Assembly: GCA_030017955.1 (NCBI GenBank)
Contig: JASEGR010000013.1
Coordinates: 1-46,699 of the forward strand
Direction: 5' to 3'
Source of the DNA: Candidatus Eisenbacteria bacterium
GTDB lineage: Bacteria; Eisenbacteria; RBG-16-71-46; JASEGR01
Length of the DNA: 46,699 bases
Shown here: positions 1 to 46,699 of the stretch, piece after piece
How the letters are laid out: each line of letters opens with the position of its first letter
Numbering within the stretch: position 1 is the stretch's first letter
Notes under the pieces: model-generated
The model's input: only the letters and a program-made list of their open reading frames with translations
Database searches by the model: none
What the model was told of the DNA's origin: nothing
Made by a program: the position numbers and the translations under genes

Positions 1-99
1 AGGAGCATCCTGAAGCGTCAGAGGGGCGAGAAGCCCCTATGAAAGTGTCGTGTCCTGGGGGAAAGACATAGACAAGAAACTTCCGGGACACGACACTAG
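1..99 (+). repeat. Dispersed structured repeat, copy 1 (5' end cut by window edge)
   Basis: This is the 3' part of a roughly 220-bp repeat found five times in the window. It contains the small hairpin AGGGGC-gagaa-GCCCCT and the long terminal hairpin whose arms are AGTGTCGTGTCC and GGACACGACACT, and it ends in CTAG. The rest of the copy lies outside the window. It ends 110 bp before the first gene. Confidence 0.9.
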
Positions 100-128
100 G
101 TTACCTTCTCAAGTTTCGTTTATGTGAC

Positions 129-175
129 GGGCTAGCTTTGAGCTAGTCAGTCAACCTCTCAGTTGAGTTTGTCGC
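129..175 (+). other. Two small adjacent hairpins upstream of the first gene
   Basis: CTAGCT-ttg-AGCTAG is a perfect small dyad, followed at once by TCAAC-ctctca-GTTGA. They lie between the repeat and the first coding region and could form in its 5' leader. No run of T follows, so an intrinsic terminator is not supported. The function is unknown. Confidence 0.4.
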
Positions 176-208
176 AGGTTCAAGAGCCTGGGGTCAAAAG
201 GAACTTCG

Positions 209-1492
209 TTGGACCTCTTCCAGGAGACGAGTCGAGACGAGAGTAACAGGGTGGTAATCAGGTCGGGTAAGCTCTCGCTAACCTCACTCGTGCCTACAGG
301 TTTTTCCCTTGCCTTCCTGGTTTTTTCAATCTTATCTGCCTTGTCCGCGAGCGCCCAAGACAAAGTGAAATCTGAGGAACCCCGGACTGAGACGGCTCCG
401 AACTTGGTGTCTTCCATGAGGCCTCCAACGAATGTTGTTGCCAAAGATACTCCCGGGGACGCCGGGAGAAGCATTACAGCCACCTGGAACAAGTCCTCTG
501 ATGATATTGAAGGAGGGATTGTTTCCCACTACAAAGTCTTCAGGCAATCTGCTGTTGAGAAAGGCTGGAAGGAGATTGCCGAGGTCCCCAAAGGGTTACA
601 GTCCATCGAAGATACGTCAGTTGCAGATGGGGTCAAATACTATTATCGGGTCTCGGCCGTTGACAACGCCGGGGGAGTAGCTGAATCCTTCCCATCTCCT
701 GCAGCGAGTTCAGAGGGAAACTGGTTCAATACAAGGAGGATCAACGTTCTCTCGATGCTGATCCTGTTCTTCCTCCTGGTCATATTGTTCATGGAAAGAG
801 CGAAGCGGGGCCTTTCTCTTTTTGTGAGAAAAATTGCCGGGTTCCAGGCCATTGAGGAAGCTATCGGAAGGGCAACGGAGATGGGACGGCCTGTGCTCTA
901 TGTTCCGGGTATCGACGACGCAAACAACATTCAGACAATCTACAGCATGGTTATCCTGAACAATGTTGCTAAAATGGTCGCAAAATATGAAACTCCTCTG
1001 ATTGTTCCCGTGTGCAGGGCATTTGTTCTGCCTCTTGCCGAGGAGACGGTGAGACAGGGATATCTTGATGCCGGCAGGCCGGATGCCTATAACGCCGACA
1101 ACATCCGGTACCTTTCCGATGAGCAGTTTGCATTTACTGCAGCGGTTGACGGCATCATGCTAAGAGAAAGACCTGCTGCGAATCTATTCTTCGGCTCTTT
1201 CTTTGCGGAGTCATTGATCCTGGCGGAGACAGGAGCTTCAACAGGAGCTATCCAGGTCGCGGGCACTGCAAATATCCACCAGCTTCCATTCTTTGTGGTC
1301 GCCTGCGACTATACGTTGATCGGCGAAGAGTTCTTCGCCGCAACGGCCTATCTTTCGAAGGAACCCAAGCTTATTGGGACGCTCAAAGGTTCTGACTGGA
1401 TGAAGCTTTTTATTATCATACTTCTCGTTATCGGTAGTGCCTTTGAGACCATTGGCATTCACAGTTTTTCGACATGGTTCATAGTTCAGTAG
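209..1492 (+). CDS. Membrane protein with signal peptide, FN3-like domain and DUF6754-like domain
   Basis: The 427-residue product starts with a Sec signal-like segment ending near ASA-QD (about residue 49). A fibronectin type III-like domain follows at about 75-165 (features such as TATWNKSSDD and YYYRVSAVDNAGG). A transmembrane helix lies at about 180-198, then a conserved domain with motifs such as GRPVLYVPG and GTANIHQLPFF, and a hydrophobic C-terminal segment. I recognise the second half as DUF6754-like from memory of similar candidate-phylum proteins; no function is known to me. TTG is chosen as start because AAGGA lies 6 nt upstream. It is the first of four consecutive membrane-protein genes (to 3752), probably one transcription unit. 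Confidence 0.75.
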   Translation: MDLFQETSRDESNRVVIRSGKLSLTSLVPTGFSLAFLVFSILSALSASAQDKVKSEEPRTETAPNLVSSMRPPTNVVAKDTPGDAGRSITATWNKSSDDIEGGIVSHYKVFRQSAVEKGWKEIAEVPKGLQSIEDTSVADGVKYYYRVSAVDNAGGVAESFPSPAASSEGNWFNTRRINVLSMLILFFLLVILFMERAKRGLSLFVRKIAGFQAIEEAIGRATEMGRPVLYVPGIDDANNIQTIYSMVILNNVAKMVAKYETPLIVPVCRAFVLPLAEETVRQGYLDAGRPDAYNADNIRYLSDEQFAFTAAVDGIMLRERPAANLFFGSFFAESLILAETGASTGAIQVAGTANIHQLPFFVVACDYTLIGEEFFAATAYLSKEPKLIGTLKGSDWMKLFIIILLVIGSAFETIGIHSFSTWFIVQ

Positions 1493-1523
1493 CGTCTCTG
1501 AGAATAGCGGGCGGAGAGACATC

Positions 1524-2162
1524 TTGAGAAAAGAGATACCGCTTTTCATAACTGCTCTTTTTGGCGGTTTTATGGTCCTCGAGTTCTTTGTGCCCCACCC
1601 GATGGCAAGGGACTTCGGCCAGACCCTTCAGCAGTGGACGATCATCATAACTGCATTCTCCTACGTGCTTGGCGCAGCAAACATCGTGAGAATCAACGGA
1701 AATAGAGTCTTCAGGAAGCAGAAGGACTGGGGATACGCCATACCGCTTCTCATTGGATTTGCTGTCATGACTTTCTTTGGCGTCGGCTTCGGGGTGGGCG
1801 AGGGTACGGTCTTCGACGGCATTTTCAACGGGGTGTACGTCCCGATGCAGGCGACAATGTTTTCGCTCCTGGCATTCTTTATTGCATCAGCGGCTTTCAG
1901 GGCTTTCAGAATCAGAAGCTTTGAGGCCAGCCTTCTCGCCGTGGCTGCCGTGCTCGTCATGATCGGAAGGGTGCCGGTCGGGGGGTGGCTTGGGGGAATC
2001 TTGGGATCTGCAGGAGCGCCCTCGGAAATTTCAGACTGGATAATGAATGTCCCTAATCTTGCTGCCAAAAGGGCAATCATGATCGGGGCGGCTTTGGGGG
2101 CAATCTCGACAGGACTCAAGATTATCCTTGGCATTGAGAGGAACTACCTCGGAGGGGAATGA
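1524..2162 (+). CDS. Multi-pass membrane protein, function unknown
   Basis: A 212-residue, very hydrophobic protein with about six to seven predicted membrane helices and short loops. No enzymatic motif is visible. It starts at TTG with a GGAG-type ribosome-binding site about 10 nt upstream, 31 bp after the FN3/DUF6754-like gene. The glycine-rich segment near residues 75-95 may be a loop. The tight spacing suggests that it forms a complex with its neighbours, but that is inference from position only. Confidence 0.7.
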   Translation: MRKEIPLFITALFGGFMVLEFFVPHPMARDFGQTLQQWTIIITAFSYVLGAANIVRINGNRVFRKQKDWGYAIPLLIGFAVMTFFGVGFGVGEGTVFDGIFNGVYVPMQATMFSLLAFFIASAAFRAFRIRSFEASLLAVAAVLVMIGRVPVGGWLGGILGSAGAPSEISDWIMNVPNLAAKRAIMIGAALGAISTGLKIILGIERNYLGGE

Positions 2163-2170
2163 TTAGAGAA

Positions 2171-2217
2171 AGGGTTCGAGGGGTCAAGGGTTCAAGGGTT
2201 CAAGGGGCAAGTCAAGG
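2171..2217 (+). repeat. Short tandem GGTTCAAGG-type repeat
   Basis: The gap between two membrane-protein genes carries a run of degenerate GGTTCAAGGG/GGTCAAGGG units, about four to five units long. It is simple-sequence DNA with no coding potential of its own, and probably arose by slippage. Confidence 0.7.
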
Positions 2218-2240
2218 ATGGACAAGAAAGGGACAAGCGG

Positions 2241-3122
2241 TTGAGCAAAAAGACAGGCAGAGAGGGGTTGAAGCTGCCAGTACTGGAGCGACTTGAACGG
2301 CTCGACAGACGTTACATCTTCATTGCGATTTTCATCGCGGTGATTGTCCCCCTTATTTTCCCGATTTGGCTTCCAGTGAGGGTGAGTCCCGAAGTCCAGG
2401 GTCTCTACGACAGCGTCGAGAAACTGCCTCCCGGGTCAGTCGTGTACTTTGCCGCCGACTTTGATCCGGGCTCAATGGCAGAGCTTCGTCCCATGATGAT
2501 TTCGACATTGAGACACCTTTTCAGGCGGGACATAAAAGTGATAGGCGCTTGCCTCTGGCCCGCCGGTCCGCCTCTTCTTGAAGAGGGCTTCGGGATCGTG
2601 GCAGAGGGAGAGTATGGCAAGAAATACGGAATTGATTTTGTGAATCTTGGATTCAAGGAGGGAAGGGAAGCGGTGATGGTTCAGCTGGGGAAAAGCTTCC
2701 ACAGTGTCTATCCCGCCGACTATTATGGAAAACCTGTCAGTGAGATCCCGATCATGAAAAACGCTTACAACTTTGACAACACGGCCATGATCGTTAACAT
2801 CTCCGCCGGCTATCCCGGAACAAAGGAGTGGATACAGCAGGTGAAATCAAGATTCCACATAACCATCGGGGCAGGCTGCACCGCGGTCAGTGCTCCTGAG
2901 TTTTATCCATATGTACAATCAGGACAGCTCGTCGGTCTGATGGGCGGATTGGCAGGCGCAGCAGAATACGAAAAACTGATTGGAAACCCGGCAGATGCTA
3001 CCAAGGGGATGGATGCCCAGTCTCTCGGCCATGTGGTGATACTGATCTTCGTCATACTGGGAAACATCATCTATTTCGCTGGAGGAGGAAGCAAGAAAAC
3101 CGGACGGGTGAAAGCTTCCTGA
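2241..3122 (+). CDS. Bitopic membrane protein with conserved extracytoplasmic or cytoplasmic domain, unknown
   Basis: The 293-residue protein has one helix near residues 25-45 and another near 265-285, flanking a soluble domain of about 220 residues. The domain contains motifs such as VYFAADFDPGS, NISAGYPGTKEW and GAGCTAVSAPEFYPY, which look conserved, but I cannot assign a family. The start is TTG with only a weak purine-rich ribosome-binding site, placed just after a tandem repeat. The position inside a four-gene membrane cluster suggests a shared job with the genes at 209, 1524 and 3144. Confidence 0.7.
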   Translation: MSKKTGREGLKLPVLERLERLDRRYIFIAIFIAVIVPLIFPIWLPVRVSPEVQGLYDSVEKLPPGSVVYFAADFDPGSMAELRPMMISTLRHLFRRDIKVIGACLWPAGPPLLEEGFGIVAEGEYGKKYGIDFVNLGFKEGREAVMVQLGKSFHSVYPADYYGKPVSEIPIMKNAYNFDNTAMIVNISAGYPGTKEWIQQVKSRFHITIGAGCTAVSAPEFYPYVQSGQLVGLMGGLAGAAEYEKLIGNPADATKGMDAQSLGHVVILIFVILGNIIYFAGGGSKKTGRVKAS

Positions 3123-3143
3123 GAATGGAGAACTGACCAGACA

Positions 3144-3752
3144 ATGCTAGTCAACACCGTTGCAGCATTTCTTACGCTTGCTGTCTTCAGCTTCCTCTAC
3201 CGGGACAATCCGGTCTACAAGTTCGCCGAATATCTTTTCGTCGGCGTAGCAACGGGATATATCCTCTCCCTGGAATATCAGAATGTCTTCAAACCTAATC
3301 TCTGGACCCCGCTTGTCCACGGCCAATATTCCCTTATCATCGTTTTCATATTGGGCGTACTCATGTTTACGAGATTCTCGAAGCAGTACGCATGGCTGAG
3401 CCGTTGGGCGATTGCGTTGATGGTCGGCGCTTTCTCCGGGCTGGCAATAATCGGCGCGGCACAAGGCGATCTTGTTGCACAGATCCAGGCAAACATGGTT
3501 CCGTTCTGGGGAGGGAGTGTCGGCAAAACAATAGAGAATGTCCTCCTCATAGTAGGTCTCATTTCAAGCCTCTGGTATTTCTTTTTCTCGAAAGAACACA
3601 AAGGTGTCTCCGGTGGCATAGCAAAGCTCGGAATCTGGTTTCTGATGATCTCGTTTGGTGCATCATTCGGCTTCACCGTAATGTCAAGAATCTCTCTTCT
3701 CATAGGACGGCTTCAATTTCTTTTCCACGATTGGCTCCCCATCATAAAATAG
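3144..3752 (+). CDS. Six-helix membrane protein, function unknown
   Basis: A 202-residue protein with about six hydrophobic segments spread along its length and a basic loop in the middle (RFSKQYAWLSRW). No catalytic motif is visible. ATG follows the previous gene by 21 bp. It is the last member of the four-gene membrane cluster; the next gene overlaps its end by about 20 bp. Confidence 0.7.
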   Translation: MLVNTVAAFLTLAVFSFLYRDNPVYKFAEYLFVGVATGYILSLEYQNVFKPNLWTPLVHGQYSLIIVFILGVLMFTRFSKQYAWLSRWAIALMVGAFSGLAIIGAAQGDLVAQIQANMVPFWGGSVGKTIENVLLIVGLISSLWYFFFSKEHKGVSGGIAKLGIWFLMISFGASFGFTVMSRISLLIGRLQFLFHDWLPIIK

Positions 3753-4570
3753 CCGGCACCTGCCTGCCTGGTCCAATCCCGTTCTTTGTAACAAAGCGCC
3801 TCTCTGGAGCTGCGAACATGGCGATCGACGAGGCGCTCTTCCGGAGCGTTCAAGAGGGAAGATTTGAGGCTGCGGTACGGGCGTACTCCTGGCGGGCTCC
3901 AACAATCTCTGTTGGGTACGGTCAGGTGATGCACGAGATTCTCAACGTTGAAAAGTGCACGGCGCTCGGAATTGAGATCGTGAGGAGGCCCACAGGCGGT
4001 GGGGCTGTCCTGCACGATGAGGAACTGACTTATTCAGTTGCCGGAAGCTTGAAGAGCTCCCTCTTCGGGGGGGTGAGGGAAAGCCAGCTCAAGATTGCCC
4101 TGCTTCTGAAGAGAACTCTGGAGCTCCTTGGACTCAGCGCCGAGATTGCCGCTGGTCCCGGCAGGACGGTGACGGCTGGAGGGGATTCAGCCTGCTTTGC
4201 GGCACCATCGAAGTGCGAGATCACTGTTGACGGCAAGAAGATTGTCGGGAGTGCAGCGGCAGTAAGACAAGGATGTTTCCTTCAGCATGGCTCGATACTG
4301 CTTGGAGATTCGCACCTCAGGCTTGTCGAGTTTCTCAAGGAAGGAGGTTCTTCCATTAGAGAGCGATCAGCTTCTGCTTCATCTCTTCTGGGGAGAAAAG
4401 TCTCTTCTGAGGAAGTGCTGTCTCTCTTCAAAGCAGCATGTTCCGAAATCCTGGGTCAGGTTCTTCCCGCCAAGGATGTTGCATCCGAGCTCGCCCTGAA
4501 GGCGACAATCAGGCAGCCGGAGACTTCTGCCGAGCGAAAGCTGGCAAAGGAAGATTCCCCGGAGCCCTGA
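3731..4570 (+). CDS. Lipoate-protein ligase A / LipM-type octanoyltransferase
   Basis: This enzyme of the BPL/LplA/LipB fold would attach lipoate or octanoate to lipoyl domains of 2-oxoacid dehydrogenase complexes or the glycine cleavage H protein. Seen: GAANMAIDEAL near the N-terminus, RRPTGGGAVLHDEELTYS, and KIVGSAAAVRQGCFLQHGS, with the lysine expected for lipoyl-AMP binding. Cysteines near GGDSACFAAPSKC could be the acyl-carrying residue of LipM, so ligase and transferase cannot be told apart here. The start is uncertain: no ATG or GTG keeps the conserved N-terminus. TTG at 3731 gives 279 residues, the usual length, but lacks a clear ribosome-binding site. CTG at 3764 or the internal ATG at 3818 are alternatives. 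Confidence 0.85.
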   Translation: MAPHHKIAGTCLPGPIPFFVTKRLSGAANMAIDEALFRSVQEGRFEAAVRAYSWRAPTISVGYGQVMHEILNVEKCTALGIEIVRRPTGGGAVLHDEELTYSVAGSLKSSLFGGVRESQLKIALLLKRTLELLGLSAEIAAGPGRTVTAGGDSACFAAPSKCEITVDGKKIVGSAAAVRQGCFLQHGSILLGDSHLRLVEFLKEGGSSIRERSASASSLLGRKVSSEEVLSLFKAACSEILGQVLPAKDVASELALKATIRQPETSAERKLAKEDSPEP

Positions 4571-4576
4571 TTTGCG

Positions 4577-4606
4577 TTGACACCCCTGAAAAGCGATAAC
4601 TATACT
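4577..4606 (+). promoter_or_regulatory. Sigma70-type promoter for the oligopeptide ABC operon
   Basis: TTGACA at 4577-4582 and TATACT at 4601-4606 are separated by 18 bp. It lies 6 bp after the lipoate ligase stop and leaves a leader of about 140 nt before the binding-protein gene. It shares TTGACACCCC with the promoter before lysS. Confidence 0.85.
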
Positions 4607-4691
4607 TCGTGGTTCATGATTGTGAGTTTTGTGTCGAAATATATTGTGGTTGGTGGCTAACGCGGAGAGTGACAAGCGAGAGAATCACTCC

Positions 4692-4722
4692 CAGTGTTTA
4701 GCACTGTTTGCCAGTTGGCAAA
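4692..4722 (+). promoter_or_regulatory. Two abutting palindromes in the leader of the binding-protein gene
   Basis: CAGTG-tttag-CACTG (4692-4706) is followed without a gap by TTTGCCA-gt-TGGCAAA (4707-4722). The second is a perfect 7-2-7 dyad and looks like a dimeric repressor operator, although it lies about 100 bp downstream of the -10 box. Either DNA or RNA function is possible. Confidence 0.45.
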
Positions 4723-4756
4723 TGTTGGCTTGCGGCTCGAGTCAAGGGGGACCGAG

Positions 4757-6562
4757 ATGAGAAATAGTCCTACGCTTGTCAGATTGTTCGCACTCCTTTC
4801 CGTGGTTGCCGTCCTTTTCGCCGGCTGCGGAAAGAAGCGGGCAAGTACGCTTTACGAGGACAGCTATCCTCTTCCTGACGATCCCAAGGTTGTGGACGTG
4901 ACCGGGAGCTACGGCGGGAGAGTAATAGCCGCTACCATCTCAGGCCCCAAAACGTTCAACGTTATCACAGCCAACGAGACTTCATCCACCGAGATAACAA
5001 ACAGGATGTTTGAAGGGCTCACGAGTTTCAATAACTACTTACAGAAGGTAGAGCCCGGCCTGGCGAGCTCATGGGAGGCATCTCCAGACTACAGAGTTTG
5101 GACATTCCATCTCCGAAAAGGACTCAGATGGTCTGACGGAGCCAGGTTGACGGTGGACGACGTCCTCTTTTCTTTTCAGATTGCCTACGATCCCACCATA
5201 CATCCGTCGATCGCCGAGCTCCTCCAGGTAAACAGAAAGCCCTTCAAAGTAGATGAAATTGACAGTCTGACGATTAGATTGACGCTCGATGCGCCTTACG
5301 GCCCACTCCTATCGGTCATCGGGGCCCTTCCAATTCTGCCGAAGCACAAGCTTGAGCAGGCGTTCAAGAATAAGACATTCGAGTCGACCTGGGGAAATGA
5401 GACTCCTCCCTCCGAGATTGTCTGCAGCGGGCCATTCATGCTTAAAGAATATTTGCCCAACGAGAAGGTCGTGCTCAAAAGAAATCCTCACTTTTGGGCG
5501 GTGGACAGGGACGGGCGAAGGCTTCCTTATCTGGACGAGCTTGTCTATGTCATTGTTCCTGATCTGAATGCATTGCTCCTCAAGTTTCAGAGCGGCGAGA
5601 TTGATTTGCACGATTCGGTGAGGCCGGAAGACTATGCAGTGCTCAAGTCTCTTGAGAAGAAGGGCAACTTCGCCATGTATAGTCTTGGTCTGGACATCGG
5701 AACGTCACATCTCTGGTTTAACTTGAATGGAGGAAGAAATGCCAGGAACGGGAAAGCTTACGTCGATCCCGTGAAGTTCAAGTGGTTCTCCAATGAGAAC
5801 TTCAGAAGGGCAGTCGCCCATGCCATAGACAGGGAAGGCATAGCAAAGACGGTCTATTTTGGCATGGGAGAGCCGATCTGGGGTCCGACCTCTCCCGCCG
5901 ACAAGGTTTGGTACAACCCCGATGTGAAGAAGTACCCATACGATCTCGCCAAGGCGAGAGAGATATTGAGACAGGAGGGGTTCATCGACAGAGACAGGGA
6001 CGGGTACATTGAGGACAAGGATGGGCATACTGTTGAATTCACCCTTCTCACCAACACCGGGAACAATCCGAGGAACCAGATAGGTAACCTGATAAAGGAA
6101 GATCTTACCAAGCTCGGAATGAAAGTCATATTCAGCCCTATTGAGTTCAATTCTCTCATTGTGAAAATAAATGAGACCTATGACTATGATGCGGTCCTTC
6201 TGGGACTGACCAGCGGTGTCCCCAATGATCCGATCCTCGGGATGAATGTTTTTCTGTCAAGCGGAAGAACACACAACTGGTATCCTGAACAGCCCAGACC
6301 CGCCACACGATGGGAAGCCGTCATAGACAGCCTCATGAATGCACAGATCGGACTGACCCAGTTCTCCCAAAGGAAGGCGGTCTATGATCAGGTTCAGGCG
6401 ATCATGAGCGATCATGTTCCGTTCATCTACACTGTGAACCCTATGATCTTCTGCGCCGTGAGGAACAAGTTCGGGAACCTGCAGCCCAGCATCTTGAGGG
6501 AGCGGGTCCTCTGGAACGCCCACACGATATTCCAGAGGCCGGAAACTATTTCCGGCAAATAG
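4757..6562 (+). CDS. Peptide-type ABC transporter substrate-binding lipoprotein (SBP_bac_5)
   Basis: The 601-residue precursor has a lipoprotein signal peptide ending in FAGC (lipobox), so the mature protein is anchored by a lipidated Cys outside the cytoplasmic membrane. The body has family 5 solute-binding features: RKGLRWSDG followed by DDVLFSF near 110-130, an FRRAVAHAIDRE motif near 350, and a Ca-binding-like acidic stretch (DRDRDGYIEDKDG) near 410. It delivers oligopeptides or similar solutes to the permeases encoded downstream. ATG 4757 is chosen because AAGGGGG lies 6 nt upstream and the signal peptide begins there. A 220-bp structured repeat separates it from the permease genes. The substrate cannot be read from sequence. 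Confidence 0.9.
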   Translation: MRNSPTLVRLFALLSVVAVLFAGCGKKRASTLYEDSYPLPDDPKVVDVTGSYGGRVIAATISGPKTFNVITANETSSTEITNRMFEGLTSFNNYLQKVEPGLASSWEASPDYRVWTFHLRKGLRWSDGARLTVDDVLFSFQIAYDPTIHPSIAELLQVNRKPFKVDEIDSLTIRLTLDAPYGPLLSVIGALPILPKHKLEQAFKNKTFESTWGNETPPSEIVCSGPFMLKEYLPNEKVVLKRNPHFWAVDRDGRRLPYLDELVYVIVPDLNALLLKFQSGEIDLHDSVRPEDYAVLKSLEKKGNFAMYSLGLDIGTSHLWFNLNGGRNARNGKAYVDPVKFKWFSNENFRRAVAHAIDREGIAKTVYFGMGEPIWGPTSPADKVWYNPDVKKYPYDLAKAREILRQEGFIDRDRDGYIEDKDGHTVEFTLLTNTGNNPRNQIGNLIKEDLTKLGMKVIFSPIEFNSLIVKINETYDYDAVLLGLTSGVPNDPILGMNVFLSSGRTHNWYPEQPRPATRWEAVIDSLMNAQIGLTQFSQRKAVYDQVQAIMSDHVPFIYTVNPMIFCAVRNKFGNLQPSILRERVLWNAHTIFQRPETISGK

Positions 6563-6590
6563 GATTTCTGGACCGTCAGGCCAGTCCAAC

Positions 6591-6810
6591 CAGTGTGCCG
6601 TCCCAGAAGTAACTTTACGAAATGCAGGGCCTTTCATGAGGCACACTGCCAGGGGGTATGAGGGGGTCGTGGCCGACCCCCTCAGGGGTGACAGCGTAGG
6701 GATGCGACGAGTAGGAGCATTCCGAAGCGTCAGAGGGGCGATAGCCCTTATGAAAGTGTCGTGTCCTGGGGCAAAGACATAGACAAGGAATTTCCGGGAC
6801 ACGACACTAG
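6591..6810 (+). repeat. Dispersed structured repeat, copy 2 (complete)
   Basis: Complete copy of the repeat between the binding-protein and permease genes. Hairpins: outer stem AGTGTGCC (6592-6599)/GGCACACT (6640-6647); GAGGGGGTCG (6660-6669)/CGACCCCCTC (6674-6683), loop TGGC; AGGGGC/GCCCTT with a short loop near 6733-6748; AGTGTCGTGTCC (6755-6766)/GGACACGACACT (6797-6808). It ends 9 bp before the permease ATG, so its last hairpin could hide the translation start. Confidence 0.93.
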
Positions 6811-6819
6811 CGAATTCAG

Positions 6820-7788
6820 ATGAAAACATATATCCTGAAACGATTCCTTCACATGATTCCGCTTCTTTTCGGTATCTCTCTTCTTTCTTTCATTGTCATA
6901 AACCTTGCTCCTGGTGACTTCCTTACGACGATGCAGATGAATCCCGCGATCTCTGCAGAAAGAATCGAGACGCTGAGAAGAGAGTTTGGACTTGACAAAC
7001 CCGTCATAGTCCAATACCTCATTTGGCTTAAGAATATCGTTCTCCACCTGGATTTCGGCTATTCTTTCTCGCGCAGGGTTCCGGTCTTCGCTGTCCTCAA
7101 GACCGGCATGCTTAATACGCTGCTCCTTGCCGGGACTGCGGCTCTGATCACGTGGGGGCTCGCAATTCCGCTGGGAATCGTATCCGCAGTCCGGCAGTAC
7201 ACGTGGGTTGACAAGCTTAGCTCCTTCGTGGCCTTTATAGGTCTTTCCATTCCTGAAGTTTTCTTTGCCCTTCTCATGATTTATTTTGCCGCGACAACCG
7301 GCTGGTTTCCCATAGGCGGTATGCGAAGCCTGGATTTTGAGTATCTCTCTCCGTTCTCCAAAGGGGTTGACCTGATTCGACATCTGTTTCTGCCCGCCCT
7401 TGTTCTCGGGACAGTTCCAATGGCTTCGAGAATGCGGCAGATGAGAGGGAACCTGCTGGACGTTCTAAGGGCCGACTATGTGACTACTGCGAGGGCAAAA
7501 GGATTGAGCGAGCGGGTGGTCGTCTACAAACATGCGGTGAGAAATGCGATCAATCCGCTCATAACCATATTCGGGTATACCCTTGCGAGTCTCCTGAGCG
7601 GAGCCTTCCTGGTGGAGGTAGTGATGTCCTGGCCAGGCCTGGGACGAATCACCATCGAAGCCCTCTTTACAAGAGATCTGTATCTCGTCATGGGAGCGCT
7701 CATGATGGCTTCGAGCCTTCTGATCCTTGGGAACCTCATTGCCGACCTGCTTCTTGCGATTGCCGACCCGAGAATATCCTATGACTAA
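6820..7788 (+). CDS. dppB: ABC transporter permease, DppB/OppB type
   Basis: The 322-residue integral membrane protein has the N-terminal helix followed by a periplasmic segment and the BPD_transp_1 permease core. The coupling-loop region near residues 210-235 reads MRGNLLDVLRADYVTTARAKG, the EAA-type contact site for the ATPases. GLDKPVIVQYL near residue 60 is typical of the family. It pairs with the downstream DppC-type permease, which overlaps it by 8 bp. No good ribosome-binding site precedes ATG 6820; the upstream DNA is the end of the repeat, which may affect expression. Confidence 0.92.
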   Translation: MKTYILKRFLHMIPLLFGISLLSFIVINLAPGDFLTTMQMNPAISAERIETLRREFGLDKPVIVQYLIWLKNIVLHLDFGYSFSRRVPVFAVLKTGMLNTLLLAGTAALITWGLAIPLGIVSAVRQYTWVDKLSSFVAFIGLSIPEVFFALLMIYFAATTGWFPIGGMRSLDFEYLSPFSKGVDLIRHLFLPALVLGTVPMASRMRQMRGNLLDVLRADYVTTARAKGLSERVVVYKHAVRNAINPLITIFGYTLASLLSGAFLVEVVMSWPGLGRITIEALFTRDLYLVMGALMMASSLLILGNLIADLLLAIADPRISYD

Positions 7789-8938
7789 ACCAGAAATTCC
7801 GGGAGGAATATTCGGCAGCAAGAAGATTGCTTCCATTAGCGACAGCCTTCTTACTCTCAGCGAAAAATCTCATACCCCGTGGGCTATATTCTGGAAGAAT
7901 TTCAAGAAAAACAAGTTTGCACTAACCGGCGCAGGTATCCTCATTGTCCTCTACTTGAGCGCCATATTCGCTCCCTTCATTGCACCCTATTCAATGGAGG
8001 CGCAGAACAGGACACTCTTCTACAATCCTCCGACAAGAATTCACTTTGTTGACAAAGAGGGCAAGTTCCACATCAGGCCTTTTGTTTATCAATACTATTT
8101 GAGCGACCCCGGCTGGACCAAGTACTCGGAAGACAAAAGAATCACTTTCCCGATCAAGCTGTTCGCAAAAGGGGAAGAGTACTCTTTCTTCGGTATCAGA
8201 ACCTCGAGGCATCTCTTTGGAGTTGACAGCGACGCAAGGATTTTTCTTTTGGGCAGTGACCAATTTGGCAGGGACATTTTCTCGCGTCTTCTTTTTGGCG
8301 GCAGGATTTCTTTGTCTGTAGGCGTAATTGGAATTCTAGTCACTTTTGCATTCGGGCTGGTCGTGGGCGGGATATCAGGCTACTTCGGGGGAGTGGTTGA
8401 TAATCTCGCAATGCGTTTCTCCGAGATCCTTATGTCCGTCCCTGGACTCTACCTTATCCTTGCCATTAGGGCAGCATTCCCGGCATCCATACCTTCCGAC
8501 AAGATGTACCTCATAATCGTCTTCATACTGAGCTTCATCGGGTGGGCGAGTCTTGGGCGAGTCATCAGAGGAATGGTTCTCTCCCTCAAAGCAAACGAGT
8601 TCGTGACGGCTGCAATGGCGCTTGGAGCCGGGAACTTGAGAATAATCATGAGGCACATAATTCCGAACACCATGAGTTTCACTATAGTCGCTGCCACAGT
8701 ATCTCTCCCGGGGTACATCCTCGGAGAAGTGGCGTTGAGCTTTCTTGGAGTCGGGATCCAGGAACCTCAGGCAAGTTGGGGGAACATGCTCCAGCACGCT
8801 CAAAGCGTGAGAGTTCTCACTTCTTTTCCGTGGGTTCTCGCTCCGGGATTTTTCATCTTCATCACGGTTCTCGCTTTCAACTTTCTTGGCGACGGGCTGA
8901 GGGATGCTCTTGATCCCAGGAAAGTCGAGGGCCGGTAA
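7781..8938 (+). CDS. dppC: ABC transporter permease, DppC/OppC type, with extended periplasmic loop
   Basis: The 385-residue partner permease starts at ATG 7781 inside the last codons of dppB, which suggests translational coupling. An OppC N-terminal segment precedes helix 1 (about 47-68). LLGSDQFGRDIFSRLLFGGR near 170-190 and the EAA-type loop near 280-300 (FVTAAMALGAGNLRIIMRH) are standard. Compared with usual family members of about 300 residues there is an insert of roughly 80-90 residues after helix 1 (about 75-165), rich in charged and aromatic residues and predicted to face the periplasm. It may contact the binding lipoprotein. Confidence 0.92.
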   Translation: MTKPEIPGGIFGSKKIASISDSLLTLSEKSHTPWAIFWKNFKKNKFALTGAGILIVLYLSAIFAPFIAPYSMEAQNRTLFYNPPTRIHFVDKEGKFHIRPFVYQYYLSDPGWTKYSEDKRITFPIKLFAKGEEYSFFGIRTSRHLFGVDSDARIFLLGSDQFGRDIFSRLLFGGRISLSVGVIGILVTFAFGLVVGGISGYFGGVVDNLAMRFSEILMSVPGLYLILAIRAAFPASIPSDKMYLIIVFILSFIGWASLGRVIRGMVLSLKANEFVTAAMALGAGNLRIIMRHIIPNTMSFTIVAATVSLPGYILGEVALSFLGVGIQEPQASWGNMLQHAQSVRVLTSFPWVLAPGFFIFITVLAFNFLGDGLRDALDPRKVEGR

Positions 8939-8956
8939 TTGTAAGACGGAGGAAAA

Positions 8957-9925
8957 GTGCCGGATGCTCTTCTTGATGTGAAGAATCTCAAGACTTACTT
9001 CCACACCGACCTTGGCGTTGTGAAGGCGGTGGACGAAGTAAGCTTCTCGGTCAGAAAAGGCGCTTCTCTGGGCGTTGTCGGCGAGTCCGGCTGCGGGAAG
9101 AGTGTTACTGCACTCTCGATTCTCAGGCTCATTCCAAGCCCGCCGGGAAAGATCGAGTCAGGAGAGGTGATCTTCAAGGACAAGGATCTCCTGAAACTCT
9201 CGGAGTCAGAAATGAGGAAGATACGGGGAAATGAGATCTCGATGGTGTTTCAGGAACCCATGACGTCCCTTAACCCGGTCTTTACGTGCGGCTATCAGAT
9301 TCAGGAAGCTGTGGTCCTGCATCAGAAACTTGGGAAAAAAGAGGCAAGGGCAAAGACGATCGAGATGCTTAATCTTGTCGGAATCCCGGCGCCGGCGCAG
9401 AGAGTTGACGAGTACCCTCATCAGTTGAGCGGCGGAATGAGACAAAGGGTCATGATTGCCATGGCTCTATCGTGCAATCCAGCCCTTCTCATAGCGGATG
9501 AGCCGACGACTGCACTCGATGTTACTGTTCAAGCGCAGATACTTGATCTCATCGGAAGGCTGAGAGGGGAACTCGGCATGTCTCTCATCATCATCACTCA
9601 TGACCTGGGAGTTATCGCCGAGGTTGCAGATGAAGTGGCGATAATGTACGCAAGCAAAGTCGTCGAGTTCACGGACGTGAAGACGATATTCGAGACCCCG
9701 CTTCACCCGTACACGGATGGGTTGCTGGAGTCAATCCCACCGCTTGACGGAACAAAGGACAGGCTCAGCGTAATACCTGGAGTCGTGCCGAATCCGGTTT
9801 CCTTTCCTACGGGCTGCAAATTCCATCCGCGCTGTAAATATGCATTTGGCAAGTGTGCCAGTGAAGAACCGGAACTCAAGCTCGTGACCAAAGGACACTG
9901 GGTAAGATGCTGGCTCAGGGAATGA
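8957..9925 (+). CDS. dppD: ABC transporter ATP-binding protein, DppD/OppD type
   Basis: The 322-residue ATPase of the peptide importer shows Walker A GESGCGKS near residue 42, the signature [15 protein letters not shown], Walker [13 protein letters not shown] and the switch His in IITHDLG. The C-terminal oligopeptide domain contains [15 protein letters not shown]; such Cys sets in OppD/DppD and OppF/DppF proteins are known to bind an iron-sulfur cluster. The start is GTG 8957 with GGAGG 4-9 nt upstream. It overlaps the following DppF-type ATPase gene and acts as a heterodimer with it. Confidence 0.93.
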
Positions 9926-10890
9926 AGACGCTGGTTACGATCAAAGGACTTGAGAAACATTTCCCCATAAGAAAAGGGATCTTCTCAAGAGTCACGGGCT
10001 ATGTTAAGGCCGTTGACGGCGTGGACCTGGCCATAGGGGAAGGCGAAACCATGGGTCTCGTCGGTGAGTCCGGCTGCGGGAAGACCACGCTTGGAAGAAC
10101 TGTGCTAAGGCTCCTTGAACCCACGGCCGGGGAAGTCTCTTTCGACGGAAAGAACTTGCTGACGCTGAAGAAAAAGGAGTTGAGGGCACTGAGGAAGGAG
10201 ATGCAAGTGATCTTTCAGGATCCATACAGCTCCCTGAATCCCAGGATAACCGTGGGCGGGATGATTGGCGAGGCCCTCAAGATCCACAGGCTGGCGAAAG
10301 GTGAAGAGGCCAGAACAAGAACCGGTGAGCTTCTGGAGCTTGTGGGTCTGGCGCCTCAGGCGGCGAGACTCTATCCTCATGAATTCTCGGGTGGTCAAAG
10401 ACAGAGGATAGGGATAGCACGGGCGCTTGCTGTCAGCCCCAGGTTCATAGTCTGCGATGAGCCGGTTTCTGCACTTGATGTTTCGATTCAGGCGCAGATA
10501 ATAAATCTCCTTGTGGATCTTCAGAAAGAGCTGAATCTCACGTATCTCTTCATAGCTCATGATCTGCGCATCGTTGAGCACATGAGCAATAGAGTTGCAG
10601 TCATGTATCTTGGAAAGATTGTGGAACTCGCGTCCAGCGACGAACTGTACAGGAAGCCGCTTCATCCCTACACTGTGGCCCTGATGTCCGCGATCCCGGT
10701 GCCTGTTCCGGGAAAAAAGGGCACAAGAATCATCCTCAAGGGAGACGTTCCGAGTCCGGCAAATCCCCCGTCAGGATGCCACTTTCATCCGCGCTGCCCG
10801 GAGGCAGTCAACGATTGCTCGACGGTCACGCCCGCGCTTGAAGAGGTATCCCCGGATCATTTCGCAAGCTGCATCCTATTGAAAAAGTGA
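9922..10890 (+). CDS. dppF: ABC transporter ATP-binding protein, DppF/OppF type
   Basis: Second ATPase of the importer, 322 residues from ATG 9922, which overlaps the dppD stop as ATGA; an in-frame ATG at 9907 is an alternative giving five more residues. Walker [10 protein letters not shown], signature [15 protein letters not shown], Walker [13 protein letters not shown] and the switch His in FIAHDL are intact. The C-terminal oligopeptide domain carries [15 protein letters not shown], matching the Cys set in DppD. It ends the transporter operon; no terminator follows immediately. Confidence 0.93.
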
Positions 10891-10957
10891 AGGTTCTGCC
10901 TTCCACTCTTGACGATTTCCTCGTGCCGCCCCTCCTGGAATACCTGCAACAAATTGA

Positions 10958-10986
10958 TTGACATTAGGTTGGGAATATGATAACAT
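10958..10986 (+). promoter_or_regulatory. Putative sigma70-type promoter upstream of the Cys-rich genes
   Basis: TTGACA at 10958-10963 and TAACAT at 10981-10986 are spaced 17 bp apart (4 of 6 matches at -10). It would produce a transcript that runs about 150-175 nt to an intrinsic terminator at 11135-11167, before the first Cys-rich gene. Confidence 0.6.
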
Positions 10987-10991
10987 CACTT

Positions 10992-11167
10992 TTGAATTAG
11001 AAGACCTATTTCATTGCGCGGCCTGCGGGGAGGTGGTTCGCTTGCGTTGGACGGCAGTTTCTACGCCCGGAAGCGGAACAGGCCCTAGTTTCTGTATCGC
11101 TGTTAGTTCTCCAGCCAAGGACTATTCAAGAGGTGCCGCGGATCAAGATCCGACGGCTTCTTTTTTT
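10992..11167 (+). ncRNA. Candidate structured leader RNA or small RNA ending in an intrinsic terminator
   Basis: Between the promoter at 10958 and the Cys-rich gene at 11232 lies DNA with no plausible gene. It can form GGCCTG (11020-11025)/CAGGCC (11079-11084) and smaller stems, and it ends in a textbook terminator. Either it is an attenuated 5' leader controlling the Cys-rich gene or an independent small RNA. I checked by eye for TPP, FMN, cobalamin, SAM and c-di-GMP riboswitch motifs and recognised none. Confidence 0.4.
11135..11167 (+). terminator. Strong intrinsic terminator upstream of the Cys-rich gene pair
   Basis: GCCGCGGATC-aa-GATCCGaCGGC forms a 10-bp stem with one bulged A, followed by TTCTTTTTTT. 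It is about 240 bp after dppF but only 65 bp before the first Cys-rich gene, so it may act as an attenuator rather than as the end of the transporter operon. Confidence 0.8.
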
Positions 11168-11231
11168 CCCGGGCACGGATCGTTTGTACGATGACTGTGT
11201 CTGGATTCCTCAGAAAAGGAGGTGAATGCGA

Positions 11232-11822
11232 ATGAAGAAGATAGCCACTATCCTTTCAATCCTCTTGGTTAGCGCTTTCCTCGTGCATTTTTCAAGCGGC
11301 ACAAGGCTGGCGGTGACCGAGAAGGACTCTCCTGCGTTTTCTCTTGCGCTTAACGCGGCAGTGAAGACGCTGGAGGGAGTGACGTCTGTTGCAACAACGG
11401 GTGTGCGAGTTGCGGAGGCAGAGGGAGAAGTTTCTTGGACCTACGATCAAACGACGACCTGCGACGGTCACTCTCCAACGTGCGATGGCAAAACTCCCAC
11501 ATGCGCGCAGTGGTACACATGTGACGACAGGTATACTTGCTGGAGTGAACCGACCTGCGATGGATCATGGACGTGCTGGAACAGTACATGCAACCCGTCA
11601 GGTGTGGCCGACAATCTGACCTGCGACGGAATAACGCCCACATGCGACAAGGGGCCGAACTGCAATTTTACTGCTGACGGCAGCTACACATGTAACGGAA
11701 CGCCTGAGTGCACTCCGAACACGTGTAACGGATGGCCGACGTGCGTATTCAGCAATCCCAGGTGTGCGCCAAGTCCGACGGACAAGACAACGTGGGGAAA
11801 TCTCAAAGCCAGATTCAAATAG
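11232..11822 (+). CDS. Secreted Thr-Cys repeat protein A
   Basis: The 196-residue product begins with a Sec signal peptide (MKKIATILSILLVSAFLVHF), followed by a conserved pro-like segment (SPAFSLALNAAVKTLEGVTS, about 35-55). From about residue 73 on there are 16 Cys, most preceded by Thr, spaced mainly 5-7 residues apart in patterns such as TCDGHSPTC and TCDGSWTC. The C-terminus is WGNLKARFK. No heme (CXXCH), zinc or protease motif is evident. Known families with regular T-C repeats include disulfide-stapled beta-solenoids, but homology is not claimed. ATG 11232 is chosen over 11226 because AGGAGGTG lies 7 nt upstream and because it matches the start of its tandem paralogue at 12064. Confidence 0.85.
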   Translation: MKKIATILSILLVSAFLVHFSSGTRLAVTEKDSPAFSLALNAAVKTLEGVTSVATTGVRVAEAEGEVSWTYDQTTTCDGHSPTCDGKTPTCAQWYTCDDRYTCWSEPTCDGSWTCWNSTCNPSGVADNLTCDGITPTCDKGPNCNFTADGSYTCNGTPECTPNTCNGWPTCVFSNPRCAPSPTDKTTWGNLKARFK

Positions 11823-11860
11823 CCGGAACGAAACCTGGCTCTGAATCTGGAGATGTCATG

Positions 11861-11890
11861 GAAGGGGGCGGGTGCAGTCCTGCCCCTTTT
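11861..11890 (+). terminator. Intrinsic terminator after Cys-rich gene A
   Basis: A GC-rich stem GGGGCGGG/CCTGCCCC with one G-T pair and a short loop is followed by TTTT. It lies about 40 bp after the stop, separating the two Cys-rich genes into distinct transcripts or causing partial termination. Confidence 0.6.
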
Positions 11891-12063
11891 GTGCTCTGAT
11901 GAGAAACCTGAAGCCAGACGGATATGGAGCCTTGTGCCCATAATGTTGTGTGATGGGATAGAGGGGGCGATCACCGGGACAGCACGTTGGTTCGGTGGTC
12001 AGATCCTGCCTGCGCGTGACGTGCAATAGCATCAGGATGCCGGGAACGGGGAGGTGAAATGCA

Positions 12064-12717
12064 ATGAAAAAGGTTACTGCTGTACTTTCAGTTCTTTTTC
12101 TCTGTGGGTTTATTGCCCACTTCTCGGGTGGCGCCAAGCCGGCTCTTCCTGAGAGGAGTTCTCCTGCTTTTTCGGTTGCACTTAGCGCCGCAGTGAAAAC
12201 CCTTGAGGGAGTGACTTCGGCAGCAACGACCGGCGTACAGGTTGCGGAGGCAAAAGGAAAGGCTGCTTTAGCTCCAACGACTGATCCTCTCACCTGTGAT
12301 CCGGGTGATCCGAGGTGCCAGGAATTCACCACTGACATGTGTTACTTCACGTACGAACAGGCATCCACGTGCGATGGACTGTCGCCAACATGTAATGCCG
12401 CGGTAACGTGCACCCAGTATTACACGTGCGACGGCAGAGCGACATGTGATGCAAGCCCGACGTGTAACGGGTCATGGACGTGTTGGAACAGCACATGTAG
12501 CGAGCCCGGTCTGACTTGTGACGGAAATCCAACGTGCGACAAAGGGGCGGGCTGTTACTTCACGCAAGATGGTTCCTACACATGTAACGGTACTCCCGAG
12601 TGCAAGGCCAACACGCTCAACGGCTGGCCAACCTGCGAGCAGATTGGCAATCCTGCCTGCGGCCCTACACCCTCTGACAGGACCTCATGGGGAAGTGTTA
12701 AGGCCAGGTTCAAGTAA
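12064..12717 (+). CDS. Secreted Thr-Cys repeat protein B (tandem paralogue)
   Basis: The 217-residue product is a paralogue of the protein encoded at 11232. It has the same signal peptide layout (MKKVTAVLSVLFLCGFIAHF), the same pro-like segment with SPAFSVALSAAVKTLEGVTS, and 18 Cys in the mature part in Thr-Cys spacing (SPTCNAAVTCTQYYTCDG). The blocks GSWTCWNSTC and DGSYTCNGTPEC and the tail WGSVKARFK are shared nearly word for word. An insert of about 15-20 residues with extra Cys lies at the start of the repeat region. Strong GGGGAGGTGAA precedes ATG 12064. The pair arose by duplication; an extracellular or surface role is inferred from the signal peptide. Confidence 0.85.
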   Translation: MKKVTAVLSVLFLCGFIAHFSGGAKPALPERSSPAFSVALSAAVKTLEGVTSAATTGVQVAEAKGKAALAPTTDPLTCDPGDPRCQEFTTDMCYFTYEQASTCDGLSPTCNAAVTCTQYYTCDGRATCDASPTCNGSWTCWNSTCSEPGLTCDGNPTCDKGAGCYFTQDGSYTCNGTPECKANTLNGWPTCEQIGNPACGPTPSDRTSWGSVKARFK

Positions 12718-12752
12718 GAAGAGCTGGGATTCGGCATAAAAGGAAAGGTGTC

Positions 12753-12783
12753 GAAGGGGTTGGGACTCGTTCCCGACCCCTTC
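12753..12783 (+). terminator. Long hairpin after Cys-rich gene B
   Basis: GAAGGGGTTGGGA and TCCCGACCCCTTC pair along 13 bp with one G-T pair and a five-base loop. There is no T run after it, so a rho-independent terminator is only probable. It may equally protect the 3' end of the mRNA. It is similar in character to the second hairpin of the dispersed repeat. Confidence 0.55.
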
Positions 12784-12861
12784 AGTCGTTCTCGGACTTC
12801 AGGAGAAGGTGTGTCTTGGAACTGACTCACCCGTGGCCGTATCAGACATCCGATTTCTTGC

Positions 12862-12890
12862 TTGCCTCGCAATTTGTCGAGTGCTATTCT
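12862..12890 (+). promoter_or_regulatory. Putative sigma70-type promoter for the large membrane-protein pair
   Basis: TTGCCT at 12862-12867 and TATTCT at 12885-12890, 17 bp apart, lie about 57 bp upstream of the GTG start at 12947. The -35 match is moderate. Confidence 0.5.
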
Positions 12891-12946
12891 GATCGGACAT
12901 GGATTGCGCTCCGGCAGAGACGGTTCCAACAGGGAGGATATACTCT

Positions 12947-15349
12947 GTGAGAAGAGTTTCCATCCCGTTTTTCATTCTTGCAGTCTGTTTCACATTGGGC
13001 TGGATGGGATACTTTGTGCGCCCTTTCACCCACTTTCTGGCTGTCCTCTCCGCGCTAATCTTCTATTTTTCATCGGGAATTCCCTGGGCTCGGCTTTCGG
13101 GAAAACTGAGGCTCGGATACTTTGTCATTCCTCTACTTGTCCTCCTGGCAGGCGGGACAGGTGTGCCCGGGCTGTTCTTTATTGCTCTCGGCGTGTCCAC
13201 GCTTTTTCTCATAGGAGTTTCGAGGAGAGTGGGGAGGGAGAGTGCTGAGCTTGTTTCCCTCTTAACTCTTCTTGCCTTTCTTGCGTTTGGAAGAATCGTT
13301 ACAGACGAGTTCCCCACTGCGTACTACTACCTTGACAAGGCATCAGAATCCTTCTCCAAGTCTGTCGGTTCTCTCTGTGGCGCAGAATACCTGTTCGGCC
13401 CGATCTCGACCGGGTTCGGGATTTTTCTTTCGTTTCTTGTTTTCTCAATTCTTTTCTTGCGTTCAACAAAAAGTGGAGGTCTCGTAAGAGCTGTTGGATA
13501 TTTCTTCCTCTATGCGATTACTGCCTGCTTCGGACTCATGATCCTTGACCCTATCGCGATATTCATAAAGCAAAGGTTCCCTTCACTTGACCTCATATAT
13601 CTGAATCCCCAGCTAATCTATTTCGCTCTTTACCTGCTGCCGCTTTGTGTTGTGCTTGCCAGAGACGATTGCCTCGCGGGGCAAGAGGCAGTTTCGCGAG
13701 CCTCGGTTCAAGGCTCCGAGACGAGCGAAGCGAACACTCCTGAACGATTCATTCCAAAAGGATGGTTCTCCAAGAAGACAGCTGTTGTTTTCGTTCTGCT
13801 TCTCGTTCTTTCGACAATTGTGTCTCTTCCGGACTTTGAAAGGGATGGTCCGAAAAGAGTAGTTCTCTTTGACTACGGCTATCTCAACTGGAGAACGCCT
13901 GATTTTACTAGCTTCGGAGGAAAGAGTGGGGGCATGTTCGGGAATCTTCCAACGTTCCTGAAAGTCACCGGGTACGGTCCTGAGAAGGGAGACAAGCTGG
14001 ACAAGGAGCATCTCAGAGGCGCCGGGTGTCTCGTCGTCATAAATCTGATCAGGTACTTCAATGAAAGTGAGAAGAAAGCCATCCTCGACTATGTCAGGGA
14101 CGGCGGGAGCCTTCTCCTTCTTGGTGATCACACGGGTGTCATGGGGATAAGGGGCCCCTTCAATGATCTTCTGGGCCCGACCGGTATCAGGTTCAACTTC
14201 GACAGCGCGAGTTTTTTCAGTCAAGGATGGACCGATGCCTTGAGACTCTGGCCCAATCCTGCAAACAAGAATCTCACAAGTGACGATGAGCTTCAGATTT
14301 GGGTCGGCGCTTCGTTATCGGTGAAACCGCCTGCCAGATATCAGACGGTTGCGATGTATGGTTACGCGGATCTGGGTGACCCGTCAAATTTCGGCACGGC
14401 CTTTCTTGGAGACCGGAAACATAATCCCGGTGAGAAGCTTGGTGACATTCCACTCGTTGCATGGACAAAGTTCGGCAAGGGGAAGATCCTTGTCTATGGT
14501 GACACATCTCCTTTTCAAAACGGTGCGCTGGTCACGGCGCATGCTTACGTTCAGAGAGTCTTCGGCTGGCTCACGCACAGAAGAACCGTTGATCTTTTTC
14601 CGTTCAAGGTTGTCTCGATAGTCCTCATTTCGATCCTTGCGCTTGCACTTCTTTCGCCCAAAGCTCTTCTGGGCGCGGGGCTCCTCGCTTCATTGGCATT
14701 CGGGCAGTTGGTCGGCCGCGCAGTTACCCGTGACTATGCAACAGGGGAGACTGCCCCGAATCTTGCCCTCATTGACATTGGACATGCAAACAGGTTTGAC
14801 CAGCTTGGCTGGTACGACAATTCGGTTGGGGGCCTCGAATACAACATCATGAGAAACGGCCTTCTGCCTTTCACAGTTGAGAAGCTATCGAAGGAGAAAC
14901 TTGGCCGCGCGAAACTCCTCGTTGTCGTGGCTCCCGCGAGAAAATACTCAAACGGCGAGATTGACGCGGTGGAAGAGTTTGTTAGAGGCGGCGGCAGGCT
15001 TCTTATGGCCGTCGGCTATGAGGAAAGCGAACCTTCAAGGGAGCTTCTATCCAGATTTGGCATTGAGATACTTGGCATCCCGCTTGCACATCTTGAAACA
15101 GAGGTGTCCGGCGAAACGATTCAATTCAACGAGGCATGGCCCGTCCATTGCGACGGTAAGTGCAAGTCAGTCGTTTCGAAATGGGGATACCCGGTTGTGG
15201 TTGAGAAGAATGCTGGAAGAGGAAGGCTAGTCGTAATAGGAGACTCGGGTTTTCTCCTCGGCAAGAATCTTGAGAAATACAGTGAGGTAAACGTTAACAA
15301 CATATTCTTCTTGAAAAGACTGATGGAAGAGCTTGCGAGAGAGCGATGA
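12947..15349 (+). CDS. Large membrane protein with two glutamine-amidotransferase-like (DUF4350-type) domains, A
   Basis: The 800-residue protein has about eight to nine N-terminal membrane helices (about 1-240), a polar linker, another helix near 275-295, a soluble domain (about 310-545), two helices near 560-600 and a second soluble domain (about 615-795). Both soluble domains contain the pattern of a beta strand followed by an acidic helix and GGG/GGS turn: VVINLIRYFNESEKK then DGGSLLLLGDHTG, and VVVAPARKYSNGEID then GGGRLLMAVG. This resembles class I glutamine-amidotransferase-like folds seen in DUF4350/GldG-type proteins; no catalytic Cys is evident. GTG 12947 is chosen for GGGAGG 9 nt upstream. 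It is paralogous in layout to the next gene, with which it overlaps (ATGA). Confidence 0.75.
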   Translation: MRRVSIPFFILAVCFTLGWMGYFVRPFTHFLAVLSALIFYFSSGIPWARLSGKLRLGYFVIPLLVLLAGGTGVPGLFFIALGVSTLFLIGVSRRVGRESAELVSLLTLLAFLAFGRIVTDEFPTAYYYLDKASESFSKSVGSLCGAEYLFGPISTGFGIFLSFLVFSILFLRSTKSGGLVRAVGYFFLYAITACFGLMILDPIAIFIKQRFPSLDLIYLNPQLIYFALYLLPLCVVLARDDCLAGQEAVSRASVQGSETSEANTPERFIPKGWFSKKTAVVFVLLLVLSTIVSLPDFERDGPKRVVLFDYGYLNWRTPDFTSFGGKSGGMFGNLPTFLKVTGYGPEKGDKLDKEHLRGAGCLVVINLIRYFNESEKKAILDYVRDGGSLLLLGDHTGVMGIRGPFNDLLGPTGIRFNFDSASFFSQGWTDALRLWPNPANKNLTSDDELQIWVGASLSVKPPARYQTVAMYGYADLGDPSNFGTAFLGDRKHNPGEKLGDIPLVAWTKFGKGKILVYGDTSPFQNGALVTAHAYVQRVFGWLTHRRTVDLFPFKVVSIVLISILALALLSPKALLGAGLLASLAFGQLVGRAVTRDYATGETAPNLALIDIGHANRFDQLGWYDNSVGGLEYNIMRNGLLPFTVEKLSKEKLGRAKLLVVVAPARKYSNGEIDAVEEFVRGGGRLLMAVGYEESEPSRELLSRFGIEILGIPLAHLETEVSGETIQFNEAWPVHCDGKCKSVVSKWGYPVVVEKNAGRGRLVVIGDSGFLLGKNLEKYSEVNVNNIFFLKRLMEELARER

Positions 15350-17793
15350 AGAGACTCGCCTGGATTGGAATCTATCTAGTATCGATTGGCTGGTTTGTTT
15401 CGCTGGATGTGTACACAAGGAGCTCGCACTGGTGGCTCTGGCCTATCATTATTGGAAGCTTGATTCTCTACCCCGCCCTTAGGCACGAGAAGCCGAAGGG
15501 ATCGCTGATCCTTCTTCTTGGAATATTGAATGTATTCCTTTTCCACTGGCCCTACTCGGTTTCGGGAGTTTTGCTTTTTGCTGCCGGGGTTCTCTATCTG
15601 TTCAGGAGGCATTCCGTCCCGAAGGCGCTGGGGAACTGCTTTTTTGTTTCCGGTTTCGCTCTCTTCCTTGCCGCGCTGCTGACTGGAATCTACTATTTGA
15701 AGTCTCCTCATTTTCAAGGTCAGAGTTTCTTTTCACCAATTTTCTATGCTGTGATCAAACTTTTCGCTCACGGCGCCGCTCTCACAAATGGCACGATAGT
15801 CTTACCGGCCGTCGATGGAATAAGGGAACTCAATGTTTCCGTTGAGAAACTTGGACTTTTCCCGATTCTTCTCTTCTATGCCTCCGCGGTGTCGTTTCTC
15901 TACTTCATCAGAGCCAAGGGAAGAACATACTCCTACCTCACACTTATCACACTTGGTTTCATCTTCGTGAGATTTGTTGCCCTTTCCCTTGCGTTCCTTC
16001 AGGGCGGAAAATCCTCGATATTCTGGATGCGAGCCCCGCTCATCCTGAGCACTCTTCCCCTCCCGCTCTTCCTTTCTATCTTCCCATCCGTGTTAACATC
16101 TGAACCGGTGGCCAAAGGTAGCGGCGGCAGGAAAAATGGAGTGCTCCCAGCTTCTATCTTTTTGCTCCTGGCCTTTCTCTCAGGAATGTTCCTCGCAGGA
16201 TTTGCCGGGTTTGGGGATCCCGGTGTGCAGAAGCAGGGCCGAATCCTGATAGACGAAGGGCACAGCGACTGGGAATGGACAACCCAGAAGTTCGATACGG
16301 AGTGGTATGGAGGGAAATCCGGCTACAACTACTATTGTTTGCGGGATTACCTCAATCATTTCTACAAGGTTGATGCAGGAATGGATTCAATAACCGAGAG
16401 CCTTCTTTCGAACTACGATATTCTCTTCATAAAGACTCCGACCAGACCTTTCTCCAATCGTGAGATTGATGCGATTGAGAAGTTCGTGAGAGCGGGCGGC
16501 GGACTTTTCCTGGACGGGGATCACACAAACGTTTTCGGCTCGAGCACATTCGCGAATCCGCTTGCGGAGAGGTTCGGCCTCAGGTTCAACTACGATGCCA
16601 CGTATGACCTCAGGAGTCTTAGTCTCTCTGTTTACAACAGGCCTTCCCTGCTTCCTCATCCTGTAGTACAGAGGGTTCCAACTTATCTGTTTGCGACATC
16701 ATGCAGCATGGATGCTCCAATGTTCTCTGACAAAGTGATCATTGGCTACGGATTGAGAGCAGTTCGTCTCGACTACTCAAGAACAAGTTACTTCGCAGAT
16801 GCCAGTAAAGAGCAGAATTATGACTTCGGTCTTTTCATTCAGGCGGCGGGGACTAAGATAGGGAAAGGGAGAGTGCTTGGATACACCGATTCCACCGTCT
16901 GGTCGAATTTCTTCATGTTCATCCCCGGGAAGCCGGAGCTGATTCTCGGCACAATGGAATGGCTTAACAGGGAGAACAGGTTTGGTTTCCTCAATCCGCT
17001 TCTTCTGGTTCTGGGGCTCGCGAGTCTGGGCTTTGGACTCCTCGTTCTGAGAAAGAAGAGAATCGAGAACTGGGCTGCGATTCTTGCAGTTGCCGGGCTA
17101 ATTGGATTCGGACTTGGAGCGAGAATCTTTGCATCCGGAAACTTAGCTTCATACAAAGATCCGGCACCGCACACAGGATTTACGAAGGTGGCATTTGACT
17201 GGGAGCACTCCAGGTTCACCCTGCCCGTCTATTCCCTGGAATGGGATCAAAGACTGAGCTTCCACACGTTCTATACGTGGACCCAGCGGCTCGGGCTTGT
17301 TCCAAGCCTTGAGAAGAGTTTCAGTGATGCCCTCCGCAAGGGAGACATAGTAGTCGTAATCAATCCCATAAAGAGATTTGCAATTGAGGAAGTTGATGAG
17401 ATGACGGAGTTCGTGAGAAAAGGAGGAAGACTCCTCTTGCTTGACAGTCCCCGGAACTGGGCATCCACCGGGAATGAGCTTATCGGGCCGTTCCTGATGA
17501 AGACGGATACCCTCACGGTCGCGTCATCTGCCTGTTTCGATTCGACCCGCAGGGAAATCGCAACGCTGTCTAATGCAGGCATGGTGGAGGGGGGGAAACC
17601 TCTGTTCACTCTCTCGAATGGAAACCCGGTCGCATCATACAGCACATTTGGCGAAGGAAAGATCGTCGTTTTCAACGCTTCGTCCAACTTTGCCACCGAG
17701 ACCCTGGGGGGTTCCAGTGCGCTGCCTACGCCTGCGCAGAGAAAGCTCTACGACCTCGAATTCTCCCTCCTGAGATTTCTGCTCAAGAAATAA
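15346..17793 (+). CDS. Large membrane protein with two glutamine-amidotransferase-like domains, B
   Basis: The 815-residue paralogue of the preceding gene has the same order: N-terminal membrane block (about 1-245), helix near 262-285, soluble domain 1 (about 295-530; IDAIEKFVRAGGGLFLDGDH), two helices near 545-590, soluble domain 2 (about 600-810; VDEMTEFVRKGGRLLLLDS). Its ATG overlaps the previous stop as ATGA, so both are made together. The domain resemblance is to DUF4350-type, non-catalytic amidotransferase folds used for binding or sensing in membrane complexes. Direct proof of function is lacking. The nearby Thr-Cys secreted proteins are possible partners by position only. Confidence 0.75.
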   Translation: MKRLAWIGIYLVSIGWFVSLDVYTRSSHWWLWPIIIGSLILYPALRHEKPKGSLILLLGILNVFLFHWPYSVSGVLLFAAGVLYLFRRHSVPKALGNCFFVSGFALFLAALLTGIYYLKSPHFQGQSFFSPIFYAVIKLFAHGAALTNGTIVLPAVDGIRELNVSVEKLGLFPILLFYASAVSFLYFIRAKGRTYSYLTLITLGFIFVRFVALSLAFLQGGKSSIFWMRAPLILSTLPLPLFLSIFPSVLTSEPVAKGSGGRKNGVLPASIFLLLAFLSGMFLAGFAGFGDPGVQKQGRILIDEGHSDWEWTTQKFDTEWYGGKSGYNYYCLRDYLNHFYKVDAGMDSITESLLSNYDILFIKTPTRPFSNREIDAIEKFVRAGGGLFLDGDHTNVFGSSTFANPLAERFGLRFNYDATYDLRSLSLSVYNRPSLLPHPVVQRVPTYLFATSCSMDAPMFSDKVIIGYGLRAVRLDYSRTSYFADASKEQNYDFGLFIQAAGTKIGKGRVLGYTDSTVWSNFFMFIPGKPELILGTMEWLNRENRFGFLNPLLLVLGLASLGFGLLVLRKKRIENWAAILAVAGLIGFGLGARIFASGNLASYKDPAPHTGFTKVAFDWEHSRFTLPVYSLEWDQRLSFHTFYTWTQRLGLVPSLEKSFSDALRKGDIVVVINPIKRFAIEEVDEMTEFVRKGGRLLLLDSPRNWASTGNELIGPFLMKTDTLTVASSACFDSTRREIATLSNAGMVEGGKPLFTLSNGNPVASYSTFGEGKIVVFNASSNFATETLGGSSALPTPAQRKLYDLEFSLLRFLLKK

Positions 17794-17833
17794 CATGCAT
17801 CAAAGGTGTTGTGCAGCCCCGCATCCCGTAGTA

Positions 17834-17863
17834 TGGACAAGAACATGCCAACGGAGATAGAAT
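17834..17863 (+). promoter_or_regulatory. Putative promoter for grpE-dnaJ
   Basis: TGGACA at 17834-17839 and TAGAAT at 17858-17863 are 18 bp apart, each with five matches to consensus. It would give a leader of about 30-40 nt. No CIRCE-type inverted repeat is seen near it. Confidence 0.6.
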
Positions 17864-17908
17864 ACTAGTGCGAGGAGTGTGAAAGAAGGAGTGAAAGGGG
17901 GGTGAAGT

Positions 17909-18619
17909 CTGAGAAGGGATCCGGAAGGCGACAACGAGAAGCTCTCTGATCCCGGGGTTGGCCGCCGGGATGATGGAGTTGGAGAGAACGCCGGCGAGCC
18001 GCACGAAATTGAAGAGCCTGAGGCCGGGCACAAGATACGCCGTCATTCAAAGAGAAAAGAAATCTCACGGCTCAAAAAGGAGATTGTCGAGCTTCAGGGG
18101 AAATTGAAGGAGAAGGAGAGCGAGGTTCTGGGGAAGCACGACATGTGGCTGAGGGCGGTTGCGGATTATGACAATTTCAGGAAAAGAAAAGAGAAAGAGA
18201 TACGGACCATTGTGCGTCTTGCCAATGAGAAACTGATCCTTGAGCTTCTTGATGTTATTGACGGCCTGGAGCTAGGCCTGTCGGTGGTCAATGCGGAGGG
18301 ACAAGGGGCGGTTAGCGCGGATGGAGAAGAGACGGCCAATGCCGGCGCAGAAGGGGCGCCCAGGCCCGAAGAGAACAAGGACTCAGGCATCAGAGAAGGG
18401 CTCGCTCTCGTTCTCTCTAGGCTCAAAAGAATTCTTCAGTCTGAAGGAGTGGCTGAAATAGATGCTCTGGGGAAGGAATTTGATCCGCTTCTTTGTGAAG
18501 CTGTGATGGAAGTGAATGACAGCGGGTTTGAGCCCGGCAGTGTGGCAGAAGTCATGAGAAAAGGATATGTACTGGGCGATAAGCTCCTCAGGCCTGCCAA
18601 AGTGAAGGTGGCGAAGTAG
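17909..18619 (+). CDS. grpE: Nucleotide exchange factor GrpE (start uncertain)
   Basis: GrpE releases ADP from DnaK. Seen: a coiled-coil start ([20 protein letters not shown]), the conserved [11 protein letters not shown], and the C-terminal beta domain ending [20 protein letters not shown]. An unusually long Ala/Glu/Gly-rich insert lies between helix and beta domain (about residues 132-160). Only TTG at 18104 is a standard start, but it would cut the coiled coil in half. In-frame DNA reaches back to a stop at 17903-17905, and CTG at 17909 follows a purine-rich AGGGGGGTGA. Alternatively GTG 17902 starts in another frame and a one-base frameshift near 17940 joins them. dnaJ follows after 8 bp. 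Confidence 0.85.
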
Positions 18620-18627
18620 GAAAGAAG

Positions 18628-19803
18628 ATGGCGGAAAGAGACTACTACGAAGTCCTCGGTGTCCCGCGAACTGCAACTGAAGACGAGATAAAGAAATCCT
18701 ACAGGCAGCTTGCGCTCAAGTATCACCCTGACAGAAATCCCGGGAACAAAGAAGCAGAAGAAAAATTCAAGGAGGCGACCGAGGCCTACGAGGTCTTGAG
18801 GGACCAGGAGAAACGTTCCATCTATAACAGGTACGGAAGGGAAGGAATGAGGGTCGGTGCCTCCCAGCCGGGGTTTGGCGGATTCAGCCATTTTGATCTT
18901 TCAGATGCACTAAGGGTCTTCATGGAGAGTTTCGGAGACCTCGGTGGATTCGGCGATTTCTTCGGGACTCCGCGTACAGGTTCCACCAGGACACGTGCTC
19001 ATAGTAGAAGGGGCGCCGACATAGATATCTCCATAAGACTATCACTTGAAGAGATAGCATCCGGAGTCGAGAAGAAGATAAAACTGAAAAGGTGGACGAG
19101 TTGCGATACGTGCAAGGGAACAGGCGGGAAGCCGGGTTCTTCCACGCGGACCTGTCCCAAATGCGGCGGAAGCGGAGAAGTGAGAAGGGTGACAAGACAG
19201 TTCTTTGGGCAGTTCGTAAGCGTTACGACGTGCGACAACTGTCACGGCGAAGGGGAGATTCTTGAGAGTGCATGTGATGTCTGCCGCGGTGAGGGCAGGG
19301 TCAAGAAAACAGAGACGATAGCAGTAAAAATCCCGAAGGGTGTTTCACCGGGTAACTACATTCCCGTAAGGGGGCGGGGACATGCGGGCCTAAGAGGCGG
19401 AGGGACCGGAGATCTCAACGTCTTCATCGAGGAAAAGCCACACAATGTTTTTGAGAGGCACGGAGATGACCTCATCTGCGTGCTTCCTGTGAGCGTCTCC
19501 GATGCGGCGTTGGGGAGAGAAGTTCAAGTGCCGACTCTTTCAGGTCCGGTGCCGGTTTCACTTCCAAAAGGAACACAGTCAGGGAAAATGATAAGAGTCC
19601 GCGGGAAGGGAATTCCGCACCTGCGCGAATCAGGGGCAGGAGATATTCTTGTGAGAGTCGTGGTGTGGACTCCGGCAAAATTGAGTGATAGGGGGAAAAG
19701 ACTTCTGGAGGAGCTTGGCGCTCTTGAGGATGCCGCGCCTCCGAAGCCGGGAAAAGGAATATTCGGAAGAGTAAAAGATGCCTTTGATAGAAGCGGGGAG
19801 TGA
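18628..19803 (+). CDS. dnaJ: Chaperone DnaJ
   Basis: The 391-residue Hsp40 co-chaperone stimulates DnaK ATPase and passes it substrates. J domain at 1-70 with HPD at residues 33-35; a Gly/Phe-rich linker at about 75-125; zinc domain with [24 protein letters not shown] and CDVCRGEG; C-terminal peptide-binding domains to about 350; then a Lys/Gly-rich tail. All parts of a class I DnaJ are present. dnaK itself is not in the window. The 3' end overlaps rsmE by 26 bp. Confidence 0.96.
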
Positions 19804-20557
19804 CACAAAGGGAAGATTTCTCGTAAGGAAGGAAGAGATCTTCAAGGACAGATTGCTCCTTTCGGGCAGTGAAGCTTCTCATGCCCTGAGGTCCCTGCGT
19901 GTCAAGAAGGGCGATCGGATTTTGGCGACTGACGGCGACGGGAATGAGTTTCTTGCAACAATTGAAGAGGTTCGCCGCAATTGCATAGCGTGCAGTATCG
20001 TCGGGAAGGAGAAGTCGAAGAGGGAAAACGATATGGCAATCTGGCTTGCGCAGCCAATCCTCAGATCGGGAAGGATGGACTTTGTCATAGAGAAATGTAC
20101 CGAGCTCGGTGTCGCAGGCTTCATGCCTTATCTTAGTCCGAAATCTTCCGTGGGCGCTCGCGGACAGCCAGGCCGGGAGAAGCTTGCCAGATGGAAAAGA
20201 ATCTCTGAGAGCGCTCTTAAGCAGTCTCTCGGGTGCGTGCTTCCTGAGTTCTCGGACGTGAAGGAATTCGGACAGGTTGTTGACTCAATCAGGAATTTTG
20301 AGAAGGCATTCTTTGCTGACGAAAAGGCCGATGTTTCAACCGTAGCTGGCCTCCCCATGACCCCGGGAGAGAAGACAAAAATACTCATCATCATCGGGCC
20401 TGAGGGTGGATTTTCGGATGGGGAACGCCGCTCTTTAGCCGATAAGGGAGCAATTCCCTTTTCGCTCGGAAAGAGGAGACTGCGTTCGGAGACCGCATCC
20501 ATCCTGTCCGTGGGGATGGTCGCTTGCAGTGTGCAATGCTCGGGTGGGCCGCGGTGA
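19778..20557 (+). CDS. rsmE: 16S rRNA m3U1498 methyltransferase RsmE
   Basis: This 259-residue SPOUT-fold methyltransferase modifies U1498 of 16S rRNA with S-adenosylmethionine. Seen: PUA-like N-terminus ([14 protein letters not shown]), [25 protein letters not shown], and the knotted cofactor site [13 protein letters not shown] and [12 protein letters not shown]. The coupling dnaJ-rsmE is common in many bacteria. The C-terminus after [10 protein letters not shown] is short and slightly atypical ([12 protein letters not shown]). Confidence 0.94.
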
Positions 20558-20582
20558 TGAGGCCAGGTAGCGGGTAGCCCTG

Positions 20583-20753
20583 GAGATGTCCTTGAGCCGA
20601 CCTTCTGAAAATTTCTGGACTCCCTTCTTGGACGAGGGAGCGACCCCGAAAGGGGCGAATTTGCGCTGTTTGAGACCGAAGCCCGAGTTCGCAAATTCGA
20701 GTGAGCGAGTCTGAGAAGGATCGACATTTTCGGCAGGAGGGAAAGGACATCTC
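20583..20753. repeat. 171-bp imperfect palindrome, MITE- or REP-like
   Basis: The element is bounded by perfect 11-bp inverted repeats, GAGATGTCCTT (20583-20593) and AAGGACATCTC (20743-20753). Further nested arms are CCTTCTtgGAC/GTCtgAGAAGG and CGAATTTGCG (20656-20665)/CGCAAATTCG (20690-20699), with a side hairpin CCCC-gaaa-GGGG. It holds no credible gene. The sequence is unrelated to the 220-bp repeat. Confidence 0.8.
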
Positions 20754-20976
20754 GAAGAGTGACAGGCTGGGAGGGGCAAGGATTCCCCGCCTGGCGAGCC
20801 CTAGACGGGGCATCCCGGAGCAGAGTCAGCGAAACGCTCATTCGCCGATCACAGCCCATCGCTTGGAGATGGGTGCCGTGCAGGCTAACTCATTGGAAGA
20901 AAAGCGGATAAGAGTCAGCCGGGGCGAAAAGTGTCGCGCGGGGGCTGCGTGAGGCGGGCAGGGGGAAATTAGACTC
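20754..20976. other. Non-coding stretch before the rpsU promoter
   Basis: No supported gene. It has a few local hairpins, for example CCCATC-gcttgga-GATGGG near 20865, and a GC-rich composition. I compared it by eye with RNase P RNA, tmRNA, 6S RNA and SRP RNA landmarks and found no match. Confidence 0.4.
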
Positions 20977-21005
20977 TTGACAGGCCAAAAGGGGTCATGT
21001 ATACT
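20977..21005 (+). promoter_or_regulatory. Consensus sigma70-type promoter for rpsU
   Basis: TTGACA at 20977-20982 and TATACT at 21000-21005 are separated by exactly 17 bp. This is the best promoter in the window and sits about 110 bp before rpsU. It may also drive mutS2-dnaG-rpoD. Confidence 0.88.
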
Positions 21006-21121
21006 TTTTGGTACGGTTTGATACAGGTAGTCTTTGTTCCTGACCCAAGGGGTGTTTACGTAACTAGTTAGGAGCGTGATACATTATTTGAAAAAATCTC
21101 GTTTTGGGGGTGAAAAAATTA

Positions 21122-21316
21122 ATGGCAGGTGTGAGAGTAAAGGAGAACGAATCCTTTGAAAGTGCTCTCCGGCGTTTCAAAAAGAAATGCGAAAAGGCGG
21201 GAATTCTAGCTGACCTAAGGCGGCATCAACACTTCGAAAAACCAAGCGAGCGAAAAAAGAGAAAGCTGAATGCTGCCAAGAGAAAACTGACCGCGAGGCA
21301 GTTCGAGGAAGAGTAG
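21122..21316 (+). CDS. rpsU: 30S ribosomal protein bS21
   Basis: The 64-residue basic protein of the small subunit acts in translation initiation. [26 protein letters not shown] at the N-terminus, of which [15 protein letters not shown] is the family hallmark, is followed by the basic [19 protein letters not shown] 21122 is chosen over the in-frame TTG 18 bp upstream because GGGGGTG lies 9 nt before it and MAGVRVKE fits the family start. It opens the macromolecular-synthesis block with dnaG and rpoD. Confidence 0.95.
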
Positions 21317-21551
21317 AGGAAAACCAAACTTAGGTCGCGGAATAGGATTTAGAGAACCGGCTGGTCTTGCTCCCAGGGTTGTATCCTTTCCCGGTGCTGT
21401 TTCGGCTTATTAGGTCTTCTCCGGGGTGCGGTCTCCATCTTACGTATTTTTCCAGGGCAAATTTTGTCGGGAGGGAGAACTGTTTGTGAATCCTGTTTCT
21501 GACGAGTGTGCCCTTTTCCTTATTTCTATTTCGAGGGGCTCTCTCTAAGAG
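21317..21551 (+). other. Intergenic region between rpsU and mutS2
   Basis: About 235 bp without a supported gene. It is rich in pyrimidine runs near its 3' end. No clear terminator or promoter was found. cvpA, often near mutS2 in other bacteria, is absent here. Confidence 0.4.
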
Positions 21552-23888
21552 GTGGATGCACACTCGCTGAAAGTCCTTGAGCTAGACAAGGTAAAGACGC
21601 TTCTTTTGGAGAGAATACGTTTTGAACCTGCCAGGGAGCGAGCCCTTGCCCTTGTACCGTTCGACAGCAGGAACGCGGCAGAGGAAGAGCTGGGGCTTGT
21701 GCAGTCTTACTCAGACCTACTTTCGTTGTATGACTCTCCTTCATTCTCTCTCCCCGACCCGGGCGGATCTTTGCAGAAGGTGAAAGTTGGCGGAAGGCTT
21801 GAACCGCGGGCGCTTTTTGAGGTTGCCGAATTCCAAAAAGGCGTGCGGGTTGCCAAGGCCTTTTTTGAAACACGGAAAAAGGAATTCCCGAGAGTCTGGC
21901 ATCTCGCGTCAGAACTTCGTCAGACTGACGAGATAGAGAAAAAGATCTTTTCGGCGATAGAACCATCTTTCACGATCTCAGACAGTGCCTCACGGGAGTT
22001 GAGGAGAATCAGAAGTGAGATAACAAAGCAGAGGGAGAGAATTCTCTCAACACTGAAGAAAGAGGTGGGAGAGAGTGCGAAACAGGGCGATGATTCCGGC
22101 ATCACGATCCGGAGTGAGAGGTACGTGATACCGGTAAGGGGAGACAGATCTCCCAAGGGAAAGGGTATCGTCCACGATCGTTCGCAGAGCGGTATGACAT
22201 TCTTTGTCGAACCCCTGAGTGTCGTCGAACATAATAACAGGCTCATCGAGCTGAGGGCGCAGGAGAGGGACGAGGAGGAGCGGATTCTGATTGAGTTGAG
22301 TTCAGTTGTCGGAGAGCAGCTTGAGCCAATTCTGGGCAATGTGGAGCTCGTTTCCCATCTCGCCCTGCTTCGGGGAAAGGCGGAGCTCGCCCGCAGGTGG
22401 GATTCCAGGCCCATCAGATTTGCGGATGAGCCGAGGCTCCGGATAAGGAGCTTCCGTCATCCTCTGTTACTGTCTGTTCAATCTCCCGGTGAAGTCGTTC
22501 CGCTTGATCTCGAACTCGGTGACGGAAAGAGTATTCTTCTGATCTCAGGTCCGAATGCCGGTGGAAAGACCGTTGCGCTGAAGACAATCGGGCTTCTTTC
22601 TGCGATGAGCATGTCCGGGCTTCCCATTCCGGCGGGAGACGGGAGTGAGCTTCCGTTCTTCAGCGACATCCTGGCCGACATAGGAGACGAACAATCCATA
22701 GAGGCCAGTCTCAGCACTTTTTCTTCCCACTTGAAGCAGATAACTGAGATCGTCGAGCGTGCAGACAGCTCGACTCTCGTGCTTCTTGATGAGATCGGTC
22801 TGGGGACCGACCCTTCAGAGGGCGGCGCCATAGCCATGGCTGTTCTTGAGCACCTTGCTTCCAGGAAATCATTTGTCATTGCGACGACTCACCTCGGCGA
22901 GTTGAAACTATTTGCATCGGCCGTAAAAGAAATTGAGAACGCTTGCATGGAGTTTGACTCCGCGACAGAGGAGCCGCAGTTCAGACTGAAGGCCGGAATT
23001 CCCGGCCAGAGCAGGGCCATAGCGACGGCAAGGAGACTAGGGCTCAGGAAAGCAATCGTGGACCGGGCCTACGAGCTTCTCGGGAAAGAAAAGGTGAAAC
23101 TGGAGACCGTGCTCGAAGAACTTGACTCGCTTTCTTCCGGACTCGAGAGAGAGAAGGACTCCGCGAGAAAGGAAAGAGAAGAGGCGGAATCCTTGCGGAA
23201 GACCTATGAAGAAAAAATCGCCCTTTCTGAATCCGAGGCCAGAACCGTGAAGAGAAAAGCCAGGGAAGAAGCGCGGGCCATGCTTTCTGAGACAAGAAGG
23301 GTTCTTGAAGAAGCAAGAAGGCTGGCGAAGAAGAACGACCTCGGACTTGCCGAGACAGAAAAGACGAAGCGGTCGCTTGAGGAACGTGAGCGTGAGCTTG
23401 AAGAGCCTCTTTTCCTTCAGGAAAACCGTAAGGAACCTGTGAACCTGAAACCTGGTACAAACGTAAGGGTGCTTGGAATTGACTGGGAGGGCACAATTGT
23501 CGGATCTCCGGATTCTCACGGCAGGGTTTCGATTGAGAAAGACGGCATAAGAATCAAAGTCCCGGTTGACGCTCTCCGGACGATTGGGACCGATGACGGC
23601 AGGGCAAGGCCTCACGTTACAGTGACAAAGAGCGAAGACAGAACTTCAAGCGGGACTGTTGACGTGAGGGGCATGAGGGTGGACGAGGCAATGAGTGAAG
23701 TTGACAGGGCTCTCGACACCGCCCTTCTTCAAGGAAAAGACGAGATAAGAATAATTCACGGCATAGGAAAAGGAATCCTGAAGAAAACGATCTCAGACAT
23801 GCTCAAGAGTCACCCCTCAGTGAAAGAGATAAGAGATGCTGAGATCAGAGATGGCGGAAAAGGAGTCACTATCGTTCTGGTGAAGTGA
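21552..23888 (+). CDS. mutS2: Endonuclease MutS2
   Basis: The 778-residue MutS family ATPase without the mismatch-recognition domain is linked to suppression of recombination and, in Bacillus, to rescue of collided ribosomes. Walker A GPNAGGKTV at about residues 332-340, Walker B STLVLLDEIGLGTDP, and ATTHLGELK are intact. A long Glu/Arg/Lys coiled coil (about 515-625) follows, then a KOW-like segment and the C-terminal Smr nuclease domain (VDVRGMRVDEA, IIHGIGKGILKK). The GTG start has only an abutting AAGAGG in front of it. The gene lies between rpsU and dnaG, an unusual place for mutS2. Confidence 0.94.
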   Translation: MDAHSLKVLELDKVKTLLLERIRFEPARERALALVPFDSRNAAEEELGLVQSYSDLLSLYDSPSFSLPDPGGSLQKVKVGGRLEPRALFEVAEFQKGVRVAKAFFETRKKEFPRVWHLASELRQTDEIEKKIFSAIEPSFTISDSASRELRRIRSEITKQRERILSTLKKEVGESAKQGDDSGITIRSERYVIPVRGDRSPKGKGIVHDRSQSGMTFFVEPLSVVEHNNRLIELRAQERDEEERILIELSSVVGEQLEPILGNVELVSHLALLRGKAELARRWDSRPIRFADEPRLRIRSFRHPLLLSVQSPGEVVPLDLELGDGKSILLISGPNAGGKTVALKTIGLLSAMSMSGLPIPAGDGSELPFFSDILADIGDEQSIEASLSTFSSHLKQITEIVERADSSTLVLLDEIGLGTDPSEGGAIAMAVLEHLASRKSFVIATTHLGELKLFASAVKEIENACMEFDSATEEPQFRLKAGIPGQSRAIATARRLGLRKAIVDRAYELLGKEKVKLETVLEELDSLSSGLEREKDSARKEREEAESLRKTYEEKIALSESEARTVKRKAREEARAMLSETRRVLEEARRLAKKNDLGLAETEKTKRSLEERERELEEPLFLQENRKEPVNLKPGTNVRVLGIDWEGTIVGSPDSHGRVSIEKDGIRIKVPVDALRTIGTDDGRARPHVTVTKSEDRTSSGTVDVRGMRVDEAMSEVDRALDTALLQGKDEIRIIHGIGKGILKKTISDMLKSHPSVKEIRDAEIRDGGKGVTIVLVK

Positions 23889-23932
23889 CCTTTGACAGTA
23901 GGCAATGGAGGTAATGGCCGGGGCCGGCAGAT

Positions 23933-25663
23933 ATGTATGCTCCAGAACTGATTGACCGCATAAGAAGCAGCGTCGACATCGTTGGAATTATCGGCGAAAG
24001 AGTCTCACTCAAGAAAGCCGGAAGGAACTATAAGGGACTTTGTCCTTTTCACAACGAGAAGACTCCTTCTTTCATCGTGAGCCCCGAAAAGCAGCTCTAT
24101 CACTGCTTCGGCTGCGGAGCGGGGGGAAACGTTTTCACATTTCTGACATCGACCGAGAAGATGAGCTTCTCAGAAGCGGCAAACTATCTGGCTGACAAAG
24201 GCGGTGTGAGACTGCCGAAGGCAAAGGCGGAAAACGAAGAATATTCGAGACTCTATGAGGCAAATGAGCTGGCAGCCGGGTTCTTCGAGAACTCTCTCTG
24301 GGGGGATGCCGGGAAAAAGGGAAAGGAGTACCTGAAGACAAGAGGCGTGCGAGAAGAAACTGCAAGGGAACTCAGGCTCGGACTTGCCCTCCCGGGCTGG
24401 AGGAACTTGCTTGACCACGGAGGGAAACTTCTTGGAGATGAGCTGCTTCTCAGGGCGGGTCTTCTTGTCCGCGACGATCAGAGCGGCGCAACATACGACC
24501 GTTTCAGAGACAGGCTCATGTTCCCTGTCGAAAGCGTGTCTTCGAGGATTGTCGGATTCGGCGGAAGGGCGCTTGACGACTCACTGCCGAAGTATCTGAA
24601 TTCTCCGGAGACTGCAATCTACAAGAAATCCGACATACTCTACGGTTTTTCGAGGACAAAACGCTCCGTGAGGGAAGCCGGCTTTGCTTTCCTTGTCGAA
24701 GGATACATGGACTTCATCGCCCTGTTTGAGTCTGGAATCCGGAACGTTGTCGCGGTATCAGGGACTTCACTGACGCCGGGGCACGCAAGGATGCTCAAGG
24801 GAGCTGCCGAAAAAGTCTCGGTCGTTTTTGATGCGGACCGGGCCGGGATAGCTGCAGCAATGAGAAGCATCGGTATCCTGCTTGAAGGAGGTCTTCGGGT
24901 CAACGTCATCTGTCTTCCTCAAGGGCATGACCCTGACACCTACATCAGAAAAGTGGGCAGAGAGAAATTCCTCGAAGATGCAAGTATATCTTTGGATGCG
25001 ATTGAATTCCTGAGGGACTGTTTTGCCTCAGAGAAGAAAAGCAGGGAAGAAGCTTTAAGGAATATTGTTGAGCTCATAGCTAGGGCTGAGGATCCTCTTT
25101 CGAGAAGAGTCCTTGTGGAACGGACTGCCGCGGTATTTTCATTCGACGAGGCAGTGCTGTTCACTGAAACCGAAAGGAGGAGATCCGGAGAGAGACCTGG
25201 GGTTGGTCTCGTACCCGCCAAGCCAGCCGGGCTTTCTGTTTCGAATATCGAACTTGAATACCTTGCCCTCCTTGTTTCCAGCCCGAGCCTGCCGAGGGAA
25301 GCATTGCAGCCGATAGAAGAAGAGCTCTTTGCCGATCCTTTGTTACGGAAGGTTGCACGGACCATCCTGGATTGCGGCGAAACGCTGGAGGGAAATGGGG
25401 TCGCAGGGCTTCTTCACCGGATTGAAGACGAAGAGGCAAAGAGTCTCTTGTCAAGGCTTGCCATCGAGGACAAGTTCTCCGGGGTTGACAGGGAAACTGT
25501 CCTGAAGGATTACGTGAAGAAACTCAAGCAGATGGCCCTGAGAAGAAGAGCGAGTGAGATTGACCAGGACATAAAGAGAAGGGAAAAACAAGGTATTGAT
25601 GCCACCAGTCTTCTTGAAGAGAAGAGTGGAATTATGGCTGAGCTTAAGGAGCTTTACGGATAG
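23933..25663 (+). CDS. dnaG: DNA primase DnaG
   Basis: The 576-residue enzyme makes RNA primers for replication. Zinc-binding domain: Cys37, His40, Cys58, Cys61. The catalytic core has LKTRGVREETA, then RIVGFGGRALDDSLPKYLNS, and the Toprim site with FLVEGYMDFIAL near 255 and VVFDADRAG near 300. The C-terminal helicase-interaction region is diverged. ATG 23933 has no ribosome-binding site close by; GGAGG at 23908-23912 instead precedes a 13-codon frame (ATG 23914) that overlaps the dnaG start, which may couple translation. Confidence 0.95.
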   Translation: MYAPELIDRIRSSVDIVGIIGERVSLKKAGRNYKGLCPFHNEKTPSFIVSPEKQLYHCFGCGAGGNVFTFLTSTEKMSFSEAANYLADKGGVRLPKAKAENEEYSRLYEANELAAGFFENSLWGDAGKKGKEYLKTRGVREETARELRLGLALPGWRNLLDHGGKLLGDELLLRAGLLVRDDQSGATYDRFRDRLMFPVESVSSRIVGFGGRALDDSLPKYLNSPETAIYKKSDILYGFSRTKRSVREAGFAFLVEGYMDFIALFESGIRNVVAVSGTSLTPGHARMLKGAAEKVSVVFDADRAGIAAAMRSIGILLEGGLRVNVICLPQGHDPDTYIRKVGREKFLEDASISLDAIEFLRDCFASEKKSREEALRNIVELIARAEDPLSRRVLVERTAAVFSFDEAVLFTETERRRSGERPGVGLVPAKPAGLSVSNIELEYLALLVSSPSLPREALQPIEEELFADPLLRKVARTILDCGETLEGNGVAGLLHRIEDEEAKSLLSRLAIEDKFSGVDRETVLKDYVKKLKQMALRRRASEIDQDIKRREKQGIDATSLLEEKSGIMAELKELYG

Positions 25664-25729
25664 AAGGAGCAGTTTTCTTTCGTGCTGCCTTTCTCGGCAC
25701 ATGGTAACCAAGGAAAGGAGTCATGCTGA

Positions 25730-27481
25730 ATGACTGATTTTATCAAGGATCCGAGAGTGGAGGAACTTAAGTCCCTTGCCGTTAAGCAGGGCTATGTCAC
25801 CCACGATCAGATTGAAACCTTTCTTGATGATGACACAACGGTTGACCAGATGGATGAACTCTTCATGCTGCTCAATGAGATGAAGGTTGACGTCTTCGAG
25901 ACGGCTGAAGAGGGAAGGGAAAAGGCAGAGAAGCTCAAGAAGGTTGAGGAGAGGAAACTCGAGACCCAGCAAGTGGCTCAGGCCATCAGGTATGATGACC
26001 CTGTAAGAATGTATCTTCGTGAAATGGGCAAAGTCCCCCTCCTCGACAGAGAGGGTGAGGTGGAGATTGCAAAGAGAATCGAGGCCGGGGACGAGATGGT
26101 TTGCAGGGCTCTCTTCCAGACTGCAACGATCATCAGGGAACTTCAGGGACTTGCCGCGAAACTCTCGCAGGGAAAGATGAGAATAGAAGACTTGATTCAG
26201 GTTGACTTCGGAAGCTGGAACCCGGACTTCTCGGGGAGAAGGGAGAAGGCGAAGGTCCTGAAGACAGTTTCCAGAGTCGCGAGACTCCAGGGCACGCTGA
26301 ACAAACTTTGGTCACAGTCCACAAAGAAAGTGTCGGAAAAGAAGCGCACGTCTCTGAATGAATCGATAGACAGATACAATGAGAAGATAAATGAGGATCT
26401 GCGGAAGATCACCTTCAACCCGAAACTCATCGAGAAGTTCTCGGCCAGGCTCAAGGGGCTGGTTGAGAGACTCAGGGAAGCGGAGAACGAAGTGCACCAG
26501 TGTGAAAAGTCGGTTGGAAGGACCCACGAGCAGCTGCTTGCGCTCTTGAGAAAAGCGCGGAAAGGCCCGAAACACAGAAGGGCTGTTGAAAAAGAAAGCA
26601 GGCTTACAATAGAGAAGATTAACGAAGCATTGAGAAAAATAAAGAACAGTAACCGCAAGATAAGAAGAATCGAGCTCGAGGCCAGGATTCCCAAAGCGAG
26701 ACTATATGGTGCAGTACGGCAAATAATCGAAGGGGAAAGGAAGAGGGAAAAAGCTAAGAAGGCGATGATTGAAGCGAACGTGCGGCTTGTGATCAGCATT
26801 GCAAAGAGGTACACGAACAGAGGCCTTGAATTTCTCGACCTGATTCAGGAAGGAAATTCCGGGCTCATGAGAGCCGTGGACAAGTTTGACTATAGAAAAG
26901 GGTACAAGTTCAGTACGTACGCGACCTGGTGGATAAGGCAGGCAATCACGAGGGCAATTGCCGACCAGGCGAGAACGATCAGAGTCCCGGTCCATATGAT
27001 TGAAGCCATAAACAAGGTCGTGAGGGTGTCGCGAAGACTCGTCCAGGAATATGGAAGAGAGCCCACGCCCGAAGAGATTGCGGAGAAGCTCACGATGCCG
27101 GTCGAGAAGGTAAGAGGTGTGCTCAAGGCGGCGCAGGAGCCGATCTCTCTTGACAGGCCGATAGGGGAAGAGGACGAGTCCAGTCTGGGAGATTTCATCG
27201 AGGATACGAGTGTTGTTTCACCTGCCCATTCGGCTGCCTTTGCCATGCTCAAGGATGAAGTCGGCGCCGTTCTTGAAACGCTCACTCCGCGGGAGGCCAA
27301 GGTTGTGAAACTCAGGTTCGGGCTCACTGAAGACGGATGTCCCAGGACCCTTGAAGAAGTCGGAGCTTTCTTTAATGTAACAAGAGAGAGGATCAGGCAG
27401 ATTGAAGCCAAGGCGTTGAGAAAGCTCAGGCATCCGACAAGGTCCAGGAGACTGAAAGTCTTCGCGCAGAATCTGGCTTGA
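25730..27481 (+). CDS. rpoD: Primary sigma factor (RpoD/SigA)
   Basis: The 583-residue vegetative sigma factor directs RNA polymerase to promoters of the TTGACA/TATAAT kind found in this window. Region 1.1 is near 1-75, region 1.2 near 88-118 ([17 protein letters not shown]), then a long non-conserved stretch of about 220 residues. Regions 2.1-2.4 follow from about 345 ([34 protein letters not shown]), region 3, and region 4.2 helix-turn-helix near 538-568 ([20 protein letters not shown]). Region 2.2 has [11 protein letters not shown] where most sigma factors have Ile instead of Ser. It closes the rpsU-mutS2-dnaG-rpoD block and is followed 30 bp later by a structured repeat. Confidence 0.96.
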
Positions 27482-27510
27482 TTTCCTATCCTGATTTCGA
27501 TAAGTTCTAA

Positions 27511-27732
27511 CTAGTGTGCCGTCGCAGAGACAACTTTACGAAATGCAGGGCGTTTCATAAGGCACACTTCCAGGGGGTGTGAGGGGGTCGTGGCCGACCC
27601 CCTCAGGGGTGACAGCGAAGGGATGCGACGAGTAGGAGCATCCAGAAGCGTCAGAGGGGCGAGAAGCCCCTATGAAAGTGTCGTGTCCAGGGGCAAAGAC
27701 ATAGACAAGGAACTTACAGGACACGACACTAG
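27511..27732 (+). repeat. Dispersed structured repeat, copy 3 (complete)
   Basis: A complete copy between rpoD and purQ, bounded by CTAG at both ends: CTAGTGTGCC at the start and CACGACACTAG at the end. The long terminal hairpin has arms 27677-27688 and 27719-27730 with a 30-nt loop. The purQ ribosome-binding site AGGAGG begins at its last base pairs (27731-27736). Confidence 0.94.
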
Positions 27733-27745
27733 GAGGGTACAAATC

Positions 27746-28555
27746 TTGAGAGTTGCCGTAATTCAGTTTCCCGGCATGAACTGTGAATTCGAGACATTGA
27801 GAGCCGTTAAGCTTGCCGGAATGGATGGAGAACTTTTCAGGTGGAACTCTTCGGATGTGCTCAGTTCCTTCGACGCATTCGTACTCCCGGGCGGGTTCTC
27901 TTTTCAAGATCGTGTTCGGGCGGGCGTCGTCGCCTCAAGAAGCCCGCTGATGGACGAGCTCTCGTCACTTGCCCTTGACGGAAAACCTGTCCTCGGCATC
28001 TGCAACGGGGCACAGATCCTGGTCGAAGCGGGTCTGGTCCCGGGTTGGGATATGGACAAAATCGTGCTCGGGCTCGGCCCAAACATCTCTGATGACAGAA
28101 TAGGATACTACTGTTCATGGGTTCATGTGAGCGTGAAAAAAGATCCTGAGTCTCCTTTCACTTCTGAGTTTGATGAAAACGAGATTCTCCCGCTTCCGGT
28201 TGCCCATGCGGAAGGAAGATTCATTGGCCTGACAGAGGATGTCGAAAGAGAACTCGAACGGAATGGACAGGTAGTGTTCAGATACTCGACTCCTAAGGGA
28301 GATTTTGAACACTCGTTCCCAACAAACCCAAACGGTTCATTCCTTAATGCAGCCGGGATCACTAACGTTAAGGGAAACGTCCTGGCTTTCATGCCGCACC
28401 CTGAAAGAGCACTGAAGCTGAGGAGCGTCCCGGATTCAATTGAGGGGAAATGGGGACAGTCGAAGAGAGGATCACAAGGAGACTTTGCTGCCATGGAAGC
28501 TCCCGGACCCGGGCTCAAGATATTTGAATCCATCAGAAGGTATCTTCTGCGATGA
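27746..28555 (+). CDS. purQ: Phosphoribosylformylglycinamidine synthase subunit PurQ
   Basis: The 269-residue glutaminase subunit of FGAM synthase (purine synthesis step 4) frees ammonia from glutamine for PurL. The class I amidotransferase triad is intact: Cys86 in GICNGAQ, His218 and Glu220 in MPHPERA. VIQFPGMNCEFE and the VLPGGFSFQDRVRAG motif are typical. TTG 27746 is chosen because AGGAGG lies about 9 nt upstream and the family begins with RVAVIQFPG. Reading further upstream would run into the repeat. The length is of the longer PurQ type. The next gene overlaps it by 4 bp. purL and purS are not in the window. Confidence 0.95.
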   Translation: MRVAVIQFPGMNCEFETLRAVKLAGMDGELFRWNSSDVLSSFDAFVLPGGFSFQDRVRAGVVASRSPLMDELSSLALDGKPVLGICNGAQILVEAGLVPGWDMDKIVLGLGPNISDDRIGYYCSWVHVSVKKDPESPFTSEFDENEILPLPVAHAEGRFIGLTEDVERELERNGQVVFRYSTPKGDFEHSFPTNPNGSFLNAAGITNVKGNVLAFMPHPERALKLRSVPDSIEGKWGQSKRGSQGDFAAMEAPGPGLKIFESIRRYLLR

Positions 28556-29100
28556 TTCTCGGCGTTCTGATTACAATGAAAAGGACTGATCTTGCGGCTT
28601 CGACCGCATTCCACACGCTTGTCTCTGAGATAACATGCTCGAAGAATCTGGTTGAGCTCTCACGGCATGATGTCTGGCTGGCAGAATTCAGGAATGACGG
28701 GGAAAAGGCAACGGGTAAGATGAAGGCCGCGCTTGAGGAAAGCCTCAGGTTCTTCAATCCCAACAGGCAGGTCTTTGAGATAAGAAATGAGAATGAAGCC
28801 TTTTGGGACAACGGCGGGAAATCCAGGCTGAATTTTTTCGTCTGGAGCAAGGATTGCCGTGAGGGTCTTTTGATCAAGAAGAATCTCGAAGACATTCACG
28901 GAATAGAACATCTCAGCCGGGTTGTTAGGGGAGTAATCTGGAGAGCCGGGTTTTCATCGTATCCCTCAGAGATTGAAGTGAAGCCCATCATGGGATTTCT
29001 TGCGAATCCATCATATCAGAACCTCTCGATTCTTACGGACCCGGTGACTCCTCGTGCTCTTCACGGGCCGGCAATCACCTGTCGCCCGGAAAAGGCCTGA
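28552..29100 (+). CDS. Unknown protein coupled to purQ
   Basis: A 182-residue soluble protein whose ATG overlaps the purQ stop (ATGA), strongly suggesting co-translation. It has no signal peptide, membrane helix or recognisable nucleotide-binding motif. Noticeable parts are VWLAEFRNDGEKATGK, QVFEIRNENEAFWDNGG and GIEHLSRVVRGVIWRAGF. It lies where some organisms carry purS or purL, but it is twice the length of PurS and I see no resemblance. A role in purine synthesis is inference from position. Confidence 0.7.
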   Translation: MILGVLITMKRTDLAASTAFHTLVSEITCSKNLVELSRHDVWLAEFRNDGEKATGKMKAALEESLRFFNPNRQVFEIRNENEAFWDNGGKSRLNFFVWSKDCREGLLIKKNLEDIHGIEHLSRVVRGVIWRAGFSSYPSEIEVKPIMGFLANPSYQNLSILTDPVTPRALHGPAITCRPEKA

Positions 29101-29191
29101 CAACTTTCTTCATTCTCGGGAAACGAGAGTCCGATGAGAGGATGGAGCTTGAAGAATCTATGAGTTTCATGCAGAAAGAGAGTGGCTGGGC

Positions 29192-30619
29192 ATGACAAAA
29201 GAACTGAAACACTCGTGTGCAGTCTTCTCGACATTCGGACCGAGGGATTCATCACGGCTGGCACATCTCGGCCTTTACTCCCTTCAACACAGAGGCCAGG
29301 AATCTACTGGAATTGTCTCCTCGGATGGAAAACAATTTTTCTCCCATAAAGCAATGGGGCTTGTTTCCGATGTTTACACTCCTTCGGTCTTGAATCAGCT
29401 TCCCGGGCACCTGGCAACCGGCCATAACCGGTATTCGACCACGGGCTCAACCAGAATCGAGAATGCTCAGCCCATGATTGTGGATTACAGAAAAGGGAAG
29501 CTTGCAATTGCCCACAACGGAAATATTGTTAACGCGGCCGGCCTGCGCAATGAGTTGGAGCGTCAAGGTTCTGTTTTCCAGACCACAATGGACACGGAAG
29601 TGATACTGCATTTGGTTGCCAGGTCAAAGGAGAAGACTCTGCCCGCAATGATTCTTGAAGCGCTGTCCTGCGTTCGCGGAGCGTATTCGCTTGCCATCAT
29701 GACTGAGAATCAGATATTTGCGGGCCGGGATCCGTTTGGCTTCAGGCCGCTCACCCTGGGAAGCGTCCGCTCCAATCCTGTCGTTGCCTCGGAAAGCTGT
29801 GCATTCGATATAATAGGCGGCAGATTGGTGAGGGAGATCGAGCCTGGGGAACTGTTGCTGATCGACAAGAACGGACAGAAGAGTTTTCGCATTTCCAGGA
29901 GTGTCGAGCAGGCACGATGTATCTTTGAGCTAATCTATTTCTCGAGGCCCGATTCAATTGTCTTTGGTGAGTGCGTTGACACCGTGAGGAGAAACCTGGG
30001 CAGGACGCTGGCATCTGAGGCGCCGGCTCCCTGCGACATAGTCATAGCAGTGCCGGATTCCAGTAACTCCGCAGCGCTTGGGTTTTCTGAAGAAGCCAGC
30101 ATCAAGTTTGAACTTGGTCTCATCAGGAATCACTACGTAGGGCGAACCTTCATCCATCCGAAGCAAAAGCTGCGGGACCTGGGGGTAAGAGTGAAGTACA
30201 ATGCGGTACGCGACATCCTTAGAGGGAAGCGCGTCGCAATCGTGGATGATTCGGTGGTGAGGGGGACCACGAGCAAGAAGCTGATCAGGATGGTGAGAAT
30301 GGCCGGTGCCAGGGAGGTTCACTTCAGAGTAGCATCGCCGCAGATAATCGACCCGTGTTTCTACGGCATAGACACTCCAAGAAGGAGCGAATTGATTGCT
30401 CGAAACCTGTCCATGAAAGAACTGGCTTCTTTCATAGGCGTTGATAGCATGGAATATCTCTCGCTTGAGGGATTGAGGAACAGTGTCCGGGAGCCTGACA
30501 AGTATTGCTATGCGTGCTTCACAGGAGACTACCCGGTTACTCCTCCCAAAGAGTTCGACAAATTCTCTCTTGAAACGGCCGGGAGAAGGAAGGGAGCCAG
30601 TGTGCCGTCGCGGAAATAA
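29192..30619 (+). CDS. purF: Amidophosphoribosyltransferase PurF
   Basis: The 475-residue enzyme makes phosphoribosylamine from PRPP and glutamine, the first step of purine synthesis. The N-terminal nucleophile Cys9 follows an eight-residue propeptide, as in the Bacillus type. GHNRYSTTGS, AHNGNIVN and the PRPP site VAIVDDSVVRGTT are intact. Likely iron-sulfur ligands are present (ARCIFEL, DPCFYG, YCYAC), so an oxygen-sensitive [4Fe-4S] enzyme is likely. The last codons (SVPSRK and stop) lie inside repeat copy 4, so the C-terminus was rewritten by the repeat. Confidence 0.95.
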   Translation: MTKELKHSCAVFSTFGPRDSSRLAHLGLYSLQHRGQESTGIVSSDGKQFFSHKAMGLVSDVYTPSVLNQLPGHLATGHNRYSTTGSTRIENAQPMIVDYRKGKLAIAHNGNIVNAAGLRNELERQGSVFQTTMDTEVILHLVARSKEKTLPAMILEALSCVRGAYSLAIMTENQIFAGRDPFGFRPLTLGSVRSNPVVASESCAFDIIGGRLVREIEPGELLLIDKNGQKSFRISRSVEQARCIFELIYFSRPDSIVFGECVDTVRRNLGRTLASEAPAPCDIVIAVPDSSNSAALGFSEEASIKFELGLIRNHYVGRTFIHPKQKLRDLGVRVKYNAVRDILRGKRVAIVDDSVVRGTTSKKLIRMVRMAGAREVHFRVASPQIIDPCFYGIDTPRRSELIARNLSMKELASFIGVDSMEYLSLEGLRNSVREPDKYCYACFTGDYPVTPPKEFDKFSLETAGRRKGASVPSRK

Positions 30620-30818
30620 CCTTGCCTAATGCACGATGCCTCACAAGGCACACTGCCAGGGGGTATGAGGGGGTCGTGGCCGACCCCCTCAGGGGTGACA
30701 GCGGAAGGATGCGACGAGTAGGAGCATCCTGAAGCGTCAGAGGGGCGGGGAGCCCCTATGAAAGTGTCGTGTCCGGGGGGAAAGGCATACGCAAGGAGTT
30801 TCCCGGACACGACGCTGG
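30598..30818 (+). repeat. Dispersed structured repeat, copy 4 (complete, most diverged)
   Basis: The copy overlaps the end of purF. It starts CCAGTGTGCC and ends ACGACGCTGG: both outer bases have changed together compared with CTAG...CTAG in copy 3. The middle of the first hairpin is diverged, but its outer stem and the other three stems are kept. The loop of the third hairpin is GGGGA instead of GAGAA. Confidence 0.93.
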
Positions 30819-30824
30819 GTCTCC

Positions 30825-30854
30825 TTGACACCCCGAGAAAACGGCGACTATATT
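30825..30854 (+). promoter_or_regulatory. Sigma70-type promoter for lysS
   Basis: TTGACA at 30825-30830 and TATATT at 30849-30854 are 18 bp apart. It begins 7 bp after repeat copy 4 and lies about 70 bp before lysS. It likely serves lysS and the coupled lolCE-lolD-mcsA genes. It shares TTGACACCCC with the promoter at 4577. Confidence 0.85.
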
Positions 30855-30924
30855 TATTGTCTCAATTGCGCAGGTTGAAGGCTTCCCGTTCAGGTGAACC
30901 AGAAAGGATTGAGGTAGAGAAGAC

Positions 30925-32406
30925 ATGTCCCCGCTTGATGAACTTACCAAGTTGAGAAGAGACAAACTTGAAATCCTGCGTAAGAGAAACACGCCGGCCT
31001 ATGCCTACTCGTTCAAAATCTCTCACCGCTCGAAAGAGATCCTGGAATCTGCCGATGCGCTCCAGAGCGCAAATGAGACTATTTCGGTCGCCGGACGGCT
31101 CATGTCAAAGAGAGGCCACGGCAAAGCCAGTTTCTCGCACATCAAGGACTTTCTTGGAAAGATTCAAGTCTACTTCAGAGAAGATGAGGTCGGCGAAGAA
31201 GCTTATGCGCTTTTTGACCTTCTGGACGTCGGCGACATAGTCGGCGTTAGAGGAAAGGTATTCAAAACAAAAACTGGGGAGACGACTGTCAAGGCGGAAG
31301 AGCTGGTCCTGCTCACCAAATCCCTCACGCCTCTGCCCGAGAAGTGGCATGGATTGAAAGATGTGGAGACGAGGTTCAGGAGGCGCTACGTTGACCTGAT
31401 TGTTAATGATTTTGTGCGTGATACGTTTGTAATGCGGGGGAAGGTGCTTACGGCAATGAGAAGGTTCCTTGACTCGAAGGGTTTCACCGAAGTTGAAACG
31501 CCAATACTTCAGCCCATCTACGGAGGAGCGTTTGCAAAGCCGTTCACAACACGGCACGAGGCACTGGAACGGCGGCTCTATTTGAGAGTTTCAGATGAAC
31601 TGTACCTCAAGAGACTCATAGTAGGCGGATTCGAGAAGGTCTATGAGATCGGAAAGGACTTCAGGAACGAGGGAATGGACAAACTCCACTCGCCTGAGTT
31701 CACCATGATGGAGCTTTACGAGGCATACAGCGACTACCTTGATATGATGACTCTTCTTGAAGAGATGGTGTGCTCGATCCTGATGGAAGTGAAAGGATCA
31801 ACAGTCTGTGAATTTGACTCTCAGAACATTGACTTTAAGCCGCCCTGGAGACGCATCGGTTTTTTTGACTCGCTTAAGGAGAAAACCGGTCTCGATCTTC
31901 TGGATATGGATGAGAAATCCACGAGGAAGGCGTGCCTGCAGTTCGGGATTGAGGTCGGCGAGAAGGCGGGATACGGAAAGATGGTTGACGAGCTTTTCTC
32001 GAGCGTAATACAGCCGGGGCTTATACAGCCAACATGTGTCATCGACTATCCGAAAGACCTCTCGCCCCTTGCAAAGGAGAAGAGAGGCAACCCGAAGGTC
32101 GTGGAAAGATTTGAGCTCTTTGCCGGCGGTCTGGAGCTTGCAAATTCATTCTCGGAACAAAACGATCCGACCGAACAGGAGAAGCAATTTGAGCGTCAGG
32201 CTGCATTGCGGGAGAAAGGTGACGTGGAGGCGCAGGTGATGGATAGGGATTTCATCTCGGCGCTTGAGTGCGGCATGCCGCCGACGGGCGGCTTGGGGGT
32301 CGGTATAGACCGGCTCGTCATGCTTTTCTCAAATGTCGGAAACATAAGGGAAGCCATTCTCTTTCCGCCGGTCAGAAACGAAATCGAGGAAGAGGGAAGC
32401 GAGTGA
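30925..32406 (+). CDS. lysS: Lysyl-tRNA synthetase, class II
   Basis: The 493-residue enzyme charges tRNA-Lys. An N-terminal OB-fold anticodon-binding domain (about 55-150; ISVAGRLMSKRGHGKASF) is followed by the class II core: motif 1 near 185 (GFTEVETPILQP), motif 2 near 247-270 (KDFRNEGMDKLHSPEFTMME) and motif 3 near 455-464 (GGLGVGIDRL). All are intact and the length is normal. The stop overlaps the start of the LolC/E-like gene (TGATG). Confidence 0.96.
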   Translation: MSPLDELTKLRRDKLEILRKRNTPAYAYSFKISHRSKEILESADALQSANETISVAGRLMSKRGHGKASFSHIKDFLGKIQVYFREDEVGEEAYALFDLLDVGDIVGVRGKVFKTKTGETTVKAEELVLLTKSLTPLPEKWHGLKDVETRFRRRYVDLIVNDFVRDTFVMRGKVLTAMRRFLDSKGFTEVETPILQPIYGGAFAKPFTTRHEALERRLYLRVSDELYLKRLIVGGFEKVYEIGKDFRNEGMDKLHSPEFTMMELYEAYSDYLDMMTLLEEMVCSILMEVKGSTVCEFDSQNIDFKPPWRRIGFFDSLKEKTGLDLLDMDEKSTRKACLQFGIEVGEKAGYGKMVDELFSSVIQPGLIQPTCVIDYPKDLSPLAKEKRGNPKVVERFELFAGGLELANSFSEQNDPTEQEKQFERQAALREKGDVEAQVMDRDFISALECGMPPTGGLGVGIDRLVMLFSNVGNIREAILFPPVRNEIEEEGSE

Positions 32407-33647
32407 TGAAACTGCTGAAACCCTATGAAGTCTTCATTGCGCTGAGATATCTCACGGCCAGACGGAAAAGAAGTTTCATGGGCACGATTGCTGCCGTTTC
32501 CGTGGGCGGAGTCGTCGTTGGCGTTGCCGCGCTCGTAATCGTGCTCGCCGTAATGAACGGCTTTGAGGACGAGGTGCAGAAGCGGATTGTGGGGACGAAT
32601 GCCCATGTCATAGTGCTTGGGTACAACGAGAAGGGAATTGAGGAAAACTGGCAGATCGTGAAGAAGATAAACTCTGTTCCGGGTGTAGTCGCCTCTTCTC
32701 CCTTTGTGTACGCAAAGGTCATGCTGGCGAGTGAAGGCGGTTCGGAAGGCGCAGTGCTCAAGGGAGTAAATTTGACTCAGGAACGATCTGTGACCGAAAT
32801 CGCTCAGAATCTTAGACCCAGGATCTCGGCAATTGACCGGGAAGGTCACGGGCCGGGGGTCGTGGTCGGCAAGGAGCTTGCTGCTTCTCTGGGATTGACC
32901 ATTGGGGACGAACTTAGGGTCGTCTCGCCGTTCTCCGGCGGGTTCTCGCCCTTTGGATTCATGCCGAAGATGCAGAAGTTCACTGTCGTGTCAATCTTTG
33001 ATTCGGGCATGTATGAATACGATTCGAGTTTCATATTTGTGACACTTTCATCGGCCCAGAAGCTTCTTGAGCTCGGCGAAGCCGTAACCGGCGTGGAAGT
33101 AAAAATCAAAGAGATGATGGATGCTCCCAGAATGGGTGATAGGATATTGAAGGCGCTGGGCGGATATCCGTTTAGGACCAACAATTGGATTGAGCTCAAC
33201 CGGAACCTGTTTGCATGGATGAAGATGGAAAAAAAGGTAATGTTCATCATATTGACATTGATAGTCCTCGTCGCAGCGTTCAATATAAGGAACATGCTCA
33301 TGATGCTTGTCATGGAGAAGAGGCGAGACATCGGTGTTCTCAGGTCTCTCGGGGTGACTTCAAGGGGAATAATGAGGATTTTTGTCCTTCAGGGGCTCAT
33401 AGTGGGGGCTGTCGGAACGTTCTTTGGAGGCGTGATTGGCGTCCTCATCTCGCTCGCGATAGGCAAGTACAAATTCATCGAGCTGCCGGGAGACATTTAC
33501 TTCATAGATACTCTGCCGATAAAACTAGAGATGCTCGACCTTGTGGAGATCGCAGCGGCAGTCATGCTCATATCTTTCATTGCTACTCTCCATCCGTCCA
33601 GGCAGGCTTCGCGGCTTGTTCCGGTCGAGGCCATACGATATGAATGA
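32406..33647 (+). CDS. Lipoprotein-releasing ABC transporter permease, LolC/LolE type
   Basis: A 413-residue MacB/FtsX-fold permease that with LolD would extract lipoproteins from the inner membrane for transfer to the outer membrane. The first helix is at about 28-50, then a large periplasmic domain (50-275), then three helices near 283-308, 330-355 and 378-400. The tail HPSRQASRLVPVEAIRYE is the family signature. ATG 32406 overlaps the lysS stop. Only one permease gene is present, so the complex may be a homodimer (LolF type) as in lineages lacking separate LolC and LolE. Confidence 0.92.
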   Translation: MKLLKPYEVFIALRYLTARRKRSFMGTIAAVSVGGVVVGVAALVIVLAVMNGFEDEVQKRIVGTNAHVIVLGYNEKGIEENWQIVKKINSVPGVVASSPFVYAKVMLASEGGSEGAVLKGVNLTQERSVTEIAQNLRPRISAIDREGHGPGVVVGKELAASLGLTIGDELRVVSPFSGGFSPFGFMPKMQKFTVVSIFDSGMYEYDSSFIFVTLSSAQKLLELGEAVTGVEVKIKEMMDAPRMGDRILKALGGYPFRTNNWIELNRNLFAWMKMEKKVMFIILTLIVLVAAFNIRNMLMMLVMEKRRDIGVLRSLGVTSRGIMRIFVLQGLIVGAVGTFFGGVIGVLISLAIGKYKFIELPGDIYFIDTLPIKLEMLDLVEIAAAVMLISFIATLHPSRQASRLVPVEAIRYE

Positions 33648-34371
33648 CTCACCGGGTACGGGCGTAGTGCTGCGTGCCGAGAGGATCGAGAAGAGCTTCA
33701 TCACAGGCTCGAAAGAGATTAAGGTTCTTTTGGGTGTCGACCTTGACGTGAGGAAGGGCGAGGTGTTTGTAATAGTGGGCCCTTCAGGAGCCGGGAAAAG
33801 TACATTGCTGCATATCTTGGGCACCCTTGAACGGCCGACAAGCGGAGTTGTGTATCAGAACGGAAGAAATGTTTTTCTTCTCTCAGATGATGACCTTGCC
33901 AGGCTCAGAAACAAGGAGATTGGTTTTGTGTTTCAGTTTCATCATCTTCTCCCGGAGTTCGATGCTGCCGAGAACGTGATGCTGCCTGCGCTCCTCGGAG
34001 GCTTGACGAAAAGGGAAGCTCGCAAGCTGGCCGAAGAGTTTCTTGATGAAGTAGGGCTCGCCGATAGGGCAAGCCACAGGCCGGGCGAACTCTCAATCGG
34101 GGAGCAGCAGCGGGTCGCTGTGGCCAGGGCCCTCGTGAATTCTCCCCAGGTCGTGCTTGCTGACGAGCCGACCGGAAGCCTGGACAGGGAAAGTGCCGCG
34201 GGAATTCATACTCTCCTGAAAGAGCTTTCCGAGAGGAGAGGAGAAACTTTTGTGGTGGCTACACACAATGATGAGCTGGTTTCAATCGGAAGCAGAGTCT
34301 CGAGACTTATGAACGGCAGGCTTGTTCCAGCAGAAAAAGTGGAAATCAAACTCAAAGATGGGGTAAGATAG
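33640..34371 (+). CDS. lolD: Lipoprotein-releasing ABC transporter ATPase LolD
   Basis: The 243-residue ATPase drives the adjacent LolC/E-type permease. Walker A GPSGAGKST at 47-55, Q-loop FVFQFHHLLPEFDAAENV, signature LSIGEQQRVAVARAL and Walker B VVLADEPTGSLD are present. The usual second Gly of LSGGE is Ile here. The start ATG 33640 lies inside the end of the permease gene (8-bp overlap). Confidence 0.94.
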   Translation: MNDSPGTGVVLRAERIEKSFITGSKEIKVLLGVDLDVRKGEVFVIVGPSGAGKSTLLHILGTLERPTSGVVYQNGRNVFLLSDDDLARLRNKEIGFVFQFHHLLPEFDAAENVMLPALLGGLTKREARKLAEEFLDEVGLADRASHRPGELSIGEQQRVAVARALVNSPQVVLADEPTGSLDRESAAGIHTLLKELSERRGETFVVATHNDELVSIGSRVSRLMNGRLVPAEKVEIKLKDGVR

Positions 34372-34374
34372 ACG

Positions 34375-34875
34375 ATGCAATGCCAAATTTGCAGGAAGGC
34401 TCCGGCCACGGACCACATCATAAAGATTGTAAACAACAAGATACGTCAACTTCACGTTTGCAGGAAATGCGCGGAGGAAAAGAAACTTAACGTAACCAAT
34501 CATGGCTCAATCTCTGAACTCCTATCCAGTCTGTTTGACGAAATGGGTGTAACCGAAGAAGAAAAAATCGGCAGGATTCAGTGCCCAAGCTGCGGGCTTC
34601 TCTTCTCGAGCTTCCGGGAGACAGGGCATCTTGGCTGCCCGGAATGCTACTCGGCCTTCAAGGCTCAGATAAAGCCGCTCCTGAGAAGGATCCATGGAAG
34701 CACGCGTCATTCAGGCAAGGCACCCCTGTCCGAAGGAGGGGTATATCTCAAGAGAAGAGAGATGCAGAAACTTCACGAGGAACTTGAGATTGCCATAGAG
34801 AAAGAGGAATTTGAAAAGGCAGCGGACATAAGGGACAAGATAAGAACGCTGGAATCAGAGGGGAGCACCCCTTGA
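34375..34875 (+). CDS. mcsA: Zinc-finger/UVR-motif protein McsA
   Basis: The 166-residue McsA activates the arginine kinase McsB. Four zinc-binding Cys pairs are visible: CQIC, CRKC, CPSC and CPEC. A C-terminal UVR motif (LHEELEIAIEKEEFEKAADI, about 138-157) follows. The gene begins 3 bp after lolD and is followed by mcsB and clpC; in Bacillus the operon also has ctsR, which is absent here. Confidence 0.93.
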   Translation: MQCQICRKAPATDHIIKIVNNKIRQLHVCRKCAEEKKLNVTNHGSISELLSSLFDEMGVTEEEKIGRIQCPSCGLLFSSFRETGHLGCPECYSAFKAQIKPLLRRIHGSTRHSGKAPLSEGGVYLKRREMQKLHEELEIAIEKEEFEKAADIRDKIRTLESEGSTP

Positions 34876-34898
34876 GAGAGGCCTCAGGGAGAAGACGA

Positions 34899-35954
34899 AT
34901 GACCACTCTGGACGAACTAGTTAACGGGACCTGCTCATGGCTCAGTGGCGAAGGGCCGGAATGCGTCACCGTGTTGAGCACAAGAGTAAGGCTTGCGAGA
35001 AATCTTAAGGGGTATCCTTTCACTCACAAGGCGAGACAGGATCAGCTGAGCGTAATCATTGCGAGCGTCTTTTCGGCTGCAAGCAAAACGGCCAGCTTGA
35101 AGAAAAGCCTCCAGATAAAAATGGCCGAGATCTCCAACATAGACAAACGTTTTCTCGTTGAGCGGCACCTCATCAGCCCCGACCTTACCGGTGAGTCGAA
35201 GGCAAGAGGCATCGTTGTCTCGCGAGACGAGTCCCTGAGCGCAATGGTCAATGAAGAAGATCACATCAGGATTCAGAGTATCTCTTCAGGGTTCCAGGTG
35301 GAGAACACGTGGCATTCCGCCTCCAGACTGGATGACGAGCTGAGCGGAAGACTTGAATACGCATTCAACGAAGAGTTCGGCTTCCTCACTTCCTGCCCGA
35401 CAAATATCGGCACAGGCCTCAGGGTCTCCGTTCTCATTCACCTGCCGGCCCTCGTCCTAACAAAAAAGGTGAGAGAAATTCTGGAAGGGCTTAAACAAGT
35501 TGGAGTTGCAATACGGGGATTTTATGGAGAAGGGACGGATACTCTGGGCTATTTCTTCCAGATTTCCAACCAGACAACCCTGGGCCAGAGCGAACACGAG
35601 ATAGCATCGAATCTTGGGAAAGTCACGAAGCAGGTGATTGATTTTGAAGCTAGGGCGAGGGAAGTCCTCATAAAGGACGCAAGGATACAGATTGAAGACA
35701 AAGTCTGGCGCGCCCTGGGAACGCTCATGTTCTCGAGGATAATCAACTCCCAGGAAGTGATAAGCCTTACATCTCTGGTCAGGCTCGGACTCGCACTTGA
35801 GTTCAAAGGGCTGCCCAGTGTGAAAACCTTGAACGAGATCCTGGTCTTCATGCAGCCCGCCCATCTTCAGAAGGCGGTGGACAAGGAGATGGAATCTCCG
35901 GAGAGAAACGTGATGCGGGCGGAGATGATAAGAAAGAGACTCGAGCAGAAATGA
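34899..35954 (+). CDS. mcsB: Protein-arginine kinase McsB
   Basis: The 351-residue guanidino-kinase-fold enzyme phosphorylates arginine residues on proteins, marking them for ClpC-ClpP in Bacillus. STRVRLARNLKGYPF near 28-42, IVVSRDESLSAMVNEEDHIR near 106-125, and NEEFGFLTSCPTNIGTGLR with catalytic Cys166 are typical (Cys167 in the Bacillus protein). The C-terminal dimer/pArg-recognition part looks conserved. ATG 34899 is chosen for AGGGAGA 6 nt upstream; a TTG at 34872 overlapping the mcsA stop would add nine residues. Confidence 0.94.
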   Translation: MTTLDELVNGTCSWLSGEGPECVTVLSTRVRLARNLKGYPFTHKARQDQLSVIIASVFSAASKTASLKKSLQIKMAEISNIDKRFLVERHLISPDLTGESKARGIVVSRDESLSAMVNEEDHIRIQSISSGFQVENTWHSASRLDDELSGRLEYAFNEEFGFLTSCPTNIGTGLRVSVLIHLPALVLTKKVREILEGLKQVGVAIRGFYGEGTDTLGYFFQISNQTTLGQSEHEIASNLGKVTKQVIDFEARAREVLIKDARIQIEDKVWRALGTLMFSRIINSQEVISLTSLVRLGLALEFKGLPSVKTLNEILVFMQPAHLQKAVDKEMESPERNVMRAEMIRKRLEQK

Positions 35955-36014
35955 TGAGAAGAAGGCCCGGTCGGGAAAAGAAAAGCTGTCTCATCATAGA
36001 GTGGAGGTTCTGTC

Positions 36015-38435
36015 ATGCATGACAAGTTCACTGAACGGCTGAAAAAAGTAATATATCTGGCAAGAGAGGAAGCCGCGAGACTTCATCACGACTATATTGG
36101 CACGGAGCACCTTCTCCTGGGAATCGTGAGGCAGGGAGAGGGAGTGGCTGCCGATGTCCTGCATAACCTTGGGCTCGACCTTGATACGGTGAGGCAGACC
36201 GTCGAAAGCATGGTATCGGAATCAGGCGGAACCATGACCATCGGAGAGATACCTTTTACTCCAAGGGCCAAGAGGGTTCTCGAGCTCTCTGTTGACGAGG
36301 CGAGGCAGCTCGGCCACAACTATGTTGGAACCGAACACCTGCTCCTGGGTCTAATAAGAGAAGGCGAGGGAATTGCGGCAAGAGTTCTCATGGAGCTTGG
36401 TCTCGACAGAAAAAAGGTCAGAGAGGAGATGATGAGGCTTCTTCACGGGACTCCCCAGATGTCCTCAGAGAGAGAAGAAAAAGTCGAAACTCCTGCTCTG
36501 AACCAATTCGGAAGGGACCTGACGGCGCTTGCGGCCGAGGGGAAGCTTGATCCGATAATCGGAAGGAACTCCGAGATTGAGAGAGTGATTCAGGTCCTCT
36601 CGAGGAGAAAAAAGAACAACCCGGTTCTCATAGGCGAACCCGGGGTCGGAAAGACCGCGATCGCGGAGGGCCTTGCCGAGCGGATAGTGGAGAACAAGGT
36701 TCCGGAGACCCTGAAGGACAAGCGGATCGTGACGCTTGATCTGGCCGCAGTTGTCGCCGGAACAAAGTACAGAGGACAGTTTGAAGAGAGACTCAAGGCG
36801 GTAATGAATGAGATCAGGGAATCCAAGAACTCAATCATTTTCATAGACGAGCTTCACACCATAGTCGGCGCCGGCGGCGCTGAAGGCGCGATAGATGCTT
36901 CGAACATGTTGAAACCTGCCCTGGCAAGGGGGGAACTGCAGTGCATCGGTGCCACGACTCTTGATGACTACAGGAAATACATAGAGAAAGACGGCGCCCT
37001 CGAAAGACGATTCCAGCCGATAATGGTTGATCCTCCGACAGTCGAGGAGACGATTCAGATAATCATGGGCTTGAGAGACAGATATGAAGCCCATCACAAG
37101 GTCAAGATAACCGATGAGGCAGTCGTTGCTGCCGCAAAGCTGTCCGACCGCTATATCAGCGACAGGTTCCTTCCCGACAAAGCGATAGATGTGATTGACG
37201 AAGCTGGCTCAAGGGCCATGCTTTCCGTTTCGACAGTCCCTCAGGAAGTGAAGGAGATAGAGAAGAAGGTTGACGAATTGACCAAGGAAAAAGAGTCGGC
37301 CATACAAGCCCAGGAGTTTGAGAGGGCGGCAAGGCTGAGAGACAAAGAGAAAGAGCTGAGAGCGAAACTCAAGGAAGTGAAGAAAAACTGGGACAGCTCG
37401 AAGCTCGACAGGGAAGCAAAGGTGAACGGTGAGGACATCGCAAGGATAGTTGCAGTAATGACCGGAATTCCGATTTCCAGACTGGAGGAAGAGGAATCGA
37501 GCCGGCTTCTGCGGATGGAAGACGAGCTCCGGAAGAGAATTATCGGCCAGGACGAGGCCCTTTCGGCGATTTCGAAGGCGATCAGGCGGAACAGGGCGGG
37601 TCTGAGGGATCCAAGGAGGCCCATAGGGTCGTTTATTTTCCTCGGGCCCACAGGAGTCGGAAAGACTGAGCTTGCCAGAGTGCTGGCGAAGTTTCTCTTC
37701 AACGACGAAGATGCGCTGATCCGTATTGACATGTCTGAGTACATGGAAAAGTTCGCCATCTCCCGTCTTGTGGGTGCTCCCCCCGGTTACGTCGGCTATG
37801 AGGAGGGTGGACAGCTCACCGAGAAGGTGAGAAGGAAGCCGTACTCTGTCGTTCTCCTCGATGAAATCGAGAAGGCACACCCCGACGTGTTCAACATCCT
37901 TCTTCAGGTTCTTGATGATGGGCAGCTTACGGACAGCTTCAAGAGAAAAGTGAATTTCAAGAACACCGTTCTCATAATGACCTCAAATCTCGGCACGAGG
38001 AGAATCAAGTCGGGTGTCAGTATGGGGTTCCAGAAGACCGATGAGAGGGCGACTTATGACCAGATGCGCGAAATGGTGCTGGATGAAATGAAAAGGGTCT
38101 TCAACCCTGAGTTCTTGAATAGAATCGATGATACTATCGTCTTCAGGTCGCTTGGAAGACCCGAGATGGAGCAAATCCTTCACATCCTGATAAGCGAAGT
38201 CAATGAAAGACTGAACGGGCAGAAAGTGCGGCTTTCTCTGAACGACTCTGCAATGAAGTTTCTTATTGAAAAGGGATTTGACCCGGTTCTCGGCGCAAGG
38301 CCGCTCAAGCGCGCAATTCAGAGATTGATAGAGGATCCTATCGCAGAACTTATCCTCAGGAAAGGAATCAGCGACGATTCTCTTATTTCTGTTGACCTAA
38401 AGGAAGGAGAATTGGTATTCGAGGAGACAAAATGA
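36015..38435 (+). CDS. clpC: ATP-dependent Clp unfoldase ClpC
   Basis: The 806-residue Hsp100 ATPase feeds substrates to ClpP. Double Clp N-domain at 1-145, AAA+ domain 1 with Walker A GEPGVGKT near 207-214, a middle domain with a UVR-like segment (about 415-450; [15 protein letters not shown]), AAA+ domain 2 with Walker A GPTGVGKT near 543-551, and a C-terminal D2-small domain. GVSMGFQK may be the ClpP-binding loop. In Bacillus the middle domain is contacted by McsB or MecA and the N-domain binds phosphoarginine. GGAGG lies 7 nt before ATG 36015. clpP is not in the window. Confidence 0.96.
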
Positions 38436-40696
38436 ACATCGGTGCATTCATCGGGATCAAAGGCCGCATTATGTGGGGCCTTAATTTTTTGTTGATTTTT
38501 GCAGTCGCAGGACCCTTGCTGGCTCAGACTGAGACTGTTAAATCAATAGCCGTGAGCGGAAACATAGCTGTGGAAGAGGGGCTCATACTCTCGACCTTCC
38601 CTCTGAAAGCCGGCCAGGAACTAAGGAGAGATGACGTGGCGAATGGGGTGAAGAAGCTCTATTCGCTCGGGCTTTTTTCCGACGTTCAGGTCGAGGCAAC
38701 CGCTGAGAGAGACGGGATTTCTCTTGTCATAAAAGTGAAAGAGAGAGAAAAAATTTCCAAGATTGAGTTCAAGGGAAACAAGAAGGGCGGTACGGATACC
38801 CTTAAAGAGAAAATCTCTACTTCACCAGGCCAGCTTGTCGACGGCTTCCGCCTTGCGGAGGACGTGGAAAAACTCCTCTCATACTATAAGGAAGAGGGAC
38901 GTCCTCTTGCCAAAATTCAGTGGTCGAAAACCCCCACCGAGACTCCCCGGGGGGTGGCAATTGTCTTCGAGATAACTGAAGGACCCAAGGTGAAGGTAAG
39001 AAGCATAAGCTTCAGCGAAAACCAGGGCACAACGGAGAAGCAGTTGAGGAAGGTGATGGCTACGAAGAAGAAGGGTTTCCTGAGAAGCGGCGCCTACAAG
39101 GATGAGTATGCAGACATGGACATCGAGAAGCTTGAGGCGTTTTTCAAGAACAGAGGGTACAAGGATGCCAAGGTGAAGGGGCATTTCGTTAACTACAGTG
39201 CAGATAACCGGTGGGTAGACCTCAATATAGAGATTGACGAAGGACTGCGATACGTAATTGGAAGCGTCAGTTGGAACGGAAACAAGGCGCTGTCCGACAA
39301 GGAAGTTAGTGACGCCATCGCTTCCCAGACAGGGACCCTTTACAGCGAAGAGAGGATAGAGAGAACGAGACAGAATCTGTTTGAAGCTTATGCTGAGAAA
39401 GGCTATCTGTTCGTCGCTGTTACCCCGGAAATGACTCCACAGGATACTGTGCTTGATGTTGTATATATGATGCAGGAGGGGGAACCTTCTTACGTAAGAG
39501 ACATAAGAATCACAGGCAACACGAGAACGAAGGAGAAGGTGATAAGGAGGGAACTCTTTCTAAAACCCGGCGACCCGTTCAAAAGGTCGCTGCTTGCCCA
39601 TGGTCAGAGAGACGTTTTCAATCTGCGTATATTCGAAGACGTGCTGGTCGATTACGAAGTGGACGAGAACGGGAGGGATATCGACCTCATATTCAAGGTG
39701 AAGGAAAAGCAAACTGGAACCGCGAATGCAGGGTTCGGCTACGGGACCGCGACCGGTCTGACCGGATTTGCAGAAGTAGGACACAACAACCTGTTTGGAA
39801 ACAATCAATCAATCAGCCTGAGGCTTGAAAGGGGAAGCAGGAGGAGCAACATAGAATTGAGTTTCACAGATCCATGGCTGCTTGATACTCCTACGACTGC
39901 AGGATTTGAGGCTTACAATGCACAGAGAGTACTGGACTATTACACCGAATACCGGAAAGGCGGATCGGTTTTTGCAGAGAAACTTGTCCCCAGGTCAAGG
40001 GTTGTGAGAGGGTCGGTTGCGTACCGGTATGAGGAGATCACCCTCGAAGATGTCTCCGACACTACGCTGGCACTTGTGGCCGGAAAGCCGCAGAGAACCA
40101 GCAGCGTCACCTTCGGCCTGAGAGGAGTCACGACAGATAACCCGTTCAGACCGAAGAAGGGTGGAAGATTCAGGTCGTCTGTAGAGTTTGCCGGCGGCCG
40201 GATTGGCGGAGATGTCAACTTCCACAAATATCTCTTTGACGGACGAATCTACAAGAGGTGGCTTTTCAAACCCGTTTTCATGTTCAGGGGAAGGGTAGGG
40301 TATGTCTCGGGCTACACGGCCAAGGACAGAATACCGACCTACGAGAAGTTCAGGCTCGGAGGGACGGTATACGACTATCTAAGGGGATATCCCGACTACT
40401 CCATTCATCCCAGAGGCAATGCGGCATGGGACGGAGGAAGATTCATGCTGGGGTACACGACTGAGTATCAGTTTCCGATCGCTGAGCCATTGAGGGGACT
40501 CCTGTTCTATGACGTTGGTGGAACCTGGAACAGCGTTTCGACTTTCCGGGCCTCAGGTTTCATGCAAGGGTTTGGCTTTGGCTTCAGGATAGATGTGCCG
40601 ATGCTCGGAGAAATCGGTTTCGACTACGGGTACGGGATAAACAGAGAGGAAGGAGCGAGGTGGGAGCCCCATCTCCAGCTCGGGGGACCTTTCTAG
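38432..40696 (+). CDS. bamA: Outer membrane protein assembly factor BamA
   Basis: The 754-residue Omp85 protein inserts beta-barrel proteins into the outer membrane. The signal peptide ends near LLAQTE. Five POTRA domains (about 35-430), starting with VKSIAVSGNIAVEEG, are followed by a C-terminal barrel with the conserved loop motif here as LRGYPDYS (VRGF-like). The last residue is Phe, as usual for barrel recognition. The ATG overlaps the clpC stop (ATGA); ATG 38471 is an alternative start nearer the signal peptide. Confidence 0.95.
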   Translation: MNIGAFIGIKGRIMWGLNFLLIFAVAGPLLAQTETVKSIAVSGNIAVEEGLILSTFPLKAGQELRRDDVANGVKKLYSLGLFSDVQVEATAERDGISLVIKVKEREKISKIEFKGNKKGGTDTLKEKISTSPGQLVDGFRLAEDVEKLLSYYKEEGRPLAKIQWSKTPTETPRGVAIVFEITEGPKVKVRSISFSENQGTTEKQLRKVMATKKKGFLRSGAYKDEYADMDIEKLEAFFKNRGYKDAKVKGHFVNYSADNRWVDLNIEIDEGLRYVIGSVSWNGNKALSDKEVSDAIASQTGTLYSEERIERTRQNLFEAYAEKGYLFVAVTPEMTPQDTVLDVVYMMQEGEPSYVRDIRITGNTRTKEKVIRRELFLKPGDPFKRSLLAHGQRDVFNLRIFEDVLVDYEVDENGRDIDLIFKVKEKQTGTANAGFGYGTATGLTGFAEVGHNNLFGNNQSISLRLERGSRRSNIELSFTDPWLLDTPTTAGFEAYNAQRVLDYYTEYRKGGSVFAEKLVPRSRVVRGSVAYRYEEITLEDVSDTTLALVAGKPQRTSSVTFGLRGVTTDNPFRPKKGGRFRSSVEFAGGRIGGDVNFHKYLFDGRIYKRWLFKPVFMFRGRVGYVSGYTAKDRIPTYEKFRLGGTVYDYLRGYPDYSIHPRGNAAWDGGRFMLGYTTEYQFPIAEPLRGLLFYDVGGTWNSVSTFRASGFMQGFGFGFRIDVPMLGEIGFDYGYGINREEGARWEPHLQLGGPF

Positions 40697-40716
40697 CATA
40701 AAGGAGGGGAGAAAAA

Positions 40717-41256
40717 TTGAAGCTCAACATGATGATGATCTGTATCCTGGCGGCAGGTCTGCTCTGCATGTTTGCGGCGCCGGAGCTCCAGGCGGCGGAC
40801 CTGAAGATAGCATTCATTGACTCCGAAAAGATCTTTGCCGCATACAAAGGCACGAAGGAAGCTCAGAAAGCCTTCAATGTGGATGTCCAGGGCTGGCAGA
40901 ATGAGGCAGATTCGAGGAAGAGGGAGATTGAGCTCATGAGGAAGGAGCTTGAGAGTCAATCTCTGATGCTCAGTGAAGCGAAGAGACAAGAGAAGGAGGC
41001 GGCGCTCCAGAAGAAGGTCAGTGAGTACGAGGGATTTGTCCAGTCGATCTGGGATCCAAAGACCGGGAAGATTGCCGCACGGAACGATGAGCTGATGAAG
41101 CCGATAGTCGAGAAAGTTAAAGCAATCCTTGACAAAATTGCCGAAGCTGAAGGATACTCCATGGTAATAGATGCCGCAGATGGAAATATTGTGTATGGAG
41201 TGAAGGATCTTGACCTCACTGACAGGGTAATTGAAGAATTGAACAAGGAAGGATAA
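40717..41256 (+). CDS. skp: Periplasmic chaperone Skp/OmpH family
   Basis: A 179-residue precursor whose signal peptide ends near LQAADLK. The mature protein starts with the family pattern KIAFIDSEKIFAAYKGTKEA followed by a long Glu/Lys-rich helical region, then a C-terminal strand (GYSMVIDAADGNIVYG). Skp trimers hold unfolded outer membrane proteins for BamA. TTG 40717 has a strong AAAGGAGGGG ribosome-binding site. The order bamA-skp-lpxD is conserved widely. Confidence 0.93.
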   Translation: MKLNMMMICILAAGLLCMFAAPELQAADLKIAFIDSEKIFAAYKGTKEAQKAFNVDVQGWQNEADSRKREIELMRKELESQSLMLSEAKRQEKEAALQKKVSEYEGFVQSIWDPKTGKIAARNDELMKPIVEKVKAILDKIAEAEGYSMVIDAADGNIVYGVKDLDLTDRVIEELNKEG

Positions 41257-41283
41257 AAATCCGGTCTGGGCGGAGAGGCTTAG

Positions 41284-42318
41284 GTGCAGATTCGGTTGAA
41301 GGAGATAGCAAAGAGACTTGACGGCCGGCTCTTGGGTGACGGTGAAGTCCTGATAAAAGGCGTTGCGGCCATAAAAGATGCCGAAGAAGGCGACCTCACA
41401 TTCCTTTCAAACCCAAAGTATGAAGCGTACCTCAGTACGACCAAAGCCTCAGCAATCATAGTAAAGGAAAATGAGCTAAAGACCGGGAAACCCTTGATCG
41501 TAACGGATGATCCGTACCTCGCTTTCCTCAAGACTCTCAGAATGTTCAGGCCGGAGAAGGCAATGGTGGCGAAAGGAATACATCCCAGTGCCGTCATCGG
41601 CGAGGGTGTATCGCTTGGACATGATATTTCAATAGGGGCCAACGTAGTCGTTGCGGATGGCGCCGTTGTAGGTGACGAGGCGGCCATTATGGCAGGGGTG
41701 TACATAGGGGAGCGCGCCAGTATCGGGAAAGGAACGTTGGTTTATCCGAATGTCACGATAAGGGAGGAATGCAGCATAGGAGAACGTGTCATAATTCACA
41801 GCGGTACAGTCATAGGAAGTGATGGATTCGGGTTTGTCAGGGAGGGAAAGACGCATCAGAAGATACCGCAGACCGGGACCGTTATCGTTGAAGATGACGT
41901 TGAGATCGGTGCAAACGTGACTGTTGACAGGGCAACGATCGGGGCGACGACCATAAAGAAAGGGACCAAGATTGACAATCTGGTCCAAATCGCACACAAC
42001 GTAACAATTGGCGAGAACAGCATAATCGTAGCGCAGGTCGGGATATCGGGAAGCACTGAGATTGGACAGAATGTCACTCTTGGAGGTCAGGCAGGTATTG
42101 CCGGGCACATACAGATAGGAGACAACACGCTTGTAGGCGCGCAAGCGGGAGTCATTGGTTCCATACCGCCTAATTCCACAGTCTCCGGTTACCCGGCTCT
42201 TCCTCACAACGTTTCAATGAAAATCCACGCAGCGATGGGGAGGCTGCCGGAAGTCCTCAAGAGAATCAAGGTAATTGAGAAGAAGCTCCAGGAAATCGAA
42301 GCGGAGAAGAAGAAATGA
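41284..42318 (+). CDS. lpxD: UDP-3-O-acylglucosamine N-acyltransferase LpxD
   Basis: The 344-residue third enzyme of lipid A synthesis transfers a 3-hydroxyacyl chain from ACP to the 2-amine. N-terminal uridine-binding domain at about 1-100 ([15 protein letters not shown]), left-handed hexapeptide helix at about 100-300, catalytic His238 in [13 protein letters not shown], and a C-terminal helix ending in Lys. GTG 41284 follows GGAGAGG by 7 nt. The next gene overlaps by 4 bp. Confidence 0.95.
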
Positions 42319-43667
42319 TTGGAAAGCAGAAAACGATAGAGAAGGAAGTCTCGTACACCGGGAGAGGGTTGCATACCGGAAAAACGACATCTGTGGTGTG
42401 CAAACCAGCGCCGGCGGATTTCGGCGTGAAATTCGTCAGGATGGACCTCCCTCAAAGACCCGTGATAAGGGTCAGTGCAGGCAATGCGAGATATGATGCA
42501 CATCATTCGAGGAGAACTATTCTCTCGGAGGGCGGTGTGGAGGTGCACACGGTTGAGCACTTTCTGGCCGCTATCGCCGGGCTCGGGATTGACAATCTTG
42601 AAATCGAGATTGATTCCGAGGAATTGGCGGAACCCTCAGATGGAAGCGCTGCCCCGTTTGTGAGCCTCCTCAAGAGCGGAAGGCCAATCGAACAGGATGC
42701 CCCGAAGCGGTACTTCGTTGTGAACAGACCTGTTTCTTATTGTGAAGACAGCGTTGAGCTCCTCGCTCTTCCCTATGACGGACTTAAGATAAGCTTCACG
42801 ATAGAATACGACAACAGACTGGTTGGAACTCAGCACGCTGCCTTTGAATTGAATGACGAAATCTTTGCCAGCGAGATTGCTCCGGCAAGGACTTTTGTCC
42901 TCCTCAAAGATGTTGAGATGCTGAGGAAGAAGGGAATGATAAAAGGTGGAAGCCTCGACAACGCTATTGTGATAGAAGACGACCACATAATGAACGAAGA
43001 GCCTCTCAGATTCAAGAATGAATTTGTGAGGCATAAGATCCTGGACTTCATCGGCGATCTCTTCTTGCTGGGAGCTCCGGCCAAAGGACACTTCGTCGGA
43101 GTGAAATCCGGACATGCGACGAATGTCAAGTTCGTTCAAAAGCTGAGCGAAATGAGCCGTCAGCTGCCTGAGCCGAATGTGAGAACTGGCGCGCCGAAAG
43201 AGCCTCTCTGGAACGTCAATGCCATCCAGCGGATCATGCCTCACAGGTACCCGTTCCTCCTTGTTGACAGAATACTCGAGCTGGAGGACCGGAAAAGGGT
43301 CGTGGGAATAAAGAACGTGACGATAAACGAACCCTTTTTCGCCGGGCACTTCCCGGGACATGCGATAATGCCGGCTGTTCTCATAATTGAGGCGATGGCT
43401 CAGGCCGGCGGAGTCCTCCTTCTCAATACTGTTGATAAACCCGAGACGAAACTCGTCTATTTCATGGCCATCGACAATGCGAAATTCCGAAAGCCGGTTC
43501 TTCCCGGCGACCAGTTAAGGCTTGAGCTTGAGCTCGTGAAGCTAAAAGCACGTGTCTGCAAGATGAGGGGAATGGCCTTTGTTGATGGAGAGCTCGTGGC
43601 TGAAGCCGACCTTATGTCCCAGATTGTGGACAGATACCCCCCTAGTTCACGACTATGCAACCTTTGA
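42315..43667 (+). CDS. lpxC-fabZ: Fused LpxC deacetylase and FabZ dehydratase
   Basis: The 450-residue bifunctional protein combines UDP-3-O-acyl-GlcNAc deacetylase (committed step of lipid A synthesis) and 3-hydroxyacyl-ACP dehydratase. LpxC part, about 1-285: zinc ligands His78 (HTVEH), His240 and Asp244 (HKILDFIGD). FabZ part, about 298-450: catalytic His310 ([13 protein letters not shown]) and Glu359 ([11 protein letters not shown]), with [14 protein letters not shown] carrying Ala where Gly is common. Both active sites are intact. The fusion is known in Bacteroidetes, Chlorobi and some candidate phyla. Both enzymes use 3-hydroxyacyl-ACP metabolism, so the fusion may balance lipid A and phospholipid. 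Confidence 0.96.
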
Positions 43668-44440
43668 CGCCTCTTGTACATCCGGCTGCAATAATCGAAG
43701 AAGGAGCCTTGCTTGGGGACGGGGTCTCGATCGGACCGTACTCGATCATTGAGGAACATGCGAAAATCGGCGATGGTTCGAAGATCGGCTCCCATGTAGT
43801 CATAGAAGGATGGACCACCGTTGGAAGGGACTGCTCAGTCGGTCACGGTTCCGTCCTTGGGTCGGCTCCCCAGGACAAAAAGTACAGGAACAAGAAGAGC
43901 TATGTTGTGATAGGCGACAGAAACACGATCCGTGAGTTTGTCACCGTCAACTCGGCGACTGATGAGGGAGAAAAGACCATCATAGGAGATGACAATCTCC
44001 TCATGGCATATGTTCACGTCGCCCACAATTGCGTGATAGGGAACCACGTTATACTCGCTAACGCGGTCAATCTTGGGGGGCACATCACGATAGACGATTA
44101 CGCTTGTGTAGGCGGCATGACTCCGGTCCATCAGTTCGTGCACATCGGAAAGCACGCGTTCATTGGCGGAGCTTCGAGAGTCGCAATGGATGTTGCGCCG
44201 TTCGTTAGAGCGGCCGGCAATCCCCTTAGGGCATCCGGGCTCAATACTGTGGGTCTTGTGCGAAGAGGATTCAGCGCCGAGAAGAGGGCTGAGTTGAAGA
44301 GAATCTACAGGATCTTCTTCAGGAGCGGGCTCACCGCAAAGGAGAGTATCGAACAGCTCGGCAAGGAGTTCCCTGCCAGTCCTGAGGCTCAGGAGTTCAT
44401 TCAATTTGTGCTCAAGTCTGAAAGAGGCATGACCCGCTAG
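43655..44440 (+). CDS. lpxA: Acyl-ACP:UDP-GlcNAc O-acyltransferase LpxA
   Basis: The 261-residue first enzyme of lipid A synthesis has a hexapeptide-repeat helix (about 1-185) and a C-terminal helical part. The catalytic His is residue 124 in YVHVAHNCVIGN. The 13-bp overlap with lpxC-fabZ suggests coupling. Whether it acts on UDP-GlcNAc or on the 3-amino sugar cannot be told from the sequence alone; the adjacent Gfo/Idh oxidoreductase makes this an open question. Confidence 0.95.
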   Translation: MQPLTPLVHPAAIIEEGALLGDGVSIGPYSIIEEHAKIGDGSKIGSHVVIEGWTTVGRDCSVGHGSVLGSAPQDKKYRNKKSYVVIGDRNTIREFVTVNSATDEGEKTIIGDDNLLMAYVHVAHNCVIGNHVILANAVNLGGHITIDDYACVGGMTPVHQFVHIGKHAFIGGASRVAMDVAPFVRAAGNPLRASGLNTVGLVRRGFSAEKRAELKRIYRIFFRSGLTAKESIEQLGKEFPASPEAQEFIQFVLKSERGMTR

Positions 44441-44489
44441 CGTACCTTGAGAAAGACAAATCTTCCACGTCACGGGGTTCCGATAAGAA

Positions 44490-45494
44490 ATGTCCATTCT
44501 GAAAACCGGTGTAGTTGGCGTCGGTCATCTTGGTGCCCAGCACGCCAGGGTGCTGTCGAGGATTCCCGGAAGCGAGCTGAAAGGAATTGTTGATCTCGAT
44601 TTACGGAAGACCGAGAAGCTCAACGCTGAGCTCAATCTCAAGCCATTCTCGTCTCTTCAGGACCTGCTTTCGGCAGTCGATGCCGTCTCCATAGCCGTCC
44701 CCACCTCGGAACACCACAGCGTTGCAGAGAAGTGCATTGGCCGCGGAATCCACGTTTTCATTGAGAAACCGATTGCAAAGACTGTTTCCGAGGCAGAGGA
44801 ACTCGTGCTCTTGGCGAAGGAAAAGGGCCTTGTCATTCAGGTCGGTCACGTAGAAAGATATAACCCGGCCGTGATCGCGGCCAGGCCATTCATTCGCAGT
44901 CCGAAATTCATCGAAGCCCACAGGCTCGCAAGATTCACCCCGAGAAGTCTCGACATCGACGTGATCCTTGACCTCATGATTCATGACATTGATGTTGTGC
45001 TGAGTTTCGTCAAATCAAAGATAAAGAGGATAGACGCGGTGGGCGTCTCGATTCTATCGGAAAAGGAAGACATCGCAAATGCAAGAATTCTCTTTGAAAA
45101 TGGAGCAGTTGCGAACCTTACTGCAAGCCGTGTTTCACGCGAGAAAATGAGGAAGATAAGATTCTTTCAGCCCAGCAGTTATGTTTCGCTCGACTGCCTC
45201 GTTGGCGAGGCCGAGATATACGAACTCACAGGAAAGCCGAGCTTGGACGAGGCAATGAGCGGGACCGGCATCGAGAGCTTTATTTCCGGAAGAAAGATAA
45301 AGGGAACCGGACCTGACGCCCTCACCAGGGAATTCGAAGATTTTGTGACGTCGGTTCTTGAATCCAGAGAGCCGCTCGTTACCGGGAGGGACGGCCTTGA
45401 GGCGCTCAAAGTTGCTGTCGAGGTCGGGAAAGAAGTAAAGACAAGTCTCAAGAAAGTGATGGGGGGACTGTCCTGGAATCAGCAATCCTCATAA
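44490..45494 (+). CDS. Gfo/Idh/MocA family oxidoreductase in the lipid A cluster
   Basis: The 334-residue NAD(P)-dependent dehydrogenase has the Rossmann motif GVVGVGHLGAQHARVL at the N-terminus, the EKPIAKTVSEAEEL motif near 90-105 and GHVERYNP near 117. Such proteins between lpxA and lpxB are known in several phyla. One relative, GnnA, oxidises UDP-GlcNAc so that GnnB can aminate it, giving amide-linked lipid A; no gnnB aminotransferase lies here. LpxI or LpxH (UDP-diacylglucosamine hydrolase), often at this place, is also missing. The exact role is unproven. Confidence 0.85.
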   Translation: MSILKTGVVGVGHLGAQHARVLSRIPGSELKGIVDLDLRKTEKLNAELNLKPFSSLQDLLSAVDAVSIAVPTSEHHSVAEKCIGRGIHVFIEKPIAKTVSEAEELVLLAKEKGLVIQVGHVERYNPAVIAARPFIRSPKFIEAHRLARFTPRSLDIDVILDLMIHDIDVVLSFVKSKIKRIDAVGVSILSEKEDIANARILFENGAVANLTASRVSREKMRKIRFFQPSSYVSLDCLVGEAEIYELTGKPSLDEAMSGTGIESFISGRKIKGTGPDALTREFEDFVTSVLESREPLVTGRDGLEALKVAVEVGKEVKTSLKKVMGGLSWNQQSS

Positions 45495-46615
45495 TCGCAG
45501 GAGAGGCATCGGGCGACCTTCACGGGGCCGGGCTTGTGAGAGAGATTCAGAAAAGGGGAAGCTTTAGTTTCTTCGGCATCGGCGGCCGGCACATGCGGGA
45601 AGCAGGAGTTGAGCTGCTTTACTCAACTGACGAGCTTGCTGTCATGGGCTTTGGTGAAGTCGTGGGAAAGATTCCCTTTTTTCTCAAGGCGATGAGCAAT
45701 GTTGCAAAAGAGGCCAAAGCCAGGAAACCATCCCTCTTCGTTGCCATAGACTTCCCGGGATTCAACATGAGGATGTGCGGACGGATGAAGAAGCTCGGGG
45801 TGCCGGTCGCCTACTACATCAGCCCTCAAGTTTGGGCGTGGGGAGAAGGAAGGATTGAGAAGATAAGGAAGAATGTGGACAAGATGCTGGTGATTTTCCC
45901 ATTTGAAGAGGAGTTCTACAGGAAAAGAGGCATCCTGGCAGAGTACGTCGGACATCCGCTTGTGAAGAAGGTGAAGGCGGGCAGGTCCAGAGATGAGTAC
46001 CTGGACGAGATTGGGTTTGACAAAACCAGGCCCGTGATCGGGCTTCTTCCGGGAAGCAGGCTTCAGGAAGTGAGAAGAGTTCTGCCGGAAATGCTAGGGG
46101 CTGCGGAGATTCTTTCGGAGAGAGGGGCTGTATCGCAGTTCCTGCTTGGGCCGGGCGTTTCGCTGGAAGAGAAAGAAATGAAGAGGCTGCTCGGGAGTCT
46201 TTCGGCAAGAGTGAAGATAGACAAGGGCCGGACTTATGATCTGATGTCGGCATCCGACCTTAATCTTGTCACATCTGGAACCGCGACGCTGGAGGCGGCG
46301 CTTCTGGAGAAGCCGATGATTATCCTTTACAAAACCTCAGCTCTCTCCTGGTTGATCGGGAGGGCAGTGGTCAAGCTTCCATACATAGGCCTGGCGAACA
46401 TAGTTGCCGGCGGCAAAGTGGTTCCGGAACTGCTCCAGGACCGCTGCAGGCGCGACATAATTGCTGACACTGCCGAAGAGCTCCTCCGGAACGGCGATGG
46501 AAAAGCGGCTATCAAGAAAGCATTCTCGACTCTAAGGTCTACCCTCGGCGAGAGAGATGCCCCCTCGACCGCGGCGGAGAGGGCGCTTTCGCTTCTCAGG
46601 GGAATCCGTCATTGA
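45473..46615 (+). CDS. lpxB: Lipid-A-disaccharide synthase LpxB (probable CTG start)
   Basis: The GT19 glycosyltransferase joins UDP-diacylglucosamine and lipid X. N-terminal IIAGEASGDLHGAGLV, SPQVWAWGEGRIEKI near 115, LPGSRLQEVRR near 200 and TSGTATLEAALLEKPMIILYKT near 275 are intact. The first in-frame GTG (45536) would remove the conserved AGEASGD motif. The only suitable upstream codon is CTG 45473, which follows GGGGGGA by about 7 nt and gives 380 residues, equal to the normal family length. It overlaps the preceding gene by 22 bp. The repeat begins 7 bp after the stop. Confidence 0.93.
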   Translation: MESAILIIAGEASGDLHGAGLVREIQKRGSFSFFGIGGRHMREAGVELLYSTDELAVMGFGEVVGKIPFFLKAMSNVAKEAKARKPSLFVAIDFPGFNMRMCGRMKKLGVPVAYYISPQVWAWGEGRIEKIRKNVDKMLVIFPFEEEFYRKRGILAEYVGHPLVKKVKAGRSRDEYLDEIGFDKTRPVIGLLPGSRLQEVRRVLPEMLGAAEILSERGAVSQFLLGPGVSLEEKEMKRLLGSLSARVKIDKGRTYDLMSASDLNLVTSGTATLEAALLEKPMIILYKTSALSWLIGRAVVKLPYIGLANIVAGGKVVPELLQDRCRRDIIADTAEELLRNGDGKAAIKKAFSTLRSTLGERDAPSTAAERALSLLRGIRH

Positions 46616-46622
46616 CGGCCCT

Positions 46623-46699
46623 CTAGTGTGCCGTCCCAGAAATAACTTTACGAAATGCAGGGCGTTTCGTAAGGCACACTGCCAGGGGGTATGAGGGGG
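46623..46699 (+). repeat. Dispersed structured repeat, copy 5 (3' end cut by window edge)
   Basis: The first 77 bp of the repeat, starting CTAGTGTGCC. Within the outer stem AGTGTGCC/GGCACACT it has a perfect inner stem TTACGAAA/TTTCGTAA, better preserved than in copies 2-4. The window ends inside the second hairpin. Confidence 0.92.

Follow-up and report, generated by a model that had tools for sequence, protein, structure and literature searches.

A strand-biased, five-hairpin palindromic repeat of Candidatus Eisenbacteria with modular variants and circularly permuted relatives in Omnitrophota

Introduction

Among the short palindromic repeats that lie between bacterial genes, the CGTC-REPs, which include the RPE-type repeats of Rickettsia, occur in several phyla without a dedicated transposase (Di Nocera et al. 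2013, PMC3733652). Each is a palindrome of 20-40 bp with an unpaired terminal CGTC and a tail. GTAG-REPs and REPINs, which are associated with a RAYT (TnpA_REP), bear an unpaired GTAG tag, set inverted hairpin ends around an inner part, fold in a strand-specific manner and show no plain target duplication; the cognate RAYT gene is flanked by the repeat itself. Classical MITEs (NEMIS/Correia, ERIC and IS-derived elements) are high-copy, geneless sequences with terminal inverted repeats that are found in gene gaps, and the structured RNAs collected in Rfam combine covarying helices with fixed linkers. Here we describe an element of about 220 bp from a Candidatus Eisenbacteria genome that has traits in common with each of these systems.

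Results

The window, by which we mean the whole 46,699-nt stretch of DNA that was analyzed, is one contig (C13) of a 3.1 Mb genome in 248 contigs (G000). It carries three complete and two partial copies of an element of 217-219 nt, all on the + strand (Table 1), the partial ones arising because both ends of the contig fall inside copies. BLAST identity to the copy at 27513 is 92% for the copy at 6592 and 86% for the copy at 30599. The presence of five copies in a single orientation, with no gene inside them, confirms what a sequence-only reading of this DNA had claimed; its statement that all copies lie in gene gaps is generally correct, the exception being ORF 29192-30619, which extends 21 nt into the third copy (30599-30817). 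The four hairpins listed in that reading are all real, and a fifth one (C), located between its second and third, had been missed, giving the order A-B-C-D-E.

Table 1. Copies of the element in the window and structural parts of the first complete copy
Feature	Position	Strand	Sequence and remarks
Complete copy 1	6592..6808	+	flanks CC / AG; between SBP_bac_5 gene and BPD_transp_1 permease gene
Complete copy 2	27513..27731	+	flanks CT / AG; between sigma-70 gene and GATase_5 gene
Complete copy 3	30599..30817	+	flanks CC / GG; upstream ORF stops 21 nt inside
Right part of a copy	1..97	+	cut by contig end
Left part of a copy	46625..46699	+	cut by contig end; after LpxB gene
Hairpin A	6592..6647	+	AGTGTGCC ... 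GGCACACT; left end; solo unit elsewhere in genome (L160:2263-2321)
Hairpin B	6660..6683	+	GAGGGGGTCG-TGGC-CGACCCCCTC; two-sided changes in 7/8 modelled pairs across family
Linker, near-invariant	6684..6694	+	AGGGGTGACAG; family GGGGTRACAG, T for R in family 2
Core hairpin C	6700..6722	+	GGATGC-GACGAGTAGGA-GCATTC
Near-invariant GTCAGAGGGGC and hairpin D	6729..6749	+	AGGGGC-GATA-GCCCTT
Hairpin E	6755..6808	+	AGTGTCGTGTCC ... GGACACGACACT; right end, imperfect inverted repeat of left end

Hairpin C, also written GGATGC-GACGANNAGGA-GCATCC, reads GGATGC-GACGAGTAGGA-GCATCC in the 27513 copy and was the most useful hairpin for finding relatives; its loop, GCGACGANNAGGAGC, is common to several other repeat types. 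The element ends in AGTGT...ACACT, and the flanks beyond these ends are unrelated, such that the borders are sharp. Its terminal inverted repeats are imperfect, measure roughly 19 bp and change together by family, the left and right ends being AGTGTGCCGTCCCAGAAAT / AGTGTCGTGTCCCGGAAAT in one family and AGTGCACCGTAACATAAAT / AGTGCTGTGTCACATAAAT in the other.

Far from being confined to the window, the left-end pattern matched 55 times in the genome, as compared with 0 matches for a control pattern, so that the genome holds at least 55 copies, and the right hairpin matched about 45 times. At least 29 of the 55 left ends sit at contig ends, which explains why such genomes assemble into fragments, and runs of N occur within some copies. 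These last two features could point to an artefact of assembly or binning, an explanation that we consider extremely unlikely given that complete copies with differing flanks and point differences are found well inside contigs, and that independently assembled Omnitrophota genomes contain the same module.

A second family in this genome keeps the A-B-C-D-E order with different stems (AGTGCACCG...CGGTGCACT, GGGGGTCGAGCCCGACCCCC, TTGCGAAAGTTGCCGGTGGCAAGTTTCGAA and AGTGCTGGGGCAC...GTGACACAGCACT). In hybrids, a family 1 left half is followed by the core and right end of family 2 (L159 and L167), or family 1 is combined with a family 2 right end (L022), and further variants consist of E2-D-E1 (L173), a solo hairpin A (L160) or A-B only (L158); these hybrid, solo and truncated forms indicate that modules have been exchanged. 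Two arrays were observed in the same genome: a tandem array of related units that contain CTCTCCC...AGACAAGGTAGYC adjoins the truncated A-B copy (L158:2900-3200, contig C1), and a short-repeat array in which one frame reads VSARVNPHVLSD repeats, possibly a CRISPR array, lies behind a truncated DDE transposase (L178, contig C99).

The distribution of the element is patchy. BLASTN against 58 other genomes, mostly class-mates, revealed no relative, and a covariance model of the B-C-D module (R1) found the element in 0 of 46 class-mates. The same model matched in 30 of 384 genomes of the phylum Omnitrophota (best E 6e-17), and one Elusimicrobia genome also carries the element. A 21-nt core pattern was present in 53 contig stretches, nearly all of them from Omnitrophota, with further occurrences in Elusimicrobia, Zixiibacteriota and Elulimicrobium; two of these relatives display the full five-part plan (L056/L086 and L073/L089), and matches in Gordonia, Glycomyces and Thermaurantimonas (L070, L079 and L042) were judged to reflect chance. 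The element was not found in the viral contigs, plasmids and phages searched. No Rfam family matched at the gathering or at a relaxed threshold, and searching the literature by motif strings retrieved only papers on unrelated mammalian topics. A different repeat type that shares the core loop was seen in one Omnitrophota genome (G063; L034 and L115-L121), where a variable palindrome (e.g., AATTTTGCGAAGCAAAATT) is followed by GATCCTGAG, the core hairpin and CGAAGGACC, with at least 13 core matches in this 1.0 Mb genome bin.

Comparison with shuffled sequences yielded folding z-scores of -6.7 for the + strand and -7.9 for the - strand, which, together with the at least 55 left ends as against 0 for the control, exclude chance as the source of the repeat. 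When 44 members were aligned to the model, two-sided changes that keep pairing were found in 7 of 8 pairs of hairpin B and 6 of 6 pairs of hairpin C, with pairing maintained in 98% and 96% of cells, respectively, counts that come from related sequences and hence do not represent independent events. The covariation score was 0.380, as compared with 0.120 +/- 0.008 after shuffling; slid versions scored no more than 0.128, and the linkers GGGGTRACAG and GYCAKAGGGGC were near-fixed across the 44 members. Within family 1 of this genome, variation amounts to 1.5% in stems and 6.7% outside them. A wobble bias on the + strand was detected in the wider set (G-T 21 vs A-C 6; p = 0.006); by column, this genome alone gave a weak G-T 17 vs A-C 7, which did not differ from unpaired columns. 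Because this within-genome bias is not significant, the case for strand specificity of the fold comes chiefly from the wider set and the orientation of the copies.

Around hairpin D two folds are possible, since there are two GGGG tracts, one in the arm of D and one at 6685-6688, that could compete for a single C-tract (CCCC): one fold is hairpin D itself, and the other, favored by RNAalifold, pairs GGGG/CCCC plus GYC/GGC. Two further structural candidates were dropped: a TGAC/GTCA stem around the core, whose middle pairs fail in 20/44 and 27/44 sequences, and a kink-turn reading of hairpin C, whose supposed G-A pair shows no constraint on the G.

In Omnitrophota, the same junction is found in circularly permuted form in at least seven copies (L245, L246, L248, L251, L271 (twice) and L275). 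In these the unit is opened within the loop of B, and its D end continues straight into GGGGTTTGGGG. A tandem duplication in one of these Omnitrophota loci, L245, has left one site in both unfilled and filled form (GCGACGAA/TGGTTTC and GCGACGAA/AGCATCCCC...GGGGA/TGGTTTC, respectively), and the pair shows no target duplication beyond one ambiguous A; the copies of the Eisenbacteria genome have no unfilled counterpart to compare. Circular permutation, near-invariant junction linkers with variable helices and the strand bias would also suit a self-spreading structured RNA of ribozyme or retro type, whose circular RNA intermediate would explain the permuted forms. We regard this as very unlikely, because the element matches no ribozyme family in Rfam and has no known cleavage site or catalytic motif, and because circular single-stranded DNA accounts for the same data.

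Of 28 copies, 14 have CT/AG as the two bases on either side of the element and 5 have CC/GG. If the element were a classical MITE, a DDE transposase would cut at the roughly 19-bp terminal inverted repeat and duplicate CTAG in the manner described for IS481- or IS5-type elements, and the internal hairpins would be incidental; the concerted change of the end repeats by family and the presence of CTAG on both sides of the 14 copies are in line with this. However, CC...GG is impossible as a direct repeat, and the inner flank base of each pair co-varies between the sides (Fisher p = 0.0055, 28 copies), with the outermost bases changing together like the arms of a palindrome and not like a direct repeat; a direct CTAG duplication would not predict this. 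The pattern fits outer base pairs that belong to the element, or a duplication-free insertion in the middle of a palindromic YYRR site. In addition, the best conserved part of the element is internal, permuted copies lack such ends, and 0 of 6 DDE_Tnp_1 genes has the element's ends, for which reason DDE_Tnp_1 was rejected as the mobilizer. The full-length transposon with the same ends that the sequence-only reading had suggested looking for was thus not found at these six loci, and we consider a classical MITE unlikely.

The sole Y1/RAYT-like gene of this genome (L084:1180-1869, minus strand) is flanked by AAATAGTGACAGTCACCTATTT-type inverted repeats that are unrelated to the element. None of about 50 Y1/RAYT genes scanned by motif adjoins a copy, and a model search of Y1 loci gave one weak match (E = 0.016), located close to an IS200-type gene in L134. 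Y1 genes were present in 12/12 carrier genomes and also in 11/14 non-carriers, and a RAYT/Y1 enzyme was rejected as the mobilizer given this frequency in non-carriers and the lack of adjacency. No recurrent ORF was found beside the copies. The absence of a linked transposase holds for Y1 and DDE_Tnp_1 searches in incomplete assemblies, and a partner may be missing from the draft genome.

Copies tend to lie in the sense orientation relative to the genes around them. In this genome, the upstream gene within 70 nt, as called by a simple gene caller, was sense in 16 cases and antisense in 2, and both neighbors were sense in about 15 cases as compared with 3 in which both were antisense (p = 0.008; orientation counts were read by hand, the remaining copies being convergent, divergent or with one neighbor in reach). 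At five loci the left CTAG supplies the upstream ORF with its TAG stop codon, and at two the upstream ORF extends 21 nt into the element. Copy 1 sits between the gene for a solute-binding protein and that for its permease, a kind of operon position at which REPs are known to stabilize the upstream mRNA. This site, which resembles that of REPs in other operons, would together with the conserved covarying fold and the sense orientation be expected of a cis-regulatory or 3'-end RNA (an attenuator, mRNA stabilizer or processing signal) that is kept by selection and whose spread is secondary. Against this, the neighboring genes are unrelated and occur in all arrangements (++, --, convergent and divergent), and the hybrids, the solo hairpins and the absence from class-mates indicate spread; on these grounds we find this reading distinctly unlikely.

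In Omnitrophota, tRNA genes adjoin many copies, and the strand of the copy equaled that of the tRNA in 18 of 18 loci counted by hand. In the genome under study, no tRNA was found near family 1 copies, and a tRNA-SeC gene lies about 1.2 kb from one family 2 copy. Separate repeats with the same core hairpin were observed directly 3' of tRNA genes in five Omnitrophota loci (L032, L041, L051, L075 and L077): in their left arm the tRNA T-arm/3' end appears as its reverse complement, and their right arm is a second, direct copy of it. As the arms match their own, different tRNAs, they appear to have been made or corrected on site. Elsewhere, a unit consisting of a tRNA 3' end plus one element is duplicated in tandem, the duplications measuring about 198 bp in L254 and about 120 bp in L122.

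Discussion

Our results suggest that the element is probably a non-autonomous, structure-dependent mobile repeat, REP/REPIN-like in kind, that is moved in trans and transcribed with its neighbors. The sequence-only reading had offered two possibilities, a high-copy, non-autonomous REP- or MITE-like element and a regulatory RNA module. Copy number (at least 55 left ends), the solo and hybrid copies and the absence from all 46 class-mates sustain the first in its general form, and covariation and wobble bias back the structured, strand-specific module implied by the second.

According to the model we propose, the + strand would fold into end hairpins A and E, stem B, a variable core C and a short D, with near-invariant linkers between them. 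An enzyme encoded elsewhere would recognize this folded junction and insert the element without a plain target duplication, following a REP/REPIN-like logic applied to a larger, junction-type fold. Recombination would swap end hairpins and core modules between families. Once inserted, the element would usually be transcribed in the sense of its neighbors and, like REPs, would probably act in mRNA or beside tRNAs as a barrier formed by hairpins or as a signal for processing. A bolder reading, which we put forward as unlikely though worth stating, is that the circularly permuted, one-strand multi-helix junction is itself the transposing unit of a new mobile-element class, via a circular, single-stranded intermediate (DNA or RNA) that would be opened at the helix that happens to encounter the target.

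The family spans distant uncultured phyla and ties REP-type palindromes to a larger conserved junction. Its closest counterparts are the CGTC-REPs, which likewise are intergenic palindromic repeats of several phyla; as for them, no dedicated transposase was found for the element among Y1 genes, DDE_Tnp_1 genes and neighboring ORFs of the incomplete assemblies. The likeness extends to the E hairpin of Omnitrophota members, which contains a tandem G-A duplex, GCGAC/GGAGC, and GAGGAGCGAAGCGACGA, a string that we take to be part of the RPE-type repeat consensus. From this common string, the element and the RPE/CGTC-type repeats may share a mobilizer, and the family offers a concrete means of searching for the missing mobilizer of CGTC-type repeats. 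Unlike CGTC-REPs, the element is about 220 bp long with five hairpins, a conserved multi-helix junction and circular permutations, and in place of the unpaired terminal CGTC and tail it has the ends AGTGT...ACACT.

With GTAG-REPs and REPINs the element shares inverted hairpin ends around an inner part, a strand-specific fold and, apparently, the lack of a plain target duplication. Its ends again take the place of the unpaired GTAG tag, and the RAYT-type gene of its genome is flanked by AAATAGTGACAGTCACCTATTT rather than by the element. It resembles classical MITEs in its high copy number, terminal inverted repeats, lack of genes and location in gene gaps, and departs from them in an internal fold better conserved than expected of filler, in the absence of a parent transposon at the six DDE_Tnp_1 loci and in the lack of a duplication at the L245 pair. 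Covarying helices and fixed linkers are features that it has in common with Rfam structured RNAs. We class the element as a palindromic-repeat type that stands apart from the REP families, whose defining features it lacks, and from the classical MITE, for which duplication and partner were not established, and it apparently represents a family of folded repeats that is new to the literature and to Rfam.
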